From a virus, in the IMG/VR virus record IMGVR_UViG_3300027749_000328, positions 1 to 32,887 of that record: a stretch of DNA of 32,887 bases; one strand, given 5' to 3'. The position numbers were made by a program, and so were the translations under genes. The notes under the pieces were generated by a model. The model was not told the DNA's origin. It did no database searches and saw only the letters and a list, made by a program, of their open reading frames with translations. Shown here one piece after another: positions 1 through 32,887 of this stretch (positions within the stretch are counted from its first letter, which is position 1; every line of letters begins with the position of its first letter).

Positions 1-9
1 CTAACTTTT

Positions 10-20
10 ACGTTATATAA
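10..20 (+). promoter_or_regulatory. Late-block start motif, copy 1
   Basis: The 11-mer ACGTTATATAA ends two bases before the ATG at 23. Identical copies with the same two-base gap occur before the genes at 17675, 21018, 28145 and 31113, each the first gene of a block. Its core TTATATAA is self-complementary. It could be a phage-specific promoter element giving a leaderless or nearly leaderless message, or an RNA element controlling translation. The function is inferred; the repetition and spacing are seen directly. Confidence 0.6.
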
Positions 21-22
21 GT

Positions 23-367
23 ATGATAATTCTGAAAGACTATACTTATACACAAAATTTTAGATTTATGCCAAGAAGCAAAGATATAGCTTCAATGGTA
101 TTTATTGATGAATTAACAAATACTTCAACTACTATAAACAATCCAACTTTAGTAAGTGAGCGTTATTATATGCAGTTAGAAATAGATAATACATTTAGTT
201 TTTTAATTGATGGACATACATATCGTTTTAATTGTTTTGATGCAAATGGAGTGCCTTTATATCGTGATAAAATTATGTGTACAAACCAAGAAATAAAAGA
301 TTATACAATTAACAATGGTGACTATGTGGCAAACCATACAACAAACGATTTTGTAATTTATGAGTAA
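23..367 (+). CDS. Small conserved virion-region protein, unknown function
   Basis: This is a 114-residue protein of unrecognised family, without signal peptide or membrane segment. It begins two bases after the late-block motif and its stop overlaps the portal start by 8 bases, so the two are probably translationally coupled. A second copy at 31113-31457 differs at only about five residues although many bases differ, which points to selection on the protein. Its place between the tail-tube gene (seen in the downstream copy) and the portal suggests a structural or head-tail joining role. That is inference only. Confidence 0.75.
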   Translation: MIILKDYTYTQNFRFMPRSKDIASMVFIDELTNTSTTINNPTLVSERYYMQLEIDNTFSFLIDGHTYRFNCFDANGVPLYRDKIMCTNQEIKDYTINNGDYVANHTTNDFVIYE

Positions 368-2129
368 TATACACTTTATACAATTAGCAGACTATCAAGC
401 ACCTAAAATCACTGAAAATAAACGTGATGAATGGGTAGATTTTGGCGAGAATAACGATTACTATCAGTTTTTAATTGACAGATACAACGGAAGCACTACA
501 AATAATGCAGTAATAAATAATATTACTAAACTTATTTACGGAAAAGGATTGACTGCTAATGATTCAAATCGTAAACCTAATGAGTTTGCACAAATGAAAA
601 TGTTATTTTCTAAAGATACTATTAGAAAAATAACAAAGGATTTAAAATTATTGGGCGAGTTTAATTTGCAGTTAATCTACAATGACAAAAAAGATAAAAT
701 TGTAAGAGTTGAACATTTACCTACTAATTTAGTACGTAGTGAAAAATGTAATAAAGATGGAGTTGTAGAAGCTATTTACTATTCAGATAATTGGCAAGAC
801 ATTAAAAAGTTTGTACCTAAAAGATTACCATTATTTGGGTATGGTGCTAAAGGCGACAAATTAGAGGTTTTAAGAGTAGGTAATTACACAATAGGACAAA
901 AGTATTATAGTAATGTAGATTATGTCGGTGGAGTAAGTTATGCAACTTTAGAAGAAGAAATATCTAACTATTTAATTAATGAAGTACAAAACGGATTTTC
1001 AGGTACAAAAATAGTTAATTTTAATAATGGAGTTCCAACAGAAGAGCAACAATCTATAATACAATCAAAAGTTAAATCTACTTTAACAGGAAGCAAAGGT
1101 AAAAAGGTTATTGTTGCTTTTAATAGTGATGAAACTAAAAAAACTACTGTAGACGATATTCCATTAAATGATGCTCCAGAGCATTATAAATATTTGTCAG
1201 ATGAATGTTTAGCAAAAATTATGTTATCACATAATGTTACAAGTCCGTTACTTTTTGGAATTGCTACAAGTACAGGATTTAGTGCTAATGCTGATGAATT
1301 AAAAAATAGTTATATTCTTTTTGAAAATATGGTTATTAGACCATTTCAAGAATTAATTTGTGATGGTTTGGATAAAGTATTAGTTTTTAATCAAATCAGT
1401 CTTGATTTAGCGTTTAAACAACTTCAACCGCTTGATATAGATGGTGAATTAACTAAAGCATTAGATACACCTACACAAATGAGTTCACATACTTGTTTAA
1501 GCAAAGATTTAACTGATGAAGATGGAAATAATATACTTGAATTGTTAAAAGGTGAAAGTATAGATGAAGAATGGGAACTTGTTGATAAAAGAGAATATTC
1601 AGATAGCAATATTTCTATTGATGAATGGGCAAATTCTAAAATAAAAAATAAAGAAAATTTACTACAAAAGTTTGCTGGAGTTATAAAATCTTCACCAAGT
1701 GCAAAAAGTTCATTAGATAAAGGAAATTATAAAGTACGTTATGAATATTTTGAGAAGTATTCAAGTGGAAATTCAAGAGATTTTTGTAAACAAATGATAA
1801 AAAGAACTGCAAATGGAGTAGTTTACAGAAAAGAAGATATAGACCAAGCAAGTTTTCAAGGAGTTAATATTGAATTCGGACACGAAGGTCAGAATTATTC
1901 TTTATTTAAATTTAAGGGCGGTGTCAACTGTGGTCACGTTTGGAATGAAAATCTTTATAGATTAAAAACAAAAACTGATGGTACACCTTATGTAGATAAA
2001 GCATTAAGTTCAAGCGAAGAAGTACAATCTATTGCAGGTTATAATCCAAATCCAAGTGGATGGAGTGAAGCACAAATAGCACCAATAGATATGCCAAATA
2101 GAGGACATCACCCAAATTATAAAGGATAA
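360..2129 (+). CDS. Portal protein with C-terminal extra domain
   Basis: The protein has 589 residues. Roughly the first 400 resemble HK97/SPP1-type phage portals: an N-terminal alpha/beta region, then a helical stretch around residues 195-320 containing SHNVTSPLLFGI and a Q-rich end near 380. Portals form the dodecameric ring at the capsid vertex through which DNA is packaged and to which the tail attaches. Residues from about 400 to the end form an additional domain with a GVNCGHVW motif and a final MPNRGHHP motif, rich in Cys/His; similar extensions occur in Bacteroidetes phage proteins, but I cannot name the family. The start overlaps the preceding gene and the adaptor gene follows after 2 bases. 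The portal call rests on overall sequence character and on the adaptor downstream. A diverged partial copy starts at 31450. Confidence 0.8.
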   Translation: MSNIHFIQLADYQAPKITENKRDEWVDFGENNDYYQFLIDRYNGSTTNNAVINNITKLIYGKGLTANDSNRKPNEFAQMKMLFSKDTIRKITKDLKLLGEFNLQLIYNDKKDKIVRVEHLPTNLVRSEKCNKDGVVEAIYYSDNWQDIKKFVPKRLPLFGYGAKGDKLEVLRVGNYTIGQKYYSNVDYVGGVSYATLEEEISNYLINEVQNGFSGTKIVNFNNGVPTEEQQSIIQSKVKSTLTGSKGKKVIVAFNSDETKKTTVDDIPLNDAPEHYKYLSDECLAKIMLSHNVTSPLLFGIATSTGFSANADELKNSYILFENMVIRPFQELICDGLDKVLVFNQISLDLAFKQLQPLDIDGELTKALDTPTQMSSHTCLSKDLTDEDGNNILELLKGESIDEEWELVDKREYSDSNISIDEWANSKIKNKENLLQKFAGVIKSSPSAKSSLDKGNYKVRYEYFEKYSSGNSRDFCKQMIKRTANGVVYRKEDIDQASFQGVNIEFGHEGQNYSLFKFKGGVNCGHVWNENLYRLKTKTDGTPYVDKALSSSEEVQSIAGYNPNPSGWSEAQIAPIDMPNRGHHPNYKG

Positions 2130-2131
2130 AA

Positions 2132-2632
2132 ATGGCAAAAGCATTATTCATAAATAGAGATGATTTAGTAAAGTTTACTAATTTAAACGGAAATATCGAT
2201 ACAGATAAATTCTTACAATATATTGCTATTGCTCAAGATATACACATTCAAACTTATTTAGGTACAAAATTATTTAAAAAGTTTAACGATGGAATAGTAG
2301 CTAATACTTTAACTCAAACGTATAAAGACCTTTTAAGCGATTATATTAAACCTATGCTAATACATTGGGCAATGGTTGAGTTTTTGCCTTTTAGTGCATA
2401 TACGATAGCTAATAAAGGAGTTTTTAAACATACTTCTGAAAGTGCTACTGCAGTAGATAAAGCAGAGATTGATTATTTAGTTGAAAAGGAAAGAAGCGTT
2501 GCAAATCATTACACTACAAGATTTATTGATTATATGAGTTACAATCAATCTAAATTCCCTGAATACAATTTGAATAGTAATGGGGATATGTTCCCTGACC
2601 ACGATGCAAGTTTTACAGGATGGGTACTTTAA
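2132..2632 (+). CDS. Head-tail adaptor (connector) protein
   Basis: The protein has 166 residues and is mostly helical, with the pattern of gp6-like/DUF6712-type adaptors common in Bacteroidetes phages: an N-terminal segment of alternating charged helices, a central segment near residues 60-85 (KPMLIHWAMVEFLPF), and a C-terminal tail. Such proteins form the ring below the portal and join the head to the tail. The position directly after the portal gene, with a 2-base gap, fits this role. The family call is from pattern and position, not from a search. Confidence 0.65.
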   Translation: MAKALFINRDDLVKFTNLNGNIDTDKFLQYIAIAQDIHIQTYLGTKLFKKFNDGIVANTLTQTYKDLLSDYIKPMLIHWAMVEFLPFSAYTIANKGVFKHTSESATAVDKAEIDYLVEKERSVANHYTTRFIDYMSYNQSKFPEYNLNSNGDMFPDHDASFTGWVL

Positions 2633-2640
2633 TTAGAAAA

Positions 2641-2739
2641 ATGAATCTTATTTCTCAAAAGCAGAATGAGGTTAAATTAGAAAAGTTTTTAAAAAAATTA
2701 GAAAAAAATGAGTTTAAATTTACAAAACATAAAAGGTGA
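2641..2739 (+). CDS. Possible 32-residue basic peptide
   Basis: A short open frame fills the gap after the adaptor gene and overlaps the next gene by 32 bases. It encodes a very Lys/Glu-rich peptide, probably one helix. The composition could be an accident of AT-rich DNA. It is listed because nearly all other gaps here are filled by small overlapping genes. Confidence 0.25.
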   Translation: MNLISQKQNEVKLEKFLKKLEKNEFKFTKHKR

Positions 2740-3043
2740 TACGTTTGAAGCGGTAAACTTTGAAGTTAAAATAAATAATACTGCAGTAAACTTAACTGGT
2801 GCTATTGTTAAAATGCAATTACGCAAAGAATGTGGCGGTGTAATTGGTTTAAGTTTAACTTCTGTAGCTTCTGCAGGATTAACTATTACAGATGCTGTAA
2901 ATGGTAAATTTAAAATTAATAAACAAATAATTGACATACCTGCTTATAATTACTATTACGATATTGAGATACATTTTGCAGATAATACTGTAAAAACTTG
3001 GGTAAAAGGAATGTTTAATATATTTTGTGATATTACAAGATAA
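2708..3043 (+). CDS. Beta-sandwich tail-fibre-associated protein (BppU-N-like)
   Basis: This 111-residue protein has the pattern of the N-terminal domain of baseplate upper/tail fibre proteins: GDTFEAVNF near residues 10-18, a strand with VNLTGAIVKMQLRKE, then a GLTITDAVNGKFKI hairpin and an ending YDIEIHF strand. In other phages such domains anchor receptor-binding fibres to the baseplate. Its stop codon overlaps the ATG of the fibre gene at 3043 by one base (TAATG), supporting coupled translation of a fibre adaptor and its fibre. Confidence 0.5.
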   Translation: MSLNLQNIKGDTFEAVNFEVKINNTAVNLTGAIVKMQLRKECGGVIGLSLTSVASAGLTITDAVNGKFKINKQIIDIPAYNYYYDIEIHFADNTVKTWVKGMFNIFCDITR

Positions 3044-4680
3044 TGGCAGATAACGTAACAATAAATGTTCAACAGGACAATGATATTGTCAATATAGTAT
3101 CTTCACAAGTTACTGAAGTTGTTGATGTAAATGTTTATGAAACTACTGAAGAAGTTACTTTAAACATTACTGAAGAAATTGTACAAGTTAATATTAATAA
3201 AGTTACTAATTCAGGAACAACACAAAATTTACAAGATGTTACTGATATAGGAAATCGTACTACTAATGATATTTTTGTAGAAGATGCAAATTATTATAGT
3301 GTAGTTCAACCATCTGATATAGGTACAGAAAATAAAACTACAGGTGCTTATACTTTTATTGGTGCAAATGGTGAAGTTGGTATTTTTAATGGTATTGCAG
3401 AAGCAAATTTTAAAAATACAAATTTAACAAATAATTTAGTTTTAGAAGTTCCAAACAAATCAGGAACAAAAACTATAGCTACTACAGATGATATACCAAC
3501 AGTTAATGATGCAACTTCAAGCGTAAAAGGTATATTAAAACTTACTAATGATTTAGGCGGTACTGCTGATTTGCCAACAGTTCCTGCTTTAGCTAATAAA
3601 GTAGATAAAGTTACAGGCAAAGGTTTAAGTACAAATGATTATACAACTGCTGAACAAATAAAACTTTCAGGAATTCAAGCAGGAGCAACAGCAAATGATA
3701 CTGATGCTAATTTAAAAAATAGAGCAAATCATACAGGTACACAATTAGCTGCTACAATTTCAGATTTTGCAACAGCTGTAGGTTTATTAATTACAAACAA
3801 AGTAGATAAAGTTACAGGTTATTCATTGACTAAAAATGATTTAACTGATGCATTAAAAACTGCTTATGATAATGCTGTAAGTAGTTTGACTACATTATTA
3901 GCTACAGGACAAAGACTTATTACAAGTGCTGAAATTACTAAATTAAGTAATACAAGCGGTATTAATACAGGTGATCAAGATTTATCGGCTTTAGTTCCTT
4001 ATACTGGTGCAAGTACTGATGTTGATTTAAACACTAAAAATTTAAAAGTTAATAATATATTTGAGGGATTTACTTCGGTTGCTGCTTCTGCAACTTTAAT
4101 AACTTTAACTGTAAATTCAACACCTTCTTATTTAGTTACCGGTAGTGGTGGGCAAACTATAAAATTACCAAATGCTACTACTTTACAAAATGGTGCAATT
4201 TATGATTTTAATAACAATCAATCAAGTGGTGCTATATCTGTAAATAACAACTCCAATACATTAGTTAAGTCAATACCTTCGGGTGGTTATTTAGTATTGA
4301 CATTAATTGATAATTCAACTGCTGCTGGAAGTTGGGATGCACATTTTCAAGCTCCATCAAATGTTAGTTGGAGTACTAATACATTTGATTATGTCGGATC
4401 AATAACAGGGGCAACTTGGAATGGAGTTAATATTGCAGATAATAGAATAGCAAGTTCAGCTACTTGGAATGCTAAACAAAATGCATCTTCAAGAAGAAAT
4501 GCAAATAATAGTTCAAACAACAATATAAACTATTGTGGAGTAGCTTTAGGAACAGGAGTAAGTGATAGTTCAGCAGTATGGACTATAACAAGATTAACAA
4601 TAGGTGCAAGTGGTTCAATCACTACTGCAACTGCTACAAATGTATCTTGGACAAATAGACAATCAGCAACATATATTTAA
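3043..4680 (+). CDS. Tail fibre protein
   Basis: The protein has 545 residues and low-complexity, Thr/Asn/Ala-rich composition typical of trimeric fibres. Residues 1-60 are short beta-type repeats rich in Val/Asn. The middle holds collar-like repeats (NHTGTQLAATISDF, two related VDKVTG segments, GDQDLSALVPYTGAS). The last 90 residues (from NINYCGVA to TNRQSATY) look like a small C-terminal tip domain often found at the end of Bacteroidetes phage fibres. It probably contacts the host surface. It is flanked by a fibre adaptor-like gene and a second large adhesin, forming the host-range module. Confidence 0.7.
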   Translation: MADNVTINVQQDNDIVNIVSSQVTEVVDVNVYETTEEVTLNITEEIVQVNINKVTNSGTTQNLQDVTDIGNRTTNDIFVEDANYYSVVQPSDIGTENKTTGAYTFIGANGEVGIFNGIAEANFKNTNLTNNLVLEVPNKSGTKTIATTDDIPTVNDATSSVKGILKLTNDLGGTADLPTVPALANKVDKVTGKGLSTNDYTTAEQIKLSGIQAGATANDTDANLKNRANHTGTQLAATISDFATAVGLLITNKVDKVTGYSLTKNDLTDALKTAYDNAVSSLTTLLATGQRLITSAEITKLSNTSGINTGDQDLSALVPYTGASTDVDLNTKNLKVNNIFEGFTSVAASATLITLTVNSTPSYLVTGSGGQTIKLPNATTLQNGAIYDFNNNQSSGAISVNNNSNTLVKSIPSGGYLVLTLIDNSTAAGSWDAHFQAPSNVSWSTNTFDYVGSITGATWNGVNIADNRIASSATWNAKQNASSRRNANNSSNNNINYCGVALGTGVSDSSAVWTITRLTIGASGSITTATATNVSWTNRQSATYI

Positions 4681-4684
4681 AATT

Positions 4685-4975
4685 ATGCCAATTACAAGTA
4701 CAAATCCAATAGAAATAAAAGGAAATATTTATCCTAATTTTATGGTAAATTTAGCAATATCACCATTAGTTAAAGCAACTGATATAGGTGGAAGTGTAGC
4801 GATGAAATTAACTCCTTACAGAGTTTTAGAAGATGGAAGTATTGAAGACTTACAAGACAATTCAATTCCTTTGACTTATATGGATATTTTTGAAAGCGAT
4901 GATATTGATGCTAAAAAAGCAGCAGTTTCAATTATGGCTGCTATCCAACAATTTATAATTGATAAAAATATTTAA
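4685..4975 (+). CDS. Small protein of the tail fibre module, unknown function
   Basis: I take the ATG at 4685, giving 96 residues. An upstream ATG at 4604 would only add a stretch overlapping the fibre gene. The protein is soluble, with an N-terminal beta-rich half (GSVAMKLTPYRV) and a C-terminal helix (AAVSIMAAIQQFI). It sits 4 bases after the tail fibre and 2 bases before the discoidin-type adhesin. A role as fibre chaperone or fibre-associated protein is plausible from position only. Confidence 0.65.
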   Translation: MPITSTNPIEIKGNIYPNFMVNLAISPLVKATDIGGSVAMKLTPYRVLEDGSIEDLQDNSIPLTYMDIFESDDIDAKKAAVSIMAAIQQFIIDKNI

Positions 4976-4977
4976 TT

Positions 4978-6693
4978 ATGGCAATAAGATATGCGGTAGC
5001 AACAGGTAACTATAGTAATACAGCAATTTGGGACAATGGAGCAGTTCCAACAAGTGCTGATGATGTTTATGCAAATAACTTTACAGTTACTATTGATGGA
5101 ACATACACAGCACAATCAATAAGAAATACAGCAACTAATATTTTAGTGCCAAATATTGCAACACCTGCAATGACTTCAAATAACACTCCAAGTGGAACAG
5201 CTTTTGCAAGTTCAGCATATCTTACTAATGCTGCTTGGTATGCTTTTAATCAAGATAATTTTACATCTTGGTGGCAAAGTAATATTGCTAATACAGGAGT
5301 ATTAGGTTATCAATTTGCAAGTGGTAAAGTTATTAAAAGATATTGTGTAAAAGGATATAGTGTAACTGCAAATAATAACCCAACTTCTTGGACATTTCAA
5401 GGATCAAATGATGGAACAACTTATACAACATTAGAAACAGTTACTTTGTATACAATGGTAGCAGGTGGTAATTATACAAGTGGTGTATTGGCAAACACAA
5501 CTTCATATACATATTATAGAATTAATATTTTAGCAACAACAAATGTAACTTTACAACCTGTTGTTAGTGAATTTGAAATGACAGAATCTACAGGTAGTGT
5601 ATTTGGAGGTGTAGCAAGTGGGCAGTTTATTTATGCTAATGGTGGTAATTTAACTTGTACTGCCGCACAAACTATTTATGTAGGTTCAACAACTCCAACA
5701 TTAGAGATGACTTTAGCAAGTCCTAATACTGCTACATTTAATGGAAGTGTTTTAGCTTTAACAAACACTACCAATTATATATCTATTAGACATTCAAGCA
5801 CAGGTACTTTAAATTTAAATGGAACTTATGCTATTGATAATGGAACTGTATTAAGAACTTTAATAGCAGTAACTTCAACAGGAATTCTTAATATTATTGG
5901 TGATATTTCTTCAACAGTTACAGCTGCTACAAATTCTACAAACACTATATTAATGAATACAGCAGGTACTATAAATATTACAGGAAATGTAACTGCTTCA
6001 ACTAATTCAGCTATATTATCTTGTCCTATTAGTGTAAGTGGTGGAACTTTAAATATTACAGGGAATGTAAGTGCTTTAACAACACCTGCTGTTTATTTAC
6101 CAGGAGCAGTTACTTATACTCAAACAGGAATTGTAACTGCTTCAACAGTTCAACCTGCAATTTATAATAGTACTGCTGGTGCAACAATTTCTATAATAGG
6201 AACAATTAATGCAGGAACAGGAACACCTGCTATTTATTCTGCTTTTGTTTCAACAAGTGGATATTCTTCTCTTACTTATGTGAAAGTTAGTGGAAACGTA
6301 GTTAATTCAACTAATAATATGGCTATTGTAGCACCAAGAGTTACTATTGATACAAATACATCATCTTGGTTATTTCAAGTTAGTACAGGTGGTAATAGAA
6401 CTTTATATGCTCCAGGTGTTGCTTTAGGAAATCCTGCAATAGCAAACGTAAGATTTGGAACAACCTACGGTGCATCAAGTGAATTAACAGGAACATTAAG
6501 AGTTCCAACAGCTGCAAACGTATTAAGTGGGGTTTTAGTTGATAATACAACAGGGACATTATTAATGACTCCAGCACAATTTTGGAACTATCTAATTGCA
6601 AGTGGATTTACTGCTGATAGCATTGGCGACAGATTACAAAATGCTGCAACAGTAGCAACAGTAGGCGGACAAATAGCATCTTATAATATTTAA
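4978..6693 (+). CDS. Receptor-binding adhesin with F5/8 C (discoidin) domain and beta-repeat stalk
   Basis: The protein has 571 residues. Residues 1-55 form an Asn/Thr-rich beta start (NYSNTAIWDNGAVPTSADDV). Residues about 60-205 have the signature of an F5/8 type C/discoidin galactose-binding fold: AYLTNAAWYAFNQD, TSWWQS, LGYQFASGKVIKRY, SWTFQGSNDG and YYRINI. From about 210 onward there are many short repeats with GTLNITGNV-like units, suggesting a beta-helix or beta-solenoid. The last 60 residues (TPAQFWNYLIASGFTADSIGDRL) form a small terminal piece. Discoidin domains in known proteins bind carbohydrates, so this is probably the sugar-binding host-recognition protein. Composition and position after the fibre support this. 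Confidence 0.7.
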   Translation: MAIRYAVATGNYSNTAIWDNGAVPTSADDVYANNFTVTIDGTYTAQSIRNTATNILVPNIATPAMTSNNTPSGTAFASSAYLTNAAWYAFNQDNFTSWWQSNIANTGVLGYQFASGKVIKRYCVKGYSVTANNNPTSWTFQGSNDGTTYTTLETVTLYTMVAGGNYTSGVLANTTSYTYYRINILATTNVTLQPVVSEFEMTESTGSVFGGVASGQFIYANGGNLTCTAAQTIYVGSTTPTLEMTLASPNTATFNGSVLALTNTTNYISIRHSSTGTLNLNGTYAIDNGTVLRTLIAVTSTGILNIIGDISSTVTAATNSTNTILMNTAGTINITGNVTASTNSAILSCPISVSGGTLNITGNVSALTTPAVYLPGAVTYTQTGIVTASTVQPAIYNSTAGATISIIGTINAGTGTPAIYSAFVSTSGYSSLTYVKVSGNVVNSTNNMAIVAPRVTIDTNTSSWLFQVSTGGNRTLYAPGVALGNPAIANVRFGTTYGASSELTGTLRVPTAANVLSGVLVDNTTGTLLMTPAQFWNYLIASGFTADSIGDRLQNAATVATVGGQIASYNI

Positions 6694-6696
6694 AAA

Positions 6697-6873
6697 ATGA
6701 TACAAAAAGCAAACATTCAAGGAATTATCGCTCTTTTAATTATAAGCGTAGGTTTATATATTTTGGGATGGAGCAATCCAACAAACGATGTTAAAATAGC
6801 AGTTGTCGGTTTAATGGGTAGTGTAATTGGTTACTATTTTGGTAGTACTAAAAAAACAAGTACCGATGCATAA
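6697..6873 (+). CDS. Small membrane protein with two helices, holin candidate
   Basis: This 58-residue protein has two hydrophobic segments, about residues 8-24 (IQGIIALLIISVGLYIL) and 33-49 (IAVVGLMGSVIGYYFG), and a short Lys/Ser/Thr-rich tail. The size, two membrane helices and position before a lysis-type gene fit a class II-like holin. Its stop overlaps the next small membrane gene. Which of the two acts as holin, or whether they form a holin-antiholin pair, cannot be decided from sequence. Confidence 0.5.
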   Translation: MIQKANIQGIIALLIISVGLYILGWSNPTNDVKIAVVGLMGSVIGYYFGSTKKTSTDA

Positions 6874-7042
6874 CCTTGAAAACTTTAAACTTTGGCTTTT
6901 AAATATAGCAGTTTTATATTTTTCTTTTACTGATGTCGAAGTAACGTTAAAAATTATATCTTTGCTCATAGCAATAGGTTACACTTTGCGAAGATGGTAT
7001 ATAATGGAAATTAAAAACAAAAAAAATGAAACTAACAATTAA
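6866..7042 (+). CDS. Second small membrane protein, holin or antiholin candidate
   Basis: I choose the ATG at 6866, which overlaps the previous gene by 8 bases, rather than an upstream non-ATG start at 6827. The 58-residue product has hydrophobic segments at about residues 6-18 and 24-40 and a strongly basic tail (RRWYIMEIKNKKN), suggesting the C-terminus faces the cytoplasm. Its end overlaps the DUF5675-like gene by 17 bases. Paired two-helix proteins immediately before a wall-active gene resemble lysis cassettes. Confidence 0.5.
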   Translation: MHNLENFKLWLLNIAVLYFSFTDVEVTLKIISLLIAIGYTLRRWYIMEIKNKKNETNN

Positions 7043-7418
7043 AAGATTACACAAAACTGACAAATCAACTATTGGTGAATTGTCTATTGATGGAAAATTT
7101 GAATGCTATACTCTTGAAGATGTAGAGCGTGATGTTAAAGTTTTTGGAAAAACTGCAATTCCAAAAGGCATTTATGAAGTTACAATTACAATGTCAAATC
7201 GCTTTAAAAAAATGATGCCTTTATTGTTAAATGTTCCAGGATATGAAGGAGTACGTATCCACAGCGGAAATAATGCAGAACAGACCGAAGGTTGTGTACT
7301 TTTAGGACAAACTCGCAGCATTGATTTAATTAGCGGATCACGTTTAGCAATAGACAAATTTTATCCTAAATTAGAAGCTGCATTGAAACTTGGTAAAGTT
7401 TATTTGACAATCGAGTAA
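7026..7418 (+). CDS. DUF5675-like protein, lysis candidate
   Basis: The protein has 130 residues and the pattern of the DUF5675 family: an N-terminal strand pair (TIGELSIDGKFECYTLEDVERD), a central KTAIPKGIYEV segment, then RIHSGNNAEQTEGCVLLG at residues 78-94. The pair His79 and Cys90, eleven residues apart, recalls the catalytic His and Cys of L,D-transpeptidase-like folds, which act on peptidoglycan. No typical endolysin is found elsewhere, and it follows two holin-like genes, so I infer that it supplies cell-wall cleavage or modification. It has no signal peptide, consistent with holin-dependent export. Confidence 0.65.
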   Translation: MKLTIKRLHKTDKSTIGELSIDGKFECYTLEDVERDVKVFGKTAIPKGIYEVTITMSNRFKKMMPLLLNVPGYEGVRIHSGNNAEQTEGCVLLGQTRSIDLISGSRLAIDKFYPKLEAALKLGKVYLTIE

Positions 7419-8627
7419 ATGTCAAAAAAAAGCTGTAGATTAAAACCATTTGAAGCGATAGCTTTAGGGTTTACTCCAAACTATAAAAAAAATAGTAGAG
7501 GTTATGCACGATACTATTTATCTGAAAATCAACAAAACGAACTTTTAAAACTTCGTAATTTAAACCAATCAGAATTTAAAGAAGTTAAAAGAACTTTAAA
7601 TAAAGATGGGAAAGTAATTACAAAAGTTGAAAAACTTACTTCAAAGGATTTAATTGAAATACCTTTAAATCATCAGATAAGAAGAGTAAGTACAAATGTT
7701 GCAACAAATCAACAATGGGTAATAACTGAACCTATTAAAGAGGTCCAGGTTGAAAAGGAAATTGATTTTTTAAGCATTTTTAAGGATAAAATTGAACCGT
7801 TGCAAATTAAGCACAAGTTCAAATCATCTGCAAAGTTTGACAGAGCAGTATTTACCGATGTTCATATTGGAATGGATGTAAACAAAGATGGTTATAGTTT
7901 GTACGATGGTGAATGGAACGAAAATCAAATCTTTAAAAGACTTGAAATATTTGTAAATGAAATTATACAAAATCAAAAATCAGATACTTTATTTTTAAAT
8001 GATTTAGCAGATTTCTTGGATGGTTGGAATGGTGAAACAACAAGAGGCGGACATCATCTTCCGCAAAATATGGATAATCAAAAAGCGTTTGATATTGGTT
8101 TATTGTTTAAGATTAAATTAATTGATGCTTTATTTTTACATTACAGTAAAATTAAGTTAGTAAATATTTGTAATGATAATCACGCAGGTAGTTTTGGATA
8201 TATTGTTAATTCAGCATTTAAAACTTATATTGAATTAAAATATCCGAATAACATTGAAGTAAATAATCAACGCAAGTTTATAGACCATTACATCATAGAT
8301 AATCGTTGCTTTATACTTACACATGGTAAAGATGAAAAGAGTTTAAAATTTGGCTTTAAACCGAATTTAGATGCAGTTCAGATTGAAAAGATTAAAAACT
8401 ATATTGATGAATATAAATTGCATCAGTATCAAATAGAATTTAGCAAAGGTGATAGTCACCAATTGTTATTTGACCATACAAGTAGCACATCATTTGAATA
8501 TCAAAACTTTGGAGCATTTTCACCACCATCGGATTGGGTAAAAACAAATTTCAAAAACACATTGAGCAGCTTTACAACTTTTAATTATTACGAAAAACAA
8601 AAAACTATTAATCACTTTATTTTTTAA
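7419..8627 (+). CDS. Metallophosphoesterase-like protein
   Basis: The protein has 402 residues. The C-terminal 260 carry the order of calcineurin-like phosphoesterase motifs: TDVHIG (Asp147, His149), NDLADF (Asp195-Asp198, with Asn in place of the usual Gly), NDNH (residues 252-255), THGKDE (His302) and GDSH (His347). These residues normally bind two metal ions and hydrolyse phosphodiesters or phosphomonoesters. Residues 1-75 form a basic, probably DNA-contacting region of unknown type (KPFEAIALGFTPNYKKNSRGYARYYL). It directly abuts the lysis candidate and is near the end of the late transcript. Its substrate is unknown; a nuclease or nucleotide phosphatase are both possible. Confidence 0.65.
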   Translation: MSKKSCRLKPFEAIALGFTPNYKKNSRGYARYYLSENQQNELLKLRNLNQSEFKEVKRTLNKDGKVITKVEKLTSKDLIEIPLNHQIRRVSTNVATNQQWVITEPIKEVQVEKEIDFLSIFKDKIEPLQIKHKFKSSAKFDRAVFTDVHIGMDVNKDGYSLYDGEWNENQIFKRLEIFVNEIIQNQKSDTLFLNDLADFLDGWNGETTRGGHHLPQNMDNQKAFDIGLLFKIKLIDALFLHYSKIKLVNICNDNHAGSFGYIVNSAFKTYIELKYPNNIEVNNQRKFIDHYIIDNRCFILTHGKDEKSLKFGFKPNLDAVQIEKIKNYIDEYKLHQYQIEFSKGDSHQLLFDHTSSTSFEYQNFGAFSPPSDWVKTNFKNTLSSFTTFNYYEKQKTINHFIF

Positions 8628-8630
8628 ATT

Positions 8631-8792
8631 ATGAATGAAATTCCAGAACCAGTAAAAAACATTTTAGATGAAGCAGCGACACAGTATGCTTCAAGTCCAT
8701 CAACAACAAACGCAGGTTTCTTTTTGCGTTTAGTATGTAAATTTATCAAGCCAACAACAATTATCAAAATGTTTGCTCACAAGTTAAGTTAA
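8631..8792 (+). CDS. Small hypothetical protein closing the late transcript
   Basis: This 53-residue protein begins 3 bases after the phosphoesterase gene. It has an acidic N-terminal half (NEIPEPVKNILDEAA) and a hydrophobic, basic C-terminal half (GFFLRLVCKFIKPTTIIKMF) that could be an amphipathic or membrane-touching helix. A strong terminator follows within 25 bases, so it is probably the last gene of the late operon. Confidence 0.55.
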   Translation: MNEIPEPVKNILDEAATQYASSPSTTNAGFFLRLVCKFIKPTTIIKMFAHKLS

Positions 8793-8812
8793 TTAAAATA
8801 TGTTTTATTTTT

Positions 8813-8841
8813 AAACCACTTCTAACGAGGTGGTTTTTTTT
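8813..8841 (+). terminator. Rho-independent terminator of the late operon
   Basis: A 10-bp stem (8813-8822 with 8827-8836, one G-U wobble) with loop TAAC is followed by a run of T to 8841. It separates the fibre/lysis operon from the early region. Confidence 0.85.
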
Positions 8842-8969
8842 GTCCCTAATATTCTGATTATTTGGGACAAATATTATCTATAAATTGGCACTATTTGTAC
8901 TATGTGCCGATAATTGTTATTTAGAATAATTATAAATTACATAATTTTATGCAAATAAATTAAATAATA

Positions 8970-9000
8970 TTTGTGCATTAAATTAATTGCCTTATATTTG
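8970..9000 (+). promoter_or_regulatory. Bacteroidetes-type promoter of the early region
   Basis: TTTG at 8970-8973 and TATATTTG at 8993-9000 are separated by 19 bases, matching the Bacteroidetes primary-sigma consensus (TTTG, 17-23 bases, TAnnTTTG). It lies in the 235-base non-coding stretch 8793-9027, in which I see nothing else besides the upstream terminator. It should drive the string of small genes from 9028. Confidence 0.8.
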
Positions 9001-9027
9001 CCCTATCAAACTTTAAAAATAAAAACA

Positions 9028-9117
9028 ATGAGACACTTTTTACAACATCGCAAATCGCAATTAGCATTTTCATTTTTAGTATTAATCTATTTTATAACAC
9101 AAATCGCAAGAGTATGA
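9028..9117 (+). CDS. 29-residue single-helix membrane peptide
   Basis: This is the first ATG after the early promoter. The peptide has a basic start (MRHFLQHRKSQ) and one hydrophobic helix (LAFSFLVLIYFI). Its TGA overlaps the ATG of the next gene (ATGA), which supports translation. Function unknown. Confidence 0.45.
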   Translation: MRHFLQHRKSQLAFSFLVLIYFITQIARV

Positions 9118-9254
9118 AACAACCAGTAGGCAGACCTAAAAAATGGAAGCAAGAAATAGAGTTAAAACGATTTCATCAGTATTTACCTTTGTTAGCATTT
9201 CCCGAGATAAAAAAAGCAATAGACATAATCTGTAAACCTTATAAAAATGTATAA
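9114..9254 (+). CDS. 46-residue basic protein with AT-hook-like motif
   Basis: The protein starts MKQPVGRPKKWKQE; GRPKK at residues 6-10 is like the AT-hook that binds the minor groove of AT-rich DNA. The rest is one basic helical stretch (EIKKAIDIICKPYK). The start overlaps the preceding peptide gene by 4 bases and the end overlaps the next gene by 8. As one of the first early products it could bind phage or host DNA. That role is inference. Confidence 0.5.
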   Translation: MKQPVGRPKKWKQEIELKRFHQYLPLLAFPEIKKAIDIICKPYKNV

Positions 9255-9477
9255 CGATCCGACAGAAGATTACGAAACCGAGTTGAGCATTGAAGATAAT
9301 TTTTGGCACAATCAAGACCATCAAACAGAATCTTCTAAAGAATATGTAAAAGAACTTGAAAACAAAATTAGAGAAGCTAAAATTGAGTTAAAATTGATTT
9401 ACGATTTAGCAAAGCAAACAAAGTTAACATACATAGAAAACAAAGTAAATTCAATAATTAATAAATTTAAAAAATAA
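9247..9477 (+). CDS. Small acidic coiled-coil protein, unknown function
   Basis: This 76-residue protein has a very acidic N-terminal third (NDPTEDYETELSIEDNF). A predicted coiled coil follows from about residue 28 (SKEYVKELENKIREAKIEL) to the Lys-rich end. It overlaps the AT-hook-like gene by 8 bases and the next gene by 1 base (TAATG). No family is recognised. Confidence 0.6.
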   Translation: MYNDPTEDYETELSIEDNFWHNQDHQTESSKEYVKELENKIREAKIELKLIYDLAKQTKLTYIENKVNSIINKFKK

Positions 9478-9674
9478 TGAAAAATTGGATAAAAGAATGT
9501 GAGCAGTTCCAAAATTGGTTTGCTGCTCTTGGTGGTAACATTGCAGATAATGCTCAAATGATGGAAGCATTTAACAAGATTGAAGCTAAAGGGCAAAGTG
9601 ATAAACGTTTGTTATCAATTTTAGAACAGGACAAAATTAACCAAATAGAAGTATTAGAATTTGAAACATTATGA
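9477..9674 (+). CDS. Small early protein, unknown function
   Basis: This 65-residue soluble, helical protein starts with a Trp/Phe-rich segment (NWIKECEQFQNWFAALGG). It starts inside the stop of the previous gene and overlaps the next by 4 bases, so it belongs to one translationally coupled early operon. No family recognised. Confidence 0.6.
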   Translation: MKNWIKECEQFQNWFAALGGNIADNAQMMEAFNKIEAKGQSDKRLLSILEQDKINQIEVLEFETL

Positions 9675-9943
9675 AAGAAAAAATAAAATGTTATTGCGGA
9701 CACACTACAACTTGTGAATGTGGACCTGAGGAACCTAAACAAGAAACACTTGAAGAAGCTGCTCAAAATTATGCAGTAACTAAAACAAATAGAACTTCAC
9801 ATTTGATTGGATTTAGAGAAGGTGCTAAATGGCAACAAGAAAGAAGTTATAGTGAGGAAGAAGTAATTGAAATCTTATTGAATTTCAGAGCAGAAAATCC
9901 AAGATACATTGAAGAATTTTTAGAACAATTTAAAAAGAAATAA
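9671..9943 (+). CDS. Small early protein with N-terminal Cys motif
   Basis: This 90-residue protein starts with a CYC...CEC arrangement (Cys7, Cys9, Cys15, Cys17 approximately), which could hold a zinc ion. The following helical part (EAAQNYAVTK, FREGAKWQQERSYSEEEV) resembles small proteins common in Bacteroidetes phages. It ends EQFKKK, encoded by a repeat that recurs at the end of the next gene. Function unknown. Confidence 0.65.
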   Translation: MKEKIKCYCGHTTTCECGPEEPKQETLEEAAQNYAVTKTNRTSHLIGFREGAKWQQERSYSEEEVIEILLNFRAENPRYIEEFLEQFKKK

Positions 9944-9946
9944 GAT

Positions 9947-10129
9947 ATGGAAAAAATTAAAACATTTGGAAGTTTATTTTTAGCAATGGTTAATTGTTTT
10001 ACAATTGGATTGTATGCTGCGTCAGAATTTAAATATAATAACCCTATTGAAATACATAGATGGATTATGACAAGTATTTTTGGATTAGCATTTTTAGGTT
10101 ATTTTTTAAAACAATTTAAAAAGAAATAA
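9947..10129 (+). CDS. Small two-helix membrane protein
   Basis: This 60-residue protein has hydrophobic segments at about residues 7-25 (FGSLFLAMVNCFTIGLYAA) and 40-54 (IMTSIFGLAFLGYFL) and ends QFKKK. It lies 3 bases after the previous gene in the early operon. Early phage membrane proteins sometimes interfere with superinfection, but nothing here shows that. Function unknown. Confidence 0.55.
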   Translation: MEKIKTFGSLFLAMVNCFTIGLYAASEFKYNNPIEIHRWIMTSIFGLAFLGYFLKQFKKK

Positions 10130-10134
10130 GAATT

Positions 10135-10209
10135 ATGGAAATAGTATTTTTATTAATGATATTTGTATTCTCTATATTATACATTGTATCGGAATTAAAA
10201 GATAAATAA
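10135..10209 (+). CDS. 24-residue membrane peptide
   Basis: This short frame encodes nearly only one hydrophobic helix (EIVFLLMIFVFSILYIV) and a charged end (SELKDK). It is placed regularly between two genes and is preceded and followed by the repeated junction sequence, which supports it being real. Function unknown. Confidence 0.4.
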   Translation: MEIVFLLMIFVFSILYIVSELKDK

Positions 10210-10225
10210 AAAAAGAAATAAGATT

Positions 10226-10372
10226 ATGAAATATACTAAAGAACAAGCAGAAAGATTAAAAAATAAAGCAATGGATGGTTTTACAAAATATGACAGACCA
10301 TTACCACAAATTACTATTAAAGATGGATTTTATATAATCGAAAGTAAAATAAATTTGCATTTAATTAAATAA
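10226..10372 (+). CDS. 48-residue protein, last of the first early operon
   Basis: A small basic protein (KYTKEQAERLKNKAMDGFTKY, then a beta-type end) preceded by the third copy of the junction repeat. The next promoter's TTTG element lies inside its 3' end. No family recognised. Confidence 0.45.
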   Translation: MKYTKEQAERLKNKAMDGFTKYDRPLPQITIKDGFYIIESKINLHLIK

Positions 10373-10384
10373 TTATTATATTTG
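10354..10384 (+). promoter_or_regulatory. Second early promoter, Bacteroidetes type
   Basis: TTTG at 10354-10357 and TATATTTG at 10377-10384 have a 19-base spacer, identical in boxes and spacing to the promoter at 8970-9000. Transcription should start near 10390 and include the structured leader that follows. Confidence 0.8.
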
Positions 10385-10399
10385 CATAACAAACGACAA

Positions 10400-10470
10400 G
10401 TAAGGCGGTCGAACAAAATTAACAAATCCCGAATTATTAGAGTGCCTTACCTCTTTTAGTTCGGGTATTT
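10400..10470 (+). promoter_or_regulatory. Structured leader 1, interleaved pairing (pseudoknot topology)
   Basis: GTAAGGC (10400-10406) pairs with GCCTTAC (10444-10450). CCCGAA (10428-10433) pairs with TTCGGG (10460-10465), which AAAT/ATTT at 10424-10427 and 10467-10470 can extend past a bulged T at 10466. The order is a-b-a'-b', so both pairs together form a pseudoknot. A T-rich stretch and the ATG at 10484 follow. Pairings are seen by eye; folding and function are inferred. Confidence 0.55.
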
Positions 10471-10483
10471 ATTTTAAAAAAAA

Positions 10484-10654
10484 ATGGAAACATTATTAAA
10501 AATTATTGAAGAAAAATTGTTATTGATTGAGCAGTTACAAGCTAAATTAATGGAAGCACAAAAAGAAATTGAATATCAACAAGGATGTAAACTTGATTGG
10601 TACAAAAAATTCACTGAATTAGAATCAACTTTAAAAATTAATCAAGATGCCTAA
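10484..10654 (+). CDS. Small coiled-coil protein, unknown function
   Basis: This 56-residue protein is almost entirely helical (KIIEEKLLLIEQLQAKLMEA), with a heptad-like Leu/Ile pattern that suggests a dimeric coiled coil. It is the first gene after structured leader 1 and overlaps the following gene by 8 bases. The family is not recognised. Confidence 0.6.
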   Translation: METLLKIIEEKLLLIEQLQAKLMEAQKEIEYQQGCKLDWYKKFTELESTLKINQDA

Positions 10655-10823
10655 AGTAACATTTTTAGAATTTAGCAAAGCAGTAAGAGGATATGACTTT
10701 TACTCTAAACGAACAGGTTACCAAGTTTATAAATATCAAATGTACTGGAAGGGATTGAACCCAGTTGTTTGTTTTGATATTTATGATAGTAAATTAATTA
10801 TAAACGAAATTAGCAATGAGTAA
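10647..10823 (+). CDS. Small early protein, unknown function
   Basis: This 58-residue, Tyr/Lys-rich soluble protein (GYDFYSKRTGYQVYKYQMYW) has a beta-type C-terminal half. It overlaps both neighbours by 8 bases (10647-10654 and 10816-10823), a strong sign of a coupled operon. No family recognised. Confidence 0.55.
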   Translation: MPKVTFLEFSKAVRGYDFYSKRTGYQVYKYQMYWKGLNPVVCFDIYDSKLIINEISNE

Positions 10824-11253
10824 AGATTTATTTATGATGTTACGTGAGCAAGAAGTTCAGACATCAAACTTTCTACCAAATAAGAAAGAGATCCAATTTA
10901 GCAGTAAGAAGTTTATTACTGAAGTTTTAGAAGCAGGTGAAGTTGATAAATTTGAGTTACTTGCACAAGCCAAAAGAATAGGTGAAGCATTGGATGTTAT
11001 TAATGAAGAACTGCTAAAAGTGATCCCACAAGAAAACTTTGAAGCATTTGGTTTAAAAGGTATATTCCGTAGTGGTGGCGATACTATTAACTATTCAGAA
11101 GATGCGATTTACGCAACAATAAAAAAAGATTTAGATGATAGGGCAGAATTATTGAAACTTGCTCTTAAACAAGACTTAATTGATGCGTATGGTAATGATG
11201 TACCTAAAGTTTCAACAACACCAAGAAAATCATCATTAGCTATTAGTTGGTAA
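10816..11253 (+). CDS. Early protein next to the putative SSB, unknown function
   Basis: This 145-residue protein has a helical N-terminal part, a central GIFRSGGDTINYSEDA segment (about residues 80-95), a helical stretch (DLDDRAELLKLALKQDLIDAYG) and a Ser-rich end (RKSSLAISW). Similar small proteins accompany recombination or ssDNA-binding genes in Bacteroidetes phages, but I cannot name a family. The promoter and leader of the next gene begin at its 3' end. Confidence 0.65.
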   Translation: MSKDLFMMLREQEVQTSNFLPNKKEIQFSSKKFITEVLEAGEVDKFELLAQAKRIGEALDVINEELLKVIPQENFEAFGLKGIFRSGGDTINYSEDAIYATIKKDLDDRAELLKLALKQDLIDAYGNDVPKVSTTPRKSSLAISW

Positions 11254-11277
11254 ATTAAAAAAAAATTATTATCTTTA
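11247..11277 (+). promoter_or_regulatory. Probable promoter of the SSB gene
   Basis: TTG at 11247-11249 and TATCTTTA at 11270-11277 are 20 bases apart. This is a near-consensus Bacteroidetes promoter (last base A instead of G in the -7 box). A structured leader follows within 20 bases, as at the other two leaders. Confidence 0.55.
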
Positions 11278-11293
11278 CATTTCATAATTAATC

Positions 11294-11325
11294 GATGCAA
11301 GGTTTGGGCATCTTAACTCCAAACC
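11294..11325 (+). promoter_or_regulatory. Structured leader 2, compact H-type pseudoknot before SSB gene
   Basis: GATGC (11294-11298) pairs with GCATC (11308-11312). GGTTTGG (11301-11307) pairs with CCAAACC (11319-11325). Loop 1 is AA, no base lies between the helices, and loop 3 is TTAACT. A 2-base loop crossing a 7-bp helix and a 6-base loop crossing a 5-bp helix fit standard H-type geometry. The ATG follows 19 bases later. The T4 gene 32 message carries an autoregulatory pseudoknot of the same kind. Confidence 0.65.
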
Positions 11326-11344
11326 ATAAATAAAAATAAATATT

Positions 11345-12019
11345 ATGAGTACTTCAAACCGCAGACAAGCGTTTGCACAACCACAAAGCAATCCATCAAC
11401 TAAATTTATTGAATGGAAATCAAACGACAAATGTTTTAGCTACTACGACAAAGAGGAGCAAAAAAACATTTCAATTCCTTTACCTTTTAAATTCCTGGTG
11501 CTTGATGAACTGCATACAATCAAAGGATGGAACGATGCAACTTCAAGCGCAATTTATTCCAACGAGGTTAAATTTATTTCAAAAGAAACTTTAACGGTAA
11601 AACCATTTAAAGGGAATGAAATAGCTAAAGGACTTTATAAAGATATTAAAGAAAAGATTGTTGCAGCAGGAGGACATTATACTAAAAGCATTTACATAAT
11701 GCTTGAAGATGGATCACTTGCAAATATACAACTAAAAGGTTCAGCAGTTCAAAAATGGGGCGATTTTACGCAAAAAACACGCAACAGATTGCCGGATGAA
11801 TGGGTGCAAGTAGCAAGTGCGTTAGATGGCAAAAAAGGAGCTGTTAAGTTTTGGACTCCAGAGTTTACATTTTTTAAATCGCTTTCTGAAAGCGAAATGG
11901 ATTTGGCAGATGAAGCGTTTAATATTTTAGAAGCTTATTTAAAAGCTTATTTAGTAAAAGCAGAGCCAATAATTGAAGATATTGATCCTATTGATAACGA
12001 TGAAGATTTAGAGTTTTAA
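11345..12019 (+). CDS. Putative single-stranded DNA-binding protein
   Basis: This 224-residue protein has a predicted OB-fold-type beta-rich body (PLPFKFLVLDELHTIKGW, then KFISKETLTVK) and a conserved-looking segment GGHYTKSIYIMLEDG near residue 110. Its end is markedly acidic, DIDPIDNDEDLEF. Acidic tails on replication ssDNA-binding proteins recruit other replication enzymes. It has its own promoter and leader, is followed by a strong terminator, and lies upstream of the primase-helicase. It would coat single-stranded DNA during replication and recombination. Alternative: another phage recombination accessory protein. The family is inferred from composition and context. Confidence 0.55.
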   Translation: MSTSNRRQAFAQPQSNPSTKFIEWKSNDKCFSYYDKEEQKNISIPLPFKFLVLDELHTIKGWNDATSSAIYSNEVKFISKETLTVKPFKGNEIAKGLYKDIKEKIVAAGGHYTKSIYIMLEDGSLANIQLKGSAVQKWGDFTQKTRNRLPDEWVQVASALDGKKGAVKFWTPEFTFFKSLSESEMDLADEAFNILEAYLKAYLVKAEPIIEDIDPIDNDEDLEF

Positions 12020-12043
12020 TAATTGTTTTATTTTGTTTGGTTG

Positions 12044-12073
12044 AAACCTCGCTGTAATGGCGGGGTTTTTTTT
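12044..12073 (+). terminator. Rho-independent terminator after the SSB gene
   Basis: A 9-bp stem (12044-12052 with 12060-12068, one wobble) with a 7-base loop is followed by T residues to 12073. It isolates the SSB unit from the control region downstream. Confidence 0.85.
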
Positions 12074-12090
12074 GCTATTAAAATAGCAAA
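12071..12090. repeat. Perfect 9-bp inverted repeat
   Basis: TTTGCTATT (12071-12079) and AATAGCAAA (12082-12090) are perfect inverted repeats around AA, partly overlapping the T-run of the terminator. It may be a second terminator hairpin or a protein-binding palindrome. Confidence 0.6.
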
Positions 12091-12104
12091 TTTAATTTTT
12101 TAAA

Positions 12105-12259
12105 AGTACACAAGTACACTTTAAATGTGGTTACTATATTATAAGGAAATATTAAAAAAAATAAAATAAATTTTTTTTCTCAAAAATTGGGTTTCAATGT
12201 GTACTTGTGTACTATTTGAATATAAAACCCTTATTTTACTAGGTTTAACTACAGTACAC
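12105..12259. repeat. Five AGTACAC boxes in the replication control region
   Basis: AGTACAC occurs at 12105-12111, 12113-12119 and 12253-12259, and in reverse complement at 12199-12205 and 12207-12213. The two pairs make a perfect 15-base inverted repeat 79 bases apart (AGTACACAAGTACAC and its complement). The remainder of 12091-12311 is very AT-rich and gene-free. The boxes could be iterons of a replication origin or operators controlling the primase-helicase promoter. The pattern is seen; the function is inferred. Confidence 0.65.
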
Positions 12260-12311
12260 TTTTATTTTTAAAAAGTTTTTTTATTTTATTAGTTTATATT
12301 AAATAAAGTAT

Positions 12312-12319
12312 TATATTTG
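12312..12319 (+). promoter_or_regulatory. -7 element of the primase-helicase promoter
   Basis: TATATTTG, followed by C, matches the Bacteroidetes -7 box used at the two early promoters. The expected TTTG about 19 bases upstream is only TTAG at 12289-12292, so this promoter is weak or needs an activator, possibly acting from the AGTACAC boxes. Confidence 0.55.
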
Positions 12320-12329
12320 CAAGAATTGG

Positions 12330-12408
12330 AGTGGTAGCCAAATTAATAACTTATTACAGAACCTCATTACCACGCAACTACCACTGCTGGTAATGGGGTT
12401 TATTTTTT
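12330..12408 (+). promoter_or_regulatory. Structured leader 3, terminator-like hairpin with loop pairing
   Basis: AGTGGTAG (12330-12337) pairs with CTACCACT (12378-12385). A 13-bp stem with one wobble joins 12360-12372 to 12388-12400. The second partner of the first helix lies in the loop of this stem, again an a-b-a'-b' order. The 13-bp stem is followed by TTTATTTTTTTT-like sequence, as in an intrinsic terminator, 14 bases before the ATG at 12415. It may be an attenuator or a translational control element. Confidence 0.6.
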
Positions 12409-12414
12409 TTAACT

Positions 12415-14805
12415 ATGAATGTAACAATTTACAAAAAAGCAACGGATGTTTCTAATGGTTTTACAAAAGATGTAAAATTTTGTTTAGAACGAATTAGACA
12501 AGGTAAAAGCAAAGAAACCGTTGAATGGTTAAGAACTTTGAATAAAATAGAATATGATAAAAATAAAAGCAAATTACCTGGTGTATGTTTTAATGGTATT
12601 TTTGAATATAGATCACTTGCAGGAATTAAAGAACATTCGGGTTTAATAATATTAGATTTTGATAAATTTGATAGCGAGCAGGATGCAATAGATTTTAGGA
12701 ATTCTATTTCAGATGATGATTATATTTTTGCTGCTTGGATTTCACCAAGTGGTAAAGGAATAAAAGCTTTGGTTAAAATTCCAAAAGAAATAGAAAATCA
12801 TAAAGAATATTTTAAATCACTTAAAAATTATTATAATCATTCCAACTGGGATGATAGCGGATCAGATGTAAGTAGATTTTGTTTTGAGAGTTATGATGCA
12901 GATTTATATTTAAATGAGAATTCAAAAGAATGGAATAAAATAGATTTACCGGAAGTTGAAGATATTGGAAATAAAAATGTAACTATTCCAATAAAATCGG
13001 ATAGTTTAATAATTACAAATTTATTAAAATGGTTTGAAAAAAAGTATAGTATATCTAACGGTAATAGAAATAACAATTTATTTAAATTAGCATCTGCATT
13101 TAATGATTTTGGAATTAATAAAAATGTAGCAGAACAAACATTATTACAATTTCAAACAGAAGATTTTGATAGCAAAGAAATAATATCTTTGTTAAATTCT
13201 GCTTATAAAAAAACTAATCAATTTGGAACCAAATTTTTTGAAGATAAAAACATAAAACAAAAAATTGAAAAACAAATTAGAACAGGCAGAAATAGAAAAG
13301 AAGTTATTGATTATCATTCTGAATTTGATAAAAAAGAAATTGAAAAGTGCATTGATGAAATTAAAGATGAAATTTCAGTATCTGACTTTTGGTTTTACAA
13401 TGATAAAGGTAAAGTTAATTTAAGTCCACATAAATATAAATTTTGGCTACAACAAAATAATTTTTTTAAATATTTTCCTACTGATACTAATACTTATACT
13501 TTTATAAAAATCGAACAGAATTTAGTTGAAGAAACAAGCGAAAAGAGAATTAAAGATTTTGTTTTGGAAAATTTATTATCACGTGAAGATATTGGATTTA
13601 GTCCTTATGATTATATGGCTTCAAGTCCTAAATATTTTCAATCTGATTTTTTAAGTTTTTTAGAGAGTTCAGAAATAAATATAAAAGAAGATACCCAGGA
13701 GGAATGTTTTTTATATTTTAATAATTGTGTAGTAAAAATTACTGATAAAAATATAACAACCATTGATTATTTAGATTTAGACGGTTTTGTTTGGAAAAGA
13801 CAAATAGTAAATAGAGAATATAGCCAATTAGATCATCATAATTCAGTATTTAGAAATTTCCTTTGGTTAATATCCGGTCAAGATTCAGACAAGTATAATA
13901 GTTTTAAATCAGTAATAGGTTATTTATTACATTCTTTTAAAACTTCTGCCAATAATAAAGCAATTATTTTTAATGATGAAACTATTAGCGAAAATCCTAA
14001 TGGAGGAAGTGGAAAAGGTTTGTTTTGGAACGCATTAGCGCAAATGAAAAAAGTAAGCAGTATTGATGGGAAAACCTTTGAGTTTACCAAAAGTTTTCCT
14101 TATCAAACTGTATCTACTGACACCCAAATATTGGTATTTGATGATGTAAAAAAGAATTTTAATTTTGAGAGTTTATTTAGTTTAATTACAGAAGGTATTA
14201 CTTTGGAATATAAAGGTCAAGATGCAATTAAACTTCCAGTAACACAAAGTCCTAAAATATTAATTACTACAAATTATACTATTGGAGGAGTTGGCGGATC
14301 ATTTGAACGTAGAAAGTTTGAAGTTGAAATGTCTGATTATTTTAGTTACAAACATACACCATTGGACGAATTTGGGCATTTATTATTTGATGATTGGAAT
14401 GCAGATGAATGGTTAATGTTTGATAATTTTATGATACAATGCGTTCAATATTATTTATTAAATGGATTGACTAAACACGATTTTAAAAATTTAGAAGTTC
14501 GTAAATTTATTAAAAATACTTCTCACGAATTTTATGAATGGAGCAAACCCGATAATGCTGGCAAAAATGAAAATATTGAATTTAATATTAGATGCATTAA
14601 ACAAACATATTACGATAGTTTTATAAATGAATATCCCGATTTTAGAACTTATAAATTAAGTCAAAAAAGATTTACTCAATGGATTGAGCAATATTGCAAA
14701 TTTTATAAATATGAGTATTTAACAGGAAATTCAAATGGCCAACGTTGGTTTGAAATTATTAATAAAAATATTGAGCAGGAAAACGATAATGATATAGCAT
14801 TTTAA
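12415..14805 (+). CDS. Replication primase-helicase (BT4734/VirE-N domain plus SF3-like helicase)
   Basis: The protein has 796 residues. Residues about 1-175 resemble the BT4734/VirE N-terminal domain (LPGVCFNGIFEYRS, SGLIILDFDKF, AAWISPSGKGIKALVKI, DVSRFCFESYD), which in related proteins accompanies priming. Residues about 185-280 resemble a primase C-terminal linker. The helicase core has Walker A NPNGGSGKG (527-535), Walker B ILVFDDV (572-578), a sensor-type ILITTNYT (615-622) and an Arg pair (FERRKFEVEM) that may act as arginine finger. This is the likely replication initiator and unwinding enzyme. No phage DNA polymerase is seen, so host polymerase is probably recruited. It is preceded by structured leader 3 and the AGTACAC boxes. 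Confidence 0.8.
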   Translation: MNVTIYKKATDVSNGFTKDVKFCLERIRQGKSKETVEWLRTLNKIEYDKNKSKLPGVCFNGIFEYRSLAGIKEHSGLIILDFDKFDSEQDAIDFRNSISDDDYIFAAWISPSGKGIKALVKIPKEIENHKEYFKSLKNYYNHSNWDDSGSDVSRFCFESYDADLYLNENSKEWNKIDLPEVEDIGNKNVTIPIKSDSLIITNLLKWFEKKYSISNGNRNNNLFKLASAFNDFGINKNVAEQTLLQFQTEDFDSKEIISLLNSAYKKTNQFGTKFFEDKNIKQKIEKQIRTGRNRKEVIDYHSEFDKKEIEKCIDEIKDEISVSDFWFYNDKGKVNLSPHKYKFWLQQNNFFKYFPTDTNTYTFIKIEQNLVEETSEKRIKDFVLENLLSREDIGFSPYDYMASSPKYFQSDFLSFLESSEINIKEDTQEECFLYFNNCVVKITDKNITTIDYLDLDGFVWKRQIVNREYSQLDHHNSVFRNFLWLISGQDSDKYNSFKSVIGYLLHSFKTSANNKAIIFNDETISENPNGGSGKGLFWNALAQMKKVSSIDGKTFEFTKSFPYQTVSTDTQILVFDDVKKNFNFESLFSLITEGITLEYKGQDAIKLPVTQSPKILITTNYTIGGVGGSFERRKFEVEMSDYFSYKHTPLDEFGHLLFDDWNADEWLMFDNFMIQCVQYYLLNGLTKHDFKNLEVRKFIKNTSHEFYEWSKPDNAGKNENIEFNIRCIKQTYYDSFINEYPDFRTYKLSQKRFTQWIEQYCKFYKYEYLTGNSNGQRWFEIINKNIEQENDNDIAF

Positions 14806-14808
14806 ATT

Positions 14809-14988
14809 ATGGAAATAGGAAGTTTTGAAATAGTAAAATATAAATTTGATTTTGTTAATGGTGAACCTAAAATAATAATTGAAATGATTAAAGTTTTAGA
14901 TATAAACGGTAAATACATAAAATTTGCAAAACTAAAAGAAGTATTACCGTATTTAAGTAAATATCCTATTAAATTTAAAAATTTATGA
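14809..14988 (+). CDS. Small protein between the two helicase genes
   Basis: This 59-residue protein starts 3 bases after the primase-helicase and its stop overlaps the next gene (ATGA). It is beta-rich at the start and basic (EIVKYKFDFVNGEPKIII, then KEVLPYLSKYPIKFK). A long opposite-strand frame over the same bases is only a shadow. Function unknown; it may assist the helicase, judging by position. Confidence 0.55.
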   Translation: MEIGSFEIVKYKFDFVNGEPKIIIEMIKVLDINGKYIKFAKLKEVLPYLSKYPIKFKNL

Positions 14989-16232
14989 AGCAACTACGAG
15001 ATTACCAGGTTAGAATTTCAACAGATGCTGCTGAAATATTACAACGTAAAAAGTTAGTATGTTTGTTTATGGAGGTGAGAACCGGCAAATCATTGACTGC
15101 TTTAGAAACTTGCAAAAAGTTTGGAGCCAAGAGTATTTTGTTTATTACTAAAATCAAAGCGTTTAGTTCAATACAAGACGATTACAACGATTTTAATTAT
15201 AAATTTGATATAACTGTTATCAATAGAGAATCTTTGCATAAAATTGAGCGCAATGACTTTGATGTGGTTATAATTGATGAAGTACACGGTTACGCATCAT
15301 ATCCCAAGCCAAGCAAGTTTCATAAAGATATTAAGTTAAGGTTTGGTAATTTACCAATGATCCTATTATCGGGAACACCAACACCCGAGAGTTACTCGCA
15401 ATATTATCATATTTTTAACCTATCAAATCATACACCATTTAAACACGCAAATTTTTATAAATGGGCGAATGATTACGTTGATATAAAACTTAAATATTTA
15501 GGTTATGCACAGGTTAAAGATTATTCCAATGCAAGAAAAAAAGATTTTTGGCATATTATACGTTACTATATTTTAACTTTTACACAAGCAGAGGCGGGAT
15601 TTACTACATCGGTTAACGAAATGGTGCTTGAATGCGAAATGAAACCAATAACCTACGCTATAATTGACAAACTTAAAAAGGATTTAGTAGTAACTTCATC
15701 AACTACCGGTAAACAAATAATTGCAGATACTGGAGTAAAGCTTCAACAAAAAATACATCAACTATCAAGTGGAACGGTTAAGTTTGAAGATGGAACCATC
15801 CAGGTAATTGACGACAGCAAAGCGCAGTTTATAAAAGATAAATTTAAAGGAGTTAAAATAGCTATATTTTATAATTTTATAGCAGAGCTTGAAATGTTAA
15901 GACAAGTATTTGGCGCAGAAAACTTGACAAATGACCTGGAGGAATTCAATACAACTAATAAAAATATAGCTTTGCAAATTGTATCGGGTAGAGAGGGAAT
16001 AAGTTTAAAAGCTGCGGATCATTTAGTATTTTTTAATATTGCATTTTCAGCAGTAAGTTACTTCCAGGCAAAAGACAGACTTACAACAATGGATCGCAAA
16101 GAGAATACTATTTTTTGGGTATTCTCAAAAGGAGGAATTGAAGAAAAAATATACAAATCAGTACAAAATAAAAAAGATTATACACTATCAACTTTTAAAA
16201 AAGATTACAATGTTAGAGCAACAAATACATAA
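14985..16232 (+). CDS. SF2 (SNF2-like) DNA helicase/translocase
   Basis: The protein has 415 residues with superfamily 2 motifs in order: Q-like start (LRDYQVRIS), Walker A MEVRTGKSL (29-37), IDEVH (97-101, a DEVH box), LLSGTP (127-132), then a second RecA-like domain with IAIFYNFIAELEML, IVSGREGISLKAADH and FQAKDRLTTMDR (motif VI). Such small phage helicases translocate on duplex DNA or remodel it during replication or recombination. It overlaps the gene before by 4 bases. Its last codons lie in a 21-base sequence that recurs at 16764. Confidence 0.8.
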   Translation: MKQLRDYQVRISTDAAEILQRKKLVCLFMEVRTGKSLTALETCKKFGAKSILFITKIKAFSSIQDDYNDFNYKFDITVINRESLHKIERNDFDVVIIDEVHGYASYPKPSKFHKDIKLRFGNLPMILLSGTPTPESYSQYYHIFNLSNHTPFKHANFYKWANDYVDIKLKYLGYAQVKDYSNARKKDFWHIIRYYILTFTQAEAGFTTSVNEMVLECEMKPITYAIIDKLKKDLVVTSSTTGKQIIADTGVKLQQKIHQLSSGTVKFEDGTIQVIDDSKAQFIKDKFKGVKIAIFYNFIAELEMLRQVFGAENLTNDLEEFNTTNKNIALQIVSGREGISLKAADHLVFFNIAFSAVSYFQAKDRLTTMDRKENTIFWVFSKGGIEEKIYKSVQNKKDYTLSTFKKDYNVRATNT

Positions 16233-16784
16233 AAAAATTACAGAGATTAACTCTGTTTTATTAGATCGCAATTATAACGCCCAGGATATATTTGATTTTT
16301 GGGATGAGTGCATAAAAATTGCTAAATCTAATCAGCAAATATTTACTGATGAATTTAAAGTTTCTGTTAATGGTTCAAAATTGGCTAATAAATTAAATAA
16401 AAAATTTGATTTAAATTTGTTACCGAAAATCAAAAGGCATATAAAAAATGACATTAAATTTTTAATGATTGATGCCTCTGGTAAGGTTTATGAATTTAAA
16501 GGAATTGTTTTAGATTTTTTATGTTTAGACAGCATTATTGAACTCAATAATTTAACATTTACCGTTTATTAGTTATGAATCAAAACAAAATGTATAGATG
16601 CATTATGTTGATGCAATACCTACAAGATAAGCCAAGGAATATGCATACAATTTCAAGATATTTAAATGTAAGCTTAAGAACAGTTTACAGATATTTAAAA
16701 TTGTATGAAGCAGTTGGATATTTAATTGTAAAAGATAAATTTAATAAAATACAAATTATTCAAAATGTTAGAGCAACAAATACA
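16209..16784 (+). repeat. 21-base direct repeats bounding a 555-bp segment
   Basis: A perfect 21-base sequence occurs at 16209-16229 and 16764-16784. Each copy reads NVRATNT in the frame of the upstream gene and MLEQQI in the frame of the downstream gene. The interval is 555 bases, a multiple of three. Recombination between copies would remove exactly the 120-residue gene and most of the HTH gene. Confidence 0.8.
16210..16572 (+). CDS. Protein with VRR-NUC-gene-like start, unknown function
   Basis: I choose the ATG at 16210, which overlaps the helicase by 23 bases, giving 120 residues; an upstream start at 16138 would lie wholly inside the helicase gene. The first 11 residues (MLEQQIHKKIT) are nearly the same as those of the VRR-NUC gene at 16765, because of the direct repeat. 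The rest is helical with a beta-type end (KFLMIDASGKVYEFKGIV) and resembles no family I recognise. Confidence 0.6.
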   Translation: MLEQQIHKKITEINSVLLDRNYNAQDIFDFWDECIKIAKSNQQIFTDEFKVSVNGSKLANKLNKKFDLNLLPKIKRHIKNDIKFLMIDASGKVYEFKGIVLDFLCLDSIIELNNLTFTVY

Positions 16785-16832
16785 AAAGAAAATTACGACC
16801 AAGCTGGAGCAAGAGGGCTACTTCGTGCTTAA
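16575..16832 (+). CDS. Winged-helix DNA-binding protein
   Basis: This 85-residue protein has a helix-turn-helix pattern at about residues 20-45 (RNMHTISRYLNVSLRTVYRYLKLYEAVGYLI), of the HTH_11/DeoR-type wing. It could regulate phage genes. Its last 22 residues (from NVRATNT on) are read through the second copy of the direct repeat and overlap the VRR-NUC gene by 68 bases, so the tail was probably gained by the duplication. The DNA-binding core is independent of it. Confidence 0.65.
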   Translation: MNQNKMYRCIMLMQYLQDKPRNMHTISRYLNVSLRTVYRYLKLYEAVGYLIVKDKFNKIQIIQNVRATNTKENYDQAGARGLLRA

Positions 16833-17025
16833 GATTATAAAAGCCAATAAAAATGGTTATCCCGATTTAATTGCTATTAAAAATAATATTACTACATTTG
16901 TTGAAGTTAAGCAACCCAATGGCAGATTATCAGAATTGCAAAAAGTAAGAATACAAGAGTTAAGAAGTAAAGGTATTAACGTTAAAGTATGGATTGATTA
17001 TGATACAGATTTCAAAGAACATTAA
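16765..17025 (+). CDS. VRR-NUC domain nuclease
   Basis: The protein has 86 residues, the usual size of a stand-alone VRR-NUC. The PD-(D/E)XK core is visible: Asp34 in NGYPDLIAI, Glu47 and Lys49 in TFVEVKQPNGRLSELQ. An N-terminal helix with KKITTKLEQEGYFV precedes it. In phages such enzymes act near replication and recombination helicases, probably as a structure-specific or Holliday-junction nuclease. It lies close to the SF2 helicase, a frequent pairing. It starts inside the HTH gene and ends overlapping the next gene. Confidence 0.8.
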   Translation: MLEQQIQKKITTKLEQEGYFVLKIIKANKNGYPDLIAIKNNITTFVEVKQPNGRLSELQKVRIQELRSKGINVKVWIDYDTDFKEH

Positions 17026-17233
17026 ATTAGATTTAACATTTGAGCAGCAAATATCGCCAAATGGTAGGCCAATAAGGTTATCCGGAATTGCAAAAAATTT
17101 ACAAGTTGCAGAAAAATTTATTGAAAAATCATTCAAAAATCATTGGATTTATACTTTTAAATATTTGGATGCTTACGATGAATTTGTTAGTTTTGAATTT
17201 GATTATAACAATAAATTTGTTTGTAAATTATGA
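17000..17233 (+). CDS. Small protein downstream of VRR-NUC, unknown function
   Basis: The ATG at 17000 gives 77 residues; a TTG at 16994 is a less likely start. Alternating strand-helix-strand pattern (FEQQISPNGRPIRLSG, then VAEKFIEKSF, then a Phe/Asp-rich beta end). It overlaps the nuclease gene by 26 bases and the next gene by 4. No family recognised. Confidence 0.55.
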   Translation: MIQISKNIKLDLTFEQQISPNGRPIRLSGIAKNLQVAEKFIEKSFKNHWIYTFKYLDAYDEFVSFEFDYNNKFVCKL

Positions 17234-17319
17234 AGTATTTATTAGTGTTAGCAGCTTATGAATTTATAAGAAGTAAATTAATATGGTTATGGTATTACTT
17301 AATTAAAAAAGGCAGTTAA
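17230..17319 (+). CDS. 29-residue hydrophobic peptide
   Basis: The frame starts within the stop of the previous gene (ATGA) and ends one base before the next ATG. It encodes one hydrophobic or amphipathic helix with several Trp/Tyr residues (LIWLWYYLIKK). The exact fit between neighbours supports it. Function unknown. Confidence 0.45.
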   Translation: MKYLLVLAAYEFIRSKLIWLWYYLIKKGS

Positions 17320-17320
17320 T

Positions 17321-17656
17321 ATGGCAGATATATCAATGTGTACAAATCAATTTTGCAAATCTAAAGATTACTGTTATAGATTTACTGCAACACCAAATAA
17401 GTTTGGACAATCATACGCAGATTTTACTTGTGAGGATGATGAAATAAATTGCTCCTACTTTTGGAGTAATGGTGTTGACTCTATTAAATGTAAATTAGGT
17501 GGTGTTAAACGTGATGGCGAAATATGCAATTTAGATTACTGTACCTATCCAAAATGTGTTCAGGATAGTTACTGCCCTAAATGTCACCAAACTGATGGAA
17601 TACATAAAATGGGTTGTGAAACAAAGAAAATAACTATAATTAAAACAAAACAATAA
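17321..17656 (+). CDS. Cysteine-rich, probably metal-binding protein
   Basis: This 111-residue protein contains more than a dozen Cys residues spread along its length (MCTNQFCKSKDYCYRF; CNLDYCTYPKC; YCPKCHQTDG), the pattern of several small zinc sites. Similar MADISMC-type proteins are familiar in Bacteroidetes phages but without a known role. It precedes the late-block motif at 17662 and is therefore probably the last gene of the replication operon. Confidence 0.65.
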   Translation: MADISMCTNQFCKSKDYCYRFTATPNKFGQSYADFTCEDDEINCSYFWSNGVDSIKCKLGGVKRDGEICNLDYCTYPKCVQDSYCPKCHQTDGIHKMGCETKKITIIKTKQ

Positions 17657-17661
17657 TTTAA

Positions 17662-17672
17662 ACGTTATATAA
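17662..17672 (+). promoter_or_regulatory. Late-block start motif, copy 2
   Basis: ACGTTATATAA stands two bases before the ATG at 17675. An A-rich box AAACAAAA lies about 11 bases upstream. It would start the block with the sigma-like factor and terminase genes. Confidence 0.6.
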
Positions 17673-17674
17673 CT

Positions 17675-17965
17675 ATGAGTTTAGGAAAAGAATATAGTCC
17701 GATATTAGTTGAAATAGAAAATGGATTGATTGATACAGTTGCATTAAAGCCAAATTATACAAAAGATGGATTTAGAGCAGCAGTTTATATTTTTCAATCT
17801 GCTATCTTTGATAAAATGATTGACTTTCAAGAACAAGAAAATATGTCTGATGAAGATTGCGAACTAATGGCTAAAAATCTTGGTGAAGAATTAAGAAACT
17901 TTATCGGTAGATTTACTGCAATAGATACACATAAATTATTTACAAATGAAAGTGCAGAGATATAG
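17675..17965 (+). CDS. First protein of the sigma/terminase block, unknown function
   Basis: This 96-residue acidic, mostly helical protein (YSPILVEIENGLIDTVAL, then RAAVYIFQSAIFDKMIDFQ, then MSDEDCELMAKNLGEEL) has no recognised domain. The start is set by the motif at 17662-17672. The gene overlaps the next by 20 bases. Confidence 0.65.
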   Translation: MSLGKEYSPILVEIENGLIDTVALKPNYTKDGFRAAVYIFQSAIFDKMIDFQEQENMSDEDCELMAKNLGEELRNFIGRFTAIDTHKLFTNESAEI

Positions 17966-18071
17966 TCCAATAGTAAGAATAAAAAGAGTAATGAAATTTT
18001 ATTACAATCGTGGTGTAAACTCTGAACGAATAAATAGTTTATATCGCAAAATATTAAATGGAGTCAGTTGA
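17946..18071 (+). CDS. 41-residue very basic protein
   Basis: The product is rich in Arg/Lys (KVQRYSPIVRIKRVMKFYY, then SERINSLYRKIL) and could bind nucleic acid. It overlaps the gene before by 20 bases and the next by 14. Codons match its neighbours. Function unknown. Confidence 0.45.
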   Translation: MKVQRYSPIVRIKRVMKFYYNRGVNSERINSLYRKILNGVS

Positions 18072-18237
18072 AAGTATGATTGCTATTGTTCAAATTTACA
18101 TACATTTGACAAAGTTTGTCGAAGTTAATATAAAAGTAACTAACTTTGTAGAAATTAGAAAACTAAAACAAGCACATAAAATAGCAAAAGATTACTTAAC
18201 TTTTTATAATATGCAAATAATTGAAAGAAATCTGTAA
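18058..18237 (+). CDS. 59-residue protein upstream of the sigma-like gene
   Basis: This helical protein (MIAIVQIYIHLTKFVEV, then EIRKLKQAHKIAKDYL) overlaps the sigma-like gene by 17 bases, which may provide translational coupling for that gene's TTG start. No family recognised. Confidence 0.45.
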   Translation: MESVESMIAIVQIYIHLTKFVEVNIKVTNFVEIRKLKQAHKIAKDYLTFYNMQIIERNL

Positions 18238-18655
18238 ACAACACCAAAGGTGGATTAATATTGTCAAGCAATTTGGAATTGATGATTATGCAGAAGATGT
18301 AGTACAAGAAGCATATTTAAAATGTATTGAAAAAGAAACAATAAACGAAGCATATTTTTATTTGACTTTGCGGAGTTTAGCGATGGATTTACACCGCAAA
18401 CAAAAAAAGATAATCAAAGTATCAATAGATGAAGTAAACATAATTACTGAAATTGAACAACAGAATGAAGTTTTAGAAGTAGTTAAAGATTTTCACTGGT
18501 TTGATAAAGAAATATTTTTTTTATACTACGATAATAAAATGTCAATGCAAAAGATTGCTAACGAAACAGGAATATCAAAAAGCACAATATTTAAAACTAT
18601 AAGAAGTTGTAACTTAAAAATTAAAACAGAATGGCAAAAGGAAAAAAAGCATTAG
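18221..18655 (+). CDS. Phage sigma-70-family-like factor
   Basis: The protein has 144 residues. Residues about 20-60 match sigma region 2 in character (DDYAEDVVQEAYLKCIEK, then YFYLTLRSLAMDLHRKQ), and residues about 105-135 a region-4-type helix-turn-helix (KMSMQKIANETGISKSTIFKTIRSC). It would direct RNA polymerase to phage promoters, or act as a sigma-like regulator. The start is TTG directly after an in-frame stop; no ATG lies before region 2, so a TTG start is required. It overlaps upstream and downstream genes. It is a candidate reader of the ACGTTATATAA motifs, which is inference. Confidence 0.7.
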   Translation: MKEICKQHQRWINIVKQFGIDDYAEDVVQEAYLKCIEKETINEAYFYLTLRSLAMDLHRKQKKIIKVSIDEVNIITEIEQQNEVLEVVKDFHWFDKEIFFLYYDNKMSMQKIANETGISKSTIFKTIRSCNLKIKTEWQKEKKH

Positions 18656-19026
18656 GATTAGGTGATACATTAGAAGCTATCACAGAAGCTACAGGAATTA
18701 AAGCAGTAGTTGAAAAAGTAAAAGAAGTAACAGGATGGGATTGTGGATGCGATGCAAGGAAAGAAACTCTTAATCGTTTATTTCCATACGTTAAACCAAA
18801 CTGTTTAACAGAAGATAACTACAATTATCTTTCAAACTTATTCAGTAAGAATTTGAATGAAATTTCAATAAATCAACAATACGAATTGATTGATATTTAC
18901 TTACAAGTATTCGGATCTAAATTGGAGCATTCAAATTGTTCAAGTTGTTGGCGAGATAGAATAAATGAATTAAGAAAAGTTTACGATACACACAAAGAAG
19001 ATGCCAATACCGAAACCAAAGAGTAA
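18631..19026 (+). CDS. Conserved phage protein with Cys clusters, unknown function
   Basis: This 131-residue protein starts AKGKKALGLGDTLEAI and holds DCGCDARKETLNRLFP near residue 38, followed later by SNCSSCWRD. The N-terminal Gly/Lys stretch and CGCDxRK motif are familiar from Bacteroidetes phage proteins placed near the terminase. Cys positions would allow zinc binding. It overlaps the sigma-like gene by 25 bases and the next by 26. Confidence 0.6.
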   Translation: MAKGKKALGLGDTLEAITEATGIKAVVEKVKEVTGWDCGCDARKETLNRLFPYVKPNCLTEDNYNYLSNLFSKNLNEISINQQYELIDIYLQVFGSKLEHSNCSSCWRDRINELRKVYDTHKEDANTETKE

Positions 19027-19432
19027 CGAACCTAAAAAGGAATTCATACAACGATGTATGTCTAATCCTGTAATGGTTGCAGAATATTCAAAAGATAAAC
19101 GTACTGCTATCTGCACAACTGCTTTTCAAACTAAACTTAATTCAAATCAAAAGATTAGTTTTGATTACGATGGAACTTTGTCAACTAAAAAAGGAACTAA
19201 ACTTGCCAAAGATTTAATTACAAATAATACTTTGTATATTATATCTGCTCGAAGTAGTAAAACAGGAATGATTGATAAAGCACGTGAGATTGGAATACCA
19301 TTTAATCATATATTTGCTACAGGTTCAAATGATGCTAAAATAGAGAAGATAAAAGCATTAAAGATACAAGTACATTACGATAACAATAACGATGTCTTAA
19401 ATCAATTAGGAAGCATTGGAAAGCATATTTAG
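19001..19432 (+). CDS. HAD-like phosphatase fused to a short phage domain
   Basis: The protein has 143 residues. Residues 1-43 (PKPKSNEPKKEFIQRCMS, MVAEYSKDKRTAICTTAF) look like a small Cys-containing module often appended to phage structural proteins. Residues 50-143 have HAD motifs: SFDYDGTL (Asp55, Asp57), ISAR (Ser82), a Lys near 113-116 and HYDNNND (Asp127, Asp131). HAD enzymes hydrolyse phosphate esters; phage examples include polynucleotide or nucleotide phosphatases. The domain is short and lacks a cap. It lies just before the terminase genes. Confidence 0.65.
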   Translation: MPIPKPKSNEPKKEFIQRCMSNPVMVAEYSKDKRTAICTTAFQTKLNSNQKISFDYDGTLSTKKGTKLAKDLITNNTLYIISARSSKTGMIDKAREIGIPFNHIFATGSNDAKIEKIKALKIQVHYDNNNDVLNQLGSIGKHI

Positions 19433-19458
19433 TAATTGAATAATCAATTTTTTTCAAT

Positions 19459-19722
19459 ATGGAAGATAATAGAAAATTAAATGGAGGAGCAAGAAAAGGA
19501 GCAGGAAGAAAACCTAAAGCTGATGAAATTTCTATAATTGAAAGTATGGATGCTGTTTTAATTCCACAAGAAGCTTGGAAAAAATTAGCAGACAAAGTAA
19601 AAGAAAATGATGTACAAGCAATTAAAACTTGGTTAAGTTATCGTTATGGTATGCCTAAACAAACTATTGACCAAAAGACAGAAATTAATATTCCAATAAT
19701 TGATATGAATGAATGGAAATAA
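19459..19722 (+). CDS. Terminase small subunit-like protein
   Basis: This 87-residue protein starts with a basic Gly/Arg/Lys-rich segment (NGGARKGAGRKPKADE) and continues as helices. The position directly before the large terminase, with a 10-base overlap, and the basic N-terminus typical of TerS proteins in Bacteroidetes phages support the call. It would recognise phage DNA for packaging. It is shorter than most TerS, so the call is tentative. Confidence 0.6.
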   Translation: MEDNRKLNGGARKGAGRKPKADEISIIESMDAVLIPQEAWKKLADKVKENDVQAIKTWLSYRYGMPKQTIDQKTEINIPIIDMNEWK

Positions 19723-20981
19723 ACAAACCACATTTAACAAGTTATCAAAAGAATATATTATTTTCTAAAGCAAGATTTACAATTACTGAAGCATCTACTA
19801 AAGCTGGAAAAACACATTCTCATATTATTTGGTTGTTTGGAAAAGCACACGAATACAAAGAAGCAATAGGTAAAAATTATTGGTGGGTTGCTCCAGTTTA
19901 TAATCAATCAAAAATTGCATTTAAAAGATTAAAAAGAAACCTCGTTCAATACGGGGTTTATTCATTTAATGAAAGTAATCTAATTATTACTTGTCCTAAT
20001 GGTTCTGAAATACATTTTAAATCTGCAGACAATCCTGATAATTTATATGGTGAAGATGTTTATGCTTGTGTATTTGATGAAGCACCAAGAGCAAAAGAGG
20101 AAGCTTGGTTTGCATTACGTTCAACTTTAACAGCAACTAAAGCACCTTGTAAAATTATTGGTAATTTTGGTGGTATATCTAATTGGGTACATAAACTAAA
20201 AGAAAAATCTAAAATTGATAAAGAATATGAATATTTTAAAGTTACTTGTTGGGATGCAATTAAAGAGGGAATTTTAGAAGAAGAAGAAGTATTACAAGCA
20301 AAAAAAGATTTACCTGATAAAATATTTAAAGCACTTTATGAAGCAGAAGCAAGTGAAGATGAAGGACAATTAGTAAATAATGAAAGCATATTAAAATTAT
20401 TTTCAAATACACATATTGAATCAGGAATAAAATATATTACTGCAGATATAGCACGTTTAGGAAAAGATAAGACTGTTATAAATGTATGGGATGGATTTAG
20501 AGTAATAGAAATAAAAGAATATGATATTAGTAGAATAGATTTTATAGTTAATGAAATAAAAGCATTACAACAAAAATATAATGTAAATGATAATAATGTT
20601 ATAGTTGATGAAGATGGAGTAGGTGGTGGCGTTGTAGATTATTTAAAATGTAATGGATTTGTAAACAATAGTATACCTATAAAAGTAAATGGTTTAAAAG
20701 ATAATTTTGCATCTTTAAAAGACCAATGTTATTATTATTTAGCAGAAAAAATAAATAGAAATGAAATTTATGTTGATTGTTCAGAAAAAATATCAACATT
20801 ATTAATGGAGGAAATTGAGATGATTAGATTACCAAAAGAAATTGATACTTCAAGAATAAGATTAATGAGTAAAGATGATATTAAAAAGAAAATAGGAAGA
20901 TCACCTGATTATAGCGATTCATTAATGATGAGAATGTGGTTTAGTGTAAATCCCAACAAAGGAAACTATTTTATTTATTAG
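19713..20981 (+). CDS. terL: Terminase large subunit
   Basis: The protein has 422 residues. The ATPase part has a Walker A-like ASTKAGKT (27-34) and Walker B VYACVFDEA (116-124). The nuclease part has YITADIARLGKDKTVINVWDG (first catalytic Asp), NNVIVDEDGVGGGVVDYL (second acidic pair) and a late PDYSDSLMMRMW (third Asp). It is the motor that packages DNA into the prohead and cuts it. Headful-type packaging would fit the circularly permuted map suggested by the repeated ends. Confidence 0.9.
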   Translation: MEINKPHLTSYQKNILFSKARFTITEASTKAGKTHSHIIWLFGKAHEYKEAIGKNYWWVAPVYNQSKIAFKRLKRNLVQYGVYSFNESNLIITCPNGSEIHFKSADNPDNLYGEDVYACVFDEAPRAKEEAWFALRSTLTATKAPCKIIGNFGGISNWVHKLKEKSKIDKEYEYFKVTCWDAIKEGILEEEEVLQAKKDLPDKIFKALYEAEASEDEGQLVNNESILKLFSNTHIESGIKYITADIARLGKDKTVINVWDGFRVIEIKEYDISRIDFIVNEIKALQQKYNVNDNNVIVDEDGVGGGVVDYLKCNGFVNNSIPIKVNGLKDNFASLKDQCYYYLAEKINRNEIYVDCSEKISTLLMEEIEMIRLPKEIDTSRIRLMSKDDIKKKIGRSPDYSDSLMMRMWFSVNPNKGNYFIY

Positions 20982-21004
20982 TGTAATACAAAAAACAATT
21001 AAAT

Positions 21005-21015
21005 ACGTTATATAA
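21005..21015 (+). promoter_or_regulatory. Late-block start motif, copy 3
   Basis: ACGTTATATAA stands two bases before the ATG at 21018, in the 36-base gap after the terminase gene; an A-rich ACAAAAAA lies upstream. It starts the tail gene block. Confidence 0.6.
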
Positions 21016-21017
21016 TT

Positions 21018-21760
21018 ATGAAAGTTAAGATTACAATTCCAACATCGTTAAATGAAATTACTTTAGAGCAATATCAAAGGTTTATTTCTATATCTGAAAA
21101 GAACGAAGATGGCGATTTTCTGCAGTTAAAAATGTTAGAGATATTCTGCAACATTCCTTTGGATGTAGCTTCTAATATGTCACTAAAAGACGTTAACGAA
21201 ATTACTGCAAGTATCAATCAAATGTTTGCAAAAGAATATAAACTGCAAACTATATTTAAACTTGGTGAAACTAACTTTGGATTTATACCAAACTTGGACG
21301 AAATAAGTTTAGGTGAGTTTAGTGATTTAGATACTTACTTCGGTAAGATGGATAAATTGCATAATGCAATGGCAGTATTATACAGACCTATAATTGAAAA
21401 GTATAAAGACAAATATACCATTCAAGATTATAACGGAAGTATAACTTACTGCGATGTAATGAAACATATGCCAATGGATGTAGTTTTTGGTGCTATGGTT
21501 TTTTTTTACAATTTAAGCAACGAATTATTAATCAGTTCCCTGAACTTTTTGGAAACGAATCTAGAAGTGAAAGTTTTGATAGACAAGCACAATTCGGAGT
21601 TAAGTGGGGATGGTATTCATCTTTCTATGCTCTCGCTCAAGCTGATGTTAGAAGATTTGATGAAATATCAAAACTTCGATTACTTACTGCACTCACATTC
21701 TTAACTTTTGAAAAGGAAAAAATAGAAATAGAACAACTAATGTTAAAGAAAAATGAATAA
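21018..21760 (+). CDS. Tail assembly chaperone with probable -1 frameshift product
   Basis: The unshifted frame runs 21018-21704 (228 residues). A run of nine T at 21499-21507 (GTT TTT TTT TAC in frame) is a suitable -1 slippery site. The -1 frame then continues through FGVKWGWYSSFYALAQADV and FDEISKLR to a stop at 21758-21760, giving a product of about 247 residues; that frame has no usable ATG of its own over this stretch. A shorter and a frameshifted longer chaperone, like lambda G and GT, guide tail-tube assembly around the tape measure. Both frames look protein-like after the slip, which is odd and discussed in the findings. Confidence 0.75.
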
Positions 21761-22214
21761 CTACTATAAAATAACTGAAGTATTAAGAGATGAAATACTA
21801 AAGGATGGAATTGTAAACAATGTATCACAAGGCGATATATTCAATGTTGATATAAACAAACCTACAATATTCCCTTTAGGACATATTATTGTAAATACTG
21901 CATCACAAAGCGAATCAGGTAACACTAATATTTTTAATGTTTCAGTTTTATTTATGGATGTTTGCGATATATCTAAAGTAGAACCTTACGATTTGTTTTT
22001 CAATAATGATAACGAAGCAGATATATTTAATTCGCAATTTGAAAATGCAAATCGTTTATTGATGTCTTTACGCAGAGGCAATCTTTACGATATGGGTTAT
22101 AGATTAAATGGTAATGCAAATTTAGAAGCATTTAGCGATAGATTTGAAAATAAAATAGTAGGATGGACTATTACATTTGCTATTGAAACTGCTAATGATA
22201 TGACTATCTGCTAA
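21753..22214 (+). CDS. Tail completion/terminator-like protein
   Basis: This 153-residue protein has alternating strand and helix character (DGIVNNVSQGDIFNVDI, then FPLGHIIVNTAS, then IFNVSVLFMDV) and a C-terminal WTITFAIET strand, typical for minor tail or neck proteins of Bacteroidetes phages. It starts inside the end of the frameshifted chaperone (ATGAATAA) and overlaps the next gene by one base. The role is inferred from position and fold pattern. Confidence 0.5.
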   Translation: MNNYYKITEVLRDEILKDGIVNNVSQGDIFNVDINKPTIFPLGHIIVNTASQSESGNTNIFNVSVLFMDVCDISKVEPYDLFFNNDNEADIFNSQFENANRLLMSLRRGNLYDMGYRLNGNANLEAFSDRFENKIVGWTITFAIETANDMTIC

Positions 22215-22765
22215 TGGTAAATTTAGAACATACACAAAAGACATTAGAGAAGTTTCGAGATTATGTAATACAGCAATCACGAAGCAATCTAACTAAAAGC
22301 GGACACAACGATACAAAGCAATTATACAATGAAATTAAAGGTGATGTCAAAGTAAGTGCTAATAGTTTTCAGTTAGGTTTTGATATGCCAATGTATGGGC
22401 AGTTTCAAGACAAAGGAGTAAAGGGTAAATTTTCAAGTATGAAAGCTCCTGATAGTCCATTTAAATTTGGTAGTGGATCAGGTCAAAAAGGTGGATTGAC
22501 TAAAAGCATTCTTCAATGGGTGCAAAGAAAAGGAATACAATTTAGACAAAAAGAGGGTAAAGGAGTTAAAGGTCAGTATTTAAGTTACAAACAAACTGCT
22601 TTTTTAATTAGCAGAAGCATTTATACAACTGGGTTAAGACCAAGTTTATTTTTTACCAAACCATTTGAAGCAGGATATAAGAAATATATTGATGAAGAAT
22701 TAATACAACAGTTTGCTTTGGATGTTGAAGATTTAATGAGTTATACACTAAAAGATATAAAATAA
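22214..22765 (+). CDS. HK97 gp10-like head-tail joining protein
   Basis: This 183-residue protein shows the pattern of HK97 gp10-like proteins: a helical start, then QLGFDMPMYGQFQDKGVKG, in which the YGxFxDxG segment lies near residue 60, and Lys/Gly-rich loops before a C-terminal helix. Such proteins close the head-tail interface. It starts in the stop of the preceding gene (TAATG). Confidence is moderate because the family is diverse. Confidence 0.55.
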   Translation: MVNLEHTQKTLEKFRDYVIQQSRSNLTKSGHNDTKQLYNEIKGDVKVSANSFQLGFDMPMYGQFQDKGVKGKFSSMKAPDSPFKFGSGSGQKGGLTKSILQWVQRKGIQFRQKEGKGVKGQYLSYKQTAFLISRSIYTTGLRPSLFFTKPFEAGYKKYIDEELIQQFALDVEDLMSYTLKDIK

Positions 22766-22766
22766 A

Positions 22767-23909
22767 ATGAATACATTTAATTGTAGAAGTCCGTTTATAG
22801 TTGAAGTAAATGGAGCAGCAAACCAAATAGCATCAAGAGTAGCTATAAATATTTATGATGTTACAGGAACAATTACTTTAGCATCATATACATTAAAAAA
22901 AACAATGTTTAGTCCTACACAAAGGATTAATTATTACAATATTAGTCCATATTGTTATGATGTATTATTTGGAAATTATCAAGGCGATGATTGTATAAAA
23001 GTTGAAGTATTAAAATTTTATACAGATTCATCTAATGTAGAACATTCTATTTCAGATAATTATTATTATGTAACTTTAGGATTTTCATTATATGGATATT
23101 CTCAAAATGATAATGGATTTACTCCTGTTTCTGCTAATATTTTATATAGACCAAATCAAAATCCTATTACAAATGTAATTAAAACTGAAAAGATTAATTA
23201 TTTTAGAAATGATTATGCTGCATATGGTGTTCCACAAATAGAATTTTTATTAGAAACAATTACTTATAAATATAGATTAAGATATTATACTTATTCTTTA
23301 GGTGAATTAATTGAGCAGTTTGAAAATTTACCTGTAACAGGTGGAGTTAATTTTTATGGTAAACCTATGAATAATGGATATTCTGCTTTTAATAATGGTA
23401 ATTCTTTTGAAATTCAAAGTTCACCAATAGCAGGAACAACAACTTGGACTGCATTATTTAAAGCAGAATTAACTTCTATTTGTGAAACTAAATATAAACC
23501 TTTAAAATTACAATATTTAAATCGATATGGTGGTACACAAGATTTTTATTTCTTTAAAAATAATAATCAAAGTATAGAAGTTAAATCATCAAATTATAAT
23601 ACAAATACTTTTAATGATTATCCGTTTATAAATACATTAATAGGACAAACAAGAGTTTATAATAAAAATGGTAAGCATACAATTAAAGGTAATACAGGTT
23701 GGATAAGTGAAGATTATAACGAATTTATAGAAGATATTATGTTGTCTGAATGGCTTTTATTATTTTATGAAGATAAAGGCACAATTTGGAATGCTGCAGT
23801 TACTTTAAAAGATTCAAGTATGCAATTTAAAACGCATTTAAACGAGAAAGTAATTAATTATGAGTTGACATTCGAAGTTGCAAATTCAATCATTAATAAC
23901 GTAGTATAA
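22767..23909 (+). CDS. Tail tip structural protein, unknown family
   Basis: This 380-residue protein has no membrane segments, is rich in Asn, Tyr and Phe and is predicted mostly beta (NTFNCRSPFIVEVNGAA, then SRVAINIYDVTGTITLASY). It ends in the stop overlapping the next gene (TAATG). Size, beta content and position before the baseplate-like gene suggest a distal tail or baseplate component. No family recognised. Confidence 0.55.
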   Translation: MNTFNCRSPFIVEVNGAANQIASRVAINIYDVTGTITLASYTLKKTMFSPTQRINYYNISPYCYDVLFGNYQGDDCIKVEVLKFYTDSSNVEHSISDNYYYVTLGFSLYGYSQNDNGFTPVSANILYRPNQNPITNVIKTEKINYFRNDYAAYGVPQIEFLLETITYKYRLRYYTYSLGELIEQFENLPVTGGVNFYGKPMNNGYSAFNNGNSFEIQSSPIAGTTTWTALFKAELTSICETKYKPLKLQYLNRYGGTQDFYFFKNNNQSIEVKSSNYNTNTFNDYPFINTLIGQTRVYNKNGKHTIKGNTGWISEDYNEFIEDIMLSEWLLLFYEDKGTIWNAAVTLKDSSMQFKTHLNEKVINYELTFEVANSIINNVV

Positions 23910-26263
23910 TGACATCAGTTGAAATTTACATAAAGATAGGTACAGAATTTAAAAGGATTGATTTATTCAAAGAAGAAAAGATATCTTTAAGTTCTTCTAT
24001 TCAGAATATAAATGATTTGTCAAAAGTATTTACTGACTTTACACAATCGTTTAATATTCCTGCATCAAAGAATAATAATCAAATATTTAGTTATTGGAAT
24101 GAAAGTGCAGTTGAAGATGGTTTTGACCAACGCATAAGATACGATGCTATTATTGAATTAAACACAATTCCATTTAAAAAAGGTCAGATACAAATTGAAA
24201 AAGCAAACGAAAAGAATAATCAAATTGAAAGTTACTCAATTACTTTTTACGGAAAGGTAAAACAGATTAAAGATTTATTTAAAGAAGATAAACTATCAGT
24301 TTTAGATTATAGTTCATTAAACCATCCATATACTTTTAGTCAAATTAGAGGTAGAATTGATGGAACAACTGACGATGGAAATGTTTATTATCCTTTAATT
24401 GGAAATCAACATTATTATGAATATAACAATGGTGGAACTTATGATATAACTGTAGGTGAAAACGGACAAAATTTTAATCAATCTGTAGTTTTCACAGATT
24501 TATTCCCTGCTATTTCAGTAAGTAAAATTTTTGATTTTATTCAAACAAAATATGGAATTACTTTTACAAGTACATTATTTAACACTTCATATTGGAATAA
24601 ATTATATTTATATTGTAAAAATGTTGAACAATCTAAAATATATTCTGCTCCTTTAAGAATAAATTTTACAAGTTTAGATTATACAAATTATCCATTACAT
24701 CCTTTTACTGATTTACATTTAGATAGTGATTATCTTACTGTTGATCATTCAATAGCAAATCCTTATTATCCAAGTAGACCTGTTATACCATATTTAGATG
24801 CTTGGTATATGTATTATAATTTAAATATATATGTTACTAATTCAACAATAAATTATAGATTAAAAGTAAAAAAACTTGATGGTACAATATTTAGAATATT
24901 TGATAATTTAATAGGCAATACTATTATTGATTTAAATTTTTTATATAATTATAATCATCAAAATTTTTATTTTGAAATTGAAAGTGAAAGCACTATAACA
25001 TTTAATACAGAATTAAATATAAGACATCACGTTTATGGTGAATATTATAGAGAAAGTTATGGTTATGTTTATGGATATTATTATATAGACCATAATTATA
25101 TATCTTCAAGTCAAACTATTATTACTGAAATTTATATTGGTAATTCAGTACCTGATATGAAAATACTTGATTTTTTTAATGGTTTAATCAAAATGTTTAA
25201 TCTTACAATAGTTGCAACTTCTGAAACATCATTTAATTTAGAACCTTTGGAGTTTTTCTATTCTTATGGTAAATACATTGATATTAATACTTATGTTATT
25301 AATGATAGTGTAGATATTGAACGAACTAAACTATTTAAAAAACTACTTTTTAGCCACGAAAAATCTGAAAACGTACTAAACAACTACTTTAGAAATACTT
25401 TTAATCGTGGTTACGATTATGGCGATTTATTGTATGAGAATAATGATTCAAATGAAAGTGCTGCTTATGAAATTAAATCACCATTTGAAGATGTTATGTG
25501 GGATAGAATTAAAGATAGTAATTTTCAAACTGCATCATTAATTGATAAAGATTTAAAACCATATAAGCCAAAACCAATATTAATGTATAAAAATGGTTTG
25601 CAAAGTGTTTCACCTGCAATTAAATTATATGATGGTGCTACAAGTTATGTAAGTACTTCATACTATCAACGATTTTCAAATGAATTATTTTTAAATAATG
25701 ATATAGCAAGTATAAACTTTGGTGAGGAGCAATCAAGTTGGAATTTATCTGCTTTATCAAGTGATTCACTTTTTGCTTTGTGGTATCGTAACTACATATC
25801 TGCATTATACGATAAAAAATGTAGAATAGTAAAACTGAAAGCTATCATTCCAATACCAATGCTAACGGATATTAAATTAAACGATAAGATAATTTATAAA
25901 GATAAAAAATATATCATCAATCAATTTACAACTGATTTAACAACAGGTGAGGTTGATTTTGAATTAATATCTGACTTCAGACAAATAGCAAGTAATGGAA
26001 CTGACAAGTTTGCTTTGAAATCATTATTTAATATCGATAATACTGCACAAGATTTAGAAGTTACAATATTGAAATTAAATGCAGAAAAGTTTGATGTTGA
26101 ATATTCACCAACTTCATATTTAAATCGTGATAATTATGCAGATGGAACTTTTATAGTACCTATAGATGCAAATACTACAGGAGATATTGTTTACAAACAA
26201 ATTGAAATTACATATCATAATCCTGGATTAACTCAATACATAAACATCATTCAAAATGCTTAA
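23909..26263 (+). CDS. Large tail/baseplate protein
   Basis: The protein has 784 residues. Its first 130 (VEIYIKIGTEFKRIDLF, ISLSSSIQNINDLSKVFTDF) resemble the start of baseplate hub proteins in Bacteroidetes phages. The middle is Tyr/Asn-rich and beta-type (about residues 250-400). The part at about 650-690 (KLNDKIIYKDKKYIINQF) recalls hub or ring domains. The C-terminal 80 residues form a small beta domain. It overlaps the preceding gene by one base and the next small gene by 8. Role inferred. Confidence 0.55.
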   Translation: MTSVEIYIKIGTEFKRIDLFKEEKISLSSSIQNINDLSKVFTDFTQSFNIPASKNNNQIFSYWNESAVEDGFDQRIRYDAIIELNTIPFKKGQIQIEKANEKNNQIESYSITFYGKVKQIKDLFKEDKLSVLDYSSLNHPYTFSQIRGRIDGTTDDGNVYYPLIGNQHYYEYNNGGTYDITVGENGQNFNQSVVFTDLFPAISVSKIFDFIQTKYGITFTSTLFNTSYWNKLYLYCKNVEQSKIYSAPLRINFTSLDYTNYPLHPFTDLHLDSDYLTVDHSIANPYYPSRPVIPYLDAWYMYYNLNIYVTNSTINYRLKVKKLDGTIFRIFDNLIGNTIIDLNFLYNYNHQNFYFEIESESTITFNTELNIRHHVYGEYYRESYGYVYGYYYIDHNYISSSQTIITEIYIGNSVPDMKILDFFNGLIKMFNLTIVATSETSFNLEPLEFFYSYGKYIDINTYVINDSVDIERTKLFKKLLFSHEKSENVLNNYFRNTFNRGYDYGDLLYENNDSNESAAYEIKSPFEDVMWDRIKDSNFQTASLIDKDLKPYKPKPILMYKNGLQSVSPAIKLYDGATSYVSTSYYQRFSNELFLNNDIASINFGEEQSSWNLSALSSDSLFALWYRNYISALYDKKCRIVKLKAIIPIPMLTDIKLNDKIIYKDKKYIINQFTTDLTTGEVDFELISDFRQIASNGTDKFALKSLFNIDNTAQDLEVTILKLNAEKFDVEYSPTSYLNRDNYADGTFIVPIDANTTGDIVYKQIEITYHNPGLTQYINIIQNA

Positions 26264-26414
26264 AAATATATTACAACTTCTGCAACTGCACGAACATTAT
26301 GGAGTTTCTGAAAATATAGAAATTGCAAAAGGTAAGAACGAATTACCAACAACATTTAAAAAAGGTAAAAAACAAATAATAAGAGCAATCAAATGGCAAT
26401 CGAGAAAGAAATAA
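26256..26414 (+). CDS. Small basic protein between hub and tape measure
   Basis: This 52-residue protein has a helical start (LKNILQLLQLHEHYGV) and a very basic end (KKGKKQIIRAIKWQSRKK). It overlaps both neighbours, by 8 and 22 bases. It fills the only gap in the tail block and is therefore probably real. Function unknown. Confidence 0.5.
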   Translation: MLKNILQLLQLHEHYGVSENIEIAKGKNELPTTFKKGKKQIIRAIKWQSRKK

Positions 26415-28087
26415 ATTTAAATGTAAATAGTAATATCGAGGGTTCGATAGGTCAACTTAAAGCACTTAAAAAAGAATTAAAAGGTGTTGATGTAGGTACT
26501 GAAGAATTTAAAAAACTTTACAATCAAATTGATGATTTAGAAGATAAAATAAAATCTGCAAAAAATAAGTCAAGTGATTGGATTGATAGTTTAGAACAAG
26601 CAGGTGGACCAATAGGATTATTAGGAGCATCAATTAATAAAGCAAAAGTTGCAACTCAATCATTTGGCGGTGCATTAAAAGCTACAGGAATTGGTTTAGT
26701 AGTTTCACTTGTTGCTGGATTAGCTGCAGCATTTAATGATAATGAAAAAGCACAAAAGAAACTTCAACCATTATTAGATGGGTTACAAAAAATATTTGCA
26801 GGAGTTTTTGCAGTTGTAGAACCTTTGTTTAATACTTTAGTTGATTTGGCAGTTTCTGCTTTACCAATGGTAAGCAAAGCATTTAGTGTAGTATATTCAT
26901 CTGTTACTGCAGTATTTGAATCATTAGGTGCTTTAGGTAGTGCGATTAAGAAACTATTAAGCGGTGATTTTAGTGGTGCGTGGAAAGATGCTAAAAGTTC
27001 GGTAACTGATTTTGGTAAACATTATGATGAAGCAAATAAACGTTTTGAAGATGGATCAAAACAATTAACCAAAACTCAAAGTGATGAATTATCTAAACGT
27101 AAAGAAGATGAAAAAAAACATCAACAAGAATTAGCCAATAATCAAAGAGCTGCAAATGATAAAGCAAAAGAAGAAAGAAAAAGAGTTGCAGAAGAAAAAA
27201 AGAAAGAAGAAGAAGAACATAGAAAAGCAATTAAAGATTTAATTCAAGGTTATGATGATAGAGCAGCAGATGCTTTAGCTAAAGATGCACAAGATAAATT
27301 AGATTTAGAAATGGAAAGGCAATTAAAAGCTAATTTATTACTTGCTAAAAATGAAGAAGAAAAAGTATTAATAACTCAAAAATGGAATGAAGAATATGAT
27401 AGAAAACAAGCAGAAGTTACTGAAGGAAGAAATAAAGATAAAAAAGATAGAAAAGATAAAGAATTTGCAGAATTAGAAGCAGAATTTGATGCTCAAGTAA
27501 AAGCAAGTAAAGAAGCAGCAGATAAACAAATAGAAATTGATAAAGCTGTTTCGGATGGTAAAAAAGCAATTAAAGAACAAGAATTTGCAGTTGCTGAATC
27601 AGGAATTAATTTATTAAAAGGTTTATTTGAAAAAAATAAAGATATTCAAAAAGGTTTATTAATAGCAGAAAGTGCAGTAGGTATTGCTAAAATAATTGTA
27701 TCTACTCAAGCTGCAAACGCAGCAGATACAGCAGCTGCTGCTTTAATGGGTCCAGCAGGTATTCCTTGGTTAGCTTCTAAAATACCATTAAATTATATTA
27801 GTTCAGGAATTGGTATCGCTGCAAATATAGCTGCAACATCAAAAGCATTAAGTGCTTTAGGTGGTGGTAGTGCTGCTTCAGGTGATACAGGACCAAAAAG
27901 TGGTAGTGCTGCATCTGCTCCATCTGCTCCAAGTTTTAATGTAGTAGGTAATGGTGGTGTAAATCAAATAGCAGGAGTTATGGCAAACAAAGAAATGCCA
28001 CCTATCAAAACTTATGTAGTTGCAAATGATGTTACAACACAACAGGGACTGAATATGAATATTAAAAACAATGCTACAATAGGTTAA
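26393..28087 (+). CDS. Tail tape measure protein
   Basis: This 564-residue protein has the typical plan: a helical start with GQLKALKKELKGVDVGTEEF, a hydrophobic central region at about residues 95-185 (GIGLVVSLVAGLAAAF, GVFAVVEPLFNTLVDLAV), a long charged coiled coil (about 220-390, Lys/Glu-rich) and a second hydrophobic Ala/Gly-rich part (about 420-490). It sets tail length and takes part in DNA injection. At about 1.5 angstrom per residue, the usual rule for tape measures, a tail of very roughly 85 nm is expected. It is preceded by the chaperone and tail genes. Confidence 0.85.
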   Translation: MAIEKEINLNVNSNIEGSIGQLKALKKELKGVDVGTEEFKKLYNQIDDLEDKIKSAKNKSSDWIDSLEQAGGPIGLLGASINKAKVATQSFGGALKATGIGLVVSLVAGLAAAFNDNEKAQKKLQPLLDGLQKIFAGVFAVVEPLFNTLVDLAVSALPMVSKAFSVVYSSVTAVFESLGALGSAIKKLLSGDFSGAWKDAKSSVTDFGKHYDEANKRFEDGSKQLTKTQSDELSKRKEDEKKHQQELANNQRAANDKAKEERKRVAEEKKKEEEEHRKAIKDLIQGYDDRAADALAKDAQDKLDLEMERQLKANLLLAKNEEEKVLITQKWNEEYDRKQAEVTEGRNKDKKDRKDKEFAELEAEFDAQVKASKEAADKQIEIDKAVSDGKKAIKEQEFAVAESGINLLKGLFEKNKDIQKGLLIAESAVGIAKIIVSTQAANAADTAAAALMGPAGIPWLASKIPLNYISSGIGIAANIAATSKALSALGGGSAASGDTGPKSGSAASAPSAPSFNVVGNGGVNQIAGVMANKEMPPIKTYVVANDVTTQQGLNMNIKNNATIG

Positions 28088-28131
28088 TTTTCAATAAGTT
28101 AAAACTAATTTAGAAACAAAATAAATAATAA

Positions 28132-28142
28132 ACGTTATATAA
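28132..28142 (+). promoter_or_regulatory. Late-block start motif, copy 4
   Basis: ACGTTATATAA stands two bases before the ATG at 28145. The upstream TAGAAACAAAATA (28111-28123) is shared with the copy at 31100. It starts the capsid gene block. Confidence 0.6.
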
Positions 28143-28144
28143 AT

Positions 28145-28708
28145 ATGAAAATATTTGAATTAATATTAGATAAAAATACAGATGGAGTTGATGCAATAAG
28201 CGTAGTTGATAGACCTGCTATTGAAGAAAACTTTATCGCTTTAAAAGAGCAACACGAAGTTAAACTTGCGGAAGTTGATACTGATAAAAGAATTTTAATG
28301 GGTGCAGCATTAGTTCCTAATAAAATGATTTATCGCAAAAATGGTGAAGAAGAATATAATGTTTTCTTTTCTACAGATACAATTAAAAAAGCAAGTGAAT
28401 TGTTTTTAATAAATGGAAATCAAAACAATGCTACTTTAATGCACGACAAATCGGTAAAAGATATGTCAGTAGTTGAAAGTTGGATCATTGATAATCCTGA
28501 AATGGATAAGTCAAAAGAATACGGTTTTAGTTTACCAAAAGGTACTTGGATGATTTCAATGAAATGTAACAATCAAGACATTTGGGATAAAGTTAAAGCA
28601 GGTGAAATAAAAGGGTTTTCAATAGAGGGATATTTTGCTGACAAAGCACAATTTGCATCAAATAAAGAAATAATTGAACAACTAAAAAAATTATTAAATG
28701 GCAAATAA
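28145..28708 (+). CDS. XkdF-like prohead serine protease
   Basis: This 187-residue protein matches the XkdF-type phage protease pattern: SVVDRPAIEENF near residue 20, NNATLMHDK with His100 as likely catalytic His, ESWIIDNPEMDKSKEYGFSL, and GEIKGFSIEGYF with Ser159 as likely nucleophile. It would cleave scaffold and capsid precursors during head maturation. The late motif sits directly before its ATG. The small Cys gene, putative scaffold and major capsid genes follow. Confidence 0.8.
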   Translation: MKIFELILDKNTDGVDAISVVDRPAIEENFIALKEQHEVKLAEVDTDKRILMGAALVPNKMIYRKNGEEEYNVFFSTDTIKKASELFLINGNQNNATLMHDKSVKDMSVVESWIIDNPEMDKSKEYGFSLPKGTWMISMKCNNQDIWDKVKAGEIKGFSIEGYFADKAQFASNKEIIEQLKKLLNGK

Positions 28709-28880
28709 AGTAACATCACCTGTAGGTGGCAAAAGAGGTTGTCTTTGTAAAGATAACACTTATAAAAAAGAATGCTGCACTGGTGAATTGCAAAATCAAG
28801 GTGTAGGTGCATTAGTAGAACAATCTACAATAACTATTGTTAATACTAATACTGAAAGAGTAATTACTAAAATTAATTAA
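28698..28880 (+). CDS. Small Cys-rich head-region protein
   Basis: This 60-residue protein contains GCLCKDNTYKKECCTG (four Cys in 13 residues), a motif seen in small proteins near capsid genes of Bacteroidetes phages. It overlaps the protease gene by 11 bases. It could bind metal or be a small virion protein. Function unknown. Confidence 0.6.
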   Translation: MANKVTSPVGGKRGCLCKDNTYKKECCTGELQNQGVGALVEQSTITIVNTNTERVITKIN

Positions 28881-28882
28881 AT

Positions 28883-29434
28883 ATGTACAAAAATGTTTTA
28901 AACAATGTTAAGCAATTACTTTCTATGGAAGTAAAACTTGCTCAACAAACTTTAATGGATGGAGTTACCACCATTGAAGCAGAGGAATTTACTCCTGATT
29001 ATTCAGTAGGAATTGTTACTCCTGATGGTGTTGTACCTATGCCAGTTGGTGAATATACATTGGCTAATGGTGATGCTTTGGTTGTAGAAGTTGAAGGTAT
29101 AATTAAATCTATTGCACCACAAGCAGTAGAGGAAGCAATGCCTGAAACGAATCATCCTGCAGCAGAGGCAACAGAACCTGTAATGGCTGAAGCTACTGCT
29201 AAAAAAGTAGTTGAAACTGTATCTAAAGAAACTTTCTTTGCTATGGTTGAAAAAACTACTGAATTACAAGCAGAAATTGAAAGATTGAAAGTTGAATTAG
29301 CAAGTAATATACCTGCTGCAAATCCAATCAATCACAATCCTGAAAATGAAATTGTAAAAGATTCTTTTCAATTTGCATCAAAAAGAGAAAGAACAACTGA
29401 AGATGTTGTATTCTCAAAATTATTTAAAAACTAA
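28883..29434 (+). CDS. Putative scaffold protein
   Basis: This 183-residue protein is acidic with an Ala/Glu-rich middle (EEAMPETNHPAAEATEPVMAEA), a coiled-coil part (KTTELQAEIERLKVELAS, about residues 125-145) and a small charged C-terminal segment. Acidic, coiled-coil proteins between protease and major capsid genes normally serve as scaffold. The N-terminal part (GIVTPDGVVPMPVGEYTL) is beta-type, reminiscent of a decoration domain. Role inferred. Confidence 0.6.
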   Translation: MYKNVLNNVKQLLSMEVKLAQQTLMDGVTTIEAEEFTPDYSVGIVTPDGVVPMPVGEYTLANGDALVVEVEGIIKSIAPQAVEEAMPETNHPAAEATEPVMAEATAKKVVETVSKETFFAMVEKTTELQAEIERLKVELASNIPAANPINHNPENEIVKDSFQFASKRERTTEDVVFSKLFKN

Positions 29435-29463
29435 AAATTAATATTAAAAACTAAAAATTAAAA
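29424..29463 (+). repeat. Tandem 20-base repeat before the major capsid gene
   Basis: An 18-base element (TTAAAAACTAAAAATTAA) occurs at 29424-29441 and 29444-29461, giving a 20-base period. It ends just before the capsid ATG at 29465. A-rich sequence before strongly expressed genes is typical of Bacteroidetes and may raise translation. Confidence 0.7.
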
Positions 29464-29464
29464 A

Positions 29465-30418
29465 ATGGCTACTACTACAAGTTTAACTACTACTTATGCT
29501 GGAGAGTTTGCAAAGAAATACGTTGCTGCTGCTCTATTATCTTCACCTACTATTGAAAATGGTGGAGTTGAAATTTTACCAAACGTAAAATACAAACAAG
29601 TTCTTCAAAAAGTTGCAACTGATGGAATTTTGAAAGATGCAACTTGTGATTTTACTGCTACTTCTACACTTACATTAACTGAAAGAGTATTGCAAGTAAA
29701 AGATTTACAAGTAAATTTACAACTTTGTAAAACTACTTTTCACTCAACTTGGCAAGGAATTGAGCAAGGTTATTCATCTTTTGATACTTTACCACCATCT
29801 TTTCAAGAATACTTAATTGGTTATGTAGCTTCTAAAGTTGCTGCTCAAAATGAGGTTGCAATTTGGACTGGTGCTACAGGTACTTCAGGTCAATTTGATG
29901 GTTTTGTAACTAAAATTGCTGCTGATGCAGGATTGCCTACTGCTCAAGAAGTTGCAGGAACAACTGTTACTTCTTCTAATGTAGTTGCACAATTAGGTTC
30001 ACTTGTTGATGCTATTCCTGCTACACTTTACGGAAAAGATGATTTGTATATTTATGTTTCTCAAAATATTGCTAAAGCATATGTAAGAGCATTAGGTGGA
30101 TTTGGTGCTTCAGGTTTAGGTGCTAATGGTACTAATGCAATGGGTACTCAATGGTATAACAACGGAAGTTTATCTTTTGATGGTATCAAAATATTTGTTG
30201 CACAAGGTTTAGCTGCTAATACTGCAGTTGCTACTTTGAAATCAAATTTATTCTTTGGTTGTTCTTTAAACTCTGATTTACAAGAAGTAAGAGTAATTGA
30301 TATGTCAGAAACAGATGGAAGTAACAATGTAAGAATTGTAATGCGTATGGCTGCAGGTGTTCAATATGCTGCAATCGAAGATATTGCTACTTACGGAATT
30401 ACTAACTCTGCTAACTAA
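29465..30418 (+). CDS. Major capsid protein
   Basis: This 317-residue protein is preceded by protease and scaffold genes and followed by a terminator and the tail tube gene. It is Ala/Thr-rich with an N-terminal AGEFAKKYVAAALLSSPTIENGG, a central GYVASKVAAQNEVAIWTGATG (about residues 117-138) and an ending VRIVMRMAAGVQYAAIEDI typical of HK97-fold capsid proteins of Bacteroidetes phages. The tandem A-rich repeat in front fits high expression. It builds the capsid shell. Confidence 0.8.
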   Translation: MATTTSLTTTYAGEFAKKYVAAALLSSPTIENGGVEILPNVKYKQVLQKVATDGILKDATCDFTATSTLTLTERVLQVKDLQVNLQLCKTTFHSTWQGIEQGYSSFDTLPPSFQEYLIGYVASKVAAQNEVAIWTGATGTSGQFDGFVTKIAADAGLPTAQEVAGTTVTSSNVVAQLGSLVDAIPATLYGKDDLYIYVSQNIAKAYVRALGGFGASGLGANGTNAMGTQWYNNGSLSFDGIKIFVAQGLAANTAVATLKSNLFFGCSLNSDLQEVRVIDMSETDGSNNVRIVMRMAAGVQYAAIEDIATYGITNSAN

Positions 30419-30436
30419 TAGCAAAATAGTTAAATT

Positions 30437-30467
30437 AAAGGTGGTGCAATAAACGCCACCTTTTTTA
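30437..30467 (+). terminator. Terminator between capsid and tail tube genes
   Basis: AAAGGTGG (30437-30444) pairs with CCACCTTT (30456-30463), extended by one wobble, with a loop of about 9 bases and a T-run. It may only partly stop transcription, lowering expression of the tube gene relative to capsid. Confidence 0.8.
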
Positions 30468-30492
30468 TTATTAATCATTAAAAAAAAATACT

Positions 30493-31023
30493 ATGGCTTG
30501 TGATATTTCATTAGGTAGAATTGAACCTTGTAAAGATTCAGTTGGTGGATTAAAAAATGTTTATTTTGTAAACTTCGGTAAAATTACAGGAGTTACTTAT
30601 AACGCAACAAATACAGATGTTATTGATTCAGTTACAGGTTCTTCTTTAAGTGCCTACAAATATGAATTGAAAGGTACAAATAGTTTTGACCAAACTATAA
30701 CATCTAACAGAGAAAATGGAACTACTTTTTTCGAGCAAAATTTAAAATTAACTTTGAAAAAATTAACTGCAGTAGACCACAAACAAATTAAATTATTATC
30801 TTATGGTAGACCAAACGTAATTGTTGAGGATCATAACGGAAATTTATTTTTATGTGGTTTAGAGTACGGAATGGAAGTTACAGGTGGAACTATTGTAACT
30901 GGTGCTACTATGGGTGATATGTCAGGATATACACTTGACTTGAAAGCTATGGAAAGAGTACCTGCTAATTTCATTGGAACATCATTAGCTACTGCAGGAT
31001 TTACAGTTGTATCAGGTTCATAA
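30493..31023 (+). CDS. Major tail tube protein
   Basis: This 176-residue protein is beta-rich (VYFVNFGKITGVTYNA, YKYELKGTNSFDQTI, then FFEQNLKLTLKKLTAVD) and has the pattern of small tail tube proteins of Bacteroidetes siphoviruses. It lies between two terminators as a nearly monocistronic unit, as expected for an abundant virion protein. It would polymerise around the tape measure. Confidence 0.65.
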   Translation: MACDISLGRIEPCKDSVGGLKNVYFVNFGKITGVTYNATNTDVIDSVTGSSLSAYKYELKGTNSFDQTITSNRENGTTFFEQNLKLTLKKLTAVDHKQIKLLSYGRPNVIVEDHNGNLFLCGLEYGMEVTGGTIVTGATMGDMSGYTLDLKAMERVPANFIGTSLATAGFTVVSGS

Positions 31024-31045
31024 TTGTTGTTTTCATAATTGTTTT

Positions 31046-31078
31046 AAAACCTTACTTTAATCGGTAAGGTTTTTTTTT
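31046..31078 (+). terminator. Strong terminator after the tail tube gene
   Basis: A perfect 10-bp stem (AAAACCTTAC at 31046-31055 with GTAAGGTTTT at 31064-31073), 8-base loop and a T-run to 31078. It ends the capsid block just before the next late motif. Confidence 0.9.
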
Positions 31079-31099
31079 AGAAACAAAATACTAACTTTT

Positions 31100-31110
31100 A
31101 CGTTATATAA
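31100..31110 (+). promoter_or_regulatory. Late-block start motif, copy 5
   Basis: The same 11-mer, two bases before the ATG at 31113 and corresponding to copy 1. Here the upstream context is visible: terminator, then TAGAAACAAAATA at 31078-31090, shared with copy 4. Confidence 0.6.
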
Positions 31111-31112
31111 GT

Positions 31113-31457
31113 ATGATAATTTTAAAAGATTACACATACAGTCAAAATTTTAGATTTATGCCAAGAAGTAAAGATATTGCTTCAATGGTATTTATTGATG
31201 AATTAACAAACACTTCAACAACAATAAACAATCCTACTTTAGTAAGTGAGCGTTATTATATGCAGTTAGAAATCAATAGTACATTTAGTTTTCTAATTGA
31301 TGGGCATACTTACAGATTTAATTGTTTTGATGCTCATGGAGTACCTTTGTACCGAGATAAGATAATGTGTACAAATCAAGAAATAAAAGATTATACTATT
31401 AATAATGGTGACTATATAGCAAACCATACAACGAATGATTTTGTAATTTATGAGTAA
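31113..31457 (+). CDS. Second copy of the small virion-region protein
   Basis: This is 114 residues, homologous to the gene at 23-367 with about five conservative amino-acid changes (for example Thr to Ser at residue 10 and Val to Ile near the end). Here its true upstream neighbours are visible: the tail tube gene and its terminator. This supports placing the gene at the start of the portal block. Confidence 0.75.
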   Translation: MIILKDYTYSQNFRFMPRSKDIASMVFIDELTNTSTTINNPTLVSERYYMQLEINSTFSFLIDGHTYRFNCFDAHGVPLYRDKIMCTNQEIKDYTINNGDYIANHTTNDFVIYE

Positions 31458-32887
31458 TATACACTTTATACAATTAGCAGATTACCAAGCACCTAAAATC
31501 ACTGAAAATAAACGTGATGAATGGGTTGATTTTGGTGATAATAATGATTACTATCAGTTTTTAATTGACAGATATAACGGAAGTACTACAAATAATGCAG
31601 TAATAAATAATATTACTAAACTTATTTATGGAAAAGGATTGACTGCTAACGATGCAAATCGTAAACCTAATGAGTTTGCACAAATGAAAATGTTGTTTTC
31701 TAAAGATACTATTAGAAAAATAACAAAGGATTTAAAATTATTAGGTGAGTTTAATCTGCAGTTAATCTACAATGAAAAGAAAGATAAGATTGTAAGAGTT
31801 GAACATTTACCTACTAATTTAGTTAGAAGTGAAAAATGTAATAAAGATGGAGTTGTAGAAGCGATTTATTATTCAGATAATTGGGAAGATATTAAGAAAT
31901 TCCCACCTAAAAGAATTTCTTTATTTGGCTACGGAAGTAAGACAGAAAAACTCGAGATTTTGCGGGTGGGCAATTATACAATAGGTCAAAAGTATTATTC
32001 TAATGTTGATTATATTGGTGGAGTAAGTTACGCAGCTTTAGAAGAAGAAATATCTAACTATTTGATTAACGAAGTTCAAAACGGATTTTCAGGTACAAAA
32101 ATAGTTAATTTTAATAATGGAGTTCCAACAGAGGAACAACAATCTATTATTCAATCTAAAGTTAAATCTACTTTAACAGGAAGCAAAGGTAAAAAGGTAA
32201 TAGTTGCATTTAATTCGGATGAAACTAAAAAAACTACTGTAGATGATATTCCATTAAACGATGCACCTGAACATTACAAATATTTATCCGATGAATGTTT
32301 GGCTAAAATAATGTTATCGCATAATGTAACAAGTCCTTTACTTTTTGGAATTGCAACATCAACAGGATTTAGTGCTAATGCAGATGAGTTAAAAAATAGT
32401 TATATTCTTTTTGAAAATATGGTTATTAGACCATTTCAAGAGTTAATTTGTGATGGGTTAGATAAAGTGTTAGCTTTTAATGAAATTAGCTTGGATTTAG
32501 CGTTTAAACAACTTCAACCGCTTGATATAGATGGTGAATTAACTAAAGCATTAGATACACCAACACAAATGAGTTCACATACTTGTTTAAGCAAAGATTT
32601 AACTGATGAAGATGGAAATAATATACTTGAATTATTAAAAGGTGAAAGTATAGATGATGAATGGGAGCTTGTTGATAAAAGAGAATATTCAGATAGCAAT
32701 ATTTCTATTGATGAATGGGCAAATTCTAAAATAAAAAATAAAGAAAATATACTACAAAAATTTGCTGGAGTTATAAAATCTTCACCAAGTGCAAAAAGTT
32801 CATTAGATAAAGGAAATTATAAAGTACGTTATGAATATTTTGAGAAGTATTCAAGTGGAAATTCAAGAGATTTTTGTAAACAAATGA
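31450..32887 (+). CDS. Portal protein, second copy, truncated by window end
   Basis: About 479 codons are present and the reading frame is open to the end of the window. It parallels 360-1797. Amino-acid differences cluster in one short stretch (first copy KKFVPKRLPLFGYGAKGDK, second KKFPPKRISLFGYGSKTEK) and are sparse elsewhere. The last third is almost identical in DNA. It is intact as far as seen, so either a real second portal allele or a strain variant joined in assembly. Confidence 0.8.
   Translation, partial: MSNIHFIQLADYQAPKITENKRDEWVDFGDNNDYYQFLIDRYNGSTTNNAVINNITKLIYGKGLTANDANRKPNEFAQMKMLFSKDTIRKITKDLKLLGEFNLQLIYNEKKDKIVRVEHLPTNLVRSEKCNKDGVVEAIYYSDNWEDIKKFPPKRISLFGYGSKTEKLEILRVGNYTIGQKYYSNVDYIGGVSYAALEEEISNYLINEVQNGFSGTKIVNFNNGVPTEEQQSIIQSKVKSTLTGSKGKKVIVAFNSDETKKTTVDDIPLNDAPEHYKYLSDECLAKIMLSHNVTSPLLFGIATSTGFSANADELKNSYILFENMVIRPFQELICDGLDKVLAFNEISLDLAFKQLQPLDIDGELTKALDTPTQMSSHTCLSKDLTDEDGNNILELLKGESIDDEWELVDKREYSDSNISIDEWANSKIKNKENILQKFAGVIKSSPSAKSSLDKGNYKVRYEYFEKYSSGNSRDFCKQM

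Follow-up and report, generated by a model that had tools for sequence, protein, structure and literature searches.

The window analysed here is a 32.9-kb stretch that makes up a single virus record and belongs to a Bacteroidota phage, most closely related among named phages to those of Flavobacterium and Cellulophaga. Three of its transcription units, all on the + strand, begin with leaders whose transcription starts were deduced from promoter boxes. Leader 1 follows a promoter at 10354..10384 (TTTG at 10354-10357, a 19 nt spacer and TATATTTG at 10377-10384), which is of the Bacteroidota type, and it opens a small-ORF operon (10484..11253; ORFs of 56 aa, 58 aa and 145 aa) whose 145-aa product is conserved across related contigs. 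Leader 2 follows a -7-like box, TATCTTTA, at 11270..11277, which reads TATATTTG or TATATTTA in relatives, and it precedes a predicted SSB gene (11345..12019) encoding 224 aa with a predicted OB fold and an acidic tail, ...DNDEDLEF, and assigned to PHROG 6706. An ordinary intrinsic terminator 3' of this gene (12043..12069) separates it from leader 3, and iteron-like repeats are found at 12091-12277. Leader 3 has its -7 box, again TATATTTG, at 12312..12319 and precedes a primase gene (12415..14805; 796 aa) with BT4734-like_N and PriCT_1 domains.

The original prediction held that each of these leaders contains two complementary pairs in the interleaved order a-b-a'-b', and a pair search found them in all three. 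For each leader the best interleaved pair by summed stacking energy was compared with 2000 dinucleotide-preserving shuffles. In leader 1 the pairs are a 10400-10407/10443-10450 and b 10428-10436/10457-10465 (-29.5, equalled by 1 of 2000 shuffles); in leader 2, a 11294-11298/11308-11312 and b 11301-11307/11319-11325 (-21.7, equalled by 1 of 2000); and in leader 3, a 12330-12337/12378-12385 and b 12359-12372/12388-12401 (-37.6, equalled by none of 2000). The control proposed with the prediction thus returned equal pairing in 0-1 of 2000 shuffles per leader. Among the TAnnTTTG sites of the whole window, on both strands, those of leaders 1 and 3 were the only ones where 0 of 100 shuffles did as well; the box of leader 2 falls outside the TAnnTTTG scan, and this leader was tested separately. 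The placement was also as predicted, with a starting about 10-17 nt past the -7 box and b' ending 13-19 nt ahead of the ATG. The interleaved order had been read as that of a pseudoknot, which is correct for leader 2, a compact H-type pseudoknot; folding showed leaders 1 and 3 to be not simple pseudoknots but kissing hairpins.

In leader 1, hairpin P1 (10394..10411) is formed by CGAC 10394-10397 and GUCG 10408-10411, and its loop holds a = GUAAGGC (10400-10406). Hairpin P2+P3 (10428..10465) is built from P2, CCCGAAUUA at 10428-10436 with UAGUUCGGG at 10457-10465, and P3, AGAG at 10439-10442 with CUCU at 10451-10454. Its 9 bp and 4 bp are separated by a 2x2 internal loop and capped by 8 unpaired nt (-16.9 kcal/mol, z -5.5); within this apical loop lies a' = GCCUUAC (10444-10450), complementary to a. 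A U-rich tract, UAUUUAUUUU (10466..10475), follows immediately 3' of P2. Leader 3 is organized in the same manner: P1 (12326..12341) pairs UUGG with CCAA around a loop with a = AGUGGUAG (12330-12337), and P2+P3 (12359..12401) comprises P2 at 12359-12372/12388-12401, P3 (GCA/UGC) and an apical loop in which a', CUACCAC(U) at 12378-12385, pairs with a. In this hairpin a single bulged base separates 14 bp from the 3 bp that close a loop of 8 nt (-22.6 kcal/mol, z -6.6), and a U-tract at 12402..12410 again lies immediately 3' of P2. With a in the loop of P1 and a' in the apical loop of P2+P3, both leaders are best described as two hairpins in loop-loop kissing contact.

The pseudoknot of leader 2 (11294..11325) consists of S1 (11294-11298/11308-11312, 5 bp), a loop AA, S2 (11301-11307/11319-11325, 7 bp), no junction and a loop 3 of 6 nt, and an unstructured A+U linker with UAAA repeats, AUAAAUAAAAAUAAAUAUU (11326..11344), reaches from there to the AUG. 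In IMG/VR contigs that carry homologues of the 224-aa gene, the same 5-2-7-0-6 pseudoknot is found with changed letters directly 5' of these genes, where S1 for instance reads GATGC/GCATC, GCTCG/CGAGC, GGAGC/GCTCC, GTTGG/CCAAC or GCAGC/GCTGC. When 41 distinct leaders are aligned without gaps, 98.6% of cells are paired, vs 77.3% in column shuffles, with G-U pairs used in the stems; 10 of the 12 pairs show double-sided changes (S1 5/5, S2 5/7), and the alignment has a covariation score of 0.618, compared with 0.171 for shuffled and at most 0.193 for slid alignments. The unpaired letters A14, G16, G17 and C40, and then AUAAA, are conserved, giving loops and flanks of the form AAGG...CCAUAAA. Across 54 distinct linkers of 15-20 nt the composition is 63% A and 32% T, with 1.59 UAAA per linker vs 1.24 shuffled. 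A structure search of all fetched loci placed every one of 54 distinct occurrences of the motif ahead of an SSB-type start, and the pseudoknot was missing 5' of the more distant SSB-gene homologues (L166, Gaia). On this evidence, leader 2 is a pseudoknot that is specific to SSB genes and conserved in sequence.

The kissing leaders stand ahead of many genes. Some 160 related loci were scanned and gave about 90 kissing-type leaders, with P1 of at least 4 bp in 65 of 89; counts of homologues are to be read as at least these, being drawn from the best 80 matches. In an unbiased set, the regions upstream of primase homologues, p <= 0.01 was reached in 23 of 54 nonredundant sequences and in 18 of the 28 with a promoter box, compared with 1 of 30 regions upstream of an operon-internal helicase gene that served as control; shuffle counts of this kind are not probabilities because related sequences share history, and kinship is addressed by the slid controls and by the pattern test described below. 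The closest relative of leader 1, which precedes the same gene (L003), keeps a and a' and has P2 changed from CCCGAA/UUCGGG to CCCUCUA/UAGAGGG and P3 from AGAG/CUCU to UUCC/GGAA. In the gene family of leader 1 as a whole P1 and P3 covary, the kissing pair GGUCAG/CUGACC is nearly constant, 91.3% of cells are paired and the covariation score is 0.532 vs 0.169; the family of leader 3 scores 0.281 vs 0.156, with some rows out of register. A pair of isolates is a particularly clear case, GUGAGACG/CGUCUCAC in lillamy9-1 vs GUGGAACG/CGUUCCAC in mumin6-1.

For the pattern test, IMG/VR was searched with TGATAAAGA-N7-CTTTTGA, in which P3 is fixed and the loop and its partner are left free. There were 81 matches, 54 of them with a TAnnTTTG box at the proper distance, and all 54 boxed leaders contain the full complement of N7 within their first 28 nt. 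In this subfamily 98.9% of cells are paired (30 distinct members), the score is 0.350 vs 0.085, and double-sided changes occur in P1, the kissing helix and P2 alike. Chimeras joining the 5' part of one kissing leader to the 3' part of another lose the pairing (-11.9 vs -31.7). A loop E module (AGUA/GAA) between P2 and P3 was considered as a defining trait and dismissed because just 7 of 77 leaders have it; UGAUA or UGAAA types occupy this position in 19 of 77.

In related phages the kissing leaders are found ahead of primase genes, of early operons and of many homing endonucleases of the stand-alone kind. Ten proteins encoded behind pattern leaders were tested, and nine of them match HNH/NUMOD4, GIY-YIG/NUMOD3 or T5orf172 domains, most of which are those of stand-alone homing endonucleases, and the tenth, of 79 aa, had no domain match. 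A check of host chromosomes for this homing-endonuclease subfamily, covering 397 host-family genomes, returned 6 matches to the pattern vs 3 to the reversed pattern, none of the 6 with the variable loop of the phage leaders; measured against the reversed pattern, the subfamily is absent from these genomes. Rfam covariance models gave no match at gathering score for leaders 1, 2 or 3 in the window, and in ten related loci the only hits were two to a human lncRNA model, ascribed to chance and scoring under the gathering threshold of that model; pistol ribozymes, which have a similar topology, were dismissed for want of an Rfam match. Literature searches within open-access papers gave no description of Bacteroidota phage leaders, kissing-loop attenuators or structured homing-endonuclease leaders like these, in agreement with the expectation that no such leader family had been described. 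The kissing leaders apparently constitute a widespread, large undescribed class of phage cis-regulatory RNA, and they can be tested now because the cultured Flavobacterium phages lillamy9-1 and mumin6-1, which infect Flavobacterium sp. LMO6/LMO9, carry them, with gp034, gp037 and gp043 as the genes behind.

The compensatory changes that had been proposed as a check in related phages are thus present in the stems on a large scale, and together the covariation, the 54/54 pattern test and the chimera controls uphold the claim that early leaders of Bacteroidota phages are selected for RNA structure; by this comparative evidence the structure of the leaders is under selection. The suggestion of one control system shared by all three found no support. 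Leader 2 and the kissing leaders are two kinds, differing in fold and in gene range, and a single family was rejected on these grounds. Both kinds also occur in tandem within one leader at two related loci (L019 and L045).

The 224-aa protein behind leader 2 has no match in Pfam or NCBIfam. Mycobacteriophage relatives with about 30% identity adjoin DNA polymerase/primase genes, and scans with the L166 protein (39% identical) and with those of the mycobacteriophages Gaia and Courthouse added few relatives. AlphaFold2 reached pLDDT 40 with 21 close sequences and a mean pLDDT of 84.5 with a diverse alignment (A3). Foldseek returned nothing for this model at E <= 0.001. VIA-align placed the gp32 cores of RB69 (Z 5.8, 141 residues, 4.6 A) and T4 (Z 5.5, 133 residues, 4.4 A) among its best matches, with Z above 5 also for the phiC31 RDF and BRCA2 OB domains and lower rows for gp32-Dda-dT17 (4.9), RPA (RPA70), Cdc13, POT1 and mitochondrial SSB; all rows lie below Z 8, where a score can reflect merely a common arrangement. 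The list consists mostly of OB-fold nucleic-acid binders. C-terminal tails in the protein family (DDLEF, DDLDF, EDEIPF, NDLPF) are of the bacterial SSB tail type. No sequence relation to gp32 is detectable; that the protein is an SSB with a gp32-like OB core is a strongly suggested prediction.

Leader 2 most likely works like the autogenous operator of T4 gene 32, a proposal made because a predicted OB/SSB-type product is combined with a pseudoknot and UAAA linker like those of the T4 operator. Once SSB exceeds the single-stranded DNA available to it, the free protein would bind the pseudoknot and spread cooperatively over the UAAA-rich linker until the start codon is covered, and would in this way silence translation of its own mRNA in the manner of T4 gp32. 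Against the analogy stand the shorter linker, the lack of a significant Foldseek match, VIA Z scores below 8 and the distant homologues without a pseudoknot.

For leaders 1 and 3 the sequence 3' of P2 is informative. In 45 nonredundant leaders the eight positions after P2 are 62-80% T with G almost absent, after which T falls to about 36%, and a T-run of at least 4 follows P2 in 33 of the 45, vs 11.5% by shuffling. To the extent that composition can tell, this profile is that of an intrinsic terminator, and in leaders 1 and 3 a stable stem with an immediate U-tract lies between promoter and gene, the arrangement of an intrinsic-terminator attenuator. A simple terminator scan did not call either leader, because of the long loop. 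In kissing leaders 8-25 nt separate the end of P2 from the AUG, too short a distance for a second promoter, and attenuation is favoured because of this proximity and the terminator-like T profile. As the nascent RNA emerges, P1 and next P3 would fold and their loops would kiss; P2 would then close beneath, and P2 with the U-tract would act as an intrinsic terminator 8-25 nt ahead of the start codon. The gene would be expressed by read-through polymerases only, which would hold down or time its expression, and termination might perhaps be relieved by a phage factor recognising the shape, which is a guess. Termination, its relief and any trans factor are inferred. Kissing alone does not prevent P2, which counts against attenuation, as does the absence of a general antiterminator pairing: among 43 nonredundant leaders just two, members of a single subfamily, allow a to pair with b over at least 6 bp, and this pairing was rejected as a general feature. 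An autogenous translational operator in leader 2 together with transcription attenuators in leaders 1 and 3 is the reading that we regard, by a little, as probable.

Several other explanations would also account for parts of these observations. Leaders 1 and 3 could chiefly be stabilisers of the mRNA 5' end or structures that time translation, shielding the message from decay or keeping ribosomes off, with the U-tract as a site for ribosomal protein S1 or for unstructured initiation. P1 starts a few nt past the expected start site, P2 ends just 8-25 nt ahead of the AUG, shape is kept as sequence changes, and in T4-like phages stand-alone homing endonucleases are translated less on account of structured leaders (PMC3014915). 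However, a U-tract at the base of P2 is not required for either stabilisation or masking, and the drop in T-richness after about 8 nt with G nearly absent is the profile of a terminator, and we consider this explanation possible and clearly short of an even chance. A put-like role for leaders 1 and 3, as cis-acting antiterminators whose folded RNA stays on RNA polymerase as it passes later terminators, is improbable: they sit right behind early promoters and have two hairpins, but they themselves close with a stem and U-tract resembling a terminator, and leaders of this class precede single homing endonuclease genes too. The put element of HK022 likewise consists of two hairpins. A DNA feature such as a single-strand origin or a protein-bound cruciform would suit the position of leaders 2 and 3 next to replication genes and the iteron-like repeats at 12091-12277; it is very hard to reconcile with elements that are found in a single orientation, after the promoter and before the start codon, use G-U pairs and in many cases precede homing endonucleases, and we give it hardly any weight.

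As to what reads the leaders, a phage protein, which for leader 2 would be the SSB itself, is a plausible candidate, and nothing points to a ligand, nor is one needed. The pseudoknot of leader 2 could instead be read by the ribosome, a host protein or a small ligand, since its conserved unpaired letters (A14, G16, G17, C40, AUAAA) suit any partner that reads sequence. Compact H-type pseudoknots form riboswitches too. Such a reader is nevertheless rather doubtful in view of the strict association with the SSB gene alone, the SSB-type product with its UAAA linker and the absence of an Rfam riboswitch match. We also put forward, tentatively, a wider reading in which the kissing leaders are a shape-conserved, sequence-free class read by a phage-encoded factor that would switch early genes in concert with resident homing endonucleases, the gene-32-like SSB operator having evolved independently beside it.

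Known systems resemble these leaders in part. Intrinsic-terminator attenuators share with leaders 1 and 3 a hairpin and U-tract between promoter and gene; here kissing with a 5' hairpin takes the place of a general, mutually exclusive antiterminator helix. The leaders of I-TevI, Aeh1 mobE and T4 segB are likewise RNA structures 5' of stand-alone phage homing endonuclease genes (PMC3014915), but their hairpins cover the ribosome-binding site, whereas in the kissing leaders two hairpins lie 5' of the start codon, with a U-tract at their end. Little is known of gene control in the phages of the phylum to which the kissing leaders belong. The STAXI motif (RF01728) is, like leader 2, a pseudoknot near SSB and other DNA-handling genes; in Enterobacteriales it is arrayed in tandem, two or three at a time, and its loops are often UUCG (PMC2864571), whereas leader 2 is a single copy without UUCG. 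The single copy and the lack of an RF01728 match at gathering score led us to reject leader 2 as STAXI. The closest parallel is the gene 32 operator of T4, RB69 and T2, where an A+U stretch that contains UAAA repeats and is unstructured separates a pseudoknot from the start codon of a phage SSB (PMC535899, PMC3014915); in T4 this stretch bears UUAAA/UAAA repeats over which gp32 spreads (PMC535899). The gp32 cores among the best structural matches of the leader 2 product add to the likeness. The unstructured part exceeds 40 nt in T4 gene 32, against 15-20 nt for the leader 2 linker, and leader 2 belongs to another phage lineage and host phylum, has its pseudoknot directly 5' of the start region with loop and flank letters conserved, and serves a product without detectable sequence relation to gp32. 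We make no claim that leader 2 is a member of the gene 32 operator family, and binding and repression by the SSB are proposed by analogy. A self-control switch of this type is known so far only from phage T4; leader 2, if the proposal is true, would be a second, apparently independent case of a T4-type SSB operator, with dozens of natural variants in which the ability of an SSB to tell its own mRNA from other single strands becomes directly testable.

Between the terminator of the gene for the predicted single-stranded-DNA-binding protein (SSB; gene 11345..12019, terminator 12043..12069, both on the + strand) and the primase promoter (-7 box 12312..12319), the window harbours inverted repeats at 12091-12277 with the units GTACACAAGTACAC and GTGTACTTGTGTAC, and GGTACACATTTAGGTACAC-like repeats are found at the equivalent position in related contigs. 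The inverted repeats are candidates for origin iterons or for an operator. From 31460 to the window end at 32887 (1.4 kb) the coding strand holds no long complete ORF, and this region perhaps belongs to an ORF continuing beyond that end.

A phage SSB homologue with a perfect NDLPF tail was encountered on L166, a contig filed under a Nitrosotalea (archaeal) MAG, which is possibly a phage contig placed in the wrong bin. Related phages carry tandem pentapeptide-like repeat genes immediately 5' of the 145-aa gene, which in the window belongs to the operon under leader 1 (L012, ~1950-2300; L025, ~1600-2200).

Upstream of the SSB gene in L019 and L045, a kissing-hairpin leader, of the class of leaders 1 and 3, is directly followed by the H-type SSB pseudoknot, and the two devices are thus stackable within one leader. 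Across loci L256-L335, promoter, kissing leader, U-tract and homing-endonuclease gene appear to move as a single cassette.

Follow-up and report, generated by a model that had tools for sequence, protein, structure and literature searches.

In T4 a pseudoknot in the leader of gene 32 nucleates the cooperative binding of gp32 over an A/U-rich UUAAA/UAAA tract extending as far as the ribosome-binding site, and gp32 still recognises this operator when its sequence has diverged, as is the case for RB69 (PMC535899; PMC3014915). A pseudoknot near ssDNA-binding protein (SSB) genes has also been described as the STAXI RNA (RF01728; PMC2864571). A literature search, in which subscription journals were thinly covered, found no phage case outside the T4-like phages.

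The window, that is the whole viral stretch of 32,887 nt that was analysed, contains an H-type pseudoknot on its + strand at 11294-11325, exactly where the original prediction had placed one before a putative SSB gene and with the stems and loop sizes it had given. Base for base it reads GATGC-AA-GGTTTGG-GCATC-TTAACT-CCAAACC, which gives a stem 1 of 5 bp, a loop 1 of 2 nt, a stem 2 of 7 bp, no inter-helix nucleotide and a loop 3 of 6 nt (5/2/7/0/6 in the order used below), and it spans -51 to -20 relative to the ATG at 11345. The features of the region are as follows, all on the + strand.

11247-11249, +, putative -33 promoter element TTG (TTG, 20 nt, then TATCTTTA), which overlaps the upstream gene at its end
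11270-11277, +, putative -7 promoter box TATCTTTA, with box-like sequence in relatives
11294-11298, +, stem 1, 5' strand GATGC (sequence, and covariation among relatives)
11299-11300, +, loop 1, AA (first base an invariant A and the second nearly so in 34 distinct sequences)
11301-11307, +, stem 2, 5' strand GGTTTGG (sequence, and covariation among relatives)
11308-11312, +, stem 1, 3' strand GCATC (compensatory changes at all 5 stem 1 pairs)
11313-11318, +, loop 3, TTAACT, 6 nt (length 6 in nearly all relatives)
11319-11325, +, stem 2, 3' strand CCAAACC (sequence, and covariation among relatives)
11326-11344, +, unstructured A/U-rich spacer of 19 nt with three UAAA, running to the start codon (from sequence)
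11345-12019, +, gene for a 224-aa probable OB-fold ssDNA-binding protein with the acidic C-terminal tip DEDLEF, PHROG 6706
12045-12073, +, terminator-like hairpin AACCTCGC/GCGGGGTT with a T-run, apparently closing a one-gene transcription unit (from sequence)

A single sequence of this kind says little by itself, as each strand of the window contains about 30 perfect 5+7 pseudoknots when G-U pairs are allowed. The knot at 11294-11325 ranks first by stacking energy on both strands (-21.7 kcal/mol), and of 100 dinucleotide-shuffled versions of the + strand only 2 match it; in our reading it is the comparative evidence that settles the reality of the knot and not the lone sequence. The first 80 homologous loci, taken from viral metagenomes and encoding relatives of the downstream protein, all share the layout, one of them (L072) only in a degraded form. 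With the window included, 66 of the 81 leaders have 5+7 perfect pairs and a loop 3 of 6 nt, one has 5+7 perfect pairs and a loop 3 of 8 nt, 13 have a single T-T in stem 2, and the L072 leader has two stem 2 mismatches. These caused the scanner to miss it, and in the tree described below it was scored manually as carrying a degraded knot.

Within this shape the stems have turned over. Stem 1 is found as GATGC/GCATC, GCTCG/CGAGC, GGAGC/GCTCC, AGGGT/GCCCT, GTTGG/CCAAC and AATGC/GCATT, and the 5' strand of stem 2 as GGTTTGG, GGCTTTC, GGTTTCA, GGGTTTC, GGGGTGG and others, each with its own complement; only the A of loop 1 and the first stem 2 pairs are near invariant. Among the 34 distinct sequences 98.8% of the cells are paired and 10 of the 12 pairs have changed on both sides, including every stem 1 pair, values that sliding the partners destroys and neither of which was reached in any of 500 shuffles. 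Both stems thus form, with covariation, in the leaders of homologous phages, the comparison that had been proposed as a check, and it is beyond reasonable doubt that the knot is a real conserved RNA. A-C on one strand is G-U on the other, and the sense strand has 32 G-U cells and no A-C cells; the selected molecule is therefore the mRNA. The T-T of the 13 relatives (L008-L012, L015-L018, L021, L037, L057 and L068) is always at the third stem 2 pair, and it recurs in L291 despite other stem sequences; we read it as a U-U that may be tolerated or favoured and not as decay.

The knot is tied to one gene. A scan of viral contigs with the pattern GATGCAAGGNNNNNGCATCNTAA, which ignores both the protein and the 3' strand of stem 2, gave 109 stretches, 107 of which are followed by the same SSB-like gene and have a stem 2 in which 6 or more of the 7 pairs form. 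In the two without the SSB gene (L086 and L172) stem 2 is absent, and these were set aside as chance matches. The upstream neighbour varies, with 24 to over 700 nt between its stop and the knot, and the distance from knot to ATG is steady at 15-20 nt. Almost certainly, then, the knot is a cis-regulator of the SSB-like gene downstream. The knot is also present at three loci in assembled bacterial genomes (L191-L193), of which two are labelled Flavobacterium and one Bacteroidetes, and the phage family that carries it infects Flavobacterium-like bacteria.

In 76 of the 81 leaders a -7-like box precedes the knot by 10-17 nt, the Bacteroidetes promoter consensus being TTTG/TANNTTTG (PMC6847099), which would place the knot about 10 nt from the predicted transcription start and near the 5' end of the mRNA. 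The lone transcription unit, as delimited by the putative -33 and -7 boxes and the terminator-like hairpin, would suit a gene that tunes itself. Five loci (L020, L046 and L079-L081) keep the knot and have no -7-like box in the preceding 70 nt; their upstream gene mostly differs, and their promoter may be further away or of another type.

Beyond these relatives, a sister clade with 46% or less identity to the window protein has the same layout as 4/2/7/0/4-5 with unrelated stem sequences (for example GCCG-GA-GCGCTTA-CGGC-AACTT-TAAGCGT and TCCG-AA-GCGGTTA-CGGA-AAAA-TAATCGT), placed at -47 to -49 and with compensatory changes of its own, as seen in only six sequences. Knots with yet other sequences are present at five single loci (L255, L274, L307, L308 and L309). 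About half of the wider protein family is without the knot. On a tree of 62 proteins, whose root is uncertain and which has several long branches, the knot trait needs two changes; a single gain and one loss, the latter in the L200-L202 group, could account for them. The gene of L200 and L202 starts 4-5 nt behind its upstream neighbour, and in the knot-less clades several genes lie 2-5 nt behind theirs. Two further scanner positives, L220 and L245, were rejected as chance, being either rich in A/T, out of position and with a loop 3 of 8 nt, or mismatched and far upstream inside another gene. A homologue ending in DLPF and without a knot is also found in L195, a contig labelled Candidatus Nitrosotalea from an archaeal bin, which is probably a mis-binned phage contig.

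The original prediction had likened the knot to that of T4 gene 32, and the likeness is closer than was claimed. The same scanner reads the T4 leader as TGCC-A-GCTATGA-GGTA-AAGTG-TCATAGC at -67, or 4/1/7/0/5, which is nearly identical to the 4/2/7/0/4-5 of the sister clade and is to be compared with 5/2/7/0/6 in the clade of the window. Shared with gene 32 of T4, T2 and RB69 are the 7-bp stem 2, the absence of inter-helix nucleotides, a loop 1 of 1-2 nt and a loop 3 of 5-6 nt, the position in the 5' leader of an SSB gene (here a probable one), a shape that is kept as the sequence diverges, and the order of knot, A/U-rich unstructured tract and start codon. In contrast to T4, the A/U tract is 19 nt long in the window and about 40 in T4, the 5' end would come from a putative promoter whereas in T4 it comes from RNase E processing, the hosts are of the Flavobacterium type with no Shine-Dalgarno, and the SSB has neither detectable homology to gp32 nor its zinc site. 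The STAXI RNA, whilst it is likewise a pseudoknot near ssDNA-binding protein genes, forms tandem arrays with UUCG loops, is found in Enterobacteriales and is not restricted to one gene; tandem repetition two or more times is part of its definition, and every locus read here has one knot per leader at a fixed distance from the ATG. What is new is a leader with the build and place of that of gene 32, before a probable SSB whose sequence has no detectable similarity to gp32, in another host phylum and with another grammar of translation start.

The protein itself is matched by the profile of PHROG 6706, a family of unknown function, at E 2.5e-33, as are 30 of 30 members of its family, and searches of Pfam, NCBIfam and PHROGs named no function. 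A sequence search of the PDB gave only an unconvincing phosphorylase match, and none with a deeper profile. An AlphaFold model built from a 50-sequence alignment has a pLDDT of 86.7 (an earlier one from a shallow alignment, with a pLDDT of 62, was discarded), and whilst Foldseek found nothing in the PDB at E below 0.001, structural comparison placed a phiC31 integrase-RDF chain first (Z 7.2 over 151 residues) and the RB69 gp32 core second (Z 5.6, 148 residues, 4.8 A), followed mainly by ssDNA-binding OB proteins such as BRCA2, RPA, POT1 and mitochondrial SSB. Structure prediction, which had been suggested as a check for an OB fold, thus gives an OB-like model with the RB69 gp32 core among its matches, suggestive only as all Z are under 8 and by themselves no proof of fold. 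An RDF also appears weakly in a viral library search; no sequence link was found, on an unsystematic reading no integrase was noticed in the window, and the match, at a Z below 8, may reflect a shared fold only. Nearly all homologues end in an acidic tip of the SSB type, DDL(E/P)F, a primase-helicase gene starting at 12415 adjoins the SSB-like gene in the window, and distant mycobacteriophage homologues sit before DNA polymerase/primase. Taking predicted fold, tail motif and gene context together, the protein is very probably an SSB. It had been described as unrelated-looking, and indeed comparison of profiles gives a probability of 0.1% for homology to T4 gp32. The zinc site of gp32 consists of three Cys and one His; the window protein has one cysteine and therefore no zinc site of that type.

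The best explanation for the leader, and one that we hold to be fairly likely, is autogenous translational repression by the encoded SSB nucleated on the knot, as in T4. Once the infected cell has more SSB than free ssDNA, a monomer would recognise the shape of the knot, namely the loop 1 adenines, the coaxial 5+7 bp and loop 3, and more SSBs would then bind cooperatively along the 19 nt of unstructured A/U-rich RNA next to it. This coating would block the loading of 30S subunits at a start region which lacks a Shine-Dalgarno and would depend on unpaired adenines, so that the level of SSB would be self-set against ssDNA, as is that of gp32 in T4. Flavobacterium start regions generally favour unpaired, A-rich sequence (PMC6847099), and from this we infer that coating by SSB would be an effective block. 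Neither of the two findings that had been named as able to refute the T4-like interpretation came up, as the leaders of homologues form both stems and the protein model is OB-like. The spacer lends the interpretation little weight: the AT-rich stretch proposed as the SSB-binding tract is present, at 19 nt, but an A/U-rich, UAAA-bearing spacer is ordinary for Flavobacterium start regions (PMC6847099) and its three UAAA are matched by other genes of the window. Enrichment of UAAA was accordingly dropped as a T4-like signature.

The main rival, which we consider unlikely, is that the knot is an element for 5'-end stability or translation standby to which no SSB binds, and which would protect the message of a strongly expressed early protein from 5' decay or assist the loading of ribosomes. 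The proximity of the knot to the predicted transcription start would suit such a role, the transcripts of T4 gene 32 are the most stable of T4 mRNAs (PMC3014915), and a pseudoknot is reported to be required in standby-mediated translation of tisB (PMC7708055). A generic element would however be expected before other genes, and it is disfavoured because the knot is found before one gene only, with all 107 intact hits preceding the SSB-like gene and every other knot on the two strands of the window less stable; moreover a plain hairpin would be enough for 5' protection, for which the strict loop sizes are unneeded.

Less probable again is an operator for another protein, whether a regulator of the phage other than the SSB or an RNA-binding protein of the host. 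A cis-acting RNA of conserved shape would look the same whichever protein reads it, but the knot stays with the SSB-like gene though what lies upstream, and how far away, differs widely, and autoregulation requires no second conserved partner. A small-molecule riboswitch of the preQ1-I size class would be similar in size, H-type topology and leader position, and is nonetheless very improbable, as the gene is not metabolic and the stems vary freely, leaving in the loop 1 A and the first stem 2 pairs too little for a ligand pocket. Nor did Rfam give a match at 11294-11325 (E up to 5) or, at gathering score, anywhere in the window or at the T4 and sister-clade loci, the T4 gene 32 knot likewise having no match. 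That the element acts as folded single-stranded DNA during replication, an idea earlier raised for STAXI (PMC2864571) and suggested by a downstream protein that probably binds ssDNA, is scarcely credible given its fixed place between promoter box and ATG, and is largely refuted by the excess of G-U over A-C on the sense strand.

Two other features of the window are of note. A second, larger leader of pseudoknot type lies at 12312-12414, before the primase-helicase gene, in the order a-b-a'-b': AGTGGTAG at 12330-12337, CCTCATTACC at 12362-12371, CTACCACT at 12378-12385 and GGTAATGGGG at 12389-12398, followed by a T-run. It begins just after a TATATTTG box, and many relatives keep its topology with different stems, such as CTCTCTGA/TCAGAGAG with AATCCCATAA/TTATGGGATT and CTGGAAG/CTTCCAG with AATGCCACTC/GAGTGGCATT; it has no match in Rfam and has the look of an attenuator or operator RNA, as yet unnamed, that belongs to phage replication genes. 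The two ends of the window (1-1797 and 31091-32887) repeat one region at 91.8% identity, suggesting that the genome is circularly permuted and that the assembly, drawn from two strain variants, ran on beyond its starting point.

Returning to autogenous repression, its wider form, that in about half of this family the SSB controls its own synthesis through a gene 32-type knot recognised by shape only, a shape preserved while the stem sequences were completely replaced, and that this is convergent with T4 or goes back to an undetectably old ancestor, we put at slightly better than even. If true, this would be a second, sequence-unrelated case, and SSBs would appear to settle repeatedly on the same RNA shape. 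The question of how a sequence-indifferent SSB selects one mRNA would become open to comparative experiment, with dozens of natural operator variants at hand, and knot-based repression would be extended to Bacteroidetes hosts, which initiate translation without a Shine-Dalgarno.
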